Positions 1-46,192 of a DNA stretch of 46,192 nucleotides are shown here, in pieces. The stretch's first letter is position 1. Every line of letters begins with the position of its first letter. The notes beneath the pieces were generated by a model, which ran no database searches, had not been told where the DNA came from, and saw nothing but the letters and a program-made list of their open reading frames with translations. Origin of the DNA: Clostridia bacterium (GTDB lineage: Bacteria; Bacillota; Clostridia; Oscillospirales; CAG-272); the NCBI GenBank assembly GCA_017453365.1, contig JAFTKH010000009.1, positions 1 through 46,192 of the forward strand. The letters are read 5' to 3'. The position numbers and the translations under genes are program-made.

Positions 1-196
1 CAAACTGCTCGCGGCTGTCCTTGTACTTGTGAACCGCGCGGAGAATGGTGATTATCTCCTTGTCAGTAGGAAGCGGAATAGGGCCGCTCACCTTGCTGCC
101 GTTTCTCTTTGCTACGTCAACTACCTTTGCTGCTGCGGCATCAATGATGGTTGCGTCATAGCTCTTGAGTCTCACTCTGATCTTTCCCTGTGCCAT
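1..196 (-). CDS. rpsJ: 30S ribosomal protein S10, N-terminal part (cut by window edge)
   Basis: This is the first 65 codons of S10, a protein of the 30S head and the NusE antitermination factor. The protein begins [15 protein letters not shown] and continues with [17 protein letters not shown], both highly conserved in S10. The ATG at 196-194 is preceded by a GGAGG Shine-Dalgarno at a normal distance. The family is about 102 residues long, so roughly the last third lies beyond the left edge. In Firmicutes rpsJ opens the S10-spc ribosomal operon, which would therefore extend leftward out of the window. It is read from the promoter at 461-489 through a leader of about 260 bases. Identification is certain from sequence. 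Confidence 0.96.
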
Positions 197-455
197 TTTT
201 GTTTGTCCTCCTTATTAGTACTGCTCAATACCGAATTAAGAAGGGCGATGAGGTTTCACACCGTGCCGGGCGTATCAAACTCGCCCTTATAAAATCAGTT
301 CGCAAAGTCTACCGCAGTCGACTGACGAACCGAATAAAACACGGAGCTGCCAAACAGGCAGTACTCTTGCTTCGCCCGGTTAAATATCGGACATACTCCA
401 CGGAAATTCCCTACCTCAAAGGGTAGCCACCTCCCGCTTCAACGCATATCAAGCC
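197..455 (-). promoter_or_regulatory. Long structured 5' leader of rpsJ
   Basis: About 260 bases of untranslated leader separate the rpsJ promoter from its start codon. It holds a hairpin whose arms AAGGGCGA (241-248) and TCGCCCTT (281-288) pair perfectly, about 45 bases upstream of the ATG, with a further GTTT/AAAC pair inside. A second short hairpin is possible near 415-435. No T-run follows the main hairpin, so it is not an obvious terminator. Autogenous leaders in front of S10 operons are known in other bacteria; I do not recognise this one as a described class. Confidence 0.5.
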
Positions 456-460
456 TATAT

Positions 461-489
461 ATTATACTATAAAAGATTTGGGATTGCAA
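461..489 (-). promoter_or_regulatory. Sigma-A promoter of rpsJ operon
   Basis: Reading the minus strand, TTGCAA (489-484), a 17-base spacer and a perfect TATAAT (466-461) form a near-consensus housekeeping promoter. Transcription should start near 455. Confidence 0.85.
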
Positions 490-693
490 TATCTTTTCCA
501 AAAAAATGAAAAAAATATTTCACAAATTTTTCAGTAATATGACTTGATTTTTTTGTGAAAAATCACCACAAAATATTTTTCATCTGCAATTTAAAGTATC
601 TTGCTCTTTGTTTACGATTTATTCATATTTGTGTAGTAAAATATATCTATACGCCTCGCGCGCGTATTTAATTAAATGAAGGAAACTTTCGAT

Positions 694-1674
694 ATGAACG
701 TAAATTCGAAGCGAATAAGAATATATACCGCCCTGATGCTTCTCTTTGCAGCGAGCGCAGTATCTCTGCGCACTGTTGCCTGCTTAAGAGACCTCATTTA
801 TGAGCACGGCTATTACGACTCGAAGGTGCTCATAACCGCGAGCGCCTACGTTGTTTTTGGCGGATGTATTTTGCTTTTTTCTTATATTTTTCTCGCGGAA
901 CGAATGTCTCCGCAAACAAATTTCTCCTCTCCGAAAACATACGCCCCCACGGGCGTTGCCGGCATCGGACTGTTATTTATTGCTATTTATCTTTTCAAAA
1001 GCGGTTCGAACGGTGAGAACAACACTGTAAGATACGTGACTTCTATCACCGCTCTTTTTGCATTAATTTCTATAGTACATTTCTTTCTCAACGCGTTTAT
1101 AAGTGAGAGCCGCACCGAGCTTCGCGGATATTTTTCACTTGCGACGGTGGTTTTTCTCGCTCTTTATGCGGCTTATCTTTATTTCAACAGCAAGCTGCCC
1201 TTAAACGCGCCGAACAAGCTTATCGACCAGCTGGCGTTTCTATCTTCTGCCCTTTTCTTTCTATATGAATCAAGGATATCTCTCGGCCGCGAAAAATGGC
1301 GTTGCTACGTTACCTTCGGGCTTATCGCATCGTTTCTTACGGCATACTCCTCCATACCCGCTCTTATCACTTATTTCGTTAAGGGCAGGATAATCTCGAA
1401 CTCCATAGAAGAGAGCGTTCTCACCGCCACCCTCTTTTTCTTCATCACGTCACGGCTGTTTCTCACCGCATCGATAAGCGAAAGAGGAAAAAGCTCTGCG
1501 GCTCTCGCGATGCACGCCTATGCCGAAAGGCGCGAGGCTGCTGTGCTCGAGTCCATGCAGGTGCATAAGGAAGCTTTTTCAAAGCAGATGACAATAGACG
1601 ACCTTCTCCCCACTGTTCCGGAGGATTCAAAAGACGACCTCTCGAACGAAACGGCTGATGAAACGGAGACTTGA
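694..1674 (+). CDS. Uncharacterised polytopic membrane protein upstream of polA
   Basis: I do not recognise this family. The 326-residue product shows about eight hydrophobic segments (roughly residues 5-25, 45-65, 85-100, 115-135, 145-165, 180-195, 210-230 and 240-260). A charged cytoplasmic-looking tail follows, ending in a very acidic stretch rich in D, E and T. I chose the ATG at 694 because AAGGAA at 679-684 sits nine bases upstream; an in-frame ATG at 676 is also possible but has no ribosome-binding site. The stop codon lies two bases before the polA start, so the two are almost certainly co-transcribed. The divergent 205-base region to rpsJ is very AT-rich. No enzyme or transporter motif is visible. 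Confidence 0.75.
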   Translation: MNVNSKRIRIYTALMLLFAASAVSLRTVACLRDLIYEHGYYDSKVLITASAYVVFGGCILLFSYIFLAERMSPQTNFSSPKTYAPTGVAGIGLLFIAIYLFKSGSNGENNTVRYVTSITALFALISIVHFFLNAFISESRTELRGYFSLATVVFLALYAAYLYFNSKLPLNAPNKLIDQLAFLSSALFFLYESRISLGREKWRCYVTFGLIASFLTAYSSIPALITYFVKGRIISNSIEESVLTATLFFFITSRLFLTASISERGKSSAALAMHAYAERREAAVLESMQVHKEAFSKQMTIDDLLPTVPEDSKDDLSNETADETET

Positions 1675-1676
1675 AA

Positions 1677-4208
1677 ATGAAAAAAATCCTGGTTATCGAC
1701 GGTAACAGTATAATAAATAGGGCCTTTTACGGAATACGCCCCCTCACGACCAAAAGCGGAAAGCATACTAATGCCATATACGGTGCTGTCAATATGATAT
1801 CCAAGCAGCTTGAGGCAATAAAGCCTGATTGGGCCGCCGTTGCATTCGATATAAAGCACCCCACCTTTCGTCATAAAATGTACGAAGGCTACAAGGCAGG
1901 TAGGCACCCGACCCCGCCCGAGCTGCTCTCACAGTTTCCCGATGCGAAGGAATGCTTCAACCTTATGGGAATAAAGGTTCTCGAGCTCCCGGGCTGGGAA
2001 GCGGACGACATTCAGGGAACGATAGCGAAGATGGCAGACTCCCGCGAGGACACGGAGAGCTACGTCTTCACGGGTGACCGTGACCTCTTACAGCTTATCG
2101 ACGGCAAAACGACCGTGCTGCTCGCGACAAACTCGGACACCGTACCTATGAGAGCGAAGGAATTTGAAGCAAAATACGGCATTCCTCCACATCTTTTTGT
2201 CGAGATGAAAGCACTGATGGGCGACTCCTCCGATAATATCCCAGGCGTTTCAGGCGTAGGTGAGAAGACAGCCGCTACTCTTATTCAAAATTTCGGCACT
2301 CTTGAGAACATATACGAGAACATAGAGGACTCGAGGATAACAAAGGGCGTAAGAGAAAAGCTTCTTCGTGACCGTGACAACGCTTTTTTGTCGCGTGCGC
2401 TTGCAAAAATCGACACAAAAGCTCCTCTTGGACTCGAGCTTTCTGACATAGAATACAAGGGATTTAAAAAAGCAGAGCTTTATGAGAAATTCTCCGAGCT
2501 CGAGCTCAATTCCTTTATCACGAAATTCAAGCTTCTCGAAAAAGACGAAGACGAAAGCACAACCCCGTGTGAAGAAATTCCCGAGGTTGAATACAAGCCT
2601 CTATCACCCGAAACCCTCTCGGCGTTTAGCGGGAAGCGAATAGCCGTCGAGCTCTTCGACGGTGTTACGTATCTCACGTTCGGCGGTGAAAGCTACTCTT
2701 ATACAGGAAGCCTTTCGGATATCTCATCCGAGCTTTCAAAAAGAGAGCTTATTTGTTATGACGGAAAGGCACTGTGGCATAAGCTTGACGCCTCGGGAGC
2801 TGACGTAGAAAATACCGTTTTTCTCGACCTCGCCCTTTACGAATACGTGCTCTCGCCGGGTAGCGGCAGTGCCGGTATCGCATCACTCACCGCTATGTTT
2901 ATAGGTAAGAGTGTAAAGGCTGATACGCCGCTCGCGTGTGTTATGGAAGAGCTCGAGGCAGCACTCCGTGCAAAGGTGAGTGAGAACGGGCTCGATAAAG
3001 TTCTCTTCGAGCTCGAAATCCCGCTTATCAACGTCCTCGCACGAATGGAGAAGACGGGATTTAAGATAAACCCTCGCGGGATAGAGGAATTTCGCGATGC
3101 ACTCGGCGAGCTGTCCGAGGAGCTCGCAAACAGGGTATATATGCAGGCAGGCGAGGTATTTAACCTCAACTCTCCGAAGCAGCTTGGAGAAGTGCTTTAC
3201 GAAAAGCTTGGCCTTGGCAGAATGTTGGGTAAGAAGAGCGGACATTCCACCGATGCCCAGACTCTCGAGGAGCTGCGCCCCTACTCGCCGATAATCGACG
3301 ACATTCTCGAATACAGGCAGGTAAGCAAGCTCAAGAGTACTTATACAACACCCCTGCTCGAGGCGAGGGACGGCGACGACAGAATACACACCGACTTCAA
3401 GCAGGCGCTCACCGCAACGGGAAGGCTCTCGAGCGCAGACCCTAATCTGCAAAACATTCCCATTAAGACTAAAATGGGCAGAGAGCTCAGGCGTTTCTTC
3501 ATAGCAAAGGAGGGCTACATGCTCGTTGATGCGGATTACTCGCAGATTGAGCTCCGCCTTTTGGCTCACATTTCAGATGATTACAATATGAAAGAGGCCT
3601 TTGTCGAGGGCATAGATATTCACAAAAGAACTGCCGCCGCAGTTTTCGGTGTCCCCGAGGAAAGCGTGACTCCCGAGATGCGAAAGCGGGCAAAGGCCGT
3701 TAATTTTGGTATAGTATACGGAATAGGCGGCTTCTCGCTCGCGAAGGATATCGGTACGAGCGTAAGGGAAGCTTCGCAGTATATTAAAAACTATCTGATG
3801 AACTACCCTGCTATTGACGTTTATCTTGAAGAGGTCGTTAAAGAAGCAGAGGAGCGAGGATACACCGTGACCCTTATGGGCAGAAGAAGATATATTCCCG
3901 AGCTTCGCGCGGCAAAGGCACAGCTTCGAGCCTTTGGCAAGCGTGTGGCTATGAACGCCCCCATTCAGGGAACTGCGGCAGACGTTATGAAGCTCGCTAT
4001 GCTCAACGTGAGCAGCCGTCTGAAATCCGAGGGGCTAGATGCAGAGCTCGTAATGCAGGTACACGACGAGCTTATAGTCGAGGCCGCCGACAGCTGTGCC
4101 GCTCGCGTCGCAGAGATTCTTCGAGAGGAAATGGAAAATACGGTCGAGCTCACGGTTCCCCTGACGGTAGACGTAACTATGGGAAAAAACTGGTTAGAAC
4201 AAGAATAA
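1677..4208 (+). CDS. polA: DNA polymerase I
   Basis: Repair and Okazaki-fragment-processing polymerase of 843 residues. The N-terminal 5'-3' exonuclease/FEN domain (residues about 1-290) opens with KKILVIDGNSIINRAFYG and contains GDSSDNIPGVSGVGEKTA, the helix-hairpin-helix region. Residues about 300-450 correspond to the 3'-5' exonuclease domain, but the acidic DEDD motifs are missing, as in Bacillus and Taq enzymes, so proofreading is probably absent. The polymerase domain has motif A (DADYSQIELRLLAH, near residue 620), the O-helix region (KRAKAVNFGIVYGIG) and motif C (VMQVHDELIVEA, near residue 790). The ATG at 1677 has GGAG eight bases upstream; an in-frame TTG at 1671 is too close to that site. 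Confidence 0.97.
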   Translation: MKKILVIDGNSIINRAFYGIRPLTTKSGKHTNAIYGAVNMISKQLEAIKPDWAAVAFDIKHPTFRHKMYEGYKAGRHPTPPELLSQFPDAKECFNLMGIKVLELPGWEADDIQGTIAKMADSREDTESYVFTGDRDLLQLIDGKTTVLLATNSDTVPMRAKEFEAKYGIPPHLFVEMKALMGDSSDNIPGVSGVGEKTAATLIQNFGTLENIYENIEDSRITKGVREKLLRDRDNAFLSRALAKIDTKAPLGLELSDIEYKGFKKAELYEKFSELELNSFITKFKLLEKDEDESTTPCEEIPEVEYKPLSPETLSAFSGKRIAVELFDGVTYLTFGGESYSYTGSLSDISSELSKRELICYDGKALWHKLDASGADVENTVFLDLALYEYVLSPGSGSAGIASLTAMFIGKSVKADTPLACVMEELEAALRAKVSENGLDKVLFELEIPLINVLARMEKTGFKINPRGIEEFRDALGELSEELANRVYMQAGEVFNLNSPKQLGEVLYEKLGLGRMLGKKSGHSTDAQTLEELRPYSPIIDDILEYRQVSKLKSTYTTPLLEARDGDDRIHTDFKQALTATGRLSSADPNLQNIPIKTKMGRELRRFFIAKEGYMLVDADYSQIELRLLAHISDDYNMKEAFVEGIDIHKRTAAAVFGVPEESVTPEMRKRAKAVNFGIVYGIGGFSLAKDIGTSVREASQYIKNYLMNYPAIDVYLEEVVKEAEERGYTVTLMGRRRYIPELRAAKAQLRAFGKRVAMNAPIQGTAADVMKLAMLNVSSRLKSEGLDAELVMQVHDELIVEAADSCAARVAEILREEMENTVELTVPLTVDVTMGKNWLEQE

Positions 4209-4209
4209 A

Positions 4210-4258
4210 AAACACCGCTTCTCTAGCACATTACTCTGCTAAAGAAGCGGCGTTTTTA
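4210..4258. terminator. Bidirectional terminator between polA and the sipL-like gene
   Basis: The arms ACCGCTTCTCTAGCA and TGCTAAAGAAGCGG pair almost fully. A run of A precedes the hairpin and a run of T follows it, so it can end transcription of both convergent genes. Confidence 0.85.
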
Positions 4259-4266
4259 TATATCAC

Positions 4267-5835
4267 TTACTTGATAATTACTTTCTTCACCCCGAGCGAG
4301 GTAAGAGGAGACGTCTTATCGGCGAAGACGTTCTCGGTTATCGAGTTCGTCGCCGCTACGGATATCTGCGATTTGTGGAATTTCTTCGCAATATCGAAAA
4401 GAGTTTCGTCGGGCTCCGGATAATAGACCGTCAAAAGAACCGGGTCACTCTCATACCTCTCCTCACACTTAAGAGAAGTGCAAACGTAGCTTGCGCGCTT
4501 GTCGGAAACCACCGATGCGGCAATATCGAGCACCGCAGACGCGACAAGGCTGTCTCCCTCTACCGAAAGAGCAGCAGAGGTTGCCGAAACATCGCATTCT
4601 GCACGTGCCCCCTTTGGAATATGACAACCAACATTTACTTTTTGCTCAAAAGGAACGTCAATCTTCATATTGGAATATGATACCTCTCCAGTCTCTGAAA
4701 CTTCACACGCTATGCCACTAAAGCGCAATTCCCCACCGATTTTTAATGAATTCTCCATAACCTCGGTGCTATTCACGCGCGCTCTTGCGGAAGCAAGGAT
4801 AAAGTTTCTTACCTCTTGCGCCCCTGCGGCAGCTCGGTCAAGCTCCGACACAAATTTCTCAGTGCGTGCCACCGCACCTACAAGCTCGGAGTATACCAGC
4901 TCTTCCTTTTCGTTTTCTGTCTTACATTCAGTGAGATAGCAGTCCCGAACGAGCATTACGGGCGTATTGGTGCTGACACGCATTTTTCCCTCTGTGATTA
5001 CGCTGACAGCAATACTTGAGCCATCCTCCTCTGCGTTTACGCTGGCTCCCAGAGACGTTACCGTCACGTCCGAAAGCACAAAGCTCTCGCCGGCGTTGAA
5101 CGGCTCGGGGAGCTCTCCCGAGGTAAAAAAGCTGTCCTTAAAGGGAATGGTTTTTTCTATTCTGTACGGAGCTTCACTTCCGCACTTAACAAGCGAGAAA
5201 ACCGTAAGCTCTCCGCAGTGTGAGCCGCCCGACTGGGATATTTCCCTCTCGTCTATTTTAACGTCACACCCCGTAAAGAGTATTTCGACCTCGTCAGCTA
5301 TCACCCCCTCAAGGTGCTCTAGCTCCTCTGCCCATTCGCGCTCGCCCGACCTGTCAAAGAAGCAGGTACGCACCCGCGCTTCCTCGGTTAGCACCTCGGG
5401 CTCCCCCTCCGTAAAGGTGTCTCCCTCATAAATGAGCTCCTCACGCTCCATAATATGTGCCGTGCTAGATAGCACCGCCTTTGCGGAAAGCTTTCTCGGA
5501 CCTACGGGGCGGAGATTGTAATTATCTATCGACGTGTCGATATCCGCTTCCATAAAACGGTCGCCCGAGCATCTTACCGCCATTTCATAATCGGTGGTAA
5601 AGCCAAGGTGTGTGACGTTGTTTTCTCCGTCGAGGTATACGACGTCGTAAGAAATTATGCCCGAAAACTCAACCGAATCTCCGTCGAGAAATTTTCCCGA
5701 CGGTATGACCGACGTGCCGACGTGCAGTATCTTCTTAATATCCCCGTTGTAATCGGGGAGCGAATACTCGCCCGAGCTCTCGCATATCACGCCCGTCATA
5801 ACTCTGTCTTTAGTATATTCTATCCTGTTTTCCAT
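4267..5835 (-). CDS. sipL: SPOCS (DUF3794) and LysM domain spore-coat protein, SipL-like
   Basis: The 522-residue protein has SPOCS/DUF3794-type segments over roughly its first 450 residues (for example SGEYSLPDYNGDIKKILHV at the N-terminus and a related SGIACEV segment further on). A C-terminal LysM-like segment follows near residues 465-510 (YYPEPDETLFDIAKKFHKS). This order matches SipL of Clostridioides difficile, which links SpoIVA to the forespore surface during coat assembly; that role is taken from the family. No signal peptide is seen, in keeping with a mother-cell cytoplasmic protein. It lies 66 bases downstream of hprK on the same strand. Its Shine-Dalgarno GGGAGG is buried in a perfect 10-bp stem (see 5842-5881). 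SpoIVA itself is not in this window. Confidence 0.8.
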   Translation of the reverse strand: MENRIEYTKDRVMTGVICESSGEYSLPDYNGDIKKILHVGTSVIPSGKFLDGDSVEFSGIISYDVVYLDGENNVTHLGFTTDYEMAVRCSGDRFMEADIDTSIDNYNLRPVGPRKLSAKAVLSSTAHIMEREELIYEGDTFTEGEPEVLTEEARVRTCFFDRSGEREWAEELEHLEGVIADEVEILFTGCDVKIDEREISQSGGSHCGELTVFSLVKCGSEAPYRIEKTIPFKDSFFTSGELPEPFNAGESFVLSDVTVTSLGASVNAEEDGSSIAVSVITEGKMRVSTNTPVMLVRDCYLTECKTENEKEELVYSELVGAVARTEKFVSELDRAAAGAQEVRNFILASARARVNSTEVMENSLKIGGELRFSGIACEVSETGEVSYSNMKIDVPFEQKVNVGCHIPKGARAECDVSATSAALSVEGDSLVASAVLDIAASVVSDKRASYVCTSLKCEERYESDPVLLTVYYPEPDETLFDIAKKFHKSQISVAATNSITENVFADKTSPLTSLGVKKVIIK

Positions 5836-5841
5836 AGAATA

Positions 5842-5881
5842 GCCCTCCCGTTGTTTTTACTAAACAATATGACGGGAGGGC
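5842..5881 (-). promoter_or_regulatory. Hairpin enclosing the ribosome-binding site of the sipL-like gene
   Basis: On the minus strand the arms GCCCTCCCGT (5881-5872) and ACGGGAGGGC (5851-5842) are exact complements around a 20-base loop. The right arm contains the only Shine-Dalgarno sequence for the ATG at 5835. No T-run follows, so it looks like a translation-control element or RNA-end stabiliser rather than a terminator. Confidence 0.65.
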
Positions 5882-5901
5882 AAAATTTATTACATTGGTT
5901 T

Positions 5902-6834
5902 TCAGTTAAGCCCCATATTCTCCATAAGGCGCTTGTTAAATTCCTTCGCGGTATTATAGCCCATACGCTTCTGGCGGTTGTTCATAGCCGCGACCTCGAT
6001 AACGACGGAGAGGTTTCGTCCGGGGCACACGGGAAGCACTATGCTGGGTACCTCGATACCGAGTATATCGGTGGTTTCCTCGTCGAGTCCGAGTCTGTCG
6101 TACATCTTACCGTTCTCCCACGGCTCAAGGTTGATAACTAGGTCTATCTTCTCGGTCTCCTTTACAGCACCCATACCGAAAAGGCGGCGGACGTCGACTA
6201 TACCTATTCCGCGAAGCTCTACGTAATGCCTGATTATCTCAGGGGCACGGCCGACGAGTGTCGTCGCAGACACTCTCGTAATCTCGACTGCGTCATCCGC
6301 TATAAGTCTGTGTCCGCGCTTTAAAAGCTCTATCGCGGTCTCACTCTTACCGACGCCAGAGTCACCGAGGAGAAGAATACCCTCACCGTACACCTCGACG
6401 AGGACGCCGTGGCGCGTAATCCTCGGCCCAAGCTGTACGTTCAGATAGGCTATTAGAGCCGCCATAAAGTCGGAGGTTCTCGTGGCTGTACGGAGGAGCG
6501 GCACCTTATATTTTGCCGCGAAGCCGACCGTTTCCTCGTCTATCTCAATAGAGGTCGTGAATATAACGCCTGATGGCCCAGACCGAAAGAAATCCTCAAG
6601 CCTTCTCGAGCGTTCCTCTGCGTTCAGCTGACTTAAGAAAAGGTGCTCAACCTTGCCTATTATCTGTATTCGCTCCTGCTCGTAGTGGTCGTAAAAGCCA
6701 ACCATCTGTAGACCCGGGCGATTGACACGTGAGCACCCTATCAGAATATTTTCAGGCAGGTCGGGTAAATGTATTGTTTCAAGCTTGAACTCCTCGACTA
6801 TCTTCGATAAGCTCACCGTATAGACGTCACTCAT
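5902..6834 (-). CDS. hprK: HPr kinase/phosphorylase
   Basis: Bifunctional enzyme that phosphorylates Ser46 of HPr, and removes it again, setting carbon catabolite repression in Firmicutes. The 310 residues match the family's usual length. The Walker A motif GDSGVGKS lies at residues 157-164, and the HprK signature ELRGIGIVDV at about 206-215. The N-terminal domain (1-130) ends in the typical LLRTATRTSDFM region. The start is preceded by AGGTG. ptsH is not in the window. The downstream neighbour is the SipL-like spore gene. The presence of this gene implies that sugar-utilisation genes elsewhere in the window could be under HPr/CcpA control, although I could not pick out a convincing cre site. 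Confidence 0.96.
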   Translation of the reverse strand: MSDVYTVSLSKIVEEFKLETIHLPDLPENILIGCSRVNRPGLQMVGFYDHYEQERIQIIGKVEHLFLSQLNAEERSRRLEDFFRSGPSGVIFTTSIEIDEETVGFAAKYKVPLLRTATRTSDFMAALIAYLNVQLGPRITRHGVLVEVYGEGILLLGDSGVGKSETAIELLKRGHRLIADDAVEITRVSATTLVGRAPEIIRHYVELRGIGIVDVRRLFGMGAVKETEKIDLVINLEPWENGKMYDRLGLDEETTDILGIEVPSIVLPVCPGRNLSVVIEVAAMNNRQKRMGYNTAKEFNKRLMENMGLN

Positions 6835-7061
6835 TCGCTGACACCTCGTTTTTTATTTTAGTTTAACACAAAGGACGAAAAAAAGCAAATACTTTTATGA
6901 CTATTTGCAAAAAATATTGTAAAGCGCCTTCTTTTTCGTCTTTTTCGTGAGCTCGGTACTTGATTTATTAACATTATTTTGTTAAAATGTATTTTACTTA
7001 AATTATTTTATCAAAATATATTCTATAAAAATGGGATAAATCAAACAGTACGGAGATAACA

Positions 7062-8168
7062 ATGAAAAGAAGCATCGCGTTTTTAATTGCAATTTTTCTG
7101 TCCTTTTCTCTCGTAGCCTGCTCCGGCTCACAGTACGAGCCCGTGCCGAGCACCGATGAAGAAGCAAGCACGGTTATGACCCTGACACTCGGGGACAAGG
7201 AGTATGAGGTTAAATACGAGCTATACCGTGCGCTCTTTCTGACTTACCGCGACGAGGTGTCCGGCGGAGATAACAGCGTATGGCAGGGCGAGGACTCCGA
7301 TGCGTATATACAAAAAATCAACACGCTGATACTCAACCGATGCGCGGCTATATATTCCGTCTTCGCCGTGTGCGAGGATATAGGCTATGACCTTTATTCG
7401 AGTGAGGTGGACAAGCAGGTAGACGAGTACGTCGCATCGAGCATTGAGAGCGAGGGTGGATACGGCTCTTACGAGGGATATCTTGCAGCTCTCCACTCTA
7501 TGAACCTCAACTGGTCGGTTCAAGACCTTCTGCTCCGGTACGGTATTGGACTTTCGGCAATAGACGAGTACTATATCGGAGATTTTGATGCCGATAACCT
7601 CGGCGAGAGCATCAAGCTCGGTGAGCTTACCTACACCCGCGAGGATGTGAAGGCATACTACGAAAGCGACGAGTGCGTCCGCGTGCTCCGCGCGCACATA
7701 CAGGCGGACGCATACTACGACCCCGCAGAGCACGCCCAAACCGTCAAGGACAGAATGGAGTCCGTCGCAGGAAATGAGAGTGCCGTTGCAACTGTCATAA
7801 TCAACACAGGCCTTACCGCTCCCACAGAGGTAATAAACGGTTACGTTATCGGAAGGAACAACCTCGACGCTCTTTATTACGGGGATATGACCGAAGCTGC
7901 GTTCGGACTTTCGCGCGGAGAGGTCAGTGAGCCGATAAGAGTGCATAACGGCGAGGCCGACATAATATTTATCCTCTACCGTGCCGAGAAGAGCGACGAG
8001 CATTTCGATAACTGCTATACCGAAATAGCATACGTTTATCTGACGGATAAGGTGGGAAAAATAATTAAGGAGGCAGCGGACGGGCTTGCTTCCGGTGTTC
8101 AGTACACCGCCGCTTTCGAAGCTCTCGACTATGCCGCGATAACGATGAATGAAGCGACGCAAGATTGA
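7062..8168 (+). CDS. PrsA/SurA-like lipoprotein with degenerate parvulin domain
   Basis: A 368-residue exported lipoprotein. The signal peptide MKRSIAFLIAIFLSFS ends in the lipobox LVAC with Cys20 as the likely lipidated residue. The middle region is helical and resembles the chaperone part of PrsA/SurA proteins. Residues about 245-310 contain VIGRNNLDALYYGDMTEAAF followed by GLSRGEVSEPI, which is the usual parvulin strand-turn pattern. The catalytic-type residues of active parvulins are not clear, so it may be a foldase without isomerase activity. GGAG seven bases before the ATG supports the start. It probably acts at the outer face of the membrane on secreted proteins. It overlaps the next gene by 20 bases. 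Confidence 0.7.
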   Translation: MKRSIAFLIAIFLSFSLVACSGSQYEPVPSTDEEASTVMTLTLGDKEYEVKYELYRALFLTYRDEVSGGDNSVWQGEDSDAYIQKINTLILNRCAAIYSVFAVCEDIGYDLYSSEVDKQVDEYVASSIESEGGYGSYEGYLAALHSMNLNWSVQDLLLRYGIGLSAIDEYYIGDFDADNLGESIKLGELTYTREDVKAYYESDECVRVLRAHIQADAYYDPAEHAQTVKDRMESVAGNESAVATVIINTGLTAPTEVINGYVIGRNNLDALYYGDMTEAAFGLSRGEVSEPIRVHNGEADIIFILYRAEKSDEHFDNCYTEIAYVYLTDKVGKIIKEAADGLASGVQYTAAFEALDYAAITMNEATQD

Positions 8169-8634
8169 TAAAAGAACGATATCTCCCCGCCGCCCCGACG
8201 TCTCACTGACGAGGAGCATTGATGTAAATATGTTTACACATTCGCTCAAAAAATTTGCCGACGAGTATCTTCGCGCAGCGCTCGAGCTTACCGTCAGGGG
8301 AAAGGCCTTCGGCGTTCTCAATATTTCACTCGCCGATACCGCATATATGCTCCGCCTTATGGTAGAATACGGCGGTGAGACAAGCGTTTTGAAAACCGAT
8401 ATTACCCTCGATGCGATAATAACACTCGATACATATTTTCCGTGCGGACTTCCGTCAATTTCCGATATATCAAAGATAAAGGCGGCGGGCAACGCAGCAG
8501 GTTTTCACTTTGAGCTCCGCGAGTCGCGAATTATATTTCGCGCAAAAATCATGCAGACAGGCAGGGTGTCTATATACGCGGGAAATCTCGACGTTTTTTT
8601 CGACACTCTTCTCGATATATTCTTTTGCCCATAG
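8149..8634 (+). CDS. Hypothetical protein, orphan family
   Basis: I do not recognise this 161-residue protein. It starts inside the end of the PrsA-like gene (20-base overlap, different frame), which suggests translational coupling, but no Shine-Dalgarno precedes 8149. An alternative in-frame ATG at 8230 has GAGGAG 13 bases upstream. The first 27 residues are very basic (RRKIDKRTISPRR), and the rest alternates predicted strands and helices without a signal peptide or membrane span. From residue 28 onward it looks like a compact alpha/beta domain with an aromatic C-terminus (FFDTLLDIFFCP). It is followed by a good terminator. It sits just before spoIVB, but no sporulation role can be claimed. 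Confidence 0.55.
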   Translation: MKRRKIDKRTISPRRPDVSLTRSIDVNMFTHSLKKFADEYLRAALELTVRGKAFGVLNISLADTAYMLRLMVEYGGETSVLKTDITLDAIITLDTYFPCGLPSISDISKIKAAGNAAGFHFELRESRIIFRAKIMQTGRVSIYAGNLDVFFDTLLDIFFCP

Positions 8635-8732
8635 ATGCTTAACGGAAACGGCACATCAGCCGACAGCGAGAGAATACAAAGCAAAAAATCCGTTGAATTT
8701 CGGACCTGAAATGGAAAATATTTACTAATTCG

Positions 8733-8776
8733 GAGCGAAGATGCCGTTTTAAGATATCTTCGCTCTTTGTTTTTCG
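8733..8776 (+). terminator. Terminator after the PrsA-like gene pair
   Basis: GAGCGAAGAT (8733-8742) pairs perfectly with ATCTTCGCTC (8756-8765), followed by TTTGTTTTT. Confidence 0.85.
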
Positions 8777-8923
8777 TTGGTTTATAAATCAATACACCGT
8801 TACTCATCGTCTTCCTTAAATTGTAACTCATATTCATCGCTCTTTTGCCGCAAATTATTACTGTGGGCATTTCGAGCTGTTATCCGCGATGCCCGCAAGT
8901 TAAAGAAAGGCAAAGTGCGAAAA

Positions 8924-10036
8924 ATGAAATATATAGGAAGAAAAACTCTCGCTCTCGTCTTCGCTTTAGCGACGGCTCTCTCGGTCTTTCTTACATCCGG
9001 GCGGAGTGAGACTGTTCTCTGCCTTGCCGAGGCAGATATTCCCGAATACGTATCGGTTTCGGGTGGAGATTTCAAGGTTTCGTCGCGCTTCTGGGAGCTG
9101 TTTGTCGGTAAAAACAAGAATGACGAAAAAACCGTCCTGATTCCCGGCGGTATGGTTTTCGGAGCACGGGTGAAGCAAACCTGCGTTACGGTGCAAGACG
9201 TCGGCGGGCACACGGACGTAAAGTCCGGCGACAAGCTTTTAAAAATCAACGGCAAACGAATAGAGTCCGCCCGCGATGTGAAGGATATTTTATCACTTGC
9301 TGACGGCACTCCACTGACACTTACACTCGAGAGAGGCGGTGAGTCCTTTGACGTAAAGCTCGTGCCGAGAGAAGAGGATGGAGAGTATAAGCTTGGGCTC
9401 GGCCTAAAGGACGGCGCCGCCGGTATAGGCACTATCACCTATATAGACCCGGAGACAGGCGCGTTTGGCGGTCTTGGACACGGGATTTGCGACTCCGAAA
9501 GCGGTGAGGTCATCGAAATAAGCTCGGGGGCTGTAACCGGCGTAATCCTCGGCGGTACAAAAAAGGGTGAGGCCGGAAAGCCCGGTGAGCTATCGGGCAT
9601 CCTCACAGACAAGTGCATAGGAACCGTCTATGCCAATACCCCGTGCGGTGTTTTCGGCGTAATAGATAAGCTTCCGGACTCCAATTCCTGCGTCAGCATC
9701 CCCGTCGGAAAGCGCAGCGAGGTGCACACGGGCTCAGCCGTAATATACTCTACCGTGAAGAATGGTAAAACACGCCAGTTTGACATAGAAATTACAGAGG
9801 TCGACACAGACTCCCACGGAACGAAGTCCTTTAAAATTAAGGTGACCGACCCTGCACTAATAGCTATCACCGGCGGTATCGTAAGAGGAATGAGCGGCTC
9901 GCCTATCATACAAGACGGCAAGCTCATCGGAGCTGTCACTCACGTCATGGTTGCAGACCCAACCGAGGGTTACGGGATATTCATTGAGAATATGTTAAGT
10001 GCGGCAGAGCAACAAGTACAGCCAAAGGCGGCGTAA
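8924..10036 (+). CDS. spoIVB: SpoIVB peptidase (S55 family)
   Basis: Forespore-secreted serine peptidase that triggers pro-sigma-K processing across the intermembrane space during sporulation (family knowledge). The 370-residue product has an N-terminal membrane anchor/signal (TLALVFALATALSVFL), then a PDZ domain (about 75-155, including DVKSGDKLLKINGKRI). The S55 peptidase domain follows, with GGLGHGICD holding the catalytic-type His and GIVRGMSGSPIIQ holding the Ser. The ATG at 8924 is preferred; an in-frame GTG at 8915 lies too close to the AAAGG ribosome-binding site, and the open frame upstream of that overlaps a terminator. In most Clostridia spo0A follows directly; here it does not. 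Confidence 0.93.
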   Translation: MKYIGRKTLALVFALATALSVFLTSGRSETVLCLAEADIPEYVSVSGGDFKVSSRFWELFVGKNKNDEKTVLIPGGMVFGARVKQTCVTVQDVGGHTDVKSGDKLLKINGKRIESARDVKDILSLADGTPLTLTLERGGESFDVKLVPREEDGEYKLGLGLKDGAAGIGTITYIDPETGAFGGLGHGICDSESGEVIEISSGAVTGVILGGTKKGEAGKPGELSGILTDKCIGTVYANTPCGVFGVIDKLPDSNSCVSIPVGKRSEVHTGSAVIYSTVKNGKTRQFDIEITEVDTDSHGTKSFKIKVTDPALIAITGGIVRGMSGSPIIQDGKLIGAVTHVMVADPTEGYGIFIENMLSAAEQQVQPKAA

Positions 10037-10040
10037 AAAT

Positions 10041-10100
10041 AATGCAGAGTGTAGAATTCATAATGCATAATTATGGTTCTATCATTCTGCATTTTCATTT
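10041..10100 (+). terminator. Probable spoIVB terminator
   Basis: AATGCAGA (10041-10048) pairs with TCTGCATT (10086-10093), enclosing a smaller ATAAT/ATTAT stem, and a T-rich tract follows. The stem is AT-rich, so strength is uncertain. Confidence 0.55.
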
Positions 10101-10284
10101 GTATTTGTCAGGATTTTATTTTTAAATTATCAACATTGCCCAAGCCTTCGAAACGGTTTTGTCATACCCATTTTGGAAACCATATATGCCCTTTCGCTTT
10201 TTTTAGGTCGAGCGTGGCAATTGATTTTCATGTCTAACACCGTTAGAATCAATACTTTAATCACAATTTTGATATACTCTCGCC
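10101..10284. other. Non-coding AT-rich stretch with one hairpin
   Basis: I find no gene here on either strand. The one clear structure is a hairpin with arms ATTGATT (10220-10226) and AATCAAT (10247-10253), enclosing TCTAAC/GTTAGA. A TATACT at 10273-10278 could be a -10 box for the GC-rich segment that follows, but no good -35 accompanies it. Confidence 0.4.
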
Positions 10285-10500
10285 ATCTTTGAGCTCACGT
10301 AATCGAGAGGGCGGCAGAAGCCGGCAACGGGAGGTTTACGAAAGCAGACTGCCTGCCAGAATGGGCCACGCCGTAAGGCAGAGGCGGCGCCGAGCGTCTC
10401 GCGGGATGCGGCTGCGAGCTTCTATCTCAGCTCTCTGAGATAGAAATGGCATAAATAAAGAAGCTAGCTCAAATGTTTGAAATCGAGCTAGCTTCTTTTT
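10285..10500 (+). ncRNA. Candidate structured RNA of unknown class
   Basis: This is a GC-rich island in AT-rich surroundings, with no coding frame I can defend. It contains several pairings. GGCGGCAG near 10309 can pair with CTGCC(T)GCC near 10352. CGCCG and CGGCG surround 10370-10388. TTCTATCTCA (10420-10429) pairs perfectly with TGAGATAGAA (10436-10445) around a six-base loop. The island ends in a strong intrinsic terminator pointing rightward. It does not fit the conserved cores of 6S, SRP, tmRNA, RNase P, or the cobalamin, THF, ykkC, c-di-AMP or manganese riboswitches as I know them. No gene lies downstream on the plus strand, so an independent small RNA is more likely than a riboswitch. 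Confidence 0.45.
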
Positions 10501-10503
10501 CTT
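10458..10503. terminator. Strong bidirectional terminator
   Basis: AAGAAGCTAGCTC (10458-10470) and GAGCTAGCTTCTT (10485-10497) are perfect complements of 13 bp with T-rich flanks on both strands. It ends the candidate RNA on the plus strand and the SDR operon on the minus strand. Confidence 0.9.
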
Positions 10504-11285
10504 TAATTTTCTTTCGGTATAATCGGATAGAGCTGGACCGTATTTCCGCCGTCGACGACGAGCTCAGCTCCTGTGGTGTTTCGAGCGCAAGCGGCGAAAT
10601 ACCACACCGCGTCGGCTACGTCAGCGCCGACGGCTACGTCTCCGAGCGGAGTGTAGCGAGAGGGAACGGTTTTATAGAAATCGGGGTTCTTCACCCATCT
10701 GTCGGTCTTTATCATTCCGGGGAGCACGGCGTTGACACGGATATTGTACTTACCGAGGTCGAGTGCAAGAGCTCTCATAAGGCCGAGCTGACCGCCCTTC
10801 GACGCTACGTACGCAACTCTGTCGGGTATCGCACGGTAGGCGGTGTTCGAATTGATAAAGGTGATGCTTCCGCCACCCGTATCGCGCATTCTCATCGCTG
10901 CGTGCTGCACGAGAGCGAAATTCCAGGCGACGTTCGTATTTATGACGTTCATAAAATCCGAAAGCGAGTTGCCGAAGAAGGTCATACCGAGCCCCTGGTC
11001 GGCAGCGTTAAGCACAAGAGTATCGACGGTAAGTCCGCGCGCATCTATATTCGAAAACATATCGACAATCGCTCCCTCGTCGACAGTGCCATCAGGAAGG
11101 AGCGAATCCAATGCGTAGCCGATGAAGGTGACGTCGGGAAACTTCTCTTCATACCTTCTTTTCGCCTCCTCCACCGCCCGAAGACGGCGGCCGGTGAAAA
11201 TTACGGTATATCCCTCGCTCGCGAATTTTTCAACTATATCGACGCCCGTGTTTATGCAAGCGCCCGTTACAAGTGCAACTCTCAT
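10503..11285 (-). CDS. Short-chain dehydrogenase/reductase of the sugar-acid cassette
   Basis: Classical NAD(P)-dependent SDR of 260 residues. The nucleotide-binding motif TGACINTG lies near residue 7; the NNAG motif is changed to LNAAD near residue 93; the catalytic set is Ser146, Tyr159 and Lys163 (AYVASKGG). The substrate is not readable from sequence. It starts three bases after the cupin-like gene stop with GAGGT upstream, so it is the last gene of a four-gene operon with a lactonase-like and a dehydratase-like enzyme. That context suggests oxidation of a sugar, sugar acid or its 2-keto-3-deoxy product (inference). Arg33/Arg34 after strand beta-2 (TGRRL) would favour NADP over NAD. Confidence 0.85.
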   Translation of the reverse strand: MRVALVTGACINTGVDIVEKFASEGYTVIFTGRRLRAVEEAKRRYEEKFPDVTFIGYALDSLLPDGTVDEGAIVDMFSNIDARGLTVDTLVLNAADQGLGMTFFGNSLSDFMNVINTNVAWNFALVQHAAMRMRDTGGGSITFINSNTAYRAIPDRVAYVASKGGQLGLMRALALDLGKYNIRVNAVLPGMIKTDRWVKNPDFYKTVPSRYTPLGDVAVGADVADAVWYFAACARNTTGAELVVDGGNTVQLYPIIPKEN

Positions 11286-11288
11286 TTT

Positions 11289-11639
11289 TTACCTCTTTAA
11301 AAAATAGTATTCCGTGTTCTCTCTGCCCGTGCCGTCATTCTCGATTATCAGCACCTTCGCGTCCCGACTGAGCCACAGAGCGTGCCACTCACCGCACTTC
11401 ACGTTGTAAATTCTCTCTCGCTCGAGACGCACCTCAAAAAGGTCGCGTCCGATAACGAGCGACGCCTCGCCCGAGAGAAGGACGAAGGCCTCATCCGTCA
11501 GAAGATGCCTCTCAAGGTATGTAAACTTTTCTTTATCGAAGCGCTCGGCGTAGTTCGCAAACGCGACACGCCACCCGTCATAGCTCATAGCAGGGAGGTA
11601 TCCCTCTCCGCCGTGCTCAAATACCTCTATACCGTCCAT
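11289..11639 (-). CDS. Small cupin-like protein
   Basis: A 116-residue single-domain protein beginning MDGIEVFEHGGEGYLPAM and ending TEYYFLKR. The segment LTDEAFVLLSGEASLVIG, followed by ERIYNVKCGEWHALWL, has the cupin pattern of a first conserved strand pair with His/Glu and a second His. I know similar small cupin-like proteins from Lachnospiraceae sugar-catabolic loci, but not their function; a sugar-binding, isomerising or lyase role is possible. The ATG at 11639 begins one base after the upstream stop codon (TGATATG), so translation is coupled to the dehydratase gene. A longer frame from 11687 would overlap that gene heavily and is less likely. Confidence 0.7.
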   Translation of the reverse strand: MDGIEVFEHGGEGYLPAMSYDGWRVAFANYAERFDKEKFTYLERHLLTDEAFVLLSGEASLVIGRDLFEVRLERERIYNVKCGEWHALWLSRDAKVLIIENDGTGRENTEYYFLKR

Positions 11640-11640
11640 A

Positions 11641-12801
11641 TCAGAAATAGAATTCCGTCTTCTTCGGGCGGATGTCGGTAAGAGCACCCGTGTAATGTCT
11701 CAGATTATGCTCAACGTACGGATGCTTCAGGCACTCCTCCTCGTTAAGCTCTATACCGAGACCCGGGCGGTCGGATATCTTAATGCACCCATTCTCATAT
11801 ACGAGACTCTCGTCGGTCACGCGCTTTCTGTAATCGACGTCGCTGTACATTATCTCGAGAATACAGAAGTTCGGGCAGCAGGCAGCGAGCTGCAGGGTTG
11901 CGGCGTTGGCAACGGGGCCCGAGGGGTTATGGGGTGCGAAGGGGATATAATTCGCCTCGGCTATTGCCGCGAGCTTCTTCAGCTCCATAATACCGCCCGC
12001 GTGCGACACGTCGGGCTGTATGTAATCGGCAGCACGCCTTCTGAAGAGCTCGTTATAGTCATATCTCGTGTAGAGTCTCTCGCCTGCGGATATCGCGACG
12101 GGAGACTTCTCCCTTACTGCCGCTAGCGCCTCCAGGTTGTTCGGCGGTACGGGCTCTTCGAGAAACATAGGCTTGAAGGGTGCTATCTCCTGTGCTATCT
12201 TAATACCCGTCGGCACGTCGAAGCGTCCGTGCGCCTCGATAAGCAGGTCTACGGAGTCTCCGACCGCCTCTCTCACTGCTGCGATGCATCTGATAGCACG
12301 GTCAAGGTCCTTATTCGATATCTGCAAATAGCTCTTACCGAAGGGGTCCCACTTCATAGCGGTGACACCGCGCTTCACTGCCTCCTTCGCCTTTTCTGCG
12401 AACTCCTCGGGCTCCTTCGCGCCTGCGAACCAACCGTTCACGTAGATACGGCACTCGTCGTTCACCTTACCGCCGAGGAGCTGATAGACGGGAACTGAAA
12501 GAGACTTACCGAGTATATCCCACAGCGCCATCTCCACTGCGGAAAGAGCGCTCGTAAGAACAGCACCGCCTCTCCAATATGCGTCTCTGTATATATCGTG
12601 ATAATGCTTCTCTATCTGACGGGGGTCCTTACCCACAAGATAGCTCTTTATATGCTCGACAGCACCGACGAGCGCCTTCTCCTTATATTCGAGAGTCCCC
12701 TCTCCTACACCGTCGATTCCCTCATCGGTATAAACCTTCACGAACACCCAATTCGTACGGAAGCAGTCAACGACGAAGGTCTTTATATCCGTAATCTTCA
12801 T
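11641..12801 (-). CDS. Mandelate racemase/enolase-superfamily dehydratase, D-galactonate dehydratase-like
   Basis: A 386-residue sugar-acid dehydratase candidate. Likely Mg ligands are Glu189 (LIEAHGRF), Glu215 or Glu216 (FLEEP) and Glu241 (AGERLY), with acid/base histidines His191 and His291 (APHNPSGP). The spacing of these residues equals that of E. coli DgoD (D183/H185, E209, E235, H285), except that the first ligand is Glu instead of Asp. It would convert an aldonate or related acid to a 2-keto-3-deoxy acid; the exact substrate cannot be read. The start has GGAG nearby and lies 14 bases after the lactonase-like gene. It heads toward a coupled cupin-like gene and an SDR. Confidence 0.85.
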   Translation of the reverse strand: MKITDIKTFVVDCFRTNWVFVKVYTDEGIDGVGEGTLEYKEKALVGAVEHIKSYLVGKDPRQIEKHYHDIYRDAYWRGGAVLTSALSAVEMALWDILGKSLSVPVYQLLGGKVNDECRIYVNGWFAGAKEPEEFAEKAKEAVKRGVTAMKWDPFGKSYLQISNKDLDRAIRCIAAVREAVGDSVDLLIEAHGRFDVPTGIKIAQEIAPFKPMFLEEPVPPNNLEALAAVREKSPVAISAGERLYTRYDYNELFRRRAADYIQPDVSHAGGIMELKKLAAIAEANYIPFAPHNPSGPVANAATLQLAACCPNFCILEIMYSDVDYRKRVTDESLVYENGCIKISDRPGLGIELNEEECLKHPYVEHNLRHYTGALTDIRPKKTEFYF

Positions 12802-12815
12802 ATCCGTCTCCTTTT

Positions 12816-13499
12816 TTATATCTCTATCTGTTCGTATACTGTCGGTACTGTAAGTCCCCTCACCTGCATACCGTGTGGGCGAAGCTCGTCGAACATACCG
12901 AAGTGCACGGGTACGACCTTCTTCGCTCCTATTTTCTCTGCCAGCCTTGCGGCATCGGTCATATTCATATTGTTACCGACTCCGTTAACAGGCATGAAGG
13001 CAACGTCAACCGCGCCCCCGAGCTCGTCCGCTATCCTGCGGTTATAGAGCGTATCTCCAGCGACGTAGTACCGCCGTCCCTCGGCGAGGTCCTCTATCAC
13101 GACGCCTATCGCATATGGGTCGCTGTGCTCGGCATAGACCGCGAGGAGGCGTATATCGCCCTCCGTCCATTCCGTACCGCGGTTAAACTGCACGTAATTA
13201 TGCTCACCGCCGAGCTTCCTCACGCGTCCCCACACCGAGCTCGGCGAGAAGACGGTTACAGCCTTTCCCTCTCGCGAGAGGAAGCGCTCTGCGGTCTCGG
13301 GGTCGAAGTGGTCGAGATGGTCGTGTGTGAAAATCATAATATCGGGTCTTACGTCGAATATACTCTCGTCTATCCGAGTGCGGCGAAAGCTCTTTGGATT
13401 AATTTTCTCAACGCTATCGGATAGGTACGGGTCTATAATTATCTTCGCCCTACCGTTATCGAAAAGCATACCTCCCTGCCCGAGCCAAGTAAATTTCAT
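12816..13499 (-). CDS. Metallo-beta-lactamase-fold hydrolase, UlaG-like
   Basis: A cytoplasmic 227-residue metal-dependent hydrolase. The zinc-binding motif THDHLDH lies near residue 60, followed by AEHSD, AGDT and PVHFGMF, the order seen in UlaG (L-ascorbate-6-phosphate lactonase) and related proteins. I place the start at ATG 13499 because GAGGGG lies eight bases upstream; a GTG at 13505 is in frame but too close. As the first gene of the left-pointing cassette before a sugar-acid dehydratase, it most plausibly opens a sugar lactone (inference). It is divergent from the AraC gene, whose product is a candidate regulator of this operon. Confidence 0.82.
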   Translation of the reverse strand: MKFTWLGQGGMLFDNGRAKIIIDPYLSDSVEKINPKSFRRTRIDESIFDVRPDIMIFTHDHLDHFDPETAERFLSREGKAVTVFSPSSVWGRVRKLGGEHNYVQFNRGTEWTEGDIRLLAVYAEHSDPYAIGVVIEDLAEGRRYYVAGDTLYNRRIADELGGAVDVAFMPVNGVGNNMNMTDAARLAEKIGAKKVVPVHFGMFDELRPHGMQVRGLTVPTVYEQIEI

Positions 13500-13515
13500 A
13501 TTCACGTCCCCTCTC

Positions 13516-13544
13516 TTGACAAACTTACAACTTTATTGTATTAT
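13516..13544 (+). promoter_or_regulatory. Promoter of the AraC-family gene
   Basis: TTGACA (13516-13521), a spacer of exactly 17 bases and TATTAT (13539-13544) give a near-consensus sigma-A promoter reading toward the regulator. Confidence 0.85.
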
Positions 13545-13561
13545 ATATTTTACTGACAATA
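13534..13561. promoter_or_regulatory. Inverted repeat in the divergent control region
   Basis: TATTGT (13534-13539) and ACAATA (13556-13561) form an inverted repeat that overlaps the -10 box of the regulator gene. It could be the binding site of the AraC protein or another regulator for both divergent units. Arms are short and AT-rich, so chance is possible. Confidence 0.35.
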
Positions 13562-13615
13562 TACAGTTTTTTTACTTACTTTATTAGAAATCTTATCATT
13601 TGGAGTGTTCTTATT

Positions 13616-14422
13616 ATGAACGGTATAATTCTCCCCGAGATTGTTGCCATAGGATTCTACAACGCGCAGCTGGCGGTAAAGGACGCACAGGTTACCAAAA
13701 ACCGCAGGACTACGATGTTCGAAATCGAGCTCCCGACAGAGGACGGGGGGACGTCATACATAGACGACGAGAGCGCCCCGATAACGAAAAACACCGTAAT
13801 CTTCGCGAAGCCGGGACAGACGCGCCACACCCGTCTGCCCTTCAAGTGCCTATACGTGCATATGATGGTGTCAGAGGGTGAGCTATACGACCGTCTTATG
13901 AAGATACCGTCCTACGTCGAGGTCAGGGACAGAGAGAGGTACGAGAGGATTTTCACAGGGCTCTCGGATCTTTACAATACCACTCTCTACCAGGATATTC
14001 TGCTAATGCAGAGTCTCATACTCGAGCTTCTTCACCTCTTATGCGGCTTCGCTGAGGCGAGCTCCATAGCCAGAGAAAGAAGGCACGAGAAAACCGTTGA
14101 GACTGTTATAGAGTATATAAAGGACAACCTCTGGCAGGACCTCTCGCTCGGTGCGCTCGCAGAGCGCGCTTCCTTCAGCCCGATACATTTCCACAACTGC
14201 TTCAAGCGCGCGACGGGTAAAACTCTGCGTGCATTTGTCGAGGAAAAGCGAATCCAGCGGGCTATCGACCTCCTGCTCACCACCGACCTGACGCTCTCCG
14301 AAATTGCATACGACTGCGGCTTCTCCTCTCAATCATATTTCAGCTATGCGTTCAAGAAGCGAATGAACGTCTCACCGCGCGTCTTCGTCCGACAGATGCA
14401 GAAGAGATACGAAGGGAACTAG
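13616..14422 (+). CDS. AraC-family transcriptional regulator
   Basis: A 268-residue regulator. The N-terminal half is a cupin-like ligand-sensing domain (TKNTVIFAKPGQTRHTRLPF is typical). The C-terminal 100 residues carry the two helix-turn-helix motifs: LSLGALAERASFSPIHFHNC and LTLSEIAYDCGFSSQSYFSY, followed by FKKRMNVSPRVF. GGAG lies upstream of the ATG. It is divergent from the lactonase-dehydratase-cupin-SDR operon, and upstream of the reductase, epimerase and esterase genes. It is therefore the likely local activator of sugar-acid use (inference from position). The ligand is unknown. Confidence 0.9.
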   Translation: MNGIILPEIVAIGFYNAQLAVKDAQVTKNRRTTMFEIELPTEDGGTSYIDDESAPITKNTVIFAKPGQTRHTRLPFKCLYVHMMVSEGELYDRLMKIPSYVEVRDRERYERIFTGLSDLYNTTLYQDILLMQSLILELLHLLCGFAEASSIARERRHEKTVETVIEYIKDNLWQDLSLGALAERASFSPIHFHNCFKRATGKTLRAFVEEKRIQRAIDLLLTTDLTLSEIAYDCGFSSQSYFSYAFKKRMNVSPRVFVRQMQKRYEGN

Positions 14423-14524
14423 ATAATTAAAAATCAGACAAACTTATAATAGCTTCAAAATATAATCGGTATTTTATAAAAAGGCTTTACTTTTTTCCCT
14501 TCGTGCGGTATAATCAAAAGGGAA

Positions 14525-14791
14525 ATGACAGAGCTCTTAACAATGAATCAACTGGCAGATGAGCAGCTGCAGAGCTTCTGGGACAAGAGCGTATACGGAT
14601 ACAGCCTCGGGCAAAGATACCGGCTCGACGAGAGAAAATCGGATTTCGGCCGGAGCGGAGCTGCAGGCTCTTATTACGCAATAGACAGAAAGAACGGTAT
14701 GACCTTCTTCGTGACTCACGTAGTCGGATACCCCGAGTTTTCAATCGCAAGAGAAAAAATACTTCCGATTATTCAGGAAATTATCGGCTAA
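14525..14791 (+). pseudogene. C-terminal remnant of a beta-lactamase-family serine hydrolase
   Basis: The 88-residue frame ends in a region typical of the C-terminus of class C beta-lactamase-like esterases: VYGYSLGQRYRLDE, then FGRSGAAGSYYAIDRKNG and MTFFVTHVVG. That is where the family has YGYGLG, GG-AAGT and VFMTQ. The catalytic SxxK and YxN motifs, normally 250 residues upstream, are absent; the AraC gene ends about 100 bases before this fragment. I read it as a relic left after deletion of the main part. A TATAAT and a possible GGGAAATG start precede it, so a short peptide might still be made. Frame and motif are seen directly; the decay is inferred. Confidence 0.6.
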
Positions 14792-14827
14792 AAAAACAGA
14801 AGAGATTTTTACACGGAGGGACTTTAC

Positions 14828-15931
14828 ATGTCTTTCGAGAAAATTAAGGGCAAGCTTGGCTTCGGCTGTATGCGGCTGAAGATGGCGGGAGATGAGGTCG
14901 ACTATACCGAGTTCTCCTCTATGATTGATGAATTTATAGCCTCGGGCTTCAATTATTTCGACACGGCCCATGGGTATATTGACGGAAAGAGCGAAACTGC
15001 CATTCGTGACTGTCTAGTCTCGCGTTACCCGAGAGAGGAATACGTCTTAACTGACAAGCTCTCCGAGTGGTACATAAAAGAGGAAGGGGATATTCTCCCA
15101 TATTTCGAAAATCAGCTGGAGTGCTGCGGTGTCGACTACTTCGACTTCTATCTTCTGCACGCAGTGAGCCGCTCGAATTATGAAAAATACAAGTCCTGCC
15201 GTGCCTTCGAGATACTGAGAGAGCTGAAGCGAGAGGGAAAAATCCGTCATATAGGTATATCCTTCCACGATACGGCAGACGTTCTCGACAGAATTCTCAC
15301 CGAAGAGCCCGATATAGAGGTCGTCCAGCTGCAGATAAACTACCTCGACAGTGATGACCCCGGTATACAGAGCCTCGCCTGCTACGAAACCGCCGAGCTG
15401 CACGGGCGGCGCGTTATGGTTATGGAGCCCGTGAAGGGCGGTCAGCTCGTAAATCTGCCAGCAGAGGCGGCCCTTCTGCTCGACGGAATGAATATCGGGA
15501 GCTACGCATCCTTAGCTCTCAGGTACGCGGCAGGCTTCCCTAACGTATTTATGGTGCTCTCCGGTATGGGCAACGTCGCTATGATAAAGGATAACGCCAA
15601 GACTATGTCTAGGCCTCTGCCTCTTTCGGCAGAAGAGCTTCTCGTAACCGACAAAATACGCGAAATCATACGCAGAACAAACAGAATAAGCTGCACGGGG
15701 TGTAATTATTGCGCCGAGGTATGTCCGAAAAGCATAAGGATATCCGAGATATTCGCTGCATATAACAAGTTCGTCTCGGCAGAACTTACAAGAGCCGAGG
15801 CGAAGTCCGAGCTACCTACCGAGGGGGGTGCGGCAGCAGACTGCATAGAGTGCGGCGCGTGCGAGGGAGTCTGTCCGCAGGGCATAAAGGTGCGCGAGCA
15901 TCTTAAGGTTATAGCGAAGAGACTGAGATAA
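14828..15931 (+). CDS. Aldo/keto reductase with two C-terminal 4Fe-4S motifs
   Basis: A 367-residue oxidoreductase. Residues 1-270 form an AKR barrel (LGFGCMRLK, FNYFDTAHGY with the Asp/Tyr pair, DFYLLHAV, IRHIGISFHD). The C-terminal 80 residues hold CTGCNYCAEVCP and CIECGACEGVCP, two ferredoxin-like clusters. This domain pairing is common in anaerobic Clostridia; the physiological substrate is unknown. GGAGG precedes the ATG. The next gene begins one base after its stop. Its location in a sugar-acid island suggests reduction of a ketose or aldehyde intermediate, with electron supply through the clusters (inference). Confidence 0.9.
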   Translation: MSFEKIKGKLGFGCMRLKMAGDEVDYTEFSSMIDEFIASGFNYFDTAHGYIDGKSETAIRDCLVSRYPREEYVLTDKLSEWYIKEEGDILPYFENQLECCGVDYFDFYLLHAVSRSNYEKYKSCRAFEILRELKREGKIRHIGISFHDTADVLDRILTEEPDIEVVQLQINYLDSDDPGIQSLACYETAELHGRRVMVMEPVKGGQLVNLPAEAALLLDGMNIGSYASLALRYAAGFPNVFMVLSGMGNVAMIKDNAKTMSRPLPLSAEELLVTDKIREIIRRTNRISCTGCNYCAEVCPKSIRISEIFAAYNKFVSAELTRAEAKSELPTEGGAAADCIECGACEGVCPQGIKVREHLKVIAKRLR

Positions 15932-15932
15932 A

Positions 15933-16355
15933 ATGAGTGATATAGAAAGAGCGAAAAAGCTGCTTAACGAGGGCGAATATACCTGTGTTCTGATAAAGGG
16001 CCAAGAGGTCATCACCTCGCGCGAGCGCGGAGTAGCACCTCTGCTTTCGCTTCTTGACGGGAGGGGCAGCCTTAGGGGCTTCTCTGCAGCCGACAGAACC
16101 GTCGGCGCGGGAGCTGCACACATATACGTAGCGCTCGGTGTGGACACAGTATTCGCACGCGTTATGAGCGATACGGCAAGAGCCGTACTCGACAGTGCAA
16201 AAATATCACACGGGTGCGATCTTTTCGTTCCCGTCATAATAAACCGCAGGGGTGACGGCACCTGCCCTATCGAGGCGGTGCTTTCGCCGGAGGACACTAC
16301 AGTGCTGGCAATAGAGAAAATCCGCACACGCCTATCAGAGCTTAGCGGTAAATAA
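15933..16355 (+). CDS. DUF1893 domain protein
   Basis: A 140-residue protein of the DUF1893 family, which has a cytidine-deaminase-like fold but no proven activity. Recognisable family segments are CVLIKGQEVITSRERGVAPLL near the start and AAHIYVALGVDTVFARVMSD in the middle; a conserved Cys follows in HGCDLFVPVIINR. The ATG is one base after the stop of the aldo/keto reductase, a strong sign of coupled translation. There is no signal peptide. A catalytic HxE/PCxxC set is not visible, so I do not assign an enzyme function. Pairing with Fe-S oxidoreductase genes is worth noting. Confidence 0.75.
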   Translation: MSDIERAKKLLNEGEYTCVLIKGQEVITSRERGVAPLLSLLDGRGSLRGFSAADRTVGAGAAHIYVALGVDTVFARVMSDTARAVLDSAKISHGCDLFVPVIINRRGDGTCPIEAVLSPEDTTVLAIEKIRTRLSELSGK

Positions 16356-16383
16356 ATGAACAAAAGATAAGAAGGAGTTAACT

Positions 16384-17535
16384 ATGGACTTCAAGGGATA
16401 TTTACAGAACGATGTTCTCGATTTCTGGCTTCGACGTGCTATTGACGAGGAAGAGGGTGGCATTTTCACCTGCCTTGACCGTAAGGGAGAGGTCTACGGG
16501 ACGGAGAAAAGCGTATGGTTTCAAGGACGTGCACTCTATACCTTCTCGAAGGCGTACAACGTAATAGATAAAAACGACAAATATCTTCGCGCGGCAAAGA
16601 AAATATACGATTTTCTGCCGAAATGTACAGACAGTGACGGAAGAATGTTCTTCACCGTTACGAGACTTGGGGAACCGATACAGAAGAGGCGCTATTATTT
16701 CAGCGAGACCTTCGCTGCTATAGGCTGCGCTGAATATTACCGCGCGACGGGCAATGCGGAGGCGCTCGCGCGTGCCGAGCGATATTTCGAGGTCGCAAGG
16801 TCATGCTTCGAAGACCCGTCGCGAAATACGCCGAAATACTACACGAGAGCCAAGGCGCTCTCGCCGGTTATGATTATGCTATCGACGGCGAGGACCATGG
16901 CGGCGTGCTCGCCCGAGCCCGTAAAATACGAGGCATTTGCAAAATCCTGCCTTAACGAGATTCTTCACGGAGGTTACATATCGGACGAGGTCTCGGCAAT
17001 GCTCGAGAGCGTATCGTCAGATGGCGAGTTTGTAAATACTCCGAGCGGACGCACGGTCAATCCGGGACATTCACTCGAGGCAGCGTGGTTTATTATGGTA
17101 GAGGGTCTGCTTGGTAACAACAGCGAGGCGCTCTCCGCCGCGAAGAAAATAATAGATATGACGATGCCGCTCGGCCTCGATAGGAAGCACGGTGGAATTA
17201 TAGCGTTTACCGACGCGCTCGGCAAGCCTGCGACAGCCCTCGAGTGGGATATGAAGCTATGGTGGCCGCAGAACGAGGCAATTATCGCGAACCGAATGGC
17301 ATACGAGATATTCGGTGAAGAAAAATACAGGGAGCAATACGAGTCACTGCTCGACTACGCCTTCGCAAACTTTGCAGACCGCGAACACGGGGAGTGGTAT
17401 GGCTATCTGCATTACGATAACACCCCGTCATCGGAGCTTAAGGGCAATATTTTCAAAGGGCCGTTTCATCTTCCGAGAATGCTTATGCTACTGCAATTGA
17501 CGGACAAGGGCAGAATGCTCGATTTCTTTAGATAA
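16384..17535 (+). CDS. AGE-family epimerase/isomerase
   Basis: A 383-residue (alpha/alpha)6-barrel enzyme related to N-acylglucosamine 2-epimerase. Characteristic segments are EEEGGIFTCLDRKG at the N-terminus, KSVWFQGRALYTFSKAYN, RYYFSETFAAIGCAEYYRATG, VNPGHSLEAAWFIM (near residue 220) and LEWDMKLWWPQNEAI with the catalytic-type His/Trp set. Members interconvert N-acetylglucosamine and N-acetylmannosamine, mannose and glucose, or oligosaccharide ends; the substrate here is not readable. GAAGGAG lies before the ATG. With an acetylesterase-like gene 42 bases downstream, sialic-acid-type or acetylated-sugar metabolism is a reasonable guess. Confidence 0.88.
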   Translation: MDFKGYLQNDVLDFWLRRAIDEEEGGIFTCLDRKGEVYGTEKSVWFQGRALYTFSKAYNVIDKNDKYLRAAKKIYDFLPKCTDSDGRMFFTVTRLGEPIQKRRYYFSETFAAIGCAEYYRATGNAEALARAERYFEVARSCFEDPSRNTPKYYTRAKALSPVMIMLSTARTMAACSPEPVKYEAFAKSCLNEILHGGYISDEVSAMLESVSSDGEFVNTPSGRTVNPGHSLEAAWFIMVEGLLGNNSEALSAAKKIIDMTMPLGLDRKHGGIIAFTDALGKPATALEWDMKLWWPQNEAIIANRMAYEIFGEEKYREQYESLLDYAFANFADREHGEWYGYLHYDNTPSSELKGNIFKGPFHLPRMLMLLQLTDKGRMLDFFR

Positions 17536-17577
17536 CCTGTTTTTACACAAAAAGAGAAAGTCAAGGACATAGCTAAA

Positions 17578-18312
17578 GTGAAAGCGTTTTTAATGATAGG
17601 GCAGTCGAATATGGCGGGACGGGGTGACCTGTGCGACGTTGAGCCTATAAAAAATCCACACTGCTATATGTTAAGAATGGGTAGGTGGATAGAAATGAGT
17701 GAGCCCGTAAATCCCGATAGGCCTGTTACAGTCAACGGACGCGGCGGCAGCGGCATATCCCTCGCTGCAAGGTTTGCGGACGAATATGCGAAAAAATACG
17801 GCGAGGACGTCGGGCTCATCCCCGCTGCATACGGCGGCACGTCACTCTCTGACTGGCAGCCCGGAGGTATCCTTTTCGACCACGCAGTTGCAATTTCTAA
17901 AATAGCACAAAGAAGCTCTCGAATAATCGGTATACTCTGGCATCAAGGAGAATATGATGCAAACCTGATGAAAAACGTATCGACGTACCGTGAAAGATTT
18001 ATCAATATGACAGACGCGCTTTTTCACGAGTTGGAGCTCGCAGAAGATACACCGATAATAATCGGTGGCGTGGGTGATTTTCTCGACACCTACACGCCAC
18101 TTTCTCTCCCGCTTGGAAGGGAGCTAAACCGTGAGCTCCAAGGAATAAGACAATACAGACCGAACGTCGCATTCGCGAGTGCTGAGGGATTGACGTGCAA
18201 GAACGATAATATACATTTCGACTCGGTCTCTCTACGCATATTTGGTAAACGATACTTTACAGAATACGAGAAACTTATAGAAAAAAAGAAAGCAAACTCG
18301 TCGTCAGAATAA
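17578..18312 (+). CDS. SGNH-type carbohydrate esterase, sialate O-acetylesterase family
   Basis: A 244-residue esterase of the SASA/DUF303 group. It begins AFLMIGQSNMAGRG, block I with the nucleophile Ser; IPAAYGGTSLSDWQPG and LWHQGEYDA follow. The C-terminal NIHFDSVSLRIFGKRY supplies the Asp-x-x-His pair. No signal peptide is present, so it would act on intracellular acetylated sugars. The start is GTG at 17578 with AAGGA upstream. It ends the plus-strand run (reductase, DUF1893, epimerase, esterase) and is followed by a strong terminator. Its likely role is deacetylation of imported plant or mucin sugars; the specific sugar is unknown. Confidence 0.85.
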   Translation: MKAFLMIGQSNMAGRGDLCDVEPIKNPHCYMLRMGRWIEMSEPVNPDRPVTVNGRGGSGISLAARFADEYAKKYGEDVGLIPAAYGGTSLSDWQPGGILFDHAVAISKIAQRSSRIIGILWHQGEYDANLMKNVSTYRERFINMTDALFHELELAEDTPIIIGGVGDFLDTYTPLSLPLGRELNRELQGIRQYRPNVAFASAEGLTCKNDNIHFDSVSLRIFGKRYFTEYEKLIEKKKANSSSE

Positions 18313-18353
18313 GCCAAAAAAATTTAACACGGCTCGGCACTAATCAAAAAAAA

Positions 18354-18386
18354 GACTGACCAAAAGAACATCGGTCAGTCTTTTTC
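18354..18386. terminator. Bidirectional terminator between convergent operons
   Basis: GACTGACC (18354-18361) pairs with GGTCAGTC (18373-18380), with A-run before and T-run after; serves both the esterase gene and the GH88 gene. Confidence 0.9.
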
Positions 18387-18408
18387 TTATACTTTATTGG
18401 AATAAAGC

Positions 18409-19590
18409 TTACCACGCAAGGAAGTCAGAGCCGAGGAGCTTCAATAATGCCTCAACAAAATAATACTCTGCGTAGATTATCGGAATATGAACGCCCGCCT
18501 GCTTCTCATCATACACACCGGGTACGGGATAGCGTACAGAGCCGTGACTTATCATTACGTCGGTTTCGGGGTCGAAATCTCCGAAGCGCTCCGACACTGC
18601 CTTCATCATATTTATTGCGGCATTAGCATACATTCCGCCTTCATTTTCGGGTAAAGCCTTCGCGAGCTCGAGCATACCGCACGCGGCGCACATAGCCGAC
18701 GTCGTATCATAGTATACGGGAGTCGAGGGTGCACGAAAATCTATTCTCGGAATCCAGTCGTCGCAAACGTTCGCGATAAAATAATTCGCAACACGCTTCG
18801 CAGCGTCAAGATATCTCTTCTCTCCCGTATGGATATAGGAAAGCGCAAAGCCGTAGACAGCCCACGACTGCCCGCGCGACCATGACGAATCGGGGGCTAT
18901 TCCCTGTCCGCCTATACACTCAACGCACTCGCCCGTTTCTCTATCGTGCTCGATTATATGATTAACCGAACCGTCAGGCCGGATATGCTGCTCAAGGGTC
19001 ATATCAGCGTGAGCCATAGCCACCTGTTTGAATCTGTCGTCACCTATGTAATCACTCGCCCAATAGAGGAGAGGAAGGTTCATCATACAGTCGATTATAG
19101 ACCAGTCTTTTACAGGTCGCTGCGCCCAACCCTTAGATGAGTTGTCATTCCACGCGCGGATAAAGTTGCCCGAGAGCACGTAGCGAGACATAAGAGCGGA
19201 TGCGGCGAAAAGATTTCTTCTCTTCGAGCTCTCATCACCCGTAATTCTGTAAAGAGCACCCGAGAGAATATGCCACATAAAGCCTACGTCGTGATAGAGC
19301 GCCTCATAGTTCGCAAGGGCTACGTCAAGAAGCTCCTCGCTTCTCTTCGCAGTGAGGAGATAGTCCTCATTCTTCGTATATTCATACATAAGAACGTTCA
19401 TACCGCCAAAAAATCCGCTGGTCCAAGCGAGTGGGTTTATAGATTTATGCGTAACTCCGTCCTCCCCAACACCGTCAACCAGCTTATCACGAGAGCGCAC
19501 GGCGACCCTAGAGAGCTTCTTATCAACCTTTTTGAAGGTTTCTTCTATCCAAGCCCTATTTTCTTTCAAAAGCTCTTTGTAATTTTTCAT
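18409..19590 (-). CDS. GH88 unsaturated glucuronyl/galacturonyl hydrolase
   Basis: A 393-residue (alpha/alpha)6 hydrolase that removes the 4,5-unsaturated uronic acid left by polysaccharide lyases. The two aspartates of the family are visible as Asp101 (ALYHDVGFMWH) and Asp167 (WSIIDCMMNLPLLYWA); the SSWSRGQSWAVYGFAL and YYDTTSAMCAACG segments are also typical. I chose ATG 19590, which has AAGGA five bases upstream, rather than the longer frame from 19632 that starts inside a hairpin. No signal peptide, so it acts in the cytoplasm on imported unsaturated oligosaccharides. It lies downstream of kduD- and kduI-type genes, matching the next two steps of the same pathway. Confidence 0.92.
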   Translation of the reverse strand: MKNYKELLKENRAWIEETFKKVDKKLSRVAVRSRDKLVDGVGEDGVTHKSINPLAWTSGFFGGMNVLMYEYTKNEDYLLTAKRSEELLDVALANYEALYHDVGFMWHILSGALYRITGDESSKRRNLFAASALMSRYVLSGNFIRAWNDNSSKGWAQRPVKDWSIIDCMMNLPLLYWASDYIGDDRFKQVAMAHADMTLEQHIRPDGSVNHIIEHDRETGECVECIGGQGIAPDSSWSRGQSWAVYGFALSYIHTGEKRYLDAAKRVANYFIANVCDDWIPRIDFRAPSTPVYYDTTSAMCAACGMLELAKALPENEGGMYANAAINMMKAVSERFGDFDPETDVMISHGSVRYPVPGVYDEKQAGVHIPIIYAEYYFVEALLKLLGSDFLAW

Positions 19591-19610
19591 ATTTTTCCTT
19601 CTCACAGCTT

Positions 19611-19655
19611 GCGGCAAAATATGAATTTTCAAAGATAAAATCCTTATTTTGCCGC
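19611..19655. promoter_or_regulatory. Intercistronic hairpin between KduD-like and GH88 genes
   Basis: GCGGCAAAATA (19611-19621) pairs perfectly with TATTTTGCCGC (19645-19655). A T-run lies on the plus-strand side, where no gene needs it. In the operon's direction no T-run follows and the hairpin ends 21 bases before the GH88 start. It may stabilise or separate mRNA segments. The remaining ~125 bases to the KduD-like gene hold nothing I recognise. Confidence 0.5.
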
Positions 19656-19781
19656 GTTTTTTATTATTTTTCGGTTTAAAAGCAAAACAAATTTCTAGCG
19701 AAAAGCCCCATCCATCCGATGGCGCGATTACCTACGTCAAGCGATGGAAAGCGGTTCTTTACGAGAAAAACCACGAAGTAT

Positions 19782-20585
19782 TTAAGGCTGCTTACCGAAG
19801 TAAGCCTGTATACCTCCGTCAACGTACAGTATCTGTCCGTTTACGAAATCGCTCGCATCGGATGCGAGGAATACTGCAGGGCCTGCAAGATCCTCGGGAT
19901 CGCCCCAACGGCCTGCGGGAGTCTTCGTATCGGTTATAAAGCTGTCAAATGGATGCTTTGAACCGTCTGCCTGCGGCTCACGAAGCGGTGCGGTCTGGGG
20001 TGTTGCGATGTAACCCGGACCGATGCCGTTACACTGAATGTTGTACTGACCGTATTCAGATGCGATGTTTCTCGTCAGCATCTTAAGTCCGCCCTTTGCC
20101 GACGCATATGCGGAAACGGTCTCGCGGCCGAACTCACTCATCATTGAGCAGATGTTTATTATCTTACCCTTGCCCTTCTTTATCATAGAGGGAATAACTG
20201 CCTTCGACACGATAAAGGGAGCATTAAGGTCAACGTCGATGACCTGCCTGAACTCTGACGCCTTCATTTCTATCATAGGAATTCTCTTAATGATACCAGC
20301 ATTGTTAACGAGGATATCAACAACTCCTACCTCGCGCTCTATCTTCGCTATAAGCTCGTTCACTGCATCCTCGTCGGTAACGTCGCAGACGTAGCCCTTC
20401 GCATCAATGCCTGCCTCCTTATAGCTTGCAAGACCTCTGTCAACGAATTCCTGCTTCAAGTCATTGAACACTATCTTTGCACCTGCTTTAGCCATTCCCT
20501 TCGCGATAGCGAAGCCGATACCGTAGGATGCTCCTGTTACGAGAGCAACCTTGCCTTCAAGGCTGAAATTTTCAGTATTAGCCAT
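19782..20585 (-). CDS. kduD: KduD-like / gluconate 5-dehydrogenase SDR
   Basis: A 267-residue NAD(P)-dependent SDR. TGASYGIG (about residues 17-24), NNAGIIKRIPM, the catalytic Ser in INICSMMSEFG, and YASAKGG with Tyr and Lys are all in place; the C-terminus reads NGQILYVDGG. Close relatives are called gluconate 5-dehydrogenase or 2-dehydro-3-deoxy-D-gluconate 5-dehydrogenase (KduD). The gene upstream encodes KduI and the gene downstream GH88, so reduction of 3-deoxy-D-glycero-2,5-hexodiulosonate to KDG is the likely step (context inference). GGAG lies before the ATG. The gap to the kduI frame is 24 bases, so they share an mRNA. Confidence 0.85.
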   Translation of the reverse strand: MANTENFSLEGKVALVTGASYGIGFAIAKGMAKAGAKIVFNDLKQEFVDRGLASYKEAGIDAKGYVCDVTDEDAVNELIAKIEREVGVVDILVNNAGIIKRIPMIEMKASEFRQVIDVDLNAPFIVSKAVIPSMIKKGKGKIINICSMMSEFGRETVSAYASAKGGLKMLTRNIASEYGQYNIQCNGIGPGYIATPQTAPLREPQADGSKHPFDSFITDTKTPAGRWGDPEDLAGPAVFLASDASDFVNGQILYVDGGIQAYFGKQP

Positions 20586-20609
20586 TGTTTTTCTCCTTAT
20601 ATTGTTTAT

Positions 20610-22274
20610 TTATCTTAATTCCTTGGTTTCGATATGATCCATATCGGTGAACTCCTGATTTTCACCGCACATAGCCCAGATGAACGAGTAGTTTCTCGTT
20701 CCCACGCCCGAATGGATAGACCACGAGGGAGATATTACCGCCTCCTCGTTATGCATAATGATGTGTCTGGTTTCCTTCGGCTCACCCATCATATGGAACA
20801 CGGCGTCGTTTCTGTCCATATCAAGATAGAGATATACCTCCATACGCCTGTCGTGAGTATGACAGGGCATAGTGTTCCAGTTCGAGCCGACCTCGAGCTG
20901 TGTCAGGCCCATAGCGAGCTGACAGGATTGCATAACCTCGGGGTGTATGTACTGATTTATAACTCTCTTGTTACAGTCCTCCGCCGAGCCGCAGGGCACC
21001 TTCCGCGCCTTCGTAATATCTATCTTGACCGTTGGATAATCGGTATGAGCGGGGCACGAGGTCATATAGAATTTCGCGGGATTTTCGGGGTCCGTGCTCT
21101 TAAACACGAGCTCACGGTTACCACGGCCTACGTAGATACCGTCGCGCGGATTCATCTGATACTCTACGCCGTCGATAACTATTACGCCGGGGCCGCCGAT
21201 ATTAATACAGCCGAGCTCACGGCGCTCGAGGAAATACTCTGCCGCGAGCTCACGGCCTGCCTCGAGCTTAAGATTTGCGAACACGGGCATCATACCGATA
21301 ACTATAATTCTGTCGGTATGGCTGTACACCATTCTTATGTTATCCTTGGTAAAGAGGTTCGCTATATGAAACTCCTCTCTGAGTCTGTCTGTCGTATAAT
21401 ATTTCACGTCCTTGGCATTTGCCGCGTCTCTTACTTCCATTCCTTCCATCTCCTTTTTAATGTATTTACCGTAAACCTCTATTTGCGACAGCGCCGCAAA
21501 CGAGAGCGAACCGTCCTCGAGCCTCTGCTGCTTAAGACCGGTAAGCTTTACACGCTCGGTGGTCTTCGGCTCATCAAGCTTCACCGACTGCCCCTCCGCT
21601 GTGCCGCGAAGCTCGGTATGCACGCGTGTACCGTCCGAAAATTCGATATCCGCTTCCTTCCAATAGGTATCATGCGGAAAATCCGCTCTTAAAAAGAGCA
21701 CTATCTCCGACACCTCTACCTCCATACCGAAGCGTATCTCGAACTCCAGGTCCTCCCTCAATCCGCCTCCCCAGGAGTGGTAGGGATACACACCGTGATT
21801 GGAGTTATCGAGCACGCCGTCAATGGCGTTGCGCTCGAAGAAGCACGGATTTTCTCTCGTAACAAAATTAGCTACCGAATGAGGATAATATTTCGGCACG
21901 TTGTGCCTGTCGTGAGAGTTTAAGGATATGAGTCTCTCCCCATATATTTCATCAAATGACGGCTCACGGCAGATTATTCTGTGGTCATCGCCGCGAAATG
22001 CGTCAGGATGATAGCACGCGCGAAGCTCCATATCCATAGGTATTGCAAACTCAAACGTTCCGTCGGGAACGTACACTATAGACTCCGCCATAGTCGGGTC
22101 AAGCTTCAAAGAAACGAACTCGGAGTCAAGGAGTTCAATTCTGAACTTATCGCCGGGCTCGTACTCACCGGTTATATGCTCGTCGATATCTGCTCCGTAT
22201 GCTCGGAACTTGACCTCGCCGTTTTCGCGAAGCAGTTTTAGATTGATTATATCTATCCCTCCCCTTTTTTTCAT
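20610..22274 (-). CDS. kduI: Discoidin-like domain joined in frame to KduI (5-keto-4-deoxyuronate isomerase)
   Basis: One frame encodes two units. Residues about 10-275 resemble a normally separate Firmicutes protein with an F5/8-type (discoidin-like) carbohydrate-binding domain (ANFVTRENPCFFERNAIDG, YHSWGGG, FLRADFPHDTYWKEADIEF, ALSQIEVYGKY). From residue 279 the sequence is a complete KduI: it starts MEVRDAANAKDVKYYTTDRL and holds the zinc ligands in CHTHDRRMEVY plus a later His (WSIHSGVG). An internal ATG at 21440, with a full AAAGGAG nine bases upstream, would give a stand-alone 276-residue KduI, exactly the family length. The true 5' start is uncertain. ATGs at 22280/22274 lie at or before the predicted transcription start. 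A strong GGGGAGGG lies further in, followed by an in-frame ATC (22247) where homologues begin. Confidence 0.85.
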   Translation of the reverse strand: MKKRGGIDIINLKLLRENGEVKFRAYGADIDEHITGEYEPGDKFRIELLDSEFVSLKLDPTMAESIVYVPDGTFEFAIPMDMELRACYHPDAFRGDDHRIICREPSFDEIYGERLISLNSHDRHNVPKYYPHSVANFVTRENPCFFERNAIDGVLDNSNHGVYPYHSWGGGLREDLEFEIRFGMEVEVSEIVLFLRADFPHDTYWKEADIEFSDGTRVHTELRGTAEGQSVKLDEPKTTERVKLTGLKQQRLEDGSLSFAALSQIEVYGKYIKKEMEGMEVRDAANAKDVKYYTTDRLREEFHIANLFTKDNIRMVYSHTDRIIVIGMMPVFANLKLEAGRELAAEYFLERRELGCINIGGPGVIVIDGVEYQMNPRDGIYVGRGNRELVFKSTDPENPAKFYMTSCPAHTDYPTVKIDITKARKVPCGSAEDCNKRVINQYIHPEVMQSCQLAMGLTQLEVGSNWNTMPCHTHDRRMEVYLYLDMDRNDAVFHMMGEPKETRHIIMHNEEAVISPSWSIHSGVGTRNYSFIWAMCGENQEFTDMDHIETKELR

Positions 22275-22313
22275 TATCATTTCAATGATACCATATTTAA
22301 AATAATAAATCAA
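22275..22313 (-). promoter_or_regulatory. Promoter and palindromic operator of the uronate (kdu) operon
   Basis: TTGATT (22313-22308), a 17-base spacer and TATCAT (22290-22285) form a promoter. The perfect palindrome with arms TATCATT/AATGATA (22275-22290) covers the -10 box and the start region, the usual position for a repressor operator. The regulator is not identified. Confidence 0.65.
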
Positions 22314-22392
22314 TAGCCAAAGCGGCGAATTTTACAAAAAAAAGGAAGGGACAAACAATTTAGAATACTAATTGATAAATCACACTAAATAA

Positions 22393-22433
22393 AAATCAAC
22401 CGACAGAGAAGAGCTTGGTCTGTCGGTTGATTT
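22393..22433 (-). terminator. pfkA terminator
   Basis: A 15-bp perfect stem (AAATCAACCGACAGA with TCTGTCGGTTGATTT) followed, on the minus strand, by a T-rich tract. Confidence 0.9.
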
Positions 22434-22442
22434 ACAATATTT

Positions 22443-23564
22443 TTAGTCGCCGAAGCAGATACCCATAGCACGAGCTACGCCTACCAGCTCATGGTCGGGC
22501 TCAACATTCTTCGTTTTCTGTCCTATAACATCCTCAAGCGAAACGCTCGTTATGGTATCACCCTTAAGAGCTACCATTCTGCCGAACTCGCCGCGCATAG
22601 CCATCTCAACTGCCGCGTAGCCGTATCTCGACGAAAGGACCCTGTCATGAGCGGTGGGAGTACCGCCGCGCTGAATGTGGCCGAGTATAGTTGCGCGCGC
22701 CTCCGAGCCCACGAGAGTCTCGAGCTGGTCTGCAACCACTGCACCGACACCGCCAAGTCTTATGGGGTCGGGACTGTCCTCGCGCACCTTAAGGATAGTA
22801 GCCTCGCCGCCCTTCGGCTTCGCCGCCTCGGAAACAGCAACAATGGAGAACTCCTTCCCCGCTGCCTTATCAGCCTTTATCTTCTCTGCGACCTTGTTTA
22901 TATCGTACGGAATCTCGGGAATAAGTATAACGTCGGCAGCACCTGCGATACCTGCGTGAAGAGCCATCCAGCCGGCACCTCTTCCCATAATCTCAACTAC
23001 CATAATTCTGTGGTGCGACATACCCGTCGTGCGGACTCTGTCCAGACCGTCGGTAGCAACACCGATGGCGGTGTCGAAGCCAAAGGTATAATCGGTTCCG
23101 GCGAGGTCGTTGTCTATAGTTTTCGGAATACCTATGACCTTAACACCCTTACGCGAAAAATCTCTGCCGGAGGTAAGAGTACCGTCGCCGCCGAGAATAA
23201 AGAGTGCGTCAATGCCCTCACGCTTCAGGTTCTCAACGCCAACATCGGACTCGTCCTTATATATGAGCTTACCGTTCTCATCGCGCAAAAACTCTCCGTT
23301 TTCATTCTTCTGCGGATACTGAAACAGGTTGTCCTTATTAGAGCTGTAAAGCATAGTACCGCCCTTGGTGATTATCTCTCTTACGTCGTCGAGCCCAAGC
23401 TTGACAAAATCTGCATGATAGAGTCCGTGATAGCCGTGTCTGATACCGACAACTTCAAGACCGTATTTATTGATAGCGGTGTTGACAACCGCTCTGATAA
23501 CGGGGTTAAGACCGGGGCAATCGCCGCCGCCCGTCATTATGGCTATTTTTTTAATTTCTGCCAT
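22443..23564 (-). CDS. pfkA: 6-phosphofructokinase
   Basis: Glycolytic enzyme of 373 residues that phosphorylates fructose 6-phosphate. TGGGDCPGLNPVIRAVV is the phosphate-donor loop; ILGGDGTLTSG has Gly at the position that is Asp in PPi-dependent enzymes, which points to ATP as donor. PKTIDNDLAGTDYTFGFDTA holds the catalytic Asp and a Lys usual in the longer PFK subgroup; IMGRGAGWMAL and HIQRGGTPTAHDR bind fructose 6-phosphate. The start ATG 23564 has AAAGGAG nine bases upstream; the longer frame from 23639 begins in the promoter. The gene is single, with its own promoter and terminator. PPi use cannot be fully excluded from sequence. Confidence 0.93.
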   Translation of the reverse strand: MAEIKKIAIMTGGGDCPGLNPVIRAVVNTAINKYGLEVVGIRHGYHGLYHADFVKLGLDDVREIITKGGTMLYSSNKDNLFQYPQKNENGEFLRDENGKLIYKDESDVGVENLKREGIDALFILGGDGTLTSGRDFSRKGVKVIGIPKTIDNDLAGTDYTFGFDTAIGVATDGLDRVRTTGMSHHRIMVVEIMGRGAGWMALHAGIAGAADVILIPEIPYDINKVAEKIKADKAAGKEFSIVAVSEAAKPKGGEATILKVREDSPDPIRLGGVGAVVADQLETLVGSEARATILGHIQRGGTPTAHDRVLSSRYGYAAVEMAMRGEFGRMVALKGDTITSVSLEDVIGQKTKNVEPDHELVGVARAMGICFGD

Positions 23565-23610
23565 TTTCTGTATCTCCTTTATATGTACTAAATATTTTTC
23601 ACTACCCAAT

Positions 23611-23639
23611 ATAATACAACATTTTTCGACCTCTTGCAA
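23611..23639 (-). promoter_or_regulatory. pfkA promoter
   Basis: TTGCAA (23639-23634), exactly 17 bases, then TATTAT (23616-23611) on the minus strand, about 45 bases before the ATG. Confidence 0.85.
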
Positions 23640-23660
23640 TAGGTTTTATTTGGGTTTTAT

Positions 23661-23702
23661 AGAAAAAACGGACATTTTTTATAAAGACTGTCCGTTTTTT
23701 CT
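23661..23702 (-). terminator. Terminator of the valS-LRR-HAD operon
   Basis: AGAAAAAACGGACA and TGTCCGTTTTTTCT pair over 14 bp; T-runs make it functional leftward, about 60 bases past the HAD gene stop. Confidence 0.85.
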
Positions 23703-23765
23703 ATATAGGTTGTCAATATCGGTTTTCACGGGACGGAAAGTCCGGTTGCGCATCATCAAAAGGCA

Positions 23766-24422
23766 TCAGAAGAGAAGCTCGGACAGCTCCTCCGTACGCT
23801 TAAGGTAGTAATCGCAGTTCCCTCGCATAAAGCGCTCTATGCTCTCTACGTTATGCGCCCAGCCTGCCGCCGCAAAATGTGCGCCGCCGCCTCTGGCCAT
23901 ATCGTATCCGGGCTTTAGGTCGTCGACGACGAGTATCTCCTCGCCTGCGAGCGAGTATCTTTCCTTCAAGTCGTTGATGCACCAGGGTGAAGGCTTTCTC
24001 CTATCCCTCGGGATGTCCCAGCCGTAGATAATATCGGGAGCCGGCAAAGAGTTTTCTCTGTAGTCCCTCTCGATATACCGCGTAAGAGAATGTGACACGA
24101 CAGCAACGTAGCCGCCCCTCGCTCTGAAATCGGTTATTATTTCCCTCATTCCGGGATAGGCCTCGGGAACTATTTTTTCAACAAATTCTGCCCAATAATG
24201 CTCCTCCGCCGCCATCTCCTCATCGGTCATACCTATTTCGTCACGAAAAAGAGATATCACTCCGGGGTGAAAATTCTTCTCATAAAAGCTCTCTAGGGTA
24301 TAGTTCCCCACAAGGTGAGGATACTTATCCTCAAGATATTTTACAAAACACGGGTAATGTATCGTCGCCGTGCTGTTCACGACAGTATCGTCGTGGTCAA
24401 GTACCAAGCATTTATATTTCAT
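23766..24422 (-). CDS. HAD-superfamily hydrolase
   Basis: A 218-residue phosphatase-like protein. Motif I is LVLDHDDTVVNS (DxD with the nucleophile Asp), motif II is VVSHS, motif III Lys is in RRKPSPW, and motif IV is LVVDDLKPGYDMA. The cap is of the helical C1 type (residues about 20-85), as in phosphoglycolate or beta-phosphoglucomutase-like enzymes; the substrate is unknown. Its start overlaps the end of the LRR gene by 11 bases and it is the last gene behind valS. A house-cleaning or sugar-phosphate phosphatase role is possible but not shown. Confidence 0.88.
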   Translation of the reverse strand: MKYKCLVLDHDDTVVNSTATIHYPCFVKYLEDKYPHLVGNYTLESFYEKNFHPGVISLFRDEIGMTDEEMAAEEHYWAEFVEKIVPEAYPGMREIITDFRARGGYVAVVSHSLTRYIERDYRENSLPAPDIIYGWDIPRDRRKPSPWCINDLKERYSLAGEEILVVDDLKPGYDMARGGGAHFAAAGWAHNVESIERFMRGNCDYYLKRTEELSELLF

Positions 24423-25326
24423 CTTTCAAATCCATAATATTTATTTTCGGTATTGCCAATGTAAGGTCGCTGCGTTTTATCTTTATTCCCTCGCCGCGTG
24501 TAAGAAGTTCAAAGGCCTCTTTACTGCCGCCGAAGGATATCTCGGAGAGTGAATCACATCCTGCGAATACGTCGGCGTCCTCAAGCTCGCGAAGCCCCTT
24601 TGGCATTGCGATACGACGAAGCGACGAACAATCGACAAAGGCGTCATAGCCGATATGCTCCGTGCCTACCGGGAGGATTACCGAGCCAAGTGATGAGCAG
24701 CCGCGAAACGCCCTTCTGCCTATTTTTTTAAGTCTACTCGGCATATCGACAATTTTCAGAGATCTACAGCCTTCAAAGGTGCTTTCATCGATAAGCCCCA
24801 TATTATCGGACAGCTTCACCGCCTCAAGAGAAAAGCAGGAGAAAAATGCGTTAAACTCGAGGAGTACACAGCTTGAGGGTATTATAACGTCGGTGAGATT
24901 GAAGCAAAAGGCAAAGGCTCCCGCTCCTATCATGTACACACTCTCTGACAGCTTGAGGCTCGAGAGCGAGGCGCAGCCCTCAAACGCTCCCTCTCCTATA
25001 TGCTTTACAGTATCCGGCATATTTACGGAAAGAAGCGACGGGCAAGAGGAAAACGCCTCGTCTCCAATCTCTAAAAGCCCCCATTCCATAGCGACGCGCT
25101 TTAAATTGTTACAACCCGCGAACGCCGAGGCGGATATCCTCTCAAGCGAGCGCGGCAGTATTACCTCTGTAAGGTTTTCAAATCCGCGAAAGGCATTCTC
25201 ACCTATCTCACGCATACCTTCGGGAATCACGACAGTTTTTACGCTCGCATCATCCGTGTACATTCCCGCATAAACTACGGTATTTTCCTCGTTTTGCAAA
25301 GGAAGGTTTACAAATTCACCCTTCAT
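24412..25326 (-). CDS. BspA-type leucine-rich-repeat protein without signal peptide
   Basis: A 304-residue protein made almost entirely of LRR_5 (BspA/TpLRR) repeats of about 23 residues, with units such as MREIGENAFRGFENLTEVILP and VKHIGEGAFEGCASLSSLKL. About ten units are visible, followed by a short basic and hydrophobic tail. BspA-like LRR proteins are usually secreted adhesins, but here there is no signal peptide or anchor, so a cytoplasmic scaffold is implied. The ATG at 25326 lies four bases after the valS stop; a TTG at 25338 is in frame but overlaps valS. It overlaps the HAD gene at its end. Function unknown. Confidence 0.82.
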   Translation of the reverse strand: MKGEFVNLPLQNEENTVVYAGMYTDDASVKTVVIPEGMREIGENAFRGFENLTEVILPRSLERISASAFAGCNNLKRVAMEWGLLEIGDEAFSSCPSLLSVNMPDTVKHIGEGAFEGCASLSSLKLSESVYMIGAGAFAFCFNLTDVIIPSSCVLLEFNAFFSCFSLEAVKLSDNMGLIDESTFEGCRSLKIVDMPSRLKKIGRRAFRGCSSLGSVILPVGTEHIGYDAFVDCSSLRRIAMPKGLRELEDADVFAGCDSLSEISFGGSKEAFELLTRGEGIKIKRSDLTLAIPKINIMDLKDEI

Positions 25327-25330
25327 GCGC

Positions 25331-27961
25331 TCACCCAAGCTTCGAAAGAGCTACAGTCAGCGAGTCTTTTATTTCAAGGTATTTTGCAAGCTTCGCGCGC
25401 TCCCCATCGATAACCGCAGCGGGGGCCTTCGACACGAAGCCCTCGTTCGCGAGCTTACGCTCTATACGCTCAATTTCAGCCTCGTTCTTCTTCATTTCGG
25501 CATTTAGTCTTACGCGCTCCTTTTCAAAATCAATAACGTCGGCGAGAGGAATATACATATTTCCGGCATCAGTAGCTATCATTACCGCATCGTCGGTATC
25601 ATAGCTGTCGGTGAATATAACCTCTGACGCACCTGCAAGCTTCTCAACTATCTTTGATGCTCGAAGGAAGGAGTCTCGGTATTTCGTTACTGCATAGAGC
25701 TTTGCACGCTTTGAGGGAGGTACGTTCATCTCCGCTCGCCTTGCTCTTATTGCGGTAATAACGGATATAATTCTGTCAACGTCGGCCTCTGCCTCGGGAT
25801 AACGGGACGTATCTTTTGCTTCTGGATATTTTTCAAGCATTATCGTTTCTCCGTTATGCGGCAGCGCCTGATAGATTTCCTCTGTAATAAAGGGAATATA
25901 GGGATGCAGAAGCTTGAGAACAGAGGTCAGAACGTATACAAGCACGCGCTTCGCGGTGAGTGCGGGAGCTCCGCCCTCGAAAATGCGGCTCTTTGTCATC
26001 TCTATATACCAATCACAGAACAGGTCCCAAGTGAAGGAATATATCTCGGAGAGCGCTATTCCGAGCTCATAGTTCGCGATATTATTGTTAACGCTTTCGG
26101 CAAGTCCCGACAGACGGGAGAGTATCCACTTATCCTCAAGGGCAAGCTCCTCCTCCAAGGGCATTTCGAGAAGCTCACCGTCACTCTCGGTAAGGTTCAT
26201 AAGGACGAAGCGAGATGCATTCCAGAGCTTATTTGCAAAGTTTCTCGCTGCTTCTATCTTCTCATCAGAGAAGCGCATATCGTTTCCGGGAGAGTTTCCT
26301 GTAGCGAGCGCGAAGCGAAGGGCGTCGGCGCCGTATTTGTCTATAACCTCCAGCGGGTCAATACCGTTGCCGAGCGATTTTGACATTTTTCTTCCCTGAC
26401 TGTCCCTTACAAGTCCGTGTATGAAGACAGTCGAGAAGGGCTTCTCTCCCATATGCTCGAGTCCCGAGAATATCATTCTCGATACCCAGAAGGTAATTAT
26501 GTCATAGCCCGTAACGAGCGCGCTCGTGGGGTAGTAACGGCGAAGGTCATCTGTTTCGTCGGGCCAACCGAGAGTCGAGAAGGGCCAAAGTGCCGATGAG
26601 AACCACGTGTCGAGAACGTCACTCTCCTGGCGCATAGTCTCGCCGCATTTCGGGCATACGGTGACGTCCACCTTCGACACCTCCATATGTCCGCAGGAAT
26701 CGCAATAGAAGGCCGGTATTCTGTGTCCCCACCAAAGCTGACGGGAAATACACCAGTCAAGGATGTTATTCATCCAATTAAAGTAATTCTTCGAAAATCT
26801 CTCGGGAACGAAGCTGACGGAGCCGTCCTCTACGGCACGGATAGCAGGCTCTGCGAGCGGCTTCATTTTAACGAACCACTGATCGCTCGTAAGAGGCTCG
26901 ACCGTTGTTCCACATCTGTAGCAGGTGCCGACGTTATGTGCGTGGGGCTCGGTCTTTACAAGATATCCCCCCTCTTCAAGGTCGGCAACAAGAGCCTTTC
27001 TGCAAGCATATCTGTCCATACCCTCGTATTTACCCGCATAGGAGTTCATCGTCGCGTCGTCGTTCATAACCTTTATCTGCTCAAGTCCGTGACGCTCTCC
27101 AACGAGGAAGTCGTTAGGGTCATGTGCAGGAGTTATCTTAACACAGCCCGTACCGAAGCCTATCTCAACGTAGTCGTCGGCTACGACGGGTATTTCGCGA
27201 CCGACTATCGGTAGTATCAGCGTCTTACCTATAAGATGCTTCGTGTTCTCATCCTCGGGGTTTACCGCGACGGCGGTATCACCGAACATGGTTTCGGGGC
27301 GTGTGGTAGCTATCTCTACATAGCCCTCCTCGCCTTTAATCGGGTATTTGATATGCCAGAAGAAGCCGGGCTGGTCCTTATACTCAACCTCGGCATCAGA
27401 GAGGGCGGTTAAGCATCTCGGACACCAGTTTATAATTCTGTGTCCTCTGTATATCAGTCCCTTATCGTAAAGGTTAACGAACACCTCACGGACTGCACGA
27501 GAGCAGCCCTCGTCCATAGTGAAGCGCTGGCGCGACCAGTCACAGGAAGCACCGAGCTTCTTCAGCTGTCCGGTTATTCTTGCCTCGTAGGAGTCCTTCC
27601 ACGCCCATACGCGCTCGAGAAATTTTTCACGTCCGAGATCATAACGCGAGAGCCCCTCGTCGACACGGAGTCTTTCCTCAACCTTTATCTGCGTTGCTAT
27701 ACCTGCGTGGTCGGTGCCGGGAACCCAAAGGGTGGAGTAGCCCTGCATACGCTTCGTGCGGACGAGGATATCCTGGAGTGTTTCATCAAGAGCGTGTCCC
27801 ATATGAAGCTGTCCCGTTACGTTTGGCGGCGGTATTACTATAGAGAAGGACGGCTTCGCTTTATCGCCGTCAGGCTTGAAATAGCCCCTTTTTTCCCATT
27901 CCGAATAGAGCCTGTCCTCAAATTCGGCGGGATTATAATTTTTCGCAAGTTCTTTCCTCAT
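25331..27961 (-). CDS. valS: Valyl-tRNA synthetase
   Basis: Class I synthetase of 876 residues. The HIGH-type motif is [15 protein letters not shown], followed by [16 protein letters not shown], typical of ValRS. The editing domain (CP1) spans about residues 175-360. KMSKS is present as [10 protein letters not shown] near residue 520. The anticodon-binding domain and a C-terminal coiled coil ([15 protein letters not shown]) complete the protein. I chose ATG 27961, with GGAAGGA upstream; the open frame before it runs through the T-box terminator. Expression is set by the T-box leader at 27996-28264, so it responds to uncharged tRNA-Val. The LRR and HAD genes ride on the same transcript. Confidence 0.97.
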
Positions 27962-27995
27962 TTTATTTCTATCCTTCCAAGAGATTTTAATCAAC

Positions 27996-28264
27996 AAAAA
28001 AGCCCGAGCTTGCAGCGAAGGCTGCAAACTCGGGGCGCAAAAATGCACGGTACCACCCGAACTTTGGGGAAATCCCCCTTCATTACCTCTTAACGCGAGT
28101 AACGCCGAATTCTACAGGGCAGAGGCCAAAAAATCGGCACCCCGCCGTTCCTTTCGGTTACTGTGGCGACGACCTTCGAGCGCCCACGCCCGAGAGCTTT
28201 CACCAACCGCTCTCTCTCTTTAGGGCAAAAACGCCTACTCCTCCGCCAAGGATATCATCTATCA
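27996..28264 (-). promoter_or_regulatory. T-box leader of valS (Val)
   Basis: The core GGGTGGTACCGTG (minus strand, 28058-28046) is the antiterminator motif; TGGT fits a tRNA with discriminator A, as tRNA-Val has. A terminator stem CCCGAG(T)TTGCAG/CTGCAA(G)CTCGGG with T6 lies at 28034-27996. Stem I shows AGTA, an AGAGAG segment with GGTTGGTGAAAG loop, and CGAAGGTCGTCGCC. GTC after GAAG is the likely specifier codon. Confidence 0.92.
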
Positions 28265-28270
28265 ATAGAT

Positions 28271-28299
28271 ATTTTAACACATAGCTTCGGTTTTGTCAA
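28271..28299 (-). promoter_or_regulatory. valS promoter
   Basis: TTGACA (28299-28294), 17 bases, TAAAAT (28276-28271). The -35 lies in a small palindrome with arms TTCGGTT/AACCGAA, which may also end thiI transcription. Confidence 0.85.
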
Positions 28300-28327
28300 C
28301 CGAATTATTTCATATTTTACCTGTATT

Positions 28328-29548
28328 TTACCTGTACCCCTCGTAAATTAGCTTCGTTTCGGTATACATAGTAGCATACGCCTCCTCCATTAAAGCTTCG
28401 ATGTCGAGCTTCTCCACCTCGCGCAAAACCTCTTCGAGCTTCGGCTGGGTCTTTGGGTGACGGGGAGTAAATACGGTACAGCAGTCCTCAAACGGGAGAA
28501 TAGAGGTATCGAACGTTCCGTAATGGCGAGCCTCTCTCACTATTTCTTCTTTATCAAGTCCTATGCATGGACGAAAAACGGGGATATCCGTAGCGCTGTC
28601 GGTGACCTCGATAGCCTTAAGCGTCTGCGACGCTACCTGACCGAGGCTCTCTCCCGTGATGAGAGCTCCGCACTTATATTCTTTCGCGCACCTCGTTGCC
28701 AATCGCATCATAAAAATCCGAAGAATGAGCGTGAAATAATCCTCGTTGCACTTATCCCTTATTTCCTCTTGAATATGAGTTAAGGATATTACGTGAACGT
28801 GTATCTTCGAGCAGAACTCACACATTTCCTGTGCCAGCTGCATAACCTTTTCCTTCGCGCGCTCCGAGGTATAGGGGAAGGACTCAAAATGAAGTGCCTC
28901 TATCTCGAGGCCGCGCTTCGCCATCATACAGCCCGCGACGGGTGAGTCTATTCCGCCCGAGAGAAGGAGCAGTCCGCGTCCTGCGGAACGGAGAGGCAGA
29001 CCGCCCGCGCCCTTCTCCTGCCCTGCTCTAATGTAGGCGTTATCATCTCTCACCTCGACAGTAACGGTCACGTCGGGCTCGTGAACGTCGACCTTTATTC
29101 CGCGCACGCTCGACAGAACAACACCGCCTATCTCCCTTGAAATCTCGGGGGAGGTAAGAGGAAATTTCTTATCCGAGCGCTTTGCGTCAACCTTGAAGGT
29201 GCGCGCACGGGACAGCTTCGAGGGAAGATATTTCTTCGCTACCTCCATAATACTGTCCATATTTTTCTCGCACACGGCAGCGCGGTTCACTCCGACTATG
29301 CCAAACACGCGCTTTGCTGCGGCGTACATTCCGTCCATATCACACGCCTCGTTTCTCGGCTCAACGTAGACCGTGCTCTGCTTGAAATAAATATTAAATT
29401 CTCCGAAGGGCGAGGCTCTGCGACGCAGCTCCTTCACGAGCGCGGACTCGAAATTCTGTCTGTTCGCCCCCTTCAAAACCACCTCGCCAAACTTACAGAG
29501 TATCACCTCGGGGATGGCAGCTTCATCTATTCTTCTCGTAAGGTCCAT
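28328..29548 (-). CDS. thiI: tRNA 4-thiouridine synthase ThiI (no rhodanese domain)
   Basis: A 406-residue sulfurtransferase that makes s4U8 in tRNA. The N-terminal ferredoxin-like and THUMP domains (about 15-165) include ILCKFGEVVLKGANRQNFE. The PP-loop ATPase domain carries LLLLSGGIDSPVAG (near residue 195) and ends with DCCTVFTPRHPKTQP. The rhodanese domain found in E. coli ThiI is missing, as is normal in Firmicutes, so sulfur must come from a dedicated cysteine desulfurase; no desulfurase gene lies beside it. AAAGGA is upstream of the ATG. It follows a small lipoprotein gene by 22 bases and precedes the valS promoter. Confidence 0.95.
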   Translation of the reverse strand: MDLTRRIDEAAIPEVILCKFGEVVLKGANRQNFESALVKELRRRASPFGEFNIYFKQSTVYVEPRNEACDMDGMYAAAKRVFGIVGVNRAAVCEKNMDSIMEVAKKYLPSKLSRARTFKVDAKRSDKKFPLTSPEISREIGGVVLSSVRGIKVDVHEPDVTVTVEVRDDNAYIRAGQEKGAGGLPLRSAGRGLLLLSGGIDSPVAGCMMAKRGLEIEALHFESFPYTSERAKEKVMQLAQEMCEFCSKIHVHVISLTHIQEEIRDKCNEDYFTLILRIFMMRLATRCAKEYKCGALITGESLGQVASQTLKAIEVTDSATDIPVFRPCIGLDKEEIVREARHYGTFDTSILPFEDCCTVFTPRHPKTQPKLEEVLREVEKLDIEALMEEAYATMYTETKLIYEGYR

Positions 29549-29570
29549 TTTTCAAAAATCCTTTTCGTTT

Positions 29571-30029
29571 TTAACTTAATATTCTCGAAAGAGTTTCCTT
29601 CATTTTCTCTTTATCGGTTCCAAAACAGTATATTACGAGGTCGCACCTCACCGTTACGTCTCCGTCTCCATCTGCCAGCGTGCGCAAAAGCTCAATTCTC
29701 TCTGCCGCGAGCTCCGATATACGAAGTCCCTCATCCGCCGACTCAACCTTAAATACTCCAAGCTCCGTGAGCGAGTCTAGCCGCGAATGAACAAGCAGAG
29801 TAAAATCAGAGGGGAGCTCGACGTCACCGAACATAATCGAGCGAAGCTCTTCGCTCATATATTCTCCGTCCTCAGGCCCTGCCTCAGAGCTATATATTCT
29901 GCCCTGCACTCCAGACTCTTGTAAATAAGCATCTACCACAGAGCGAGAACTCTCATAGCTCTCAAGACAGGAGCCGAGCGAGAAAACCGTAAGCAATAGC
30001 GTAAAAATCAAGGTCACCCGTTTCTTCAT
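29571..30029 (-). CDS. Small lipoprotein of unknown function
   Basis: I do not recognise this 152-residue protein. A lipoprotein signal, MKKRVTLIFTLLLTVF, ends in LGSC with Cys21 as the lipid site. The mature part is acidic; ESADEGLRISELAAERIELLRTL looks helical, and VTVRCDLVIYCFGTDKEKM gives a central strand. A family of sporulation- or envelope-linked lipoproteins of similar size exists in Clostridia, but I cannot match it. It lies between ansA (81 bases upstream) and thiI (22 bases downstream), and is probably co-transcribed with thiI. Localisation to the outer face of the membrane is the only firm inference. Confidence 0.7.
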   Translation of the reverse strand: MKKRVTLIFTLLLTVFSLGSCLESYESSRSVVDAYLQESGVQGRIYSSEAGPEDGEYMSEELRSIMFGDVELPSDFTLLVHSRLDSLTELGVFKVESADEGLRISELAAERIELLRTLADGDGDVTVRCDLVIYCFGTDKEKMKETLSRILS

Positions 30030-30110
30030 AAAGCACCTCTTTAAAACAGCTTAATACGCTTAAGCCTATGAAAAAGGAGCAAAATTTATAACGTCACAAA
30101 TTTATTCAAG

Positions 30111-31151
30111 TCATAAGCTCCGCCGTTCGGTGAGCTCTCCTGCTACGTTGCATTCCATTTTACGCTTTATTTCATCCTTATCAAGCCCGAGGCTGAAAAG
30201 ATAATAAAGCTTCGCAATCGCGGCCTCAGTTGTCATATCGTGACCGCTGACCGCTCCTGCCGAAACAAGTTCAGAGCTCGTTTCATATTCTCCGAGACTG
30301 ACCGTTCCAGACGGGCACTGCGAGCAGACGGTAACGACAGCACCGGAGGCGAAGGCCTTCTTAATTATCGGAAGCAAGCTACCCTCTCCCATGGGAATAT
30401 TTCCCGCACCGAAGCTCTCAAGGACAATTCCCGAAAGCTTCTCGGTCATTATATCCTCGAAAAGTCCGAACTGTATTCCCGGAAATATTTTCAATACCCC
30501 TATCGGTACCGCGGAGAAGAGCGAAAGGGTCGGAGTTGCCGTGTCATCGACCGAGGAGGCAATAACCTCCGTATTGTATTTTATTGTTATTCCCGCTTCC
30601 GCAAGCGGCGGAAACGAGGGCGAGTCGAACGCAAGAAGGCCGTCAGCACTCACCTTCATAGCACGGTTTCCGCGAAGAAGGCGTCCACCGAAATAGAGGC
30701 ACACCTCGCTGACAACCCCCTCACCCGCTATCATAATTGACGTTATAAGATTATCCTTTCCGTCGGAGCGCAGAGCGGACAAGGGTATCTGCGAGCCCGT
30801 AAACACAACGGGCTTACCAAGCCCTCTTAACATAAATGAGAGCGCAGAGGCAGAATAAGCCATAGTATCCGTGCCGTGAAGAACGACAAATCCCGAAAAA
30901 TCATTTCTTCTTTCAAAAATTATTGACGCTATACTGTTCCACTCGGGCACGCTGATATTAGACGAATCAAGTAAGGGGGACATCTCATATAGCTCCCACT
31001 CGGGAAACCCTTCGTCGTAAAGGTCGGGGATACCTCGAAGCGCCGACGAGAAGAAGCCCTCGGCGGGTTTGTATCCGCGCTCCGTTTTTTTCATTCCTAT
31101 CGTTCCGCCTGTATATATCACAAGGACGGGTTTTATAGCCGTTTTTGTCAT
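30111..31151 (-). CDS. ansA: Type I L-asparaginase
   Basis: Cytoplasmic amidohydrolase of 346 residues that turns asparagine into aspartate and ammonia. The two active-site threonine motifs are VIYTGGTIGMKK (near residue 15) and VVLHGTDTMAYSA (near residue 90); the Lys of the triad lies in SALRSDGKDN. QCPSGTVSLGEYE and SGHDMTTEAAIAKL are in the C-terminal domain. There is no signal peptide, which fits the type I class. The start is seven bases after ruvX, so ruvX-ansA form a tight pair with rlmA upstream. Confidence 0.93.
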   Translation of the reverse strand: MTKTAIKPVLVIYTGGTIGMKKTERGYKPAEGFFSSALRGIPDLYDEGFPEWELYEMSPLLDSSNISVPEWNSIASIIFERRNDFSGFVVLHGTDTMAYSASALSFMLRGLGKPVVFTGSQIPLSALRSDGKDNLITSIMIAGEGVVSEVCLYFGGRLLRGNRAMKVSADGLLAFDSPSFPPLAEAGITIKYNTEVIASSVDDTATPTLSLFSAVPIGVLKIFPGIQFGLFEDIMTEKLSGIVLESFGAGNIPMGEGSLLPIIKKAFASGAVVTVCSQCPSGTVSLGEYETSSELVSAGAVSGHDMTTEAAIAKLYYLFSLGLDKDEIKRKMECNVAGELTERRSL

Positions 31152-31158
31152 CTATTAT

Positions 31159-31611
31159 TTACATATCTCCCGTTTTTTGCTTTGCGGAACGCTCTCTGTC
31201 AATATAATTTTGGAGTATTATTTCTGCGGAAAGAGTGTCGACAGCAGCGCGTCTTTTCTTACCAAACGTCCCCGTCTCTCCAAGAAAGCGGTAAGCCGCC
31301 ATAGTAGTCATACGCTCGTCATAAAAGTCAATAGGTATCGAGGTATACTCGGAAACCAGCGTGGCGAAGGCACGTATAACGTCCGCCCTCTCTCCCTCGG
31401 TTCCGTCCATATTTTTCGGCAGACCTACAACTATTTTCTTGCACCCGCGTACCTCGGCTTCGGCCGCTACACGCTTCGCGGTATTGCGCATACCTCCCTC
31501 GGATATAGTGCATATTCCAGAGGCAAGCATACCCGAAATATCGCACTCTGCAAGGCCCGTTCTCGTATCGCCGTAATCTATTCCCAGATATTTACCGTGA
31601 TTTAAGTCCAT
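31159..31611 (-). CDS. ruvX: RuvX/YqgF-type RNase H-fold nuclease
   Basis: A 150-residue protein of the YqgF/RuvX family, proposed to act as a Holliday-junction resolvase and in 5' processing of pre-16S rRNA. YLGIDYGDTRTGLAECD holds the first catalytic Asp; IVVGLPKNMDGTEGERAD, FYDERMTTMAAYRFL and VDTLSAEIILQNYID carry the remaining acidic positions. Length is normal for the family. It lies nine bases after rlmA and seven before ansA. Confidence 0.94.
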   Translation of the reverse strand: MDLNHGKYLGIDYGDTRTGLAECDISGMLASGICTISEGGMRNTAKRVAAEAEVRGCKKIVVGLPKNMDGTEGERADVIRAFATLVSEYTSIPIDFYDERMTTMAAYRFLGETGTFGKKRRAAVDTLSAEIILQNYIDRERSAKQKTGDM

Positions 31612-31620
31612 ACGTCCCCC

Positions 31621-32439
31621 TTATTTAAAGAGTTTTCTGTATACGTCAACGCAAAATTCTATTTCAGTACTTACGGAGGAGAGAGCGTAAAGCCTGTCCC
31701 TCTCGGCAGCCCCCGTTCTGTATGCGTAGGGGGTCATCATAAAAAGCTCGCGCACGGCATCGGCACCGTTGACAGTGACCGTGTAATTCAGCCGGTCGGA
31801 CGCAATAAGCTCGAAGCCCGCAAGCTCCGCCGCATCGGGCTCATTCTCCCTCGGCAGGTCGTATATCGCACTCTTAAGCCCCATTAGATGCCGCCTGCCC
31901 GGATAGGCAAAAACAAACGTGCCGTGAGTCGAAAGCACCCTGTGTATCTCTTCCCTAGCAAGAGGCGAGAAAATGGAGATAACTGTATTAAACGAGGCAT
32001 CAGCTGCAGGAATATCGTATGAGCTCGCGACAGCGAGCGAAAGACGCGGATTTTTCTTCGCGGCGTACCTCACCGCTGTCTTCGATATATCGAAGCCATG
32101 GACGCGCGACGTACCGTCGCGCAGGGCAAGAGCGCGCTCCACTCGGTCGGTATAATACCCCTCACCGAGTCCCGCGTCCAGCACAGTGCCGCCGCGCGGC
32201 GTAAGCTCCAAGACCCTCTCCGCGACCCGCTCTGCGAGCGGCTCGTAATAGCCGCGCTCGAGAAACGCACGCCGCGCGCGCACCATCTCGGCATTATCGC
32301 CGTGCATGCCGCCCTTCTTAGACAAGAGAAGATTGTAATACCCCTCCTTCGCACGGTCAAAGGAATGACCGCGAGGACATTTCTTCATATTGCCGAAGCT
32401 CTCAAGCTCGCCGTGGCAAACAGGACATACGAATGACAT
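31621..32439 (-). CDS. rlmA: 23S rRNA guanine-N1 methyltransferase, RlmA family
   Basis: A 272-residue SAM-dependent methyltransferase. The N-terminal zinc site CPVCHGELE...CPRGHSFD, followed by KEGYYNLLLSKK and MVRARRAFLERGYY, is diagnostic of RlmA(I)/(II). The SAM motif is VLDAGLGEGYYTDRV near residue 90. Gram-positive homologues methylate G748 and can affect tylosin susceptibility, Gram-negative ones G745; I cannot tell which from sequence. Its transcript continues into ruvX. The ~200 bases to queA contain the imperfect palindrome at 32526-32648. Confidence 0.9.
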   Translation of the reverse strand: MSFVCPVCHGELESFGNMKKCPRGHSFDRAKEGYYNLLLSKKGGMHGDNAEMVRARRAFLERGYYEPLAERVAERVLELTPRGGTVLDAGLGEGYYTDRVERALALRDGTSRVHGFDISKTAVRYAAKKNPRLSLAVASSYDIPAADASFNTVISIFSPLAREEIHRVLSTHGTFVFAYPGRRHLMGLKSAIYDLPRENEPDAAELAGFELIASDRLNYTVTVNGADAVRELFMMTPYAYRTGAAERDRLYALSSVSTEIEFCVDVYRKLFK

Positions 32440-32525
32440 AAGTCACTCCTTTCTTTTTATTTCAGAGTGCTGAGCAGGAAAATGTATTCAAAAAAAGGAA
32501 AAGCTGATGCTATATAAGATTGAAT

Positions 32526-32648
32526 GCTGGTTAGTAGAAATTGCGTGAGACGAGGCAAACCGAGCGAGTAACGCGACGGCGTAGTTACCTACGTCGAGTG
32601 TTATGAGTCGAAGGTTTAACAAAGTATCACACAATTTATACAATCAGC
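32526..32648. repeat. MITE-like long imperfect palindrome
   Basis: The two halves of this 123-base segment are imperfect reverse complements over nearly their whole length. Matching blocks from the ends inward are GCTG, AAATTG, GTGA, AAACC and CGACG, meeting at a centre CGTAG-TTAC-CTACG. It encodes nothing and fits a small non-autonomous element or REP-like unit. Its right end forms the last codons and stop of queA (stop at 32638-32636). A related core, TTACCTACGTC, recurs near 19729. Copy number elsewhere cannot be seen from here. Confidence 0.6.
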
Positions 32649-33715
32649 ATCGCGTCGCCGAAGGAGAAAAATCGATACCTCTCCCTTACAGCTTCATCAT
32701 ACGCCCGCATCACGTTCTCCCTGCCTGCAAGCGCGCTAACGAGCATTAAAAGGGTGCTTTCGGGGAGATGAAAATTGGTTATCAGGGCATCTATCGCCTT
32801 GAATTTATAGCCCGGGTATATGAATATCGAGGTCGAGCCCTGCATAGAATGAAGCTTTCCCGACTCGTTCGCAACACTCTCAAGCACTCGGCAGGCCGTA
32901 GTGCCTACAGCTATCACTCTTCCGCCACGCGAGCGGCGCTCGTTTATCTCTCTTGCAGTCTCTTCAGATATCGAGAAATACTCGGCGTGCATCAGGTGTT
33001 CCTCTATTTTCTTTACCTTCACAGGACGGAAGGTTCCAAGGCCGACGTGAAGCGTCACCTCTGCAAAGCCCACCCCCTTCGCCTTTATTCTCTCAATCAG
33101 CTCTTCTGTGAAATGAAGTCCCGCCGTAGGAGCAGCGGCAGAGCCAGCCTCCTTCGCATATACAGTCTGATAATCGTTTTTATTCTCGAGCTTCTTCGTT
33201 ATATAAGGCGGCAGAGGCATATTTCCAACCTCGTCAAGCACCTCGTAAATGTTTGAGTATTTCTCGGTATCGTAAGAAAACCTTACCGTCCTGTTACCGC
33301 CGTCTACTATACCCGTAACCGTAGCGGACAGAACACCCCCGAAGGTGAACGATGCGCCGACACGTGCCCTCTTTCCCGGTCTTACAAGCGTTTCCCACTC
33401 GCCGCAGTCAAGCGCACGGAGCAAAAGCAGCTCCATCGGCGAACCTGTTTTATCAGCCGTTCCGAGAAGCCGCGCGGGTATGACCTTCGACGAGTTGACA
33501 ACAAGAATATCCTCGGGGCGAAGATAATCTATCACCTCATAGAAGGTTTTGTGCGACAGCTCGCCCGTCAGCTTATCGAGCACCATCATTCGGCAGGCGT
33601 CACGCCTCTTCGAGGGCTCTTGCGCTATCAGCTCCTCGGGTAGCTCAAAGAAAAAATCCTCGGTACAAAGCTCGGTCTTCGTCCTCTCGTTCACTATAGT
33701 TTTCTCATCAGTCAT
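32636..33715 (-). CDS. queA: tRNA preQ1(34) S-adenosylmethionine ribosyltransferase-isomerase
   Basis: A 359-residue enzyme that adds the epoxycyclopentane ring in queuosine synthesis. [27 protein letters not shown] is the family N-terminus (residues 20-46), and [40 protein letters not shown] and [16 protein letters not shown] are its conserved blocks. Twenty extra residues precede the usual start ([16 protein letters not shown]); a start inside this extension is possible but no better site is seen. tgt is not adjacent. Its last codons belong to the palindromic element at 32526-32648. The region upstream (33716-33873) is shared with the divergent dapA. Confidence 0.95.
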
Positions 33716-33873
33716 TTATACAGCCTCGTCAAAAAACAAAATCGTACATATTATATTAGTACGGATAGCAATAGCTACCGCACTGCGCATAAAACACACA
33801 TAATTTAATATTATACATTAGTTAACCCCCGATTTCAAGGGTCGGGGCAAAAAAACTGATTTTGGGGACAAAA

Positions 33874-34761
33874 ATGAAGAAGAAAGTGATATTCAAGGGC
33901 GTTGCAACAGCGCTTATCACACCGTTTTCCGACGGGGAAATAGATTATTCCTGTCTCGAGCGGCTGATAGAATTTCAGATATATTCAGGCATCGATGCCA
34001 TCGTGATAGGCGGTACTACGGGCGAGGCGGCGACCCTCTCTAACGAAGAGAGGTACAAACTCTTCCGCGAGGCGAAGAGAATGATAAACGGCAGATGTAA
34101 GCTCATTCTCGGAACCGGCACGAATGACACGAGGGTCGCAAAGCTTCACACGGAGTACGCATCACGCCTCGGATGCGACGGAGTGCTCCTCGTTACTCCG
34201 TACTACAACAGAGGAACGAAGGACGGGGTCATTAAACACTACCTCGAGATAGCAGAGGTGTCGGAGGTACCGATGCTGCTCTACAACGTACCCGGCAGGA
34301 CAGGGGTGAACCTGAGCCTCGAGACCCTCGAGGAGCTGAGAAAATGTGAGAAAATAGTAGGCATCAAGGAGGCATCCGACTCGGATGAGCGGCTCGTAGC
34401 ACTCTCAGCGTTCGGTGATACTCTCCACCTCTATGCAGGTAACGACTCCCAGATATTCTCCACCCTATCCCTCGGCGGGCTTGGCGTCGTTTCTGTGCTA
34501 TCGAACCTTATGCCCAAGGAGACTCGGGATATATGCAAACTATTCTTTACAGGCAGGCGAGATGAAAGTCTAAAATTGCAGCAGAAGCTGCTGCCCGTGA
34601 TAAATTCTCTCTTTCTCGAGACAAATCCCGCACCCATCAAATACGCGATGTCGCGTGCGGGTATGTGCTCACCCGAGATGCGTCTGCCTATGTGGTTGCC
34701 GACTGAGGCGTCGAGAAGAAGGATAGACGAGGCAATATCCGCCTTCCGCTCGTCAGTGTAA
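33874..34761 (+). CDS. dapA: 4-hydroxy-tetrahydrodipicolinate synthase
   Basis: First committed enzyme of lysine and diaminopimelate synthesis, 295 residues, class I aldolase fold. GVATALITPF (start), GGTTGEAATLSNEE (pyruvate-binding Thr pair), VTPYYNRGTKDG, LLYNVPGRTGVNL and GIKEASD with the Schiff-base Lys are all present. ATG 33874 is taken as start with GGGGAC upstream; a TTG at 33862 is in frame. A small CCCCGA/TCGGGG hairpin lies just before it. It is followed by a decayed gene fragment, not by other lysine genes. An N-acetylneuraminate lyase reading is unlikely given the residues around the Lys. Confidence 0.93.
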   Translation: MKKKVIFKGVATALITPFSDGEIDYSCLERLIEFQIYSGIDAIVIGGTTGEAATLSNEERYKLFREAKRMINGRCKLILGTGTNDTRVAKLHTEYASRLGCDGVLLVTPYYNRGTKDGVIKHYLEIAEVSEVPMLLYNVPGRTGVNLSLETLEELRKCEKIVGIKEASDSDERLVALSAFGDTLHLYAGNDSQIFSTLSLGGLGVVSVLSNLMPKETRDICKLFFTGRRDESLKLQQKLLPVINSLFLETNPAPIKYAMSRAGMCSPEMRLPMWLPTEASRRRIDEAISAFRSSV

Positions 34762-35062
34762 AACCGAAAATATCGCACATCGGATATCAAAAGGCAGCAA
34801 AACGCCCATGAGCTTGTGCCAATCTCGGACGCAGTCGGAGCACTTTCCTATTGCGTACATCAGCCACATGGGGAGAAGCCCGAGCTTCTCTTCCCTGCCT
34901 CAACGAGATTTAAAAACAAGTTCGGCGGCACTGCCGTCGTCTTCGCGGGCAATCTCGACACCCTTCAATTATTATTCCGCTTTCTCCTTCCTTACCGAAA
35001 CGAGAAAGCAGGAATTCATAGTATTCTCTTCACCCGCAGATAAGAATAAAATTCCCTATTGA
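34762..35062 (+). pseudogene. Frameshifted C-terminal remnant of an unidentified protein
   Basis: Directly after the dapA stop an open stretch reads HELVPISDAVGALSYCVHQP, then KFGGTAVVFAGNLDT. The sense then passes to the next frame at about 34960-34970, which reads FNYYSAFSFLTETRKQEFIVF. Joined, these look like the C-terminal end of a glycosidase-type protein (GG-x-VVFAG and FSFL-ETRK patterns, recognised only loosely). No start codon or ribosome-binding site fits, so I read it as a decayed fragment. Confidence 0.45.
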
Positions 35063-35087
35063 CAAATGCGGCTTCATCTGCTACAAT
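35059..35087 (+). promoter_or_regulatory. Promoter of the T-box/Lrp/aminotransferase operon
   Basis: TTGACA (35059-35064), exactly 17 bases, TACAAT (35082-35087). Confidence 0.88.
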
Positions 35088-35093
35088 AGCAAT

Positions 35094-35380
35094 ATCAAAT
35101 CGGAAAAGTAACGGATATCGGGACAGTTAAGAGACGCGGCGGTGTGGTGCGAGCTGCGGCGATGAGTCCGTGAAGCGGCCGATTTTCAGCCTCGGTGAAC
35201 AAAAGCGCACGCCCGTGTCGCAAAAAGCCGACGGGAGCTCCCGATACAGAGCGTGTTGGGTGTAATTATGCACCCCAAGAGGAGTGCTCTGTGAGGGGTG
35301 CTTGAACTACGGTGGTAACACGAAGCTTAAGTTATAAGAAATTCGTCCGTGGCATTTTTTTGCCACGGGCTTTTTATTTT
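35094..35380 (+). promoter_or_regulatory. T-box leader, amino acid uncertain (Ala favoured)
   Basis: Antiterminator core CTACGGTGGTAACACG lies near 35308-35323, and terminator CCGTGGCA/TGCCACGG plus T-run at 35347-35378. A stem I base TATCGGGA (35113-35120) pairs with TCCCGATA (35239-35246). TGGT implies a tRNA with discriminator A. The specifier is unclear: GCC (35227-35229, Ala) suits the AlaT-type gene downstream; AAA (Lys, near 35211) sits after a GAAC like the GAAG before GTC in the valS leader. Confidence 0.85.
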
Positions 35381-35394
35381 GAAAGGAGAAAACA

Positions 35395-35886
35395 ATGGTA
35401 CAGAACGACAAGAGGATTTTAAAGCTGCTCGAGAAAAACGCTCACTTCACGGCAGAGGACATCGCGGCAGTGCTTGGAGATAAGGCCGAGAAAATTGCGG
35501 CAAGGATAAAGGAGCTCGAGGAAAGCGGCATTATAAGGGGCTACAAGAGCGTTATAGATTGGGAGAGGCTCGACGAGGACAGAGCATCGGCAATCATAGA
35601 GCTCAACGTTACGCCGAGTGCAGGACACGGCTTCGAAGAGGTAGCAGCGAGAATAGCAAAATATCCCGAGGTTGAGTCGGTCTCACTGGTCTCCGGCGGC
35701 TACGATTTAAGTGTCACGGTTAAAGGCAGAACCTTTCACGAGGTGTGTAATTTCGTCGCACGGGAGCTCGCTACGATAGACTCGGTGACTCAGACGCGTA
35801 CCCAGTTTATTATGAGAAGATACAAGGAGCTCGATATCGAGCTTACTTCCGATGAGCGTGATGAGAGGGACAACGTTTCGCTATGA
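35395..35886 (+). CDS. Lrp/AsnC-family transcriptional regulator
   Basis: A 163-residue regulator. The N-terminal winged helix (residues 5-55) reads ILKLLEKNAHFTAEDIAAVL with GIIRGYKSVIDWERL closing the wing. The RAM effector domain follows, with VESVSLVSGGYDLSVTVKG and HEVCNFVARELATID. It overlaps the aminotransferase gene by four bases (ATGA), like the AlaR-AlaT (YugG-YugH) pair of Bacillus subtilis, so alanine or a related amino acid is a likely effector. GAAAGGAG precedes the ATG. The operon is controlled first by the T-box and probably by this protein. Confidence 0.9.
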   Translation: MVQNDKRILKLLEKNAHFTAEDIAAVLGDKAEKIAARIKELEESGIIRGYKSVIDWERLDEDRASAIIELNVTPSAGHGFEEVAARIAKYPEVESVSLVSGGYDLSVTVKGRTFHEVCNFVARELATIDSVTQTRTQFIMRRYKELDIELTSDERDERDNVSL

Positions 35887-37052
35887 TAGACTACTCGAAA
35901 ATAATATCAAAGACCGTACGTGAAATAAAGCCGTCGGGAATACGCCGTTTCTTTGATATTGCAAACACTATGGAGAACGTCATCTCTCTCGGCGTTGGCG
36001 AGCCCGATTTTCGAACGCCGTGGCAGATACGGAAGGCAGGTATTGACTCTCTCGAAAAGGGGCAGACGAGATACACGTCTAACAAGGGTCTCGATGCGCT
36101 TCTTCTCGAGATATGCAGATATACCGAGAGAAAATATGGGGTAAGCTACGACTGCCGACGTGAGGCACTCGTAACCGTCGGCGGCAGCGAGGCTATCGAC
36201 GCCGCAATAAGAGCCGTCACCTGCCCTCTCGACGAGGTTATAATTCCACAGCCGAGCTATGTCTGCTACGAGCCTATGGTGAGGCTCGCAGGCGGTACAC
36301 CCGTAATTATTACAACTACGGAAGAAAACGAGTTCAAGCTGACGAAAGAGGAGCTGCTCGCTGCAATCACCCCAAGGACGAAGGCACTTATACTCCCGTA
36401 TCCCTGCAACCCAACAGGCGCTATAATGAATAAAAAAGACCTCGAGGAGATAGCCGAGGTGCTCCGAGGACGTGACGTCATAGTGATCTCCGACGAGATA
36501 TACGCAGAGCTGACCTTTGGCGAAGAACGCCACGTCAGCATCGCAAGCATAGAAGGCATGAAGGAGCGTACCATTCTCATAAACGGATTTTCAAAAGCCT
36601 TCTCAATGACAGGCTGGCGAATGGGTTACGCACTCGGCCCCGCCGAGATAATGACCGAAATAACTAAAATACACCAATTCGCGATAATGTGCGCACCGAC
36701 AACGTCACAGTATGCGGCTATCGAAGCCCTTCGCTCCTGTGACAAAGAGGTCGAGAGAATGCTCGAGGAGTATGACGAGAGGAGAAGGATTATGGTTTCC
36801 GGCTTTAACAAGCTAGGTCTTACCTGTCGGGAGCCGAAGGGCGCGTTCTACGCCTTTCCGTCTATCAAATCTACAGGCCTCACGAGCGAGGAGTTCTGCG
36901 AGCGGCTGCTCTATTCGAAGGGTGTCGCGCTTGTCCCGGGCACGGCCTTTGGCGAGGGCGGCGAGGGCTTCGTCAGAGCGTCCTATTGCTACTCCTTCGA
37001 GCATATTAAGGAAGCGCTGTCGAGAATTGGAGAATTTCTTGCAGAGTTGTAA
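35883..37052 (+). CDS. alaT: Class I/II aminotransferase, AlaT/YugH-like
   Basis: A 389-residue PLP enzyme of fold type I. TVREIKPSGIRRFFDIA and GEPDFRTPWQIRKAGIDSLE resemble YugH (AlaT) of Bacillus more than PatA. PYPCNPTGAIM, SDEIYAELTFGE and the PLP lysine in ILINGFSKAFSMTGWRMGY are in place. The probable reaction is transamination between alanine and 2-oxoglutarate; aspartate, aromatic or N-acetyl-diaminopimelate substrates cannot be ruled out, and dapA lies upstream. Its start overlaps the Lrp gene stop by four bases. A strong terminator follows. Confidence 0.85.
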   Translation: MIDYSKIISKTVREIKPSGIRRFFDIANTMENVISLGVGEPDFRTPWQIRKAGIDSLEKGQTRYTSNKGLDALLLEICRYTERKYGVSYDCRREALVTVGGSEAIDAAIRAVTCPLDEVIIPQPSYVCYEPMVRLAGGTPVIITTTEENEFKLTKEELLAAITPRTKALILPYPCNPTGAIMNKKDLEEIAEVLRGRDVIVISDEIYAELTFGEERHVSIASIEGMKERTILINGFSKAFSMTGWRMGYALGPAEIMTEITKIHQFAIMCAPTTSQYAAIEALRSCDKEVERMLEEYDERRRIMVSGFNKLGLTCREPKGAFYAFPSIKSTGLTSEEFCERLLYSKGVALVPGTAFGEGGEGFVRASYCYSFEHIKEALSRIGEFLAEL

Positions 37053-37070
37053 ATAATCATTTACATACAA

Positions 37071-37124
37071 AGCACCCCATACGGCGAAGCAAACGCTTCA
37101 AAAAGCCGCACGGGGTGCTGTTTC
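37071..37124. terminator. Bidirectional terminator
   Basis: AGCACCCC (37071-37078) pairs with GGGGTGCT (37112-37119), enclosing GGC/GCC and GAAGC/GCTTC stems; T-rich flanks on both strands end two convergent operons. Confidence 0.85.
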
Positions 37125-37885
37125 TATATCAGTTTTATTAAATTGGAGTCAACTATCTCGACATACATATCCGGGTCGAGCTTCATCAAGAGAGATTGAA
37201 AAAACGAGGTTACGGGATGTTCTGTAAAGAAGTGTCCTGCCTCGATAAGGTTAATGCCCATCTCGAGAGCCTCTTCCATCACGTTATAGCTTATTCTTCC
37301 CGACACGTAGGTATCTGCTCCTAACTCAAGCGCATCGCGTACGTAATCCTTCCCGTCGCCGCCTACGACTGCAACCTTTTGCACGGGTATACAGGCATCT
37401 GCAACCTTAACACCGTCGCAGTTTAGCAGTCCCTTGAGTAAATACGAGAAATCCTCAAGAGACATTTCCTCGTCGAGCATACCAATTCTACCCAGATTGC
37501 CCTCTCCGAAGGGGAGCGCATCACGAATACCGAGAGTGTCGGCAAGAATATCGTTCACTCCACCCGACACCTTATCGGCACGGGTATGTAACGATATGAC
37601 GGCGATATTATTCTGTATGAGCTTTATGACCTTACGCGAAATATTCGAGTTCTCCGTTATAGACGGAAGAGGCTTAAAAATGAGCGGGTGGTGCGAAACG
37701 ATAAGGTCGATACCCGAGGACACTGCATAGTCGACTATATTCTCAGTTACGTCAAGTGCAACGAGTGCACGGCGCACCTCCTTCGAGCAGTCCGCAGCAC
37801 ACATAAGTCCGTCGTTATCCCACGACTCTCTTAATTCCTCCGGAATTCGTCGGTTTAAGCTTCTGTAAATCTCCTCTACGGTCAT
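37124..37885 (-). CDS. Nif3-like dinuclear metal-centre protein
   Basis: A 253-residue Nif3/YqfO/DUF34 family protein, short form without the central insert. Metal-binding residues are visible in DLIVSHHPLIFKP (His pair near residue 65), SLHTRADKVSGGVND (Asp; the usual HTNLD is HTRAD here) and EAGHFFTEHP (His and Glu). The family forms toroidal hexamers; a GTP cyclohydrolase or metabolite-repair role has been proposed, but function is unsettled. It follows trmK with an 18-base gap, the same order as yqfN-yqfO in Bacillus. Confidence 0.92.
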   Translation of the reverse strand: MTVEEIYRSLNRRIPEELRESWDNDGLMCAADCSKEVRRALVALDVTENIVDYAVSSGIDLIVSHHPLIFKPLPSITENSNISRKVIKLIQNNIAVISLHTRADKVSGGVNDILADTLGIRDALPFGEGNLGRIGMLDEEMSLEDFSYLLKGLLNCDGVKVADACIPVQKVAVVGGDGKDYVRDALELGADTYVSGRISYNVMEEALEMGINLIEAGHFFTEHPVTSFFQSLLMKLDPDMYVEIVDSNLIKLI

Positions 37886-37903
37886 AGCGTACTCCTGTTA
37901 AGC

Positions 37904-38599
37904 TTATTTTTCATATTCGCGAAGCCTTTTATCTATGGCACGAATAAGGCTCTCTTCTCTTTCGGTATTCTCTTTTGCAAGGCTCTTTCCTTTTTTCACG
38001 GAAATGAGAGCACGGCGGCGCGTAATTAAGTAACCTACGTACTCCTTTTCGTCACACGGATGTGGAATATCTGCCCCGAGCTCAAGCACTTCCTCGCACG
38101 GCGCGGAAGCTTCTCCCGTATATTCGGCAAGAAGAGTGACGTAATACTTTCCGCCCTCTGCTGAATACCTTTCATCGAGGATGGAATAGCCCTCGTTATA
38201 CAGAGTGCGGCGCAGATGTGCCTGGCGAGACATAGGCTGAAGAATAAGGTGCACTCCCTCACGCTTCATATCAGGAGCCTCGCTTACTATCCTGGCGATA
38301 AGCTCCCCGCCCATTCCGCATACGGCGTAATCGGTGATTCCAAGGTCTGAAAGCTCCGCGGCCCCGTCGGTAAGCACTATATCGCAAAGGTCTAAAACCC
38401 CCGCGGCCTCCGCATTCTCACGAGCTGTGGAAAGCGGCCCCTCGTTCACATCGGAGAGAACGGCTCTCTTGATTTTCCCTGATTTAAGTAAAAAAATGGG
38501 CAGGTATGCGTGATCAGTACCGACATCGGCAAGCACGCCCCCCGCCCTTACAAAGCCCGCACAGGACAGAAGACGTCCGTCAAGCGTATCCTTCGTCAT
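37904..38599 (-). CDS. trmK: tRNA (adenine-22 N1)-methyltransferase TrmK
   Basis: A 231-residue class I methyltransferase. The SAM-binding motif is GGVLADVGTDHAYLPIFLL, then VLSDVNEGPLSTARENAE; AVCGMGGELIARI holds the family's catalytic-region GMGG, and LILQPMSRQAHLRRTL follows. TrmK makes m1A22 in tRNA. The C-terminal region is predicted to form a coiled coil (ITRRRALISVKKGKSLAKE). It overlaps the DUF1858 gene upstream by four bases and continues into the Nif3-like gene. Confidence 0.93.
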   Translation of the reverse strand: MTKDTLDGRLLSCAGFVRAGGVLADVGTDHAYLPIFLLKSGKIKRAVLSDVNEGPLSTARENAEAAGVLDLCDIVLTDGAAELSDLGITDYAVCGMGGELIARIVSEAPDMKREGVHLILQPMSRQAHLRRTLYNEGYSILDERYSAEGGKYYVTLLAEYTGEASAPCEEVLELGADIPHPCDEKEYVGYLITRRRALISVKKGKSLAKENTEREESLIRAIDKRLREYEK

Positions 38600-38796
38600 T
38601 TCGATGCAAGATAATCGTTTATCTTCTTCACCAGCTCGTCCGCGTTAGTGCCGTGAACGAGGCAGGCATCAGCTATCGACTCGCCTCTCGAGTGAGGGCA
38701 GCCGAGACAATGCATCCCAATCTCGAAGAAAAATCTCGCAGTTTCTACGTCAAAGTCAAGAATATCTCCGATAAGAGTATCTTTTGTTACTTTCAT
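38596..38796 (-). CDS. DUF1858 domain protein
   Basis: A 66-residue protein of the DUF1858 family, KVTKDTLIGDILDFDVETARFFFEIGMHCLGCPHSRGE, with the conserved CxxC-type pair in GMHCLGCPH. The family is often linked to hybrid-cluster and redox proteins and may bind a metal or form a disulfide; no activity is proven. The start is supported by AGAGGTAATAAAA upstream. It is the first gene of the DUF1858-trmK-Nif3 operon, with a four-base overlap to trmK. Confidence 0.85.
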   Translation of the reverse strand: MKVTKDTLIGDILDFDVETARFFFEIGMHCLGCPHSRGESIADACLVHGTNADELVKKINDYLASK

Positions 38797-38932
38797 TTTT
38801 ATTACCTCTGTTTTCGCTTTAGTTTCGTTTTACGCGCTGTATTTCCTTCAATATACTGCGCGTTCCAAAGGTTATTGTAGCATACTGCGGAGCAAAAATC
38901 AACACATATTTCAAAAACTGTCTTTACTTTTT

Positions 38933-38961
38933 CCCTACTTTGTGTTAAAATATTGGAGCGC
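38933..38961 (+). promoter_or_regulatory. prfB promoter
   Basis: TTTACT (38933-38938), 17 bases, TAAAAT (38956-38961), about 60 bases before the ATG. Confidence 0.75.
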
Positions 38962-39021
38962 GCGGTAGCTTCGCGCCAAAAACGGTAAAAATAGTTATAT
39001 ACCAAACAGTAGGAGTTTTTT

Positions 39022-40140
39022 ATGATAGTTGCGCTTGAAGAAGCGAAAAGAAGACTTACAGCTCTTTCGGACGTGCTTACAGAGCTTGGTAATCAGTTAA
39101 GAATAGAAGAGGCGAGAGAAAAAGCTGCCGACCTCGAGCGTGAAACGCTAGTGCAGGATTTCTGGAATGATGCGGAGAAATCATCGAAGAAGCTCCAGGA
39201 AATAAAGCAGCTCAAGGACAAGGTCGAGGGCTACGAGGAGCTTGTTGAAAGACTCGGCGATGCGACTGCCCTTTGCGAGATGGCGATAGAGGAAAACGAC
39301 GAGGACTCTGTCGATGAGGTAGTGTCGGAAACAGACTTTATCGAGGAAGAAGCAGAGAAAAAAAGGATAGAGGTTCTTCTCTCGGGCCCATACGATAAGA
39401 ACAACGCTATTCTCTCCTTCCACCCCGGTGCGGGCGGTACAGAGGCGCAGGATTGGGCATCTATGCTCTATCGTATGTACACCAGGTGGGGAGAGAAGCG
39501 TGGCTTCAACGTTAAGCTCATTGACTGGCTCGACGGCGACGAGGCGGGGCTCAAATCCGCCACGATAATGATAGAGGGCATGAACGCATACGGATATCTA
39601 AAAAGCGAGAACGGAGTTCACAGACTTGTAAGAATATCGCCCTTCGACTCCTCTGGAAGACGACACACGTCGTTCTCCTCGGTTGAGGTAATGCCCGAGT
39701 TCGAGGATGACAACACCATTACCCTACGTGATGAAGACCTCGAGATAACGGCACACCGCTCGAGCGGTGCGGGCGGTCAGCACATCAACAAGACCGACTC
39801 CGCGATAAGAATAGTTCACAAGCCCACGGGCATCGTCGTCGGCTGCCAGACCGAAAGAAGCCAGCTCCAGAACAAGGAAACCGCTCTGAAGATGCTGAAG
39901 GCGAAGCTTATGGAAATTAAAATTCGTGAGAAGCTCGACAGGATAGAGGACATTCAGGGCAACAAGGCGAACATTGAATGGGGCAGCCAGATACGAAGCT
40001 ACGTGTTTATGCCCTACACGCTTGCAAAGGACACGAGGACGGGCTACGAGGACGGTAATATCGACTCGGTTATGGACGGTAATATTGACGGCTTTATCAA
40101 TGCATATCTTAAGCATATATCGGTTGAGGGAGAGAAGTAA
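39022..40140 (+). CDS. prfB: Peptide chain release factor 2
   Basis: Release factor of 372 residues recognising UGA and UAA. The tripeptide determinant SPF is in VRISPFDSSGRRHTSFSSVEV, and the catalytic GGQ in SSGAGGQHINKTDSAIR. The N-terminal coiled-coil domain reads MIVALEEAKRRLTALSDVL and continues in a single frame through residue 100. The in-frame UGA and upstream Shine-Dalgarno that cause the programmed +1 shift in many prfB genes are absent, so autoregulation by frameshift is lost here. AGGAG precedes the ATG. It is monocistronic. Confidence 0.95.
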   Translation: MIVALEEAKRRLTALSDVLTELGNQLRIEEAREKAADLERETLVQDFWNDAEKSSKKLQEIKQLKDKVEGYEELVERLGDATALCEMAIEENDEDSVDEVVSETDFIEEEAEKKRIEVLLSGPYDKNNAILSFHPGAGGTEAQDWASMLYRMYTRWGEKRGFNVKLIDWLDGDEAGLKSATIMIEGMNAYGYLKSENGVHRLVRISPFDSSGRRHTSFSSVEVMPEFEDDNTITLRDEDLEITAHRSSGAGGQHINKTDSAIRIVHKPTGIVVGCQTERSQLQNKETALKMLKAKLMEIKIREKLDRIEDIQGNKANIEWGSQIRSYVFMPYTLAKDTRTGYEDGNIDSVMDGNIDGFINAYLKHISVEGEK

Positions 40141-40224
40141 TTCTCTGCCCCGTACAACAAAACGGCGATTTGCGTGTTGTCCTTAACAGAGAACACGCAG
40201 CGAAATAAATCCCTTACGTGGTTT

Positions 40225-40395
40225 TTATATATTGCTACAGGTGCGATATACGCTTTGCGTACGATATGCTTTTGCATTCCTCGCCACAGACGAGATATGT
40301 CAAATCGCGAGGAATTTATATCATATCTCATCAGCATAGCGAGGTATAGCGCTATCGAGTAAAACGAGGTTATATTGCGTTCGCTCCACGAACAT
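40225..40395. repeat. Palindrome-rich repeat region
   Basis: This stretch between convergent genes holds nested inverted repeats: ATTCCTCGC (40276-40284) with GCGAGGAAT (40307-40315), GAGATATG near 40292 with CATATCTC near 40322, and the palindrome ATAGCGCTAT near 40347. GATAT-type motifs alternate with short loops, resembling dispersed palindromic units I associate with Clostridia. No gene is encoded. The 80 bases before it (40141-40224) have a TGCGTGTT/AACACGCA hairpin that may end prfB. Confidence 0.5.
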
Positions 40396-40409
40396 CTCGC
40401 CTAACAAAA

Positions 40410-40448
40410 AGAGAGAACATTTCGGCTACAAACCGATTTGTTCTCTCT
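40410..40448 (-). terminator. Terminator downstream of the M16 peptidase gene
   Basis: AGAGAGAACA (40410-40419) pairs with TGTTCTCTCT (40439-40448) with an inner CGG/CCG; the T-run lies leftward, so it serves the minus-strand gene. The ~140 bases between this hairpin and the gene stop hold a TTGCACTTT/AAAGTGTAA hairpin and nothing else I recognise. Confidence 0.7.
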
Positions 40449-40588
40449 TCTGTCGTTATAAGGGTTTGGGCTTAGTCCATTTACTTTTGACCGGTCAGAT
40501 GCGATGCTTGCACTTTACTCAAAGTGTAAATTCTCCATTAAGAGTATCTCCAATGCTGCAAGCACATTTTTAATGTTTAAAATTCAAA

Positions 40589-41860
40589 TCAAAGCGTTAG
40601 AAGCATCTCCCGTATTTTTTCCGTGTCTATCCGTTTTTTGTTACCCTTAAGGGTGAGGGTCAGATTATCGGAAGTGAAGACGGTGCAGGCTACCTCGCGC
40701 AGGCGTTCGGGGGTTATGGCGTCATATCTTATCCGCCTATCCTCAAGTCCTGCATAGCCCGAGTCAAGGATATGATTATCGTATGCGAACGTAAAGTTTA
40801 GTTCACGCGCGTCATCATAGAGCATATATGCATTAGCCACGTACCCTGCCTTCATACATCTATCCTCGGGGAGCAGCTGTTCTTTTAAGGAACGCAGGAG
40901 CGATACCGAGGTTTCGAGCGCTTCGTGAAGCTTCGACTCACGGAGTTCAAAGGAGAAGCTGAACGTGCCAACATTTTTATATCTTTCTGTTGAGCCCGAG
41001 ATGTCGTAGAAAAGTCCGCGCCGCTCCGAGAGCTCGATAAAGAAATCGGAGCTGTAGCCACCGAGGACAATTTCATAGAGCAGGTCTATCTCCGCTACGG
41101 AGAGTTTCGACATATCAAGGTCGAAGGTGAAGCGTACCTTCGTGAAATCCGCGTTTTTCAAGTACACCGATGCCGCTCTTTTTCCGAAATTTTGCGGAAT
41201 GGGTGCAATATTTTCATGATTGAAGGAACACATTTCGGTATATCCGTCGAGCAACGATATCAAATATTCAAGGTCACCCTCGCACACGTGCCCTGTAACG
41301 TAAAAGAAGACGTTCCCTATACCGAAGGCCTGCCGTCTGTAAGCCTCGAGTTTCCTTCTGCTTATACGGCCGACTGTCTTTGGCGTGCCTGTTATCGGCC
41401 TCGACAGCGAGGTTCCTTCCCACACATGCTCGGCGGTAAATCCGGGCAGTGAGTTTTTCTCATCAGCCTCCCTTATCTCGGCTCTTATTCTACCACGCTC
41501 TGCATCTATCTCCTCGGTAGAAAGTGAAATCGGCGAGAAAAGGCGAACTATGATATCGGCTGCGCGCCTGAAGCTTTCCGAGGCTCCCGACATATAAAAC
41601 TGCACCATTTCGCTAAAGGTTGAGGCGTTAAACTCAAGGCCGTAAATATCAAGCATTCGATAAAGCTCGCCACCCATAATACTGTTCACGTTCCTTATGG
41701 CGACGTGCTCGATAAAATGGGTTATACCGCATTCGCTCTCGTCCTCGTAAAGGCTTCCCGATTTAACGAAGAGAGATATGAAAAAACCGTGCTGTGCAGA
41801 GTTGTCAAGCACGTATACAGGTATTCCGCCCCTTGTCATAAGCTTTTTTTCCGTACTCAT
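40589..41860 (-). CDS. M16-family zinc metallopeptidase
   Basis: A 423-residue insulinase/mitochondrial-processing-peptidase-like protein, equal to one M16B unit. The inverted zinc motif HFIEH lies at residues 48-52 (GITHFIEHVAIRN) with a downstream Glu in the ERGRIRAEI segment. The C-terminal M16 half (about 210-423) includes the ELSERRGLFYDISGS region that is typical of substrate-binding Arg/Tyr units. ATG 41860 is chosen for AAAGGAG just upstream; the longer frame from 41881 lacks one. No signal peptide, so it is cytoplasmic. Peptide clearance or processing is inferred. It is divergent from the rRNA methyltransferase. Confidence 0.88.
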   Translation of the reverse strand: MSTEKKLMTRGGIPVYVLDNSAQHGFFISLFVKSGSLYEDESECGITHFIEHVAIRNVNSIMGGELYRMLDIYGLEFNASTFSEMVQFYMSGASESFRRAADIIVRLFSPISLSTEEIDAERGRIRAEIREADEKNSLPGFTAEHVWEGTSLSRPITGTPKTVGRISRRKLEAYRRQAFGIGNVFFYVTGHVCEGDLEYLISLLDGYTEMCSFNHENIAPIPQNFGKRAASVYLKNADFTKVRFTFDLDMSKLSVAEIDLLYEIVLGGYSSDFFIELSERRGLFYDISGSTERYKNVGTFSFSFELRESKLHEALETSVSLLRSLKEQLLPEDRCMKAGYVANAYMLYDDARELNFTFAYDNHILDSGYAGLEDRRIRYDAITPERLREVACTVFTSDNLTLTLKGNKKRIDTEKIREMLLTL

Positions 41861-41951
41861 AACCTCTCCTTTCTTCCGCACTTTTGACTATATTTTACCA
41901 TATAGAAATAAAAAATGCAAGCGCGCACGCTTTTATATTTACTATTAGTGA

Positions 41952-41980
41952 TTGACTTTATTTAAAAACTGGGATATAAT
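41952..41980 (+). promoter_or_regulatory. Promoter of the methyltransferase-parvulin-ylmH operon
   Basis: TTGACT (41952-41957), 17 bases, perfect TATAAT (41975-41980); it shows that the frame start at 41952 is not the translation start. Confidence 0.9.
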
Positions 41981-42011
41981 TAGTTGTAATGTCGAAAAAG
42001 AGGCTAGGAAT

Positions 42012-43376
42012 ATGCTCCCCAATAAGTTTAAGGAAAGAATGAAGAGCGTCCTCGGAGAGGATTACGACTCCTTTATCTCCTCGCTCGAAGAGGGCGAGGC
42101 TATCAAGGGGCTTCGAGTCAACCTCATAAAAAACTCGACCGAAGATTTTCTTGCGAGGGTCGATTTTGATTTAACTAAAACAGAATATGCAGACAACGGC
42201 TTTGTCGTGGAGGGTGAAGGCTTCGGCAGGACACCCGAGCATCACTCCGGAATGATGTATATGCAGGACCCCGGAGCGATGGCAACACTCACGGCGCTCG
42301 ATATCGGGAGTGATTGGTGGGTGCTCGACCTCTGCGCAGCACCGGGCGGAAAATCCTCGCAGATAGCCGAAAGGCTCACAGACGGTTTTCTGTTATCAAA
42401 CGAGTACGTTCCAAAAAGAGCCAAGACAGTAGTCAGCAATTTCGAGAGACTCGGTGTCACGAACGCTATAGTCACCTCTCTTGACACAGGGAGGCTTCCC
42501 GAGATGTTTCGTGAGTGCTTTGACCTCGTGCTCTGTGACGCCCCCTGCTCGGGTGAGGGAATGTTCAGAAAGAGTCAAGAGTCGATTGCGGAATGGAGCG
42601 AGGAAAACGTCCTCGCGTGCGCTGTGCGTCAAGGAGAGATAATGGAAAACGCGCATACGCTCGTAAGACCCGGCGGATATCTGTTATACTCAACGTGCAC
42701 CTATTCTCCCGAGGAGAACGAAGGGGTCGTATCTGCCTTTTTGGAGCGTCACCGCGACTTCTCTTTAGTCCCCGTAAAAGAGCAGCTAAAGCATGCAACC
42801 TCGGACGGGCTCCCTGAATATGCAGGCGGCCGCGAGGATATAAGGGAAACGCGCCGTATTTATCCGCACAAGACCCCCGGCGAAGGACAGTACATCGCTC
42901 TTATGAAGAAAAACGAGGCATCTTTTTCATCAACAATTCTTTACAAAGATGTGTCAATTCCGCTGACGTCAAAGGAATCGGCCGTCGTAGATAAATTCAT
43001 TCGGGAAAATATAGAGGAAAAGCTTCCGGGACGGGTGCGAAAGGTAGGCGATAGCATCGTTTTAATTTCTCACGGGTGTCCTATTCCGCCCCATTCCGTA
43101 TTTATGTCTGGAGTTCTGCTCGGGGAGATACGAGGCGAGCTTTTTATACCCTCACATCAGTTTTTTTCAGCTTACGGCAGGCGCTTCAAGAGAAAACTCA
43201 ACCTGACCGCCTCTGACACAAGGGTTATGAAATATCTCGGGGGCGAGGAGATAGATGCCGATCCCAACTGCCGCGGCTGGTGCGCCGTACTCTTCGAGGG
43301 GGTACCTCTCGGAGGTGGAAAGGCATCGGCAGGAAGGCTTAAAAATCATTATCCCAAGGGCTTAAGAAACAAATAA
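42012..43376 (+). CDS. rRNA cytosine-C5 methyltransferase, RsmF/NOP2 family
   Basis: A 454-residue SAM-dependent m5C methyltransferase. SAM motif VLDLCAAPGGKSSQIAERL (near residue 105), then FDLVLCDAPCSGEGMFRK with the PC motif Cys and YSTCTYSPEENEGVV with the TC motif catalytic Cys. The C-terminal 150 residues form the RsmF-type PUA-like extension (RGWCAVLFEGVPLGGGK), which separates it from RsmB. The target is probably 16S rRNA, by family. The ATG at 42012 has GAGG upstream and lies 30 bases past the promoter -10. Confidence 0.9.
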   Translation: MLPNKFKERMKSVLGEDYDSFISSLEEGEAIKGLRVNLIKNSTEDFLARVDFDLTKTEYADNGFVVEGEGFGRTPEHHSGMMYMQDPGAMATLTALDIGSDWWVLDLCAAPGGKSSQIAERLTDGFLLSNEYVPKRAKTVVSNFERLGVTNAIVTSLDTGRLPEMFRECFDLVLCDAPCSGEGMFRKSQESIAEWSEENVLACAVRQGEIMENAHTLVRPGGYLLYSTCTYSPEENEGVVSAFLERHRDFSLVPVKEQLKHATSDGLPEYAGGREDIRETRRIYPHKTPGEGQYIALMKKNEASFSSTILYKDVSIPLTSKESAVVDKFIRENIEEKLPGRVRKVGDSIVLISHGCPIPPHSVFMSGVLLGEIRGELFIPSHQFFSAYGRRFKRKLNLTASDTRVMKYLGGEEIDADPNCRGWCAVLFEGVPLGGGKASAGRLKNHYPKGLRNK

Positions 43377-43405
43377 CAAATATAAATAAAATTTAGGAGA
43401 CAGAA

Positions 43406-44152
43406 ATGGAAAAAATACTTGCAAAGGTTGGCGCTCTCACCGTAACGGAGAGCGAGGTTAATGAATTTCTCGCGGGGCTCGGACCTCGCGGAGCTAGCTA
43501 CAACACCCCGGAGGGAAGAAGAGTAATACTCGAGCAGCTCATAGGCAACAAGCTCCTTTTGCAGGATGCCAGAAGAAATCTTCTCGAGGGTGAGGCGGAG
43601 TTCAGAGCAGAGCTCGCGCGCCTTAAGGAAAAGCTTCTGATAAGCTACGCTGCGAACAAGGTAGTTTCAGGAGTCAAGGTTACGGAAGCAGAGGTAAAAA
43701 AATACTACGATGAAAATCAGGACAAGCTCACGTCGGACGAGTCGGTAAACGCAAGCCACATACTCGTGGCAACGAAGGAAGAGGCCGATAAGATACTCGC
43801 GGATATTAAATCGGGCGCCGTAAGCTTTGAGGATGCGGCACGCGAGCATTCAACCTGTCCGTCGGGAAAATCGGGCGGAAATCTCGGCGATTTTGGCCGC
43901 GGCCAGATGGTTCCCGAATTTGACAGTGCAGTATTTTCTATGACAGAGGGTGAGATTTCCAACGAGCCCGTCAAGACACAGTTTGGCTACCATATTATAA
44001 AGCTGAATGCAAAGAACGAGCCGAAGCCCGCAGAGTTTGACGCTGTCAAGGGCGAGTTAACCGAAATGCTTCTCGCAGAGCGCCGTCAGGCGGCATACGA
44101 GAGCAAAATAAATCAGCTCAAGATAGTTTATCCTACCGACATACTCGTATGA
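43406..44152 (+). CDS. Cytoplasmic parvulin-type peptidyl-prolyl isomerase
   Basis: A 248-residue PPIase. The N-terminal helical region (ILAKVGALTVTESEVNEFL, residues 4-22; VILEQLIGNKLLL) is SurA-like. The parvulin domain spans about 113-210: VNASHILVATKEEADKIL, then EHSTCPSGKSGGNLGDFG and MVPEFDSAVFSMTEGEIS, and GYHIIKL at the end, a complete active-type set. It has no signal peptide, unlike PrsA. GGAGAC precedes the ATG. It overlaps ylmH by four bases. Confidence 0.93.
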   Translation: MEKILAKVGALTVTESEVNEFLAGLGPRGASYNTPEGRRVILEQLIGNKLLLQDARRNLLEGEAEFRAELARLKEKLLISYAANKVVSGVKVTEAEVKKYYDENQDKLTSDESVNASHILVATKEEADKILADIKSGAVSFEDAAREHSTCPSGKSGGNLGDFGRGQMVPEFDSAVFSMTEGEISNEPVKTQFGYHIIKLNAKNEPKPAEFDAVKGELTEMLLAERRQAAYESKINQLKIVYPTDILV

Positions 44153-44904
44153 CGGAAGAAAAGGAGCTTTTAGCAAAGCGCTTCCTCGAGCTTGACAGAA
44201 AGGCTTACTCAAATCTCTACTACACCTTTACCGATTTTCTCGGTCTTATGGAGCAGTCCGTTTTCTCCGAGATTTCGGGAAGGTTAAGGGGAAAACACGA
44301 GCGCTTCGGCGGAATTTCAGGTGCAGAGCGCATAATGATACGCTTCGGCGACCCCGAGGAGATAGGATATGACGTCCCATTCCCTATAGTCTGCCTGCTC
44401 ATACGACCAAAGGCGCAGAAATTCGCCGACAGGCTGACTCACAGAGATTTTCTCGGTGCTCTTTTAAATCTCGGAATTGAGCGCGACACTCTCGGAGACA
44501 TTGTCGTAAAGGACAATACGGGATACATTTTTACTACCGAGGATATGGCGAAATATATTGAAAAGGAGCTTACCCGTGTTGCGAAAACCGATGTCACCGT
44601 GACGATGGCCGACACCCTGCCCGAGGGGGAGCTCTATAAAAAAGAAACTTTAAGAGTTCAGGTATCGTCGGTCAGACTCGACGCAGTTATTGCAAGAGTG
44701 TTTCACTTGTCGCGCGAGGATGCGCAGAGCCTTTTTGCAAAGCGGCTCGTATTTGCGGGCGGCAGAGAGCTCTCGAGCTGCTCCTACTCACCGAAGAGGG
44801 GAGAGTCTGTAAGTGTCAGAGGGCACGGAAGATTCATTTATCTTGGCGAGGTCGGAGTAAGCAAGAAAGGAAAGCTAAACCTCGAGGTAGAGGTTTACAA
44901 ATAA
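44149..44904 (+). CDS. ylmH: YlmH-type S4 domain RNA-binding protein
   Basis: A 251-residue protein. The N-terminal two-thirds match YlmH (AYSNLYYTFTDFLGL, THRDFLGALLNLGIERDTLGDI, VKDNTGYIFTTEDMAKYI), and the C-terminal S4 domain spans about 175-240 (VRLDAVIARVFHLSREDAQSLF). YlmH is linked to the cell-division gene cluster in Bacillus and to rescue of obstructed 50S-peptidyl-tRNA complexes (RqcP2). Here it is not beside ftsZ-region genes but is coupled to a parvulin by a four-base overlap. A terminator follows. Confidence 0.9.
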   Translation: MTEEKELLAKRFLELDRKAYSNLYYTFTDFLGLMEQSVFSEISGRLRGKHERFGGISGAERIMIRFGDPEEIGYDVPFPIVCLLIRPKAQKFADRLTHRDFLGALLNLGIERDTLGDIVVKDNTGYIFTTEDMAKYIEKELTRVAKTDVTVTMADTLPEGELYKKETLRVQVSSVRLDAVIARVFHLSREDAQSLFAKRLVFAGGRELSSCSYSPKRGESVSVRGHGRFIYLGEVGVSKKGKLNLEVEVYK

Positions 44905-44910
44905 GAAAAT

Positions 44911-44954
44911 GGCCTTTGGAAGTGTAGCTAATTACATTTGCCATGGGCCTTTTG
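44911..44954 (+). terminator. Terminator after ylmH
   Basis: GGCC near 44911 pairs with GGCC near 44946, enclosing a long imperfect stem (AGTGTA with TACATT), followed by TTTT. Confidence 0.7.
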
Positions 44955-45059
44955 CTTTCCCAAAAGTCTTGCGACTGCATATAATGAAAAAAGAGGCAAA
45001 TGACAGATGACGTATTTCGTCTCTGTCGGGACGCCTCACTAAAGCACAGGAGAAAGAAA

Positions 45060-45911
45060 ATGGCAACCTTTTTCAATCAGGCGACCCTTAATTTCGGCTC
45101 AAATTCGCTGAATTCCAACATCACCGTAGGCGAGATTGAAGCAGGGCTTTCTATGACCAAGACTTCGGCATCCGCCGATTACGGAAACGGTGACGGTATT
45201 ACCTATATCGTTTCCATAGTTAACAGCGGAGCTGCAGACGTTACGGGCGTCGCTGTAACAGACAACCTCGGAACCTACACTCCCGAGGGCTCGGCAACAA
45301 CCGTCGTGCCCCTCACCTACGTTGACGGTTCTATACTCTATTACCGTAACGGAACCCTCGCGGAAACTCCTACGGTAACTGCCGGCAACACACTTGTAGT
45401 GAGCGGTATCACTGTTCCCGCAGGCGGAAACGCAACACTCGTTTACGAGGCTAGAGCTAACGCCTTCGCACCGCTTACCGCAGGCTCGTCTATCACTAAC
45501 ACCGCGAGTCTCACAGGTACCGAGCCGCTCTCCGACAGCTCTACAGTTCCCGTAAGAGAAGAGCCCAACCTGACGATTTCGAAGGCACTGTCACCCGCAG
45601 TAGTAACCGACGGCGGAGAGATAACCTACACTTTTGTCATTCAGAACACGGGTAACGTAGCTATCGATGCGGCTGACAACCTGAATGTGACCGATACCTT
45701 TAATCCCATACTTTCCGGTATTGAGGTAACCTTAAACGGAAGCACGCTCGCCGAGGGTACAGGCTACACCTACGACGAAGCAACCGGTGCATTCGCGACT
45801 GTAAACGGTGCGATAACTGTTCCCGCTGCGACCTATACTCGTGACGCAGCAACGGGAGTTGTGACTGTTAACCCCGGATTTGCAGTCCTCGTTGTAACGG
45901 GCACCGTTTAA
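45060..45911 (+). CDS. DUF11-repeat protein without signal peptide
   Basis: A 283-residue protein that starts MATFFNQATLNFGSNSLNSN, a conserved N-terminus I know from clostridial DUF11 proteins. Two DUF11-like beta units follow, each of about 125 residues: GDGITYIVSIVNSGAADVTG and GGEITYTFVIQNTGNVAIDA are the matching repeat starts. The C-terminus ends in VVTGTV. It is rich in Thr, Val, Gly and Ala and poor in Lys, as surface proteins are, yet no signal or anchor is present. AGGAG precedes ATG 45060; the longer frame from 45000 lacks a site. A terminator follows. The function is unknown; spore-surface or extracellular use is a guess. Confidence 0.8.
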   Translation: MATFFNQATLNFGSNSLNSNITVGEIEAGLSMTKTSASADYGNGDGITYIVSIVNSGAADVTGVAVTDNLGTYTPEGSATTVVPLTYVDGSILYYRNGTLAETPTVTAGNTLVVSGITVPAGGNATLVYEARANAFAPLTAGSSITNTASLTGTEPLSDSSTVPVREEPNLTISKALSPAVVTDGGEITYTFVIQNTGNVAIDAADNLNVTDTFNPILSGIEVTLNGSTLAEGTGYTYDEATGAFATVNGAITVPAATYTRDAATGVVTVNPGFAVLVVTGTV

Positions 45912-45945
45912 TTTCAGCATTCTTTTATAATTTCTCACCTTTCGG

Positions 45946-45983
45946 CCGATACCCGGCTTAAATCCCGGGTATCGGTCTCTTTT
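45946..45983 (+). terminator. Terminator after the DUF11 gene
   Basis: CCGATACCCGG (45946-45956) pairs perfectly with CCGGGTATCGG (45965-45975), followed by TCTCTTTT. Confidence 0.88.
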
Positions 45984-46017
45984 GGCTTATTGTGCCAGGT
46001 CTTCCACATTTTTTGCA

Positions 46018-46047
46018 TTGATACAGACCTTCTTTCTATGGTAGAAT
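46018..46047 (+). promoter_or_regulatory. Candidate promoter of the last gene
   Basis: TTGATA (46018-46023), an 18-base spacer, TAGAAT (46042-46047). A ribosome-binding site and start follow about 45 bases later. Confidence 0.5.
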
Positions 46048-46105
46048 AATACCGTGTTCGGCAAGCGTTTTTTGGCTTGCCTATAAATTGAAAAGGAGGT
46101 TTTTG

Positions 46106-46192
46106 GTGAAAAAAACGAATAAAAACCAAAGAAAAATCATCACAAGGAGTGTCGGAGCGATGTCGGCGGCGGTAATGTCGCTTTCCCTGCTC
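46106..46192 (+). CDS. N-terminus of a secreted protein (cut by window edge)
   Basis: A GTG at 46106 with AAAGGAGG about six bases upstream opens a frame that runs to the window end (29 codons). The product begins VKKTNKNQRKIITRSV, a very basic stretch, then a hydrophobic run with MSAAVMSLSLL, i.e. the start of a signal peptide. The identity cannot be told from 29 residues. Proximity to the DUF11 gene may mean a shared surface role. Confidence 0.6.
   Translation, partial: MKKTNKNQRKIITRSVGAMSAAVMSLSLL

Follow-up and report, generated by a model that had tools for sequence, protein, structure and literature searches.

A kduI gene with two candidate nested translation starts, one of them a non-AUG codon, in Clostridia

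A fused kduI gene and its relatives

The window, a stretch of 46,192 nucleotides from a Clostridia bacterium (contig JAFTKH010000009.1), carries on its minus strand a reading frame that is open from 22313 to 20610 and that, read from the ATG at 22274, encodes 554 amino acids. Residues 279–554 of this reading match the KduI equivalog NF002091 over profile positions 1–277 of 277 (441.9 bits against a cut-off of 250), and phmmer matched the same half to seven solved KduI sequences, 266–296 amino acids long, including 1xru, 1x8m, 1ywk and 7e4s. By its sequence, the KduI half (20610..21440, 276 amino acids plus stop) is a full-length member of the KduI family (PF04962), which we take to be 5-dehydro-4-deoxy-D-glucuronate isomerase; the likeness extends to an adjoining kduD-like gene, and the difference from the solved members matched is that here about 270 residues precede the enzyme in frame. 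The next gene on the same strand (19782..20585, ATG start) encodes the kduD-like SDR, which passes NF005488, gluconate 5-dehydrogenase, and is followed by a gene for a GH88-type protein. Another genome (G466, locus L187) also has a kduD-like gene after the fusion, as judged by eye, and a PfkB-type kinase further on. The genomic setting is unsaturated-uronate breakdown. A frame of 352 amino acids antisense to the fusion (20634–21692, plus strand) is probably a shadow of codon bias, and a leucine-rich repeat protein that looks BspA-like from its sequence lies at 24412–25338 on the minus strand.

The N-terminal half (21441..22250, minus strand, about 270 amino acids) was assigned from family matches and pN/pS. 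No Pfam family passes its gathering score over this half of the window protein, which reaches 19.4 bits for PF00754 (cut-off 28.2) and 15.6 for PF24135 (cut-off 27); the F5/8 type C-like stretch, below cut-off, spans 21528..21833. Two of three stand-alone relatives scanned do pass PF24135 (DUF7402), at 36.9 and 28.4 bits, so ‘discoidin-like’ fits the second part of the half, and among 20 members of the N-half family DUF7402 was matched in 15 and F5/8 type C in 13 (E up to 0.1). The proposal of an earlier note on this DNA, that KduI is joined in frame to a discoidin-like half, thus stands. A profile search of solved structures gave nothing convincing for the N-half (best E 0.4), and nothing was drawn from an AlphaFold2 model of it built from 7 sequences (mean pLDDT 67, with 112–167 below 50). 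The half evolves faster than KduI, with pN/pS of 0.25–0.31 across 27 genes versus 0.11.

Stand-alone copies of the N-half are, by eye, of two sorts: proteins of about 270 amino acids without a signal peptide, and secreted copies, which are either lipoproteins (L023, L078, L081) or the C-terminal parts of proteins of 1235–1364 amino acids (L079, L082, L083). Two of these long, secreted-looking proteins (L079:3030-6734 and L082:1947-6017; 1235 and 1357 amino acids) pass Pfam HZS_alpha, the hydrazine synthase alpha middle domain, at 112 and 108 bits, and end in an N-half-type discoidin module, an odd setting for it; L083 (1364 amino acids) resembles them in appearance. One N-half gene (in G608) follows a heparinase II/III-like gene and lies near a second heparinase-like gene and a GH88 gene. 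A general link between N-half and kduI was considered and rejected, because it holds in the class sample and fails in the family sample. In the former, a kduI match was present in 17/20 genomes with a stand-alone N-half versus 53/371 others, the 53 including the fused genomes (Fisher 2.5e-11, on counts tallied by eye and with kinship ignored); in the latter, it was present in 0/24 genomes having only stand-alone copies (counted by eye), at least some of these copies being of the secreted kind. The order sample gave 8/14, with G141, which holds a fusion, set aside.

The fusion itself recurs widely. A search of the genus matched 43 of 69 genomes, 40 of them with both halves in one match (three cut by contig ends); the others have free KduI only (G021, G444) or a truncated form (G002). 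Five further fusions came from the order sample (f1 g40; f3 g61), nine from the family sample (f1 g40 and g409) and 15 from the class sample, where they fall in families f35, f36, f42, f43, f55 and f76, all outside the window's order. The total is 69 distinct fused open reading frames in several families and more than one order, and close relatives include UBA1740 and metagenome-assembled genomes of Clostridia from the gut of sheep, goat and roe deer. These 69 were selected as open over both halves and so cannot themselves reveal a stop between them; in the rows of the both-halves search that contain stops, these precede the start codon in all seven inspected (L010, L012, L013, L053, L142, L148, L151). 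The earlier note had asked whether a frameshift or stop separates the halves, and an assembly error is ruled out by the recurrence of the fusion in 69 distinct frames.

It had also asked whether any relative has the N-half next to kduI. Separate but neighbouring genes for the two occur in at least six genomes (G159, G215, G235, G467, G534, G705), with kduI first in five of the six and the N-half first in G235. In G466, the ATG of a free kduI (L179) is preceded by AGGAGGATTTAAGTAAG, which is nearly identical to the fusion junction in the same genome (L187). This near identity makes plausible the suggested origin by loss of a stop codon, in which the ribosome-binding site of kduI would have turned into the linker; judged by sequence, the linker is in effect a translated ribosome-binding site.

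A probable internal start for free KduI

The minus-strand sequence of the junction is AAAAAGGAG-ATGGAAGGA-ATG, with AAAGGAG at 21456–21450, nine bases of spacing and ATG at 21440–21438, exactly as had been reported. In a first set of 45 fused frames, AGGAG precedes the KduI ATG in 45/45, with GGAG 9–12 nt away; in other lineages the register shifts by one codon and the Shine–Dalgarno sequence is kept (AAG GAG GAT TTA AGT AAA ATG). Across all 69 fusions, the first codon of the KduI half is ATG in 63, TTG in 5 and ATT in 1.

Several controls bear on whether this site (21450..21456, with the start codon at 21438..21440) is kept as a start. The mean duplex energy of the internal Shine–Dalgarno in the first set is −9.79, versus −3.06 at 741 other in-frame ATGs. 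Synonymous recoding alone gives a mean of −8.01, and the group mean is better than that of 300/300 group shuffles (best −9.14). Single genes do no better than their synonymous recodings (fraction 0.07–0.81), because AAG and GAG, the lysine and glutamate codons ending in G, are common here. Among 42 conserved lysine or glutamate columns, the three lowest shares of G-ending codons lie at the junction (columns 280, 277 and 273, with 0.02, 0.15 and 0.22), and the columns that make up the Shine–Dalgarno end in G in 100% (column 274, the highest of the 42) and 95% of rows; columns 147 and 422, away from the junction, also reach 96%. Furthermore, the 50 nt around the internal start fold at a mean of −2.19 kcal/mol versus −10.44 at 1659 control places, 1.7% of which are as weakly folded. 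Codon bias, weak mRNA structure and a conserved Shine–Dalgarno with ATG are marks of a translation start, and in this comparison both the internal Shine–Dalgarno and its start codon appear to be under selection. A separate kduI transcript may arise from an internal promoter, at sites that are not conserved: in a scan of 45 genes, 25 had no site within 200 nt upstream, 17 had a promoter-like −10 ending no more than 30 nt from the internal ATG, and in 3 it lay 90–139 nt off.

Natural losses and duplications bear on the same site. Two genomes of different genera (G002 and G128) have lost nearly all of the N-half and retain an intact KduI with the same Shine–Dalgarno, spacing and ATG, in which 37 and 19 open codons, respectively, are left before the KduI ATG. 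In two more (G021, G444), KduI stands by itself after a AAAAGGAG of its own, with upstream promoter-like letters that resemble, by eye, those of the fused genes; these two are probably further losses of the N-half. The only internal start codon to have been lost, the ATT, is that of G504, which carries a second kduI. The internal Shine–Dalgarno is weakest in G504 and in G819; the latter also has a second kduI, divided between two contig ends, with a Shine–Dalgarno and an ATG of its own. The internal Shine–Dalgarno is kept in G466 and G801, which have a full and a partial second kduI, respectively. The association between a second kduI and a weak internal start has a Fisher value of 0.0026, counting a partial copy as a second copy, with G504 and G819 near each other in the tree and so perhaps one event; second copies can also be missed, many of the genomes being incomplete.

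The predicted start of the long form

In an alignment of 5′ ends, the position of the sister-clade ATG reads ATA, ATT or ATC (hereafter AUN) in the window's clade. In the window the aligned codon is ATA at 22250–22248, from which the long form (20610..22250, minus strand) would have 546 amino acids, a prediction that draws on this alignment and on in-frame stops just upstream in relatives. The long form probably does not begin at the ATG at 22274, which the earlier note took as the start of the fusion: this ATG lies ahead of the Shine–Dalgarno sequence, 11 bases past the end of a promoter-like −10. The non-AUG start had not been noticed there. An AUN codon behind an extended Shine–Dalgarno is found in 27/29 genes of the window's clade and in 34/67 of all fused genes with a 5′ end. 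The 43 such genes of the first set have ATG in 15, ATA in 13, ATT in 9, ATC in 5 and TTG in 1; 24 further genes, read by eye, have ATG in 14, AUN in 7, TTG in 2 and GTG in 1 (with L144 and L177 uncertain). Five of these seven AUN genes come from genus g307 (family f43), with TTG as the internal start codon, and in them the pick between two adjacent AUN codons is uncertain. A single fully supported group of 29 rows holds the AUN genes of the first set together with a nested ATG gene and a nested TTG gene, and over the whole tree the AUN label changes six times, four of these changes being forced by well-supported branches.

Six of the 27 AUN genes (L004, L007, L009, L012, L013, L025) lack any ATG, GTG or TTG from the upstream stop to the AUN codon, and in three of them (L004, L007, L025) the next such codon lies 47 codons inside; the other 21 have a canonical codon mostly only within the Shine–Dalgarno or far upstream with a weak one. 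Residues 10–55 have a pN/pS of 0.31, like the rest of the N-half, and since they are under purifying selection with no canonical codon nearby, translation would begin at about the AUN codon. An AUN codon at the start position, the extended Shine–Dalgarno and the lack of a canonical alternative together point to a conserved non-AUG start.

In the window the extended Shine–Dalgarno reads AGGGGAGGG (22257..22265, minus strand; duplex −12.4 kcal/mol). Such AAAGGAGGTGATT-like sequences average −12.56 kcal/mol in the 27 AUN genes and −11.67 in the 15 ATG genes, and that of the downstream kduD-like gene is weaker (mean −7.19 over 38 loci). This neighbour also served as a control for start codons, with a script that picked whichever of ATG, GTG and TTG stood closest ahead of a conserved motif: a plausible ATG, and no other canonical codon, was found in 38/45 loci, the gene not being located in the remaining 7. 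A second comparison is infC, known for its AUN start, which in the window's genus (L109–L138) has AUN in all 19 loci located of 30 (17 ATT, 1 ATA and 1 ATC, by eye), behind GGAGG or a like Shine–Dalgarno. Codon usage at the long-form start position is unlike that of isoleucine codons elsewhere in the same genes (p 1e-5, kinship ignored), and its apparent avoidance of ATG is not significant against drift, as 52/133 four-fold columns also have at most one G.

A consensus scan found a promoter-like TTGATT-17-TATCAT, with TG before the −10 (extended −10), at 22285..22313 on the minus strand of the window. With loose thresholds, such a site lies just upstream in 25/28 scannable genes of the clade, 21 of them with the TG, and in 32/42 across all lineages. 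The letters TTGATTTA...TATGNTATNAT stand near the Shine–Dalgarno, at 22285–22313 (minus strand) in the window and at the same place in relatives. With a transcript start 7 nt past the −10, the leader would be about 11–37 nt long in the window and its relatives. The −10 of the window ends at 22285, so that the ATG at 22274 lies close to where the transcript would begin, and leaderless initiation at this ATG is possible.

A proposed gene for two forms of KduI

We propose that one kduI gene has two nested starts, of which a weak AUN would yield the long form as a minority product and an embedded AUG would yield free KduI, a reading to which we give a probability of about 0.78. A promoter just upstream would drive one mRNA carrying both. 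Ribosomes would bind the extended Shine–Dalgarno and start the long form at the near-cognate AUA, AUU or AUC, which would initiate poorly, and a second Shine–Dalgarno hidden in linker codons, with its AUG, would give free KduI. Most of the output would be plain KduI, and a lesser fraction of the subunits would carry the discoidin-like half, the long form being a minority if AUN/AUG ratios measured in Staphylococcus aureus carry over. KduI is oligomeric, so long and short forms could mix, and they probably co-assemble. The suggestion of the earlier note that a fusion and a free isomerase come from a single frame is thus well supported by comparison, on which both initiation sites and their conservation rest; that both proteins are produced and in what ratio, that the weak start depends on IF3, that the forms mix in oligomers and that the N-domain binds a ligand is what we infer. 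The N-domain may hold the substrate, as that note also supposed.

This reading has to be weighed against others, of which some keep only one of the two starts. It is unlikely that the fusion alone is made, as a plain two-domain enzyme whose internal Shine–Dalgarno and ATG are the fossil ribosome-binding site of a once separate kduI. The G466 junction, matching the free-kduI site of the same genome, would be expected of such a fossil, and the lysine and glutamate of the linker, where pN/pS is low (0.13), could be kept for the protein; a fossil would not account for third positions that stay start-like around the linker across deep divergence, for mRNA that stays weakly structured there or for an internal first codon that is only ATG or TTG except in the genome with a second kduI, and AUN as the sole start would leave KduI scarce in half of the fused genes. 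That the purine run at the junction is instead an SD-like pause site, which aids folding of the first domain and starts nothing, is scarcely credible. Ribosomes do pause at SD-like sequences and the run sits at a domain boundary, but pausing does not call for a start codon at near-fixed spacing, for GAA as the second codon or for weakly structured mRNA, and a pause site would not be kept after loss of the N-domain.

The converse, that the AUN clade makes free KduI only and that its N-half has lost its start and is decaying, is very improbable. Several genes lack a canonical start codon, the N-half is less constrained than KduI (pN/pS 0.25–0.31 versus 0.11) and losses do exist (G002 and G128, probably also G021 and G444); against decay, the frame is open in 27 genes with a pN/pS of about 0.3 from residue 10 on, and the Shine–Dalgarno before the AUN codon is on average stronger than that of the next gene. 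We also regard it as decidedly unlikely that the long form starts at an unrecognised ordinary codon, be it a GTG in the Shine–Dalgarno, a leaderless ATG or a start inside the N-half. A GTG does stand three codons ahead of the AUN codon in 18/27 genes and an ATG two codons ahead in L055 and L065, and the window has its ATG at 22274. The GTG, however, belongs to the Shine–Dalgarno and reads GGG, TGA, TAA, GAC or GAA in the other nine genes, the six genes named above have no canonical codon between stop and AUN, and selection reaches residue 10.

Nested starts are known, and so are AUN starts. As far as the accessible parts of these papers go, few non-canonical bacterial starts have been characterized (PMC5472188), and a close parallel is Streptomyces sigR, whose conserved GTC start behind an extensive ribosome-binding site is repressed by IF3 and keeps SigR from exceeding RsrA, with rsrA having its own ribosome-binding site inside the sigR coding sequence (PMC5472188). 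The kduI fusion shares the weak non-canonical start behind an extensive site and the second site inside the coding sequence; it differs in that two forms of one protein would come from one frame, whereas sigR–rsrA gives two different proteins. In S. aureus, AUU and AUA starts with extended Shine–Dalgarno sequences reached some 10% of the AUG level when the medium was poor and, for one gene, up to 30% when it was rich (PMC13009471, accessible part). The genes concerned (infC, ccpN, cvfC1) have the same codons and the same extended anatomy, but no in-frame downstream start is described for them in that part of the source, whereas the weak start of the fusion has one. Raising IF3 in vitro made correct starts less frequent at an AUU codon that was decoded by a CAU anticodon (PMC10158994). 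In-frame pairs of N-terminal proteoforms found by Ribo-RET (PMC11005335) and the long and short forms of SpaO (PMC13059759) also come, in the portions accessible, from one frame through an internal start; in the kduI fusion, by contrast, the presumed short form amounts to a complete known enzyme, and it is the upstream start that would be weak, kept over many species. In one open library, and within the accessible parts of its papers, we found no combination of nested and AUN starts in a catabolic enzyme over many species and more than one lineage. The same library gave no paper on DUF7402 or on a KduI isomerase with a domain fusion, and for KduI with discoidin it returned one paper, on glycosaminoglycan use by haloarchaea.

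It is conceivable, though we hold this only tentatively, that initiation fidelity both sets and regulates how much decorated KduI is made relative to the plain form, with an AUN start sensitive to IF3 dosing the N-domain activity sub-stoichiometrically into oligomers. The N-domain would then perhaps be an enzyme or a hand-off module for an unstable unsaturated uronate just before KduI. Failure of the link between N-half and kduI in the family sample slightly lowers the odds of such dosing.

Gene finders assume ATG, GTG or TTG, and one would probably assign the window protein the wrong N-terminus. Natural variants, with AUN, TTG, GTG and ATG outer starts, N-domain losses and second kduI copies, make the proposed dual start directly testable. 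The fusion may tie an unnamed discoidin-type family to unsaturated-uronate breakdown, with the class sample (17/20) speaking for this and the family sample (0/24) against it. With a weak outer and a strong inner start in one frame, the proportions of two subunit forms could be fixed by simple means and, if the dosing by initiation fidelity is true, this would be a metabolic enzyme with a subunit composition tuned by start-codon choice in one gene, reached more than once in evolution.
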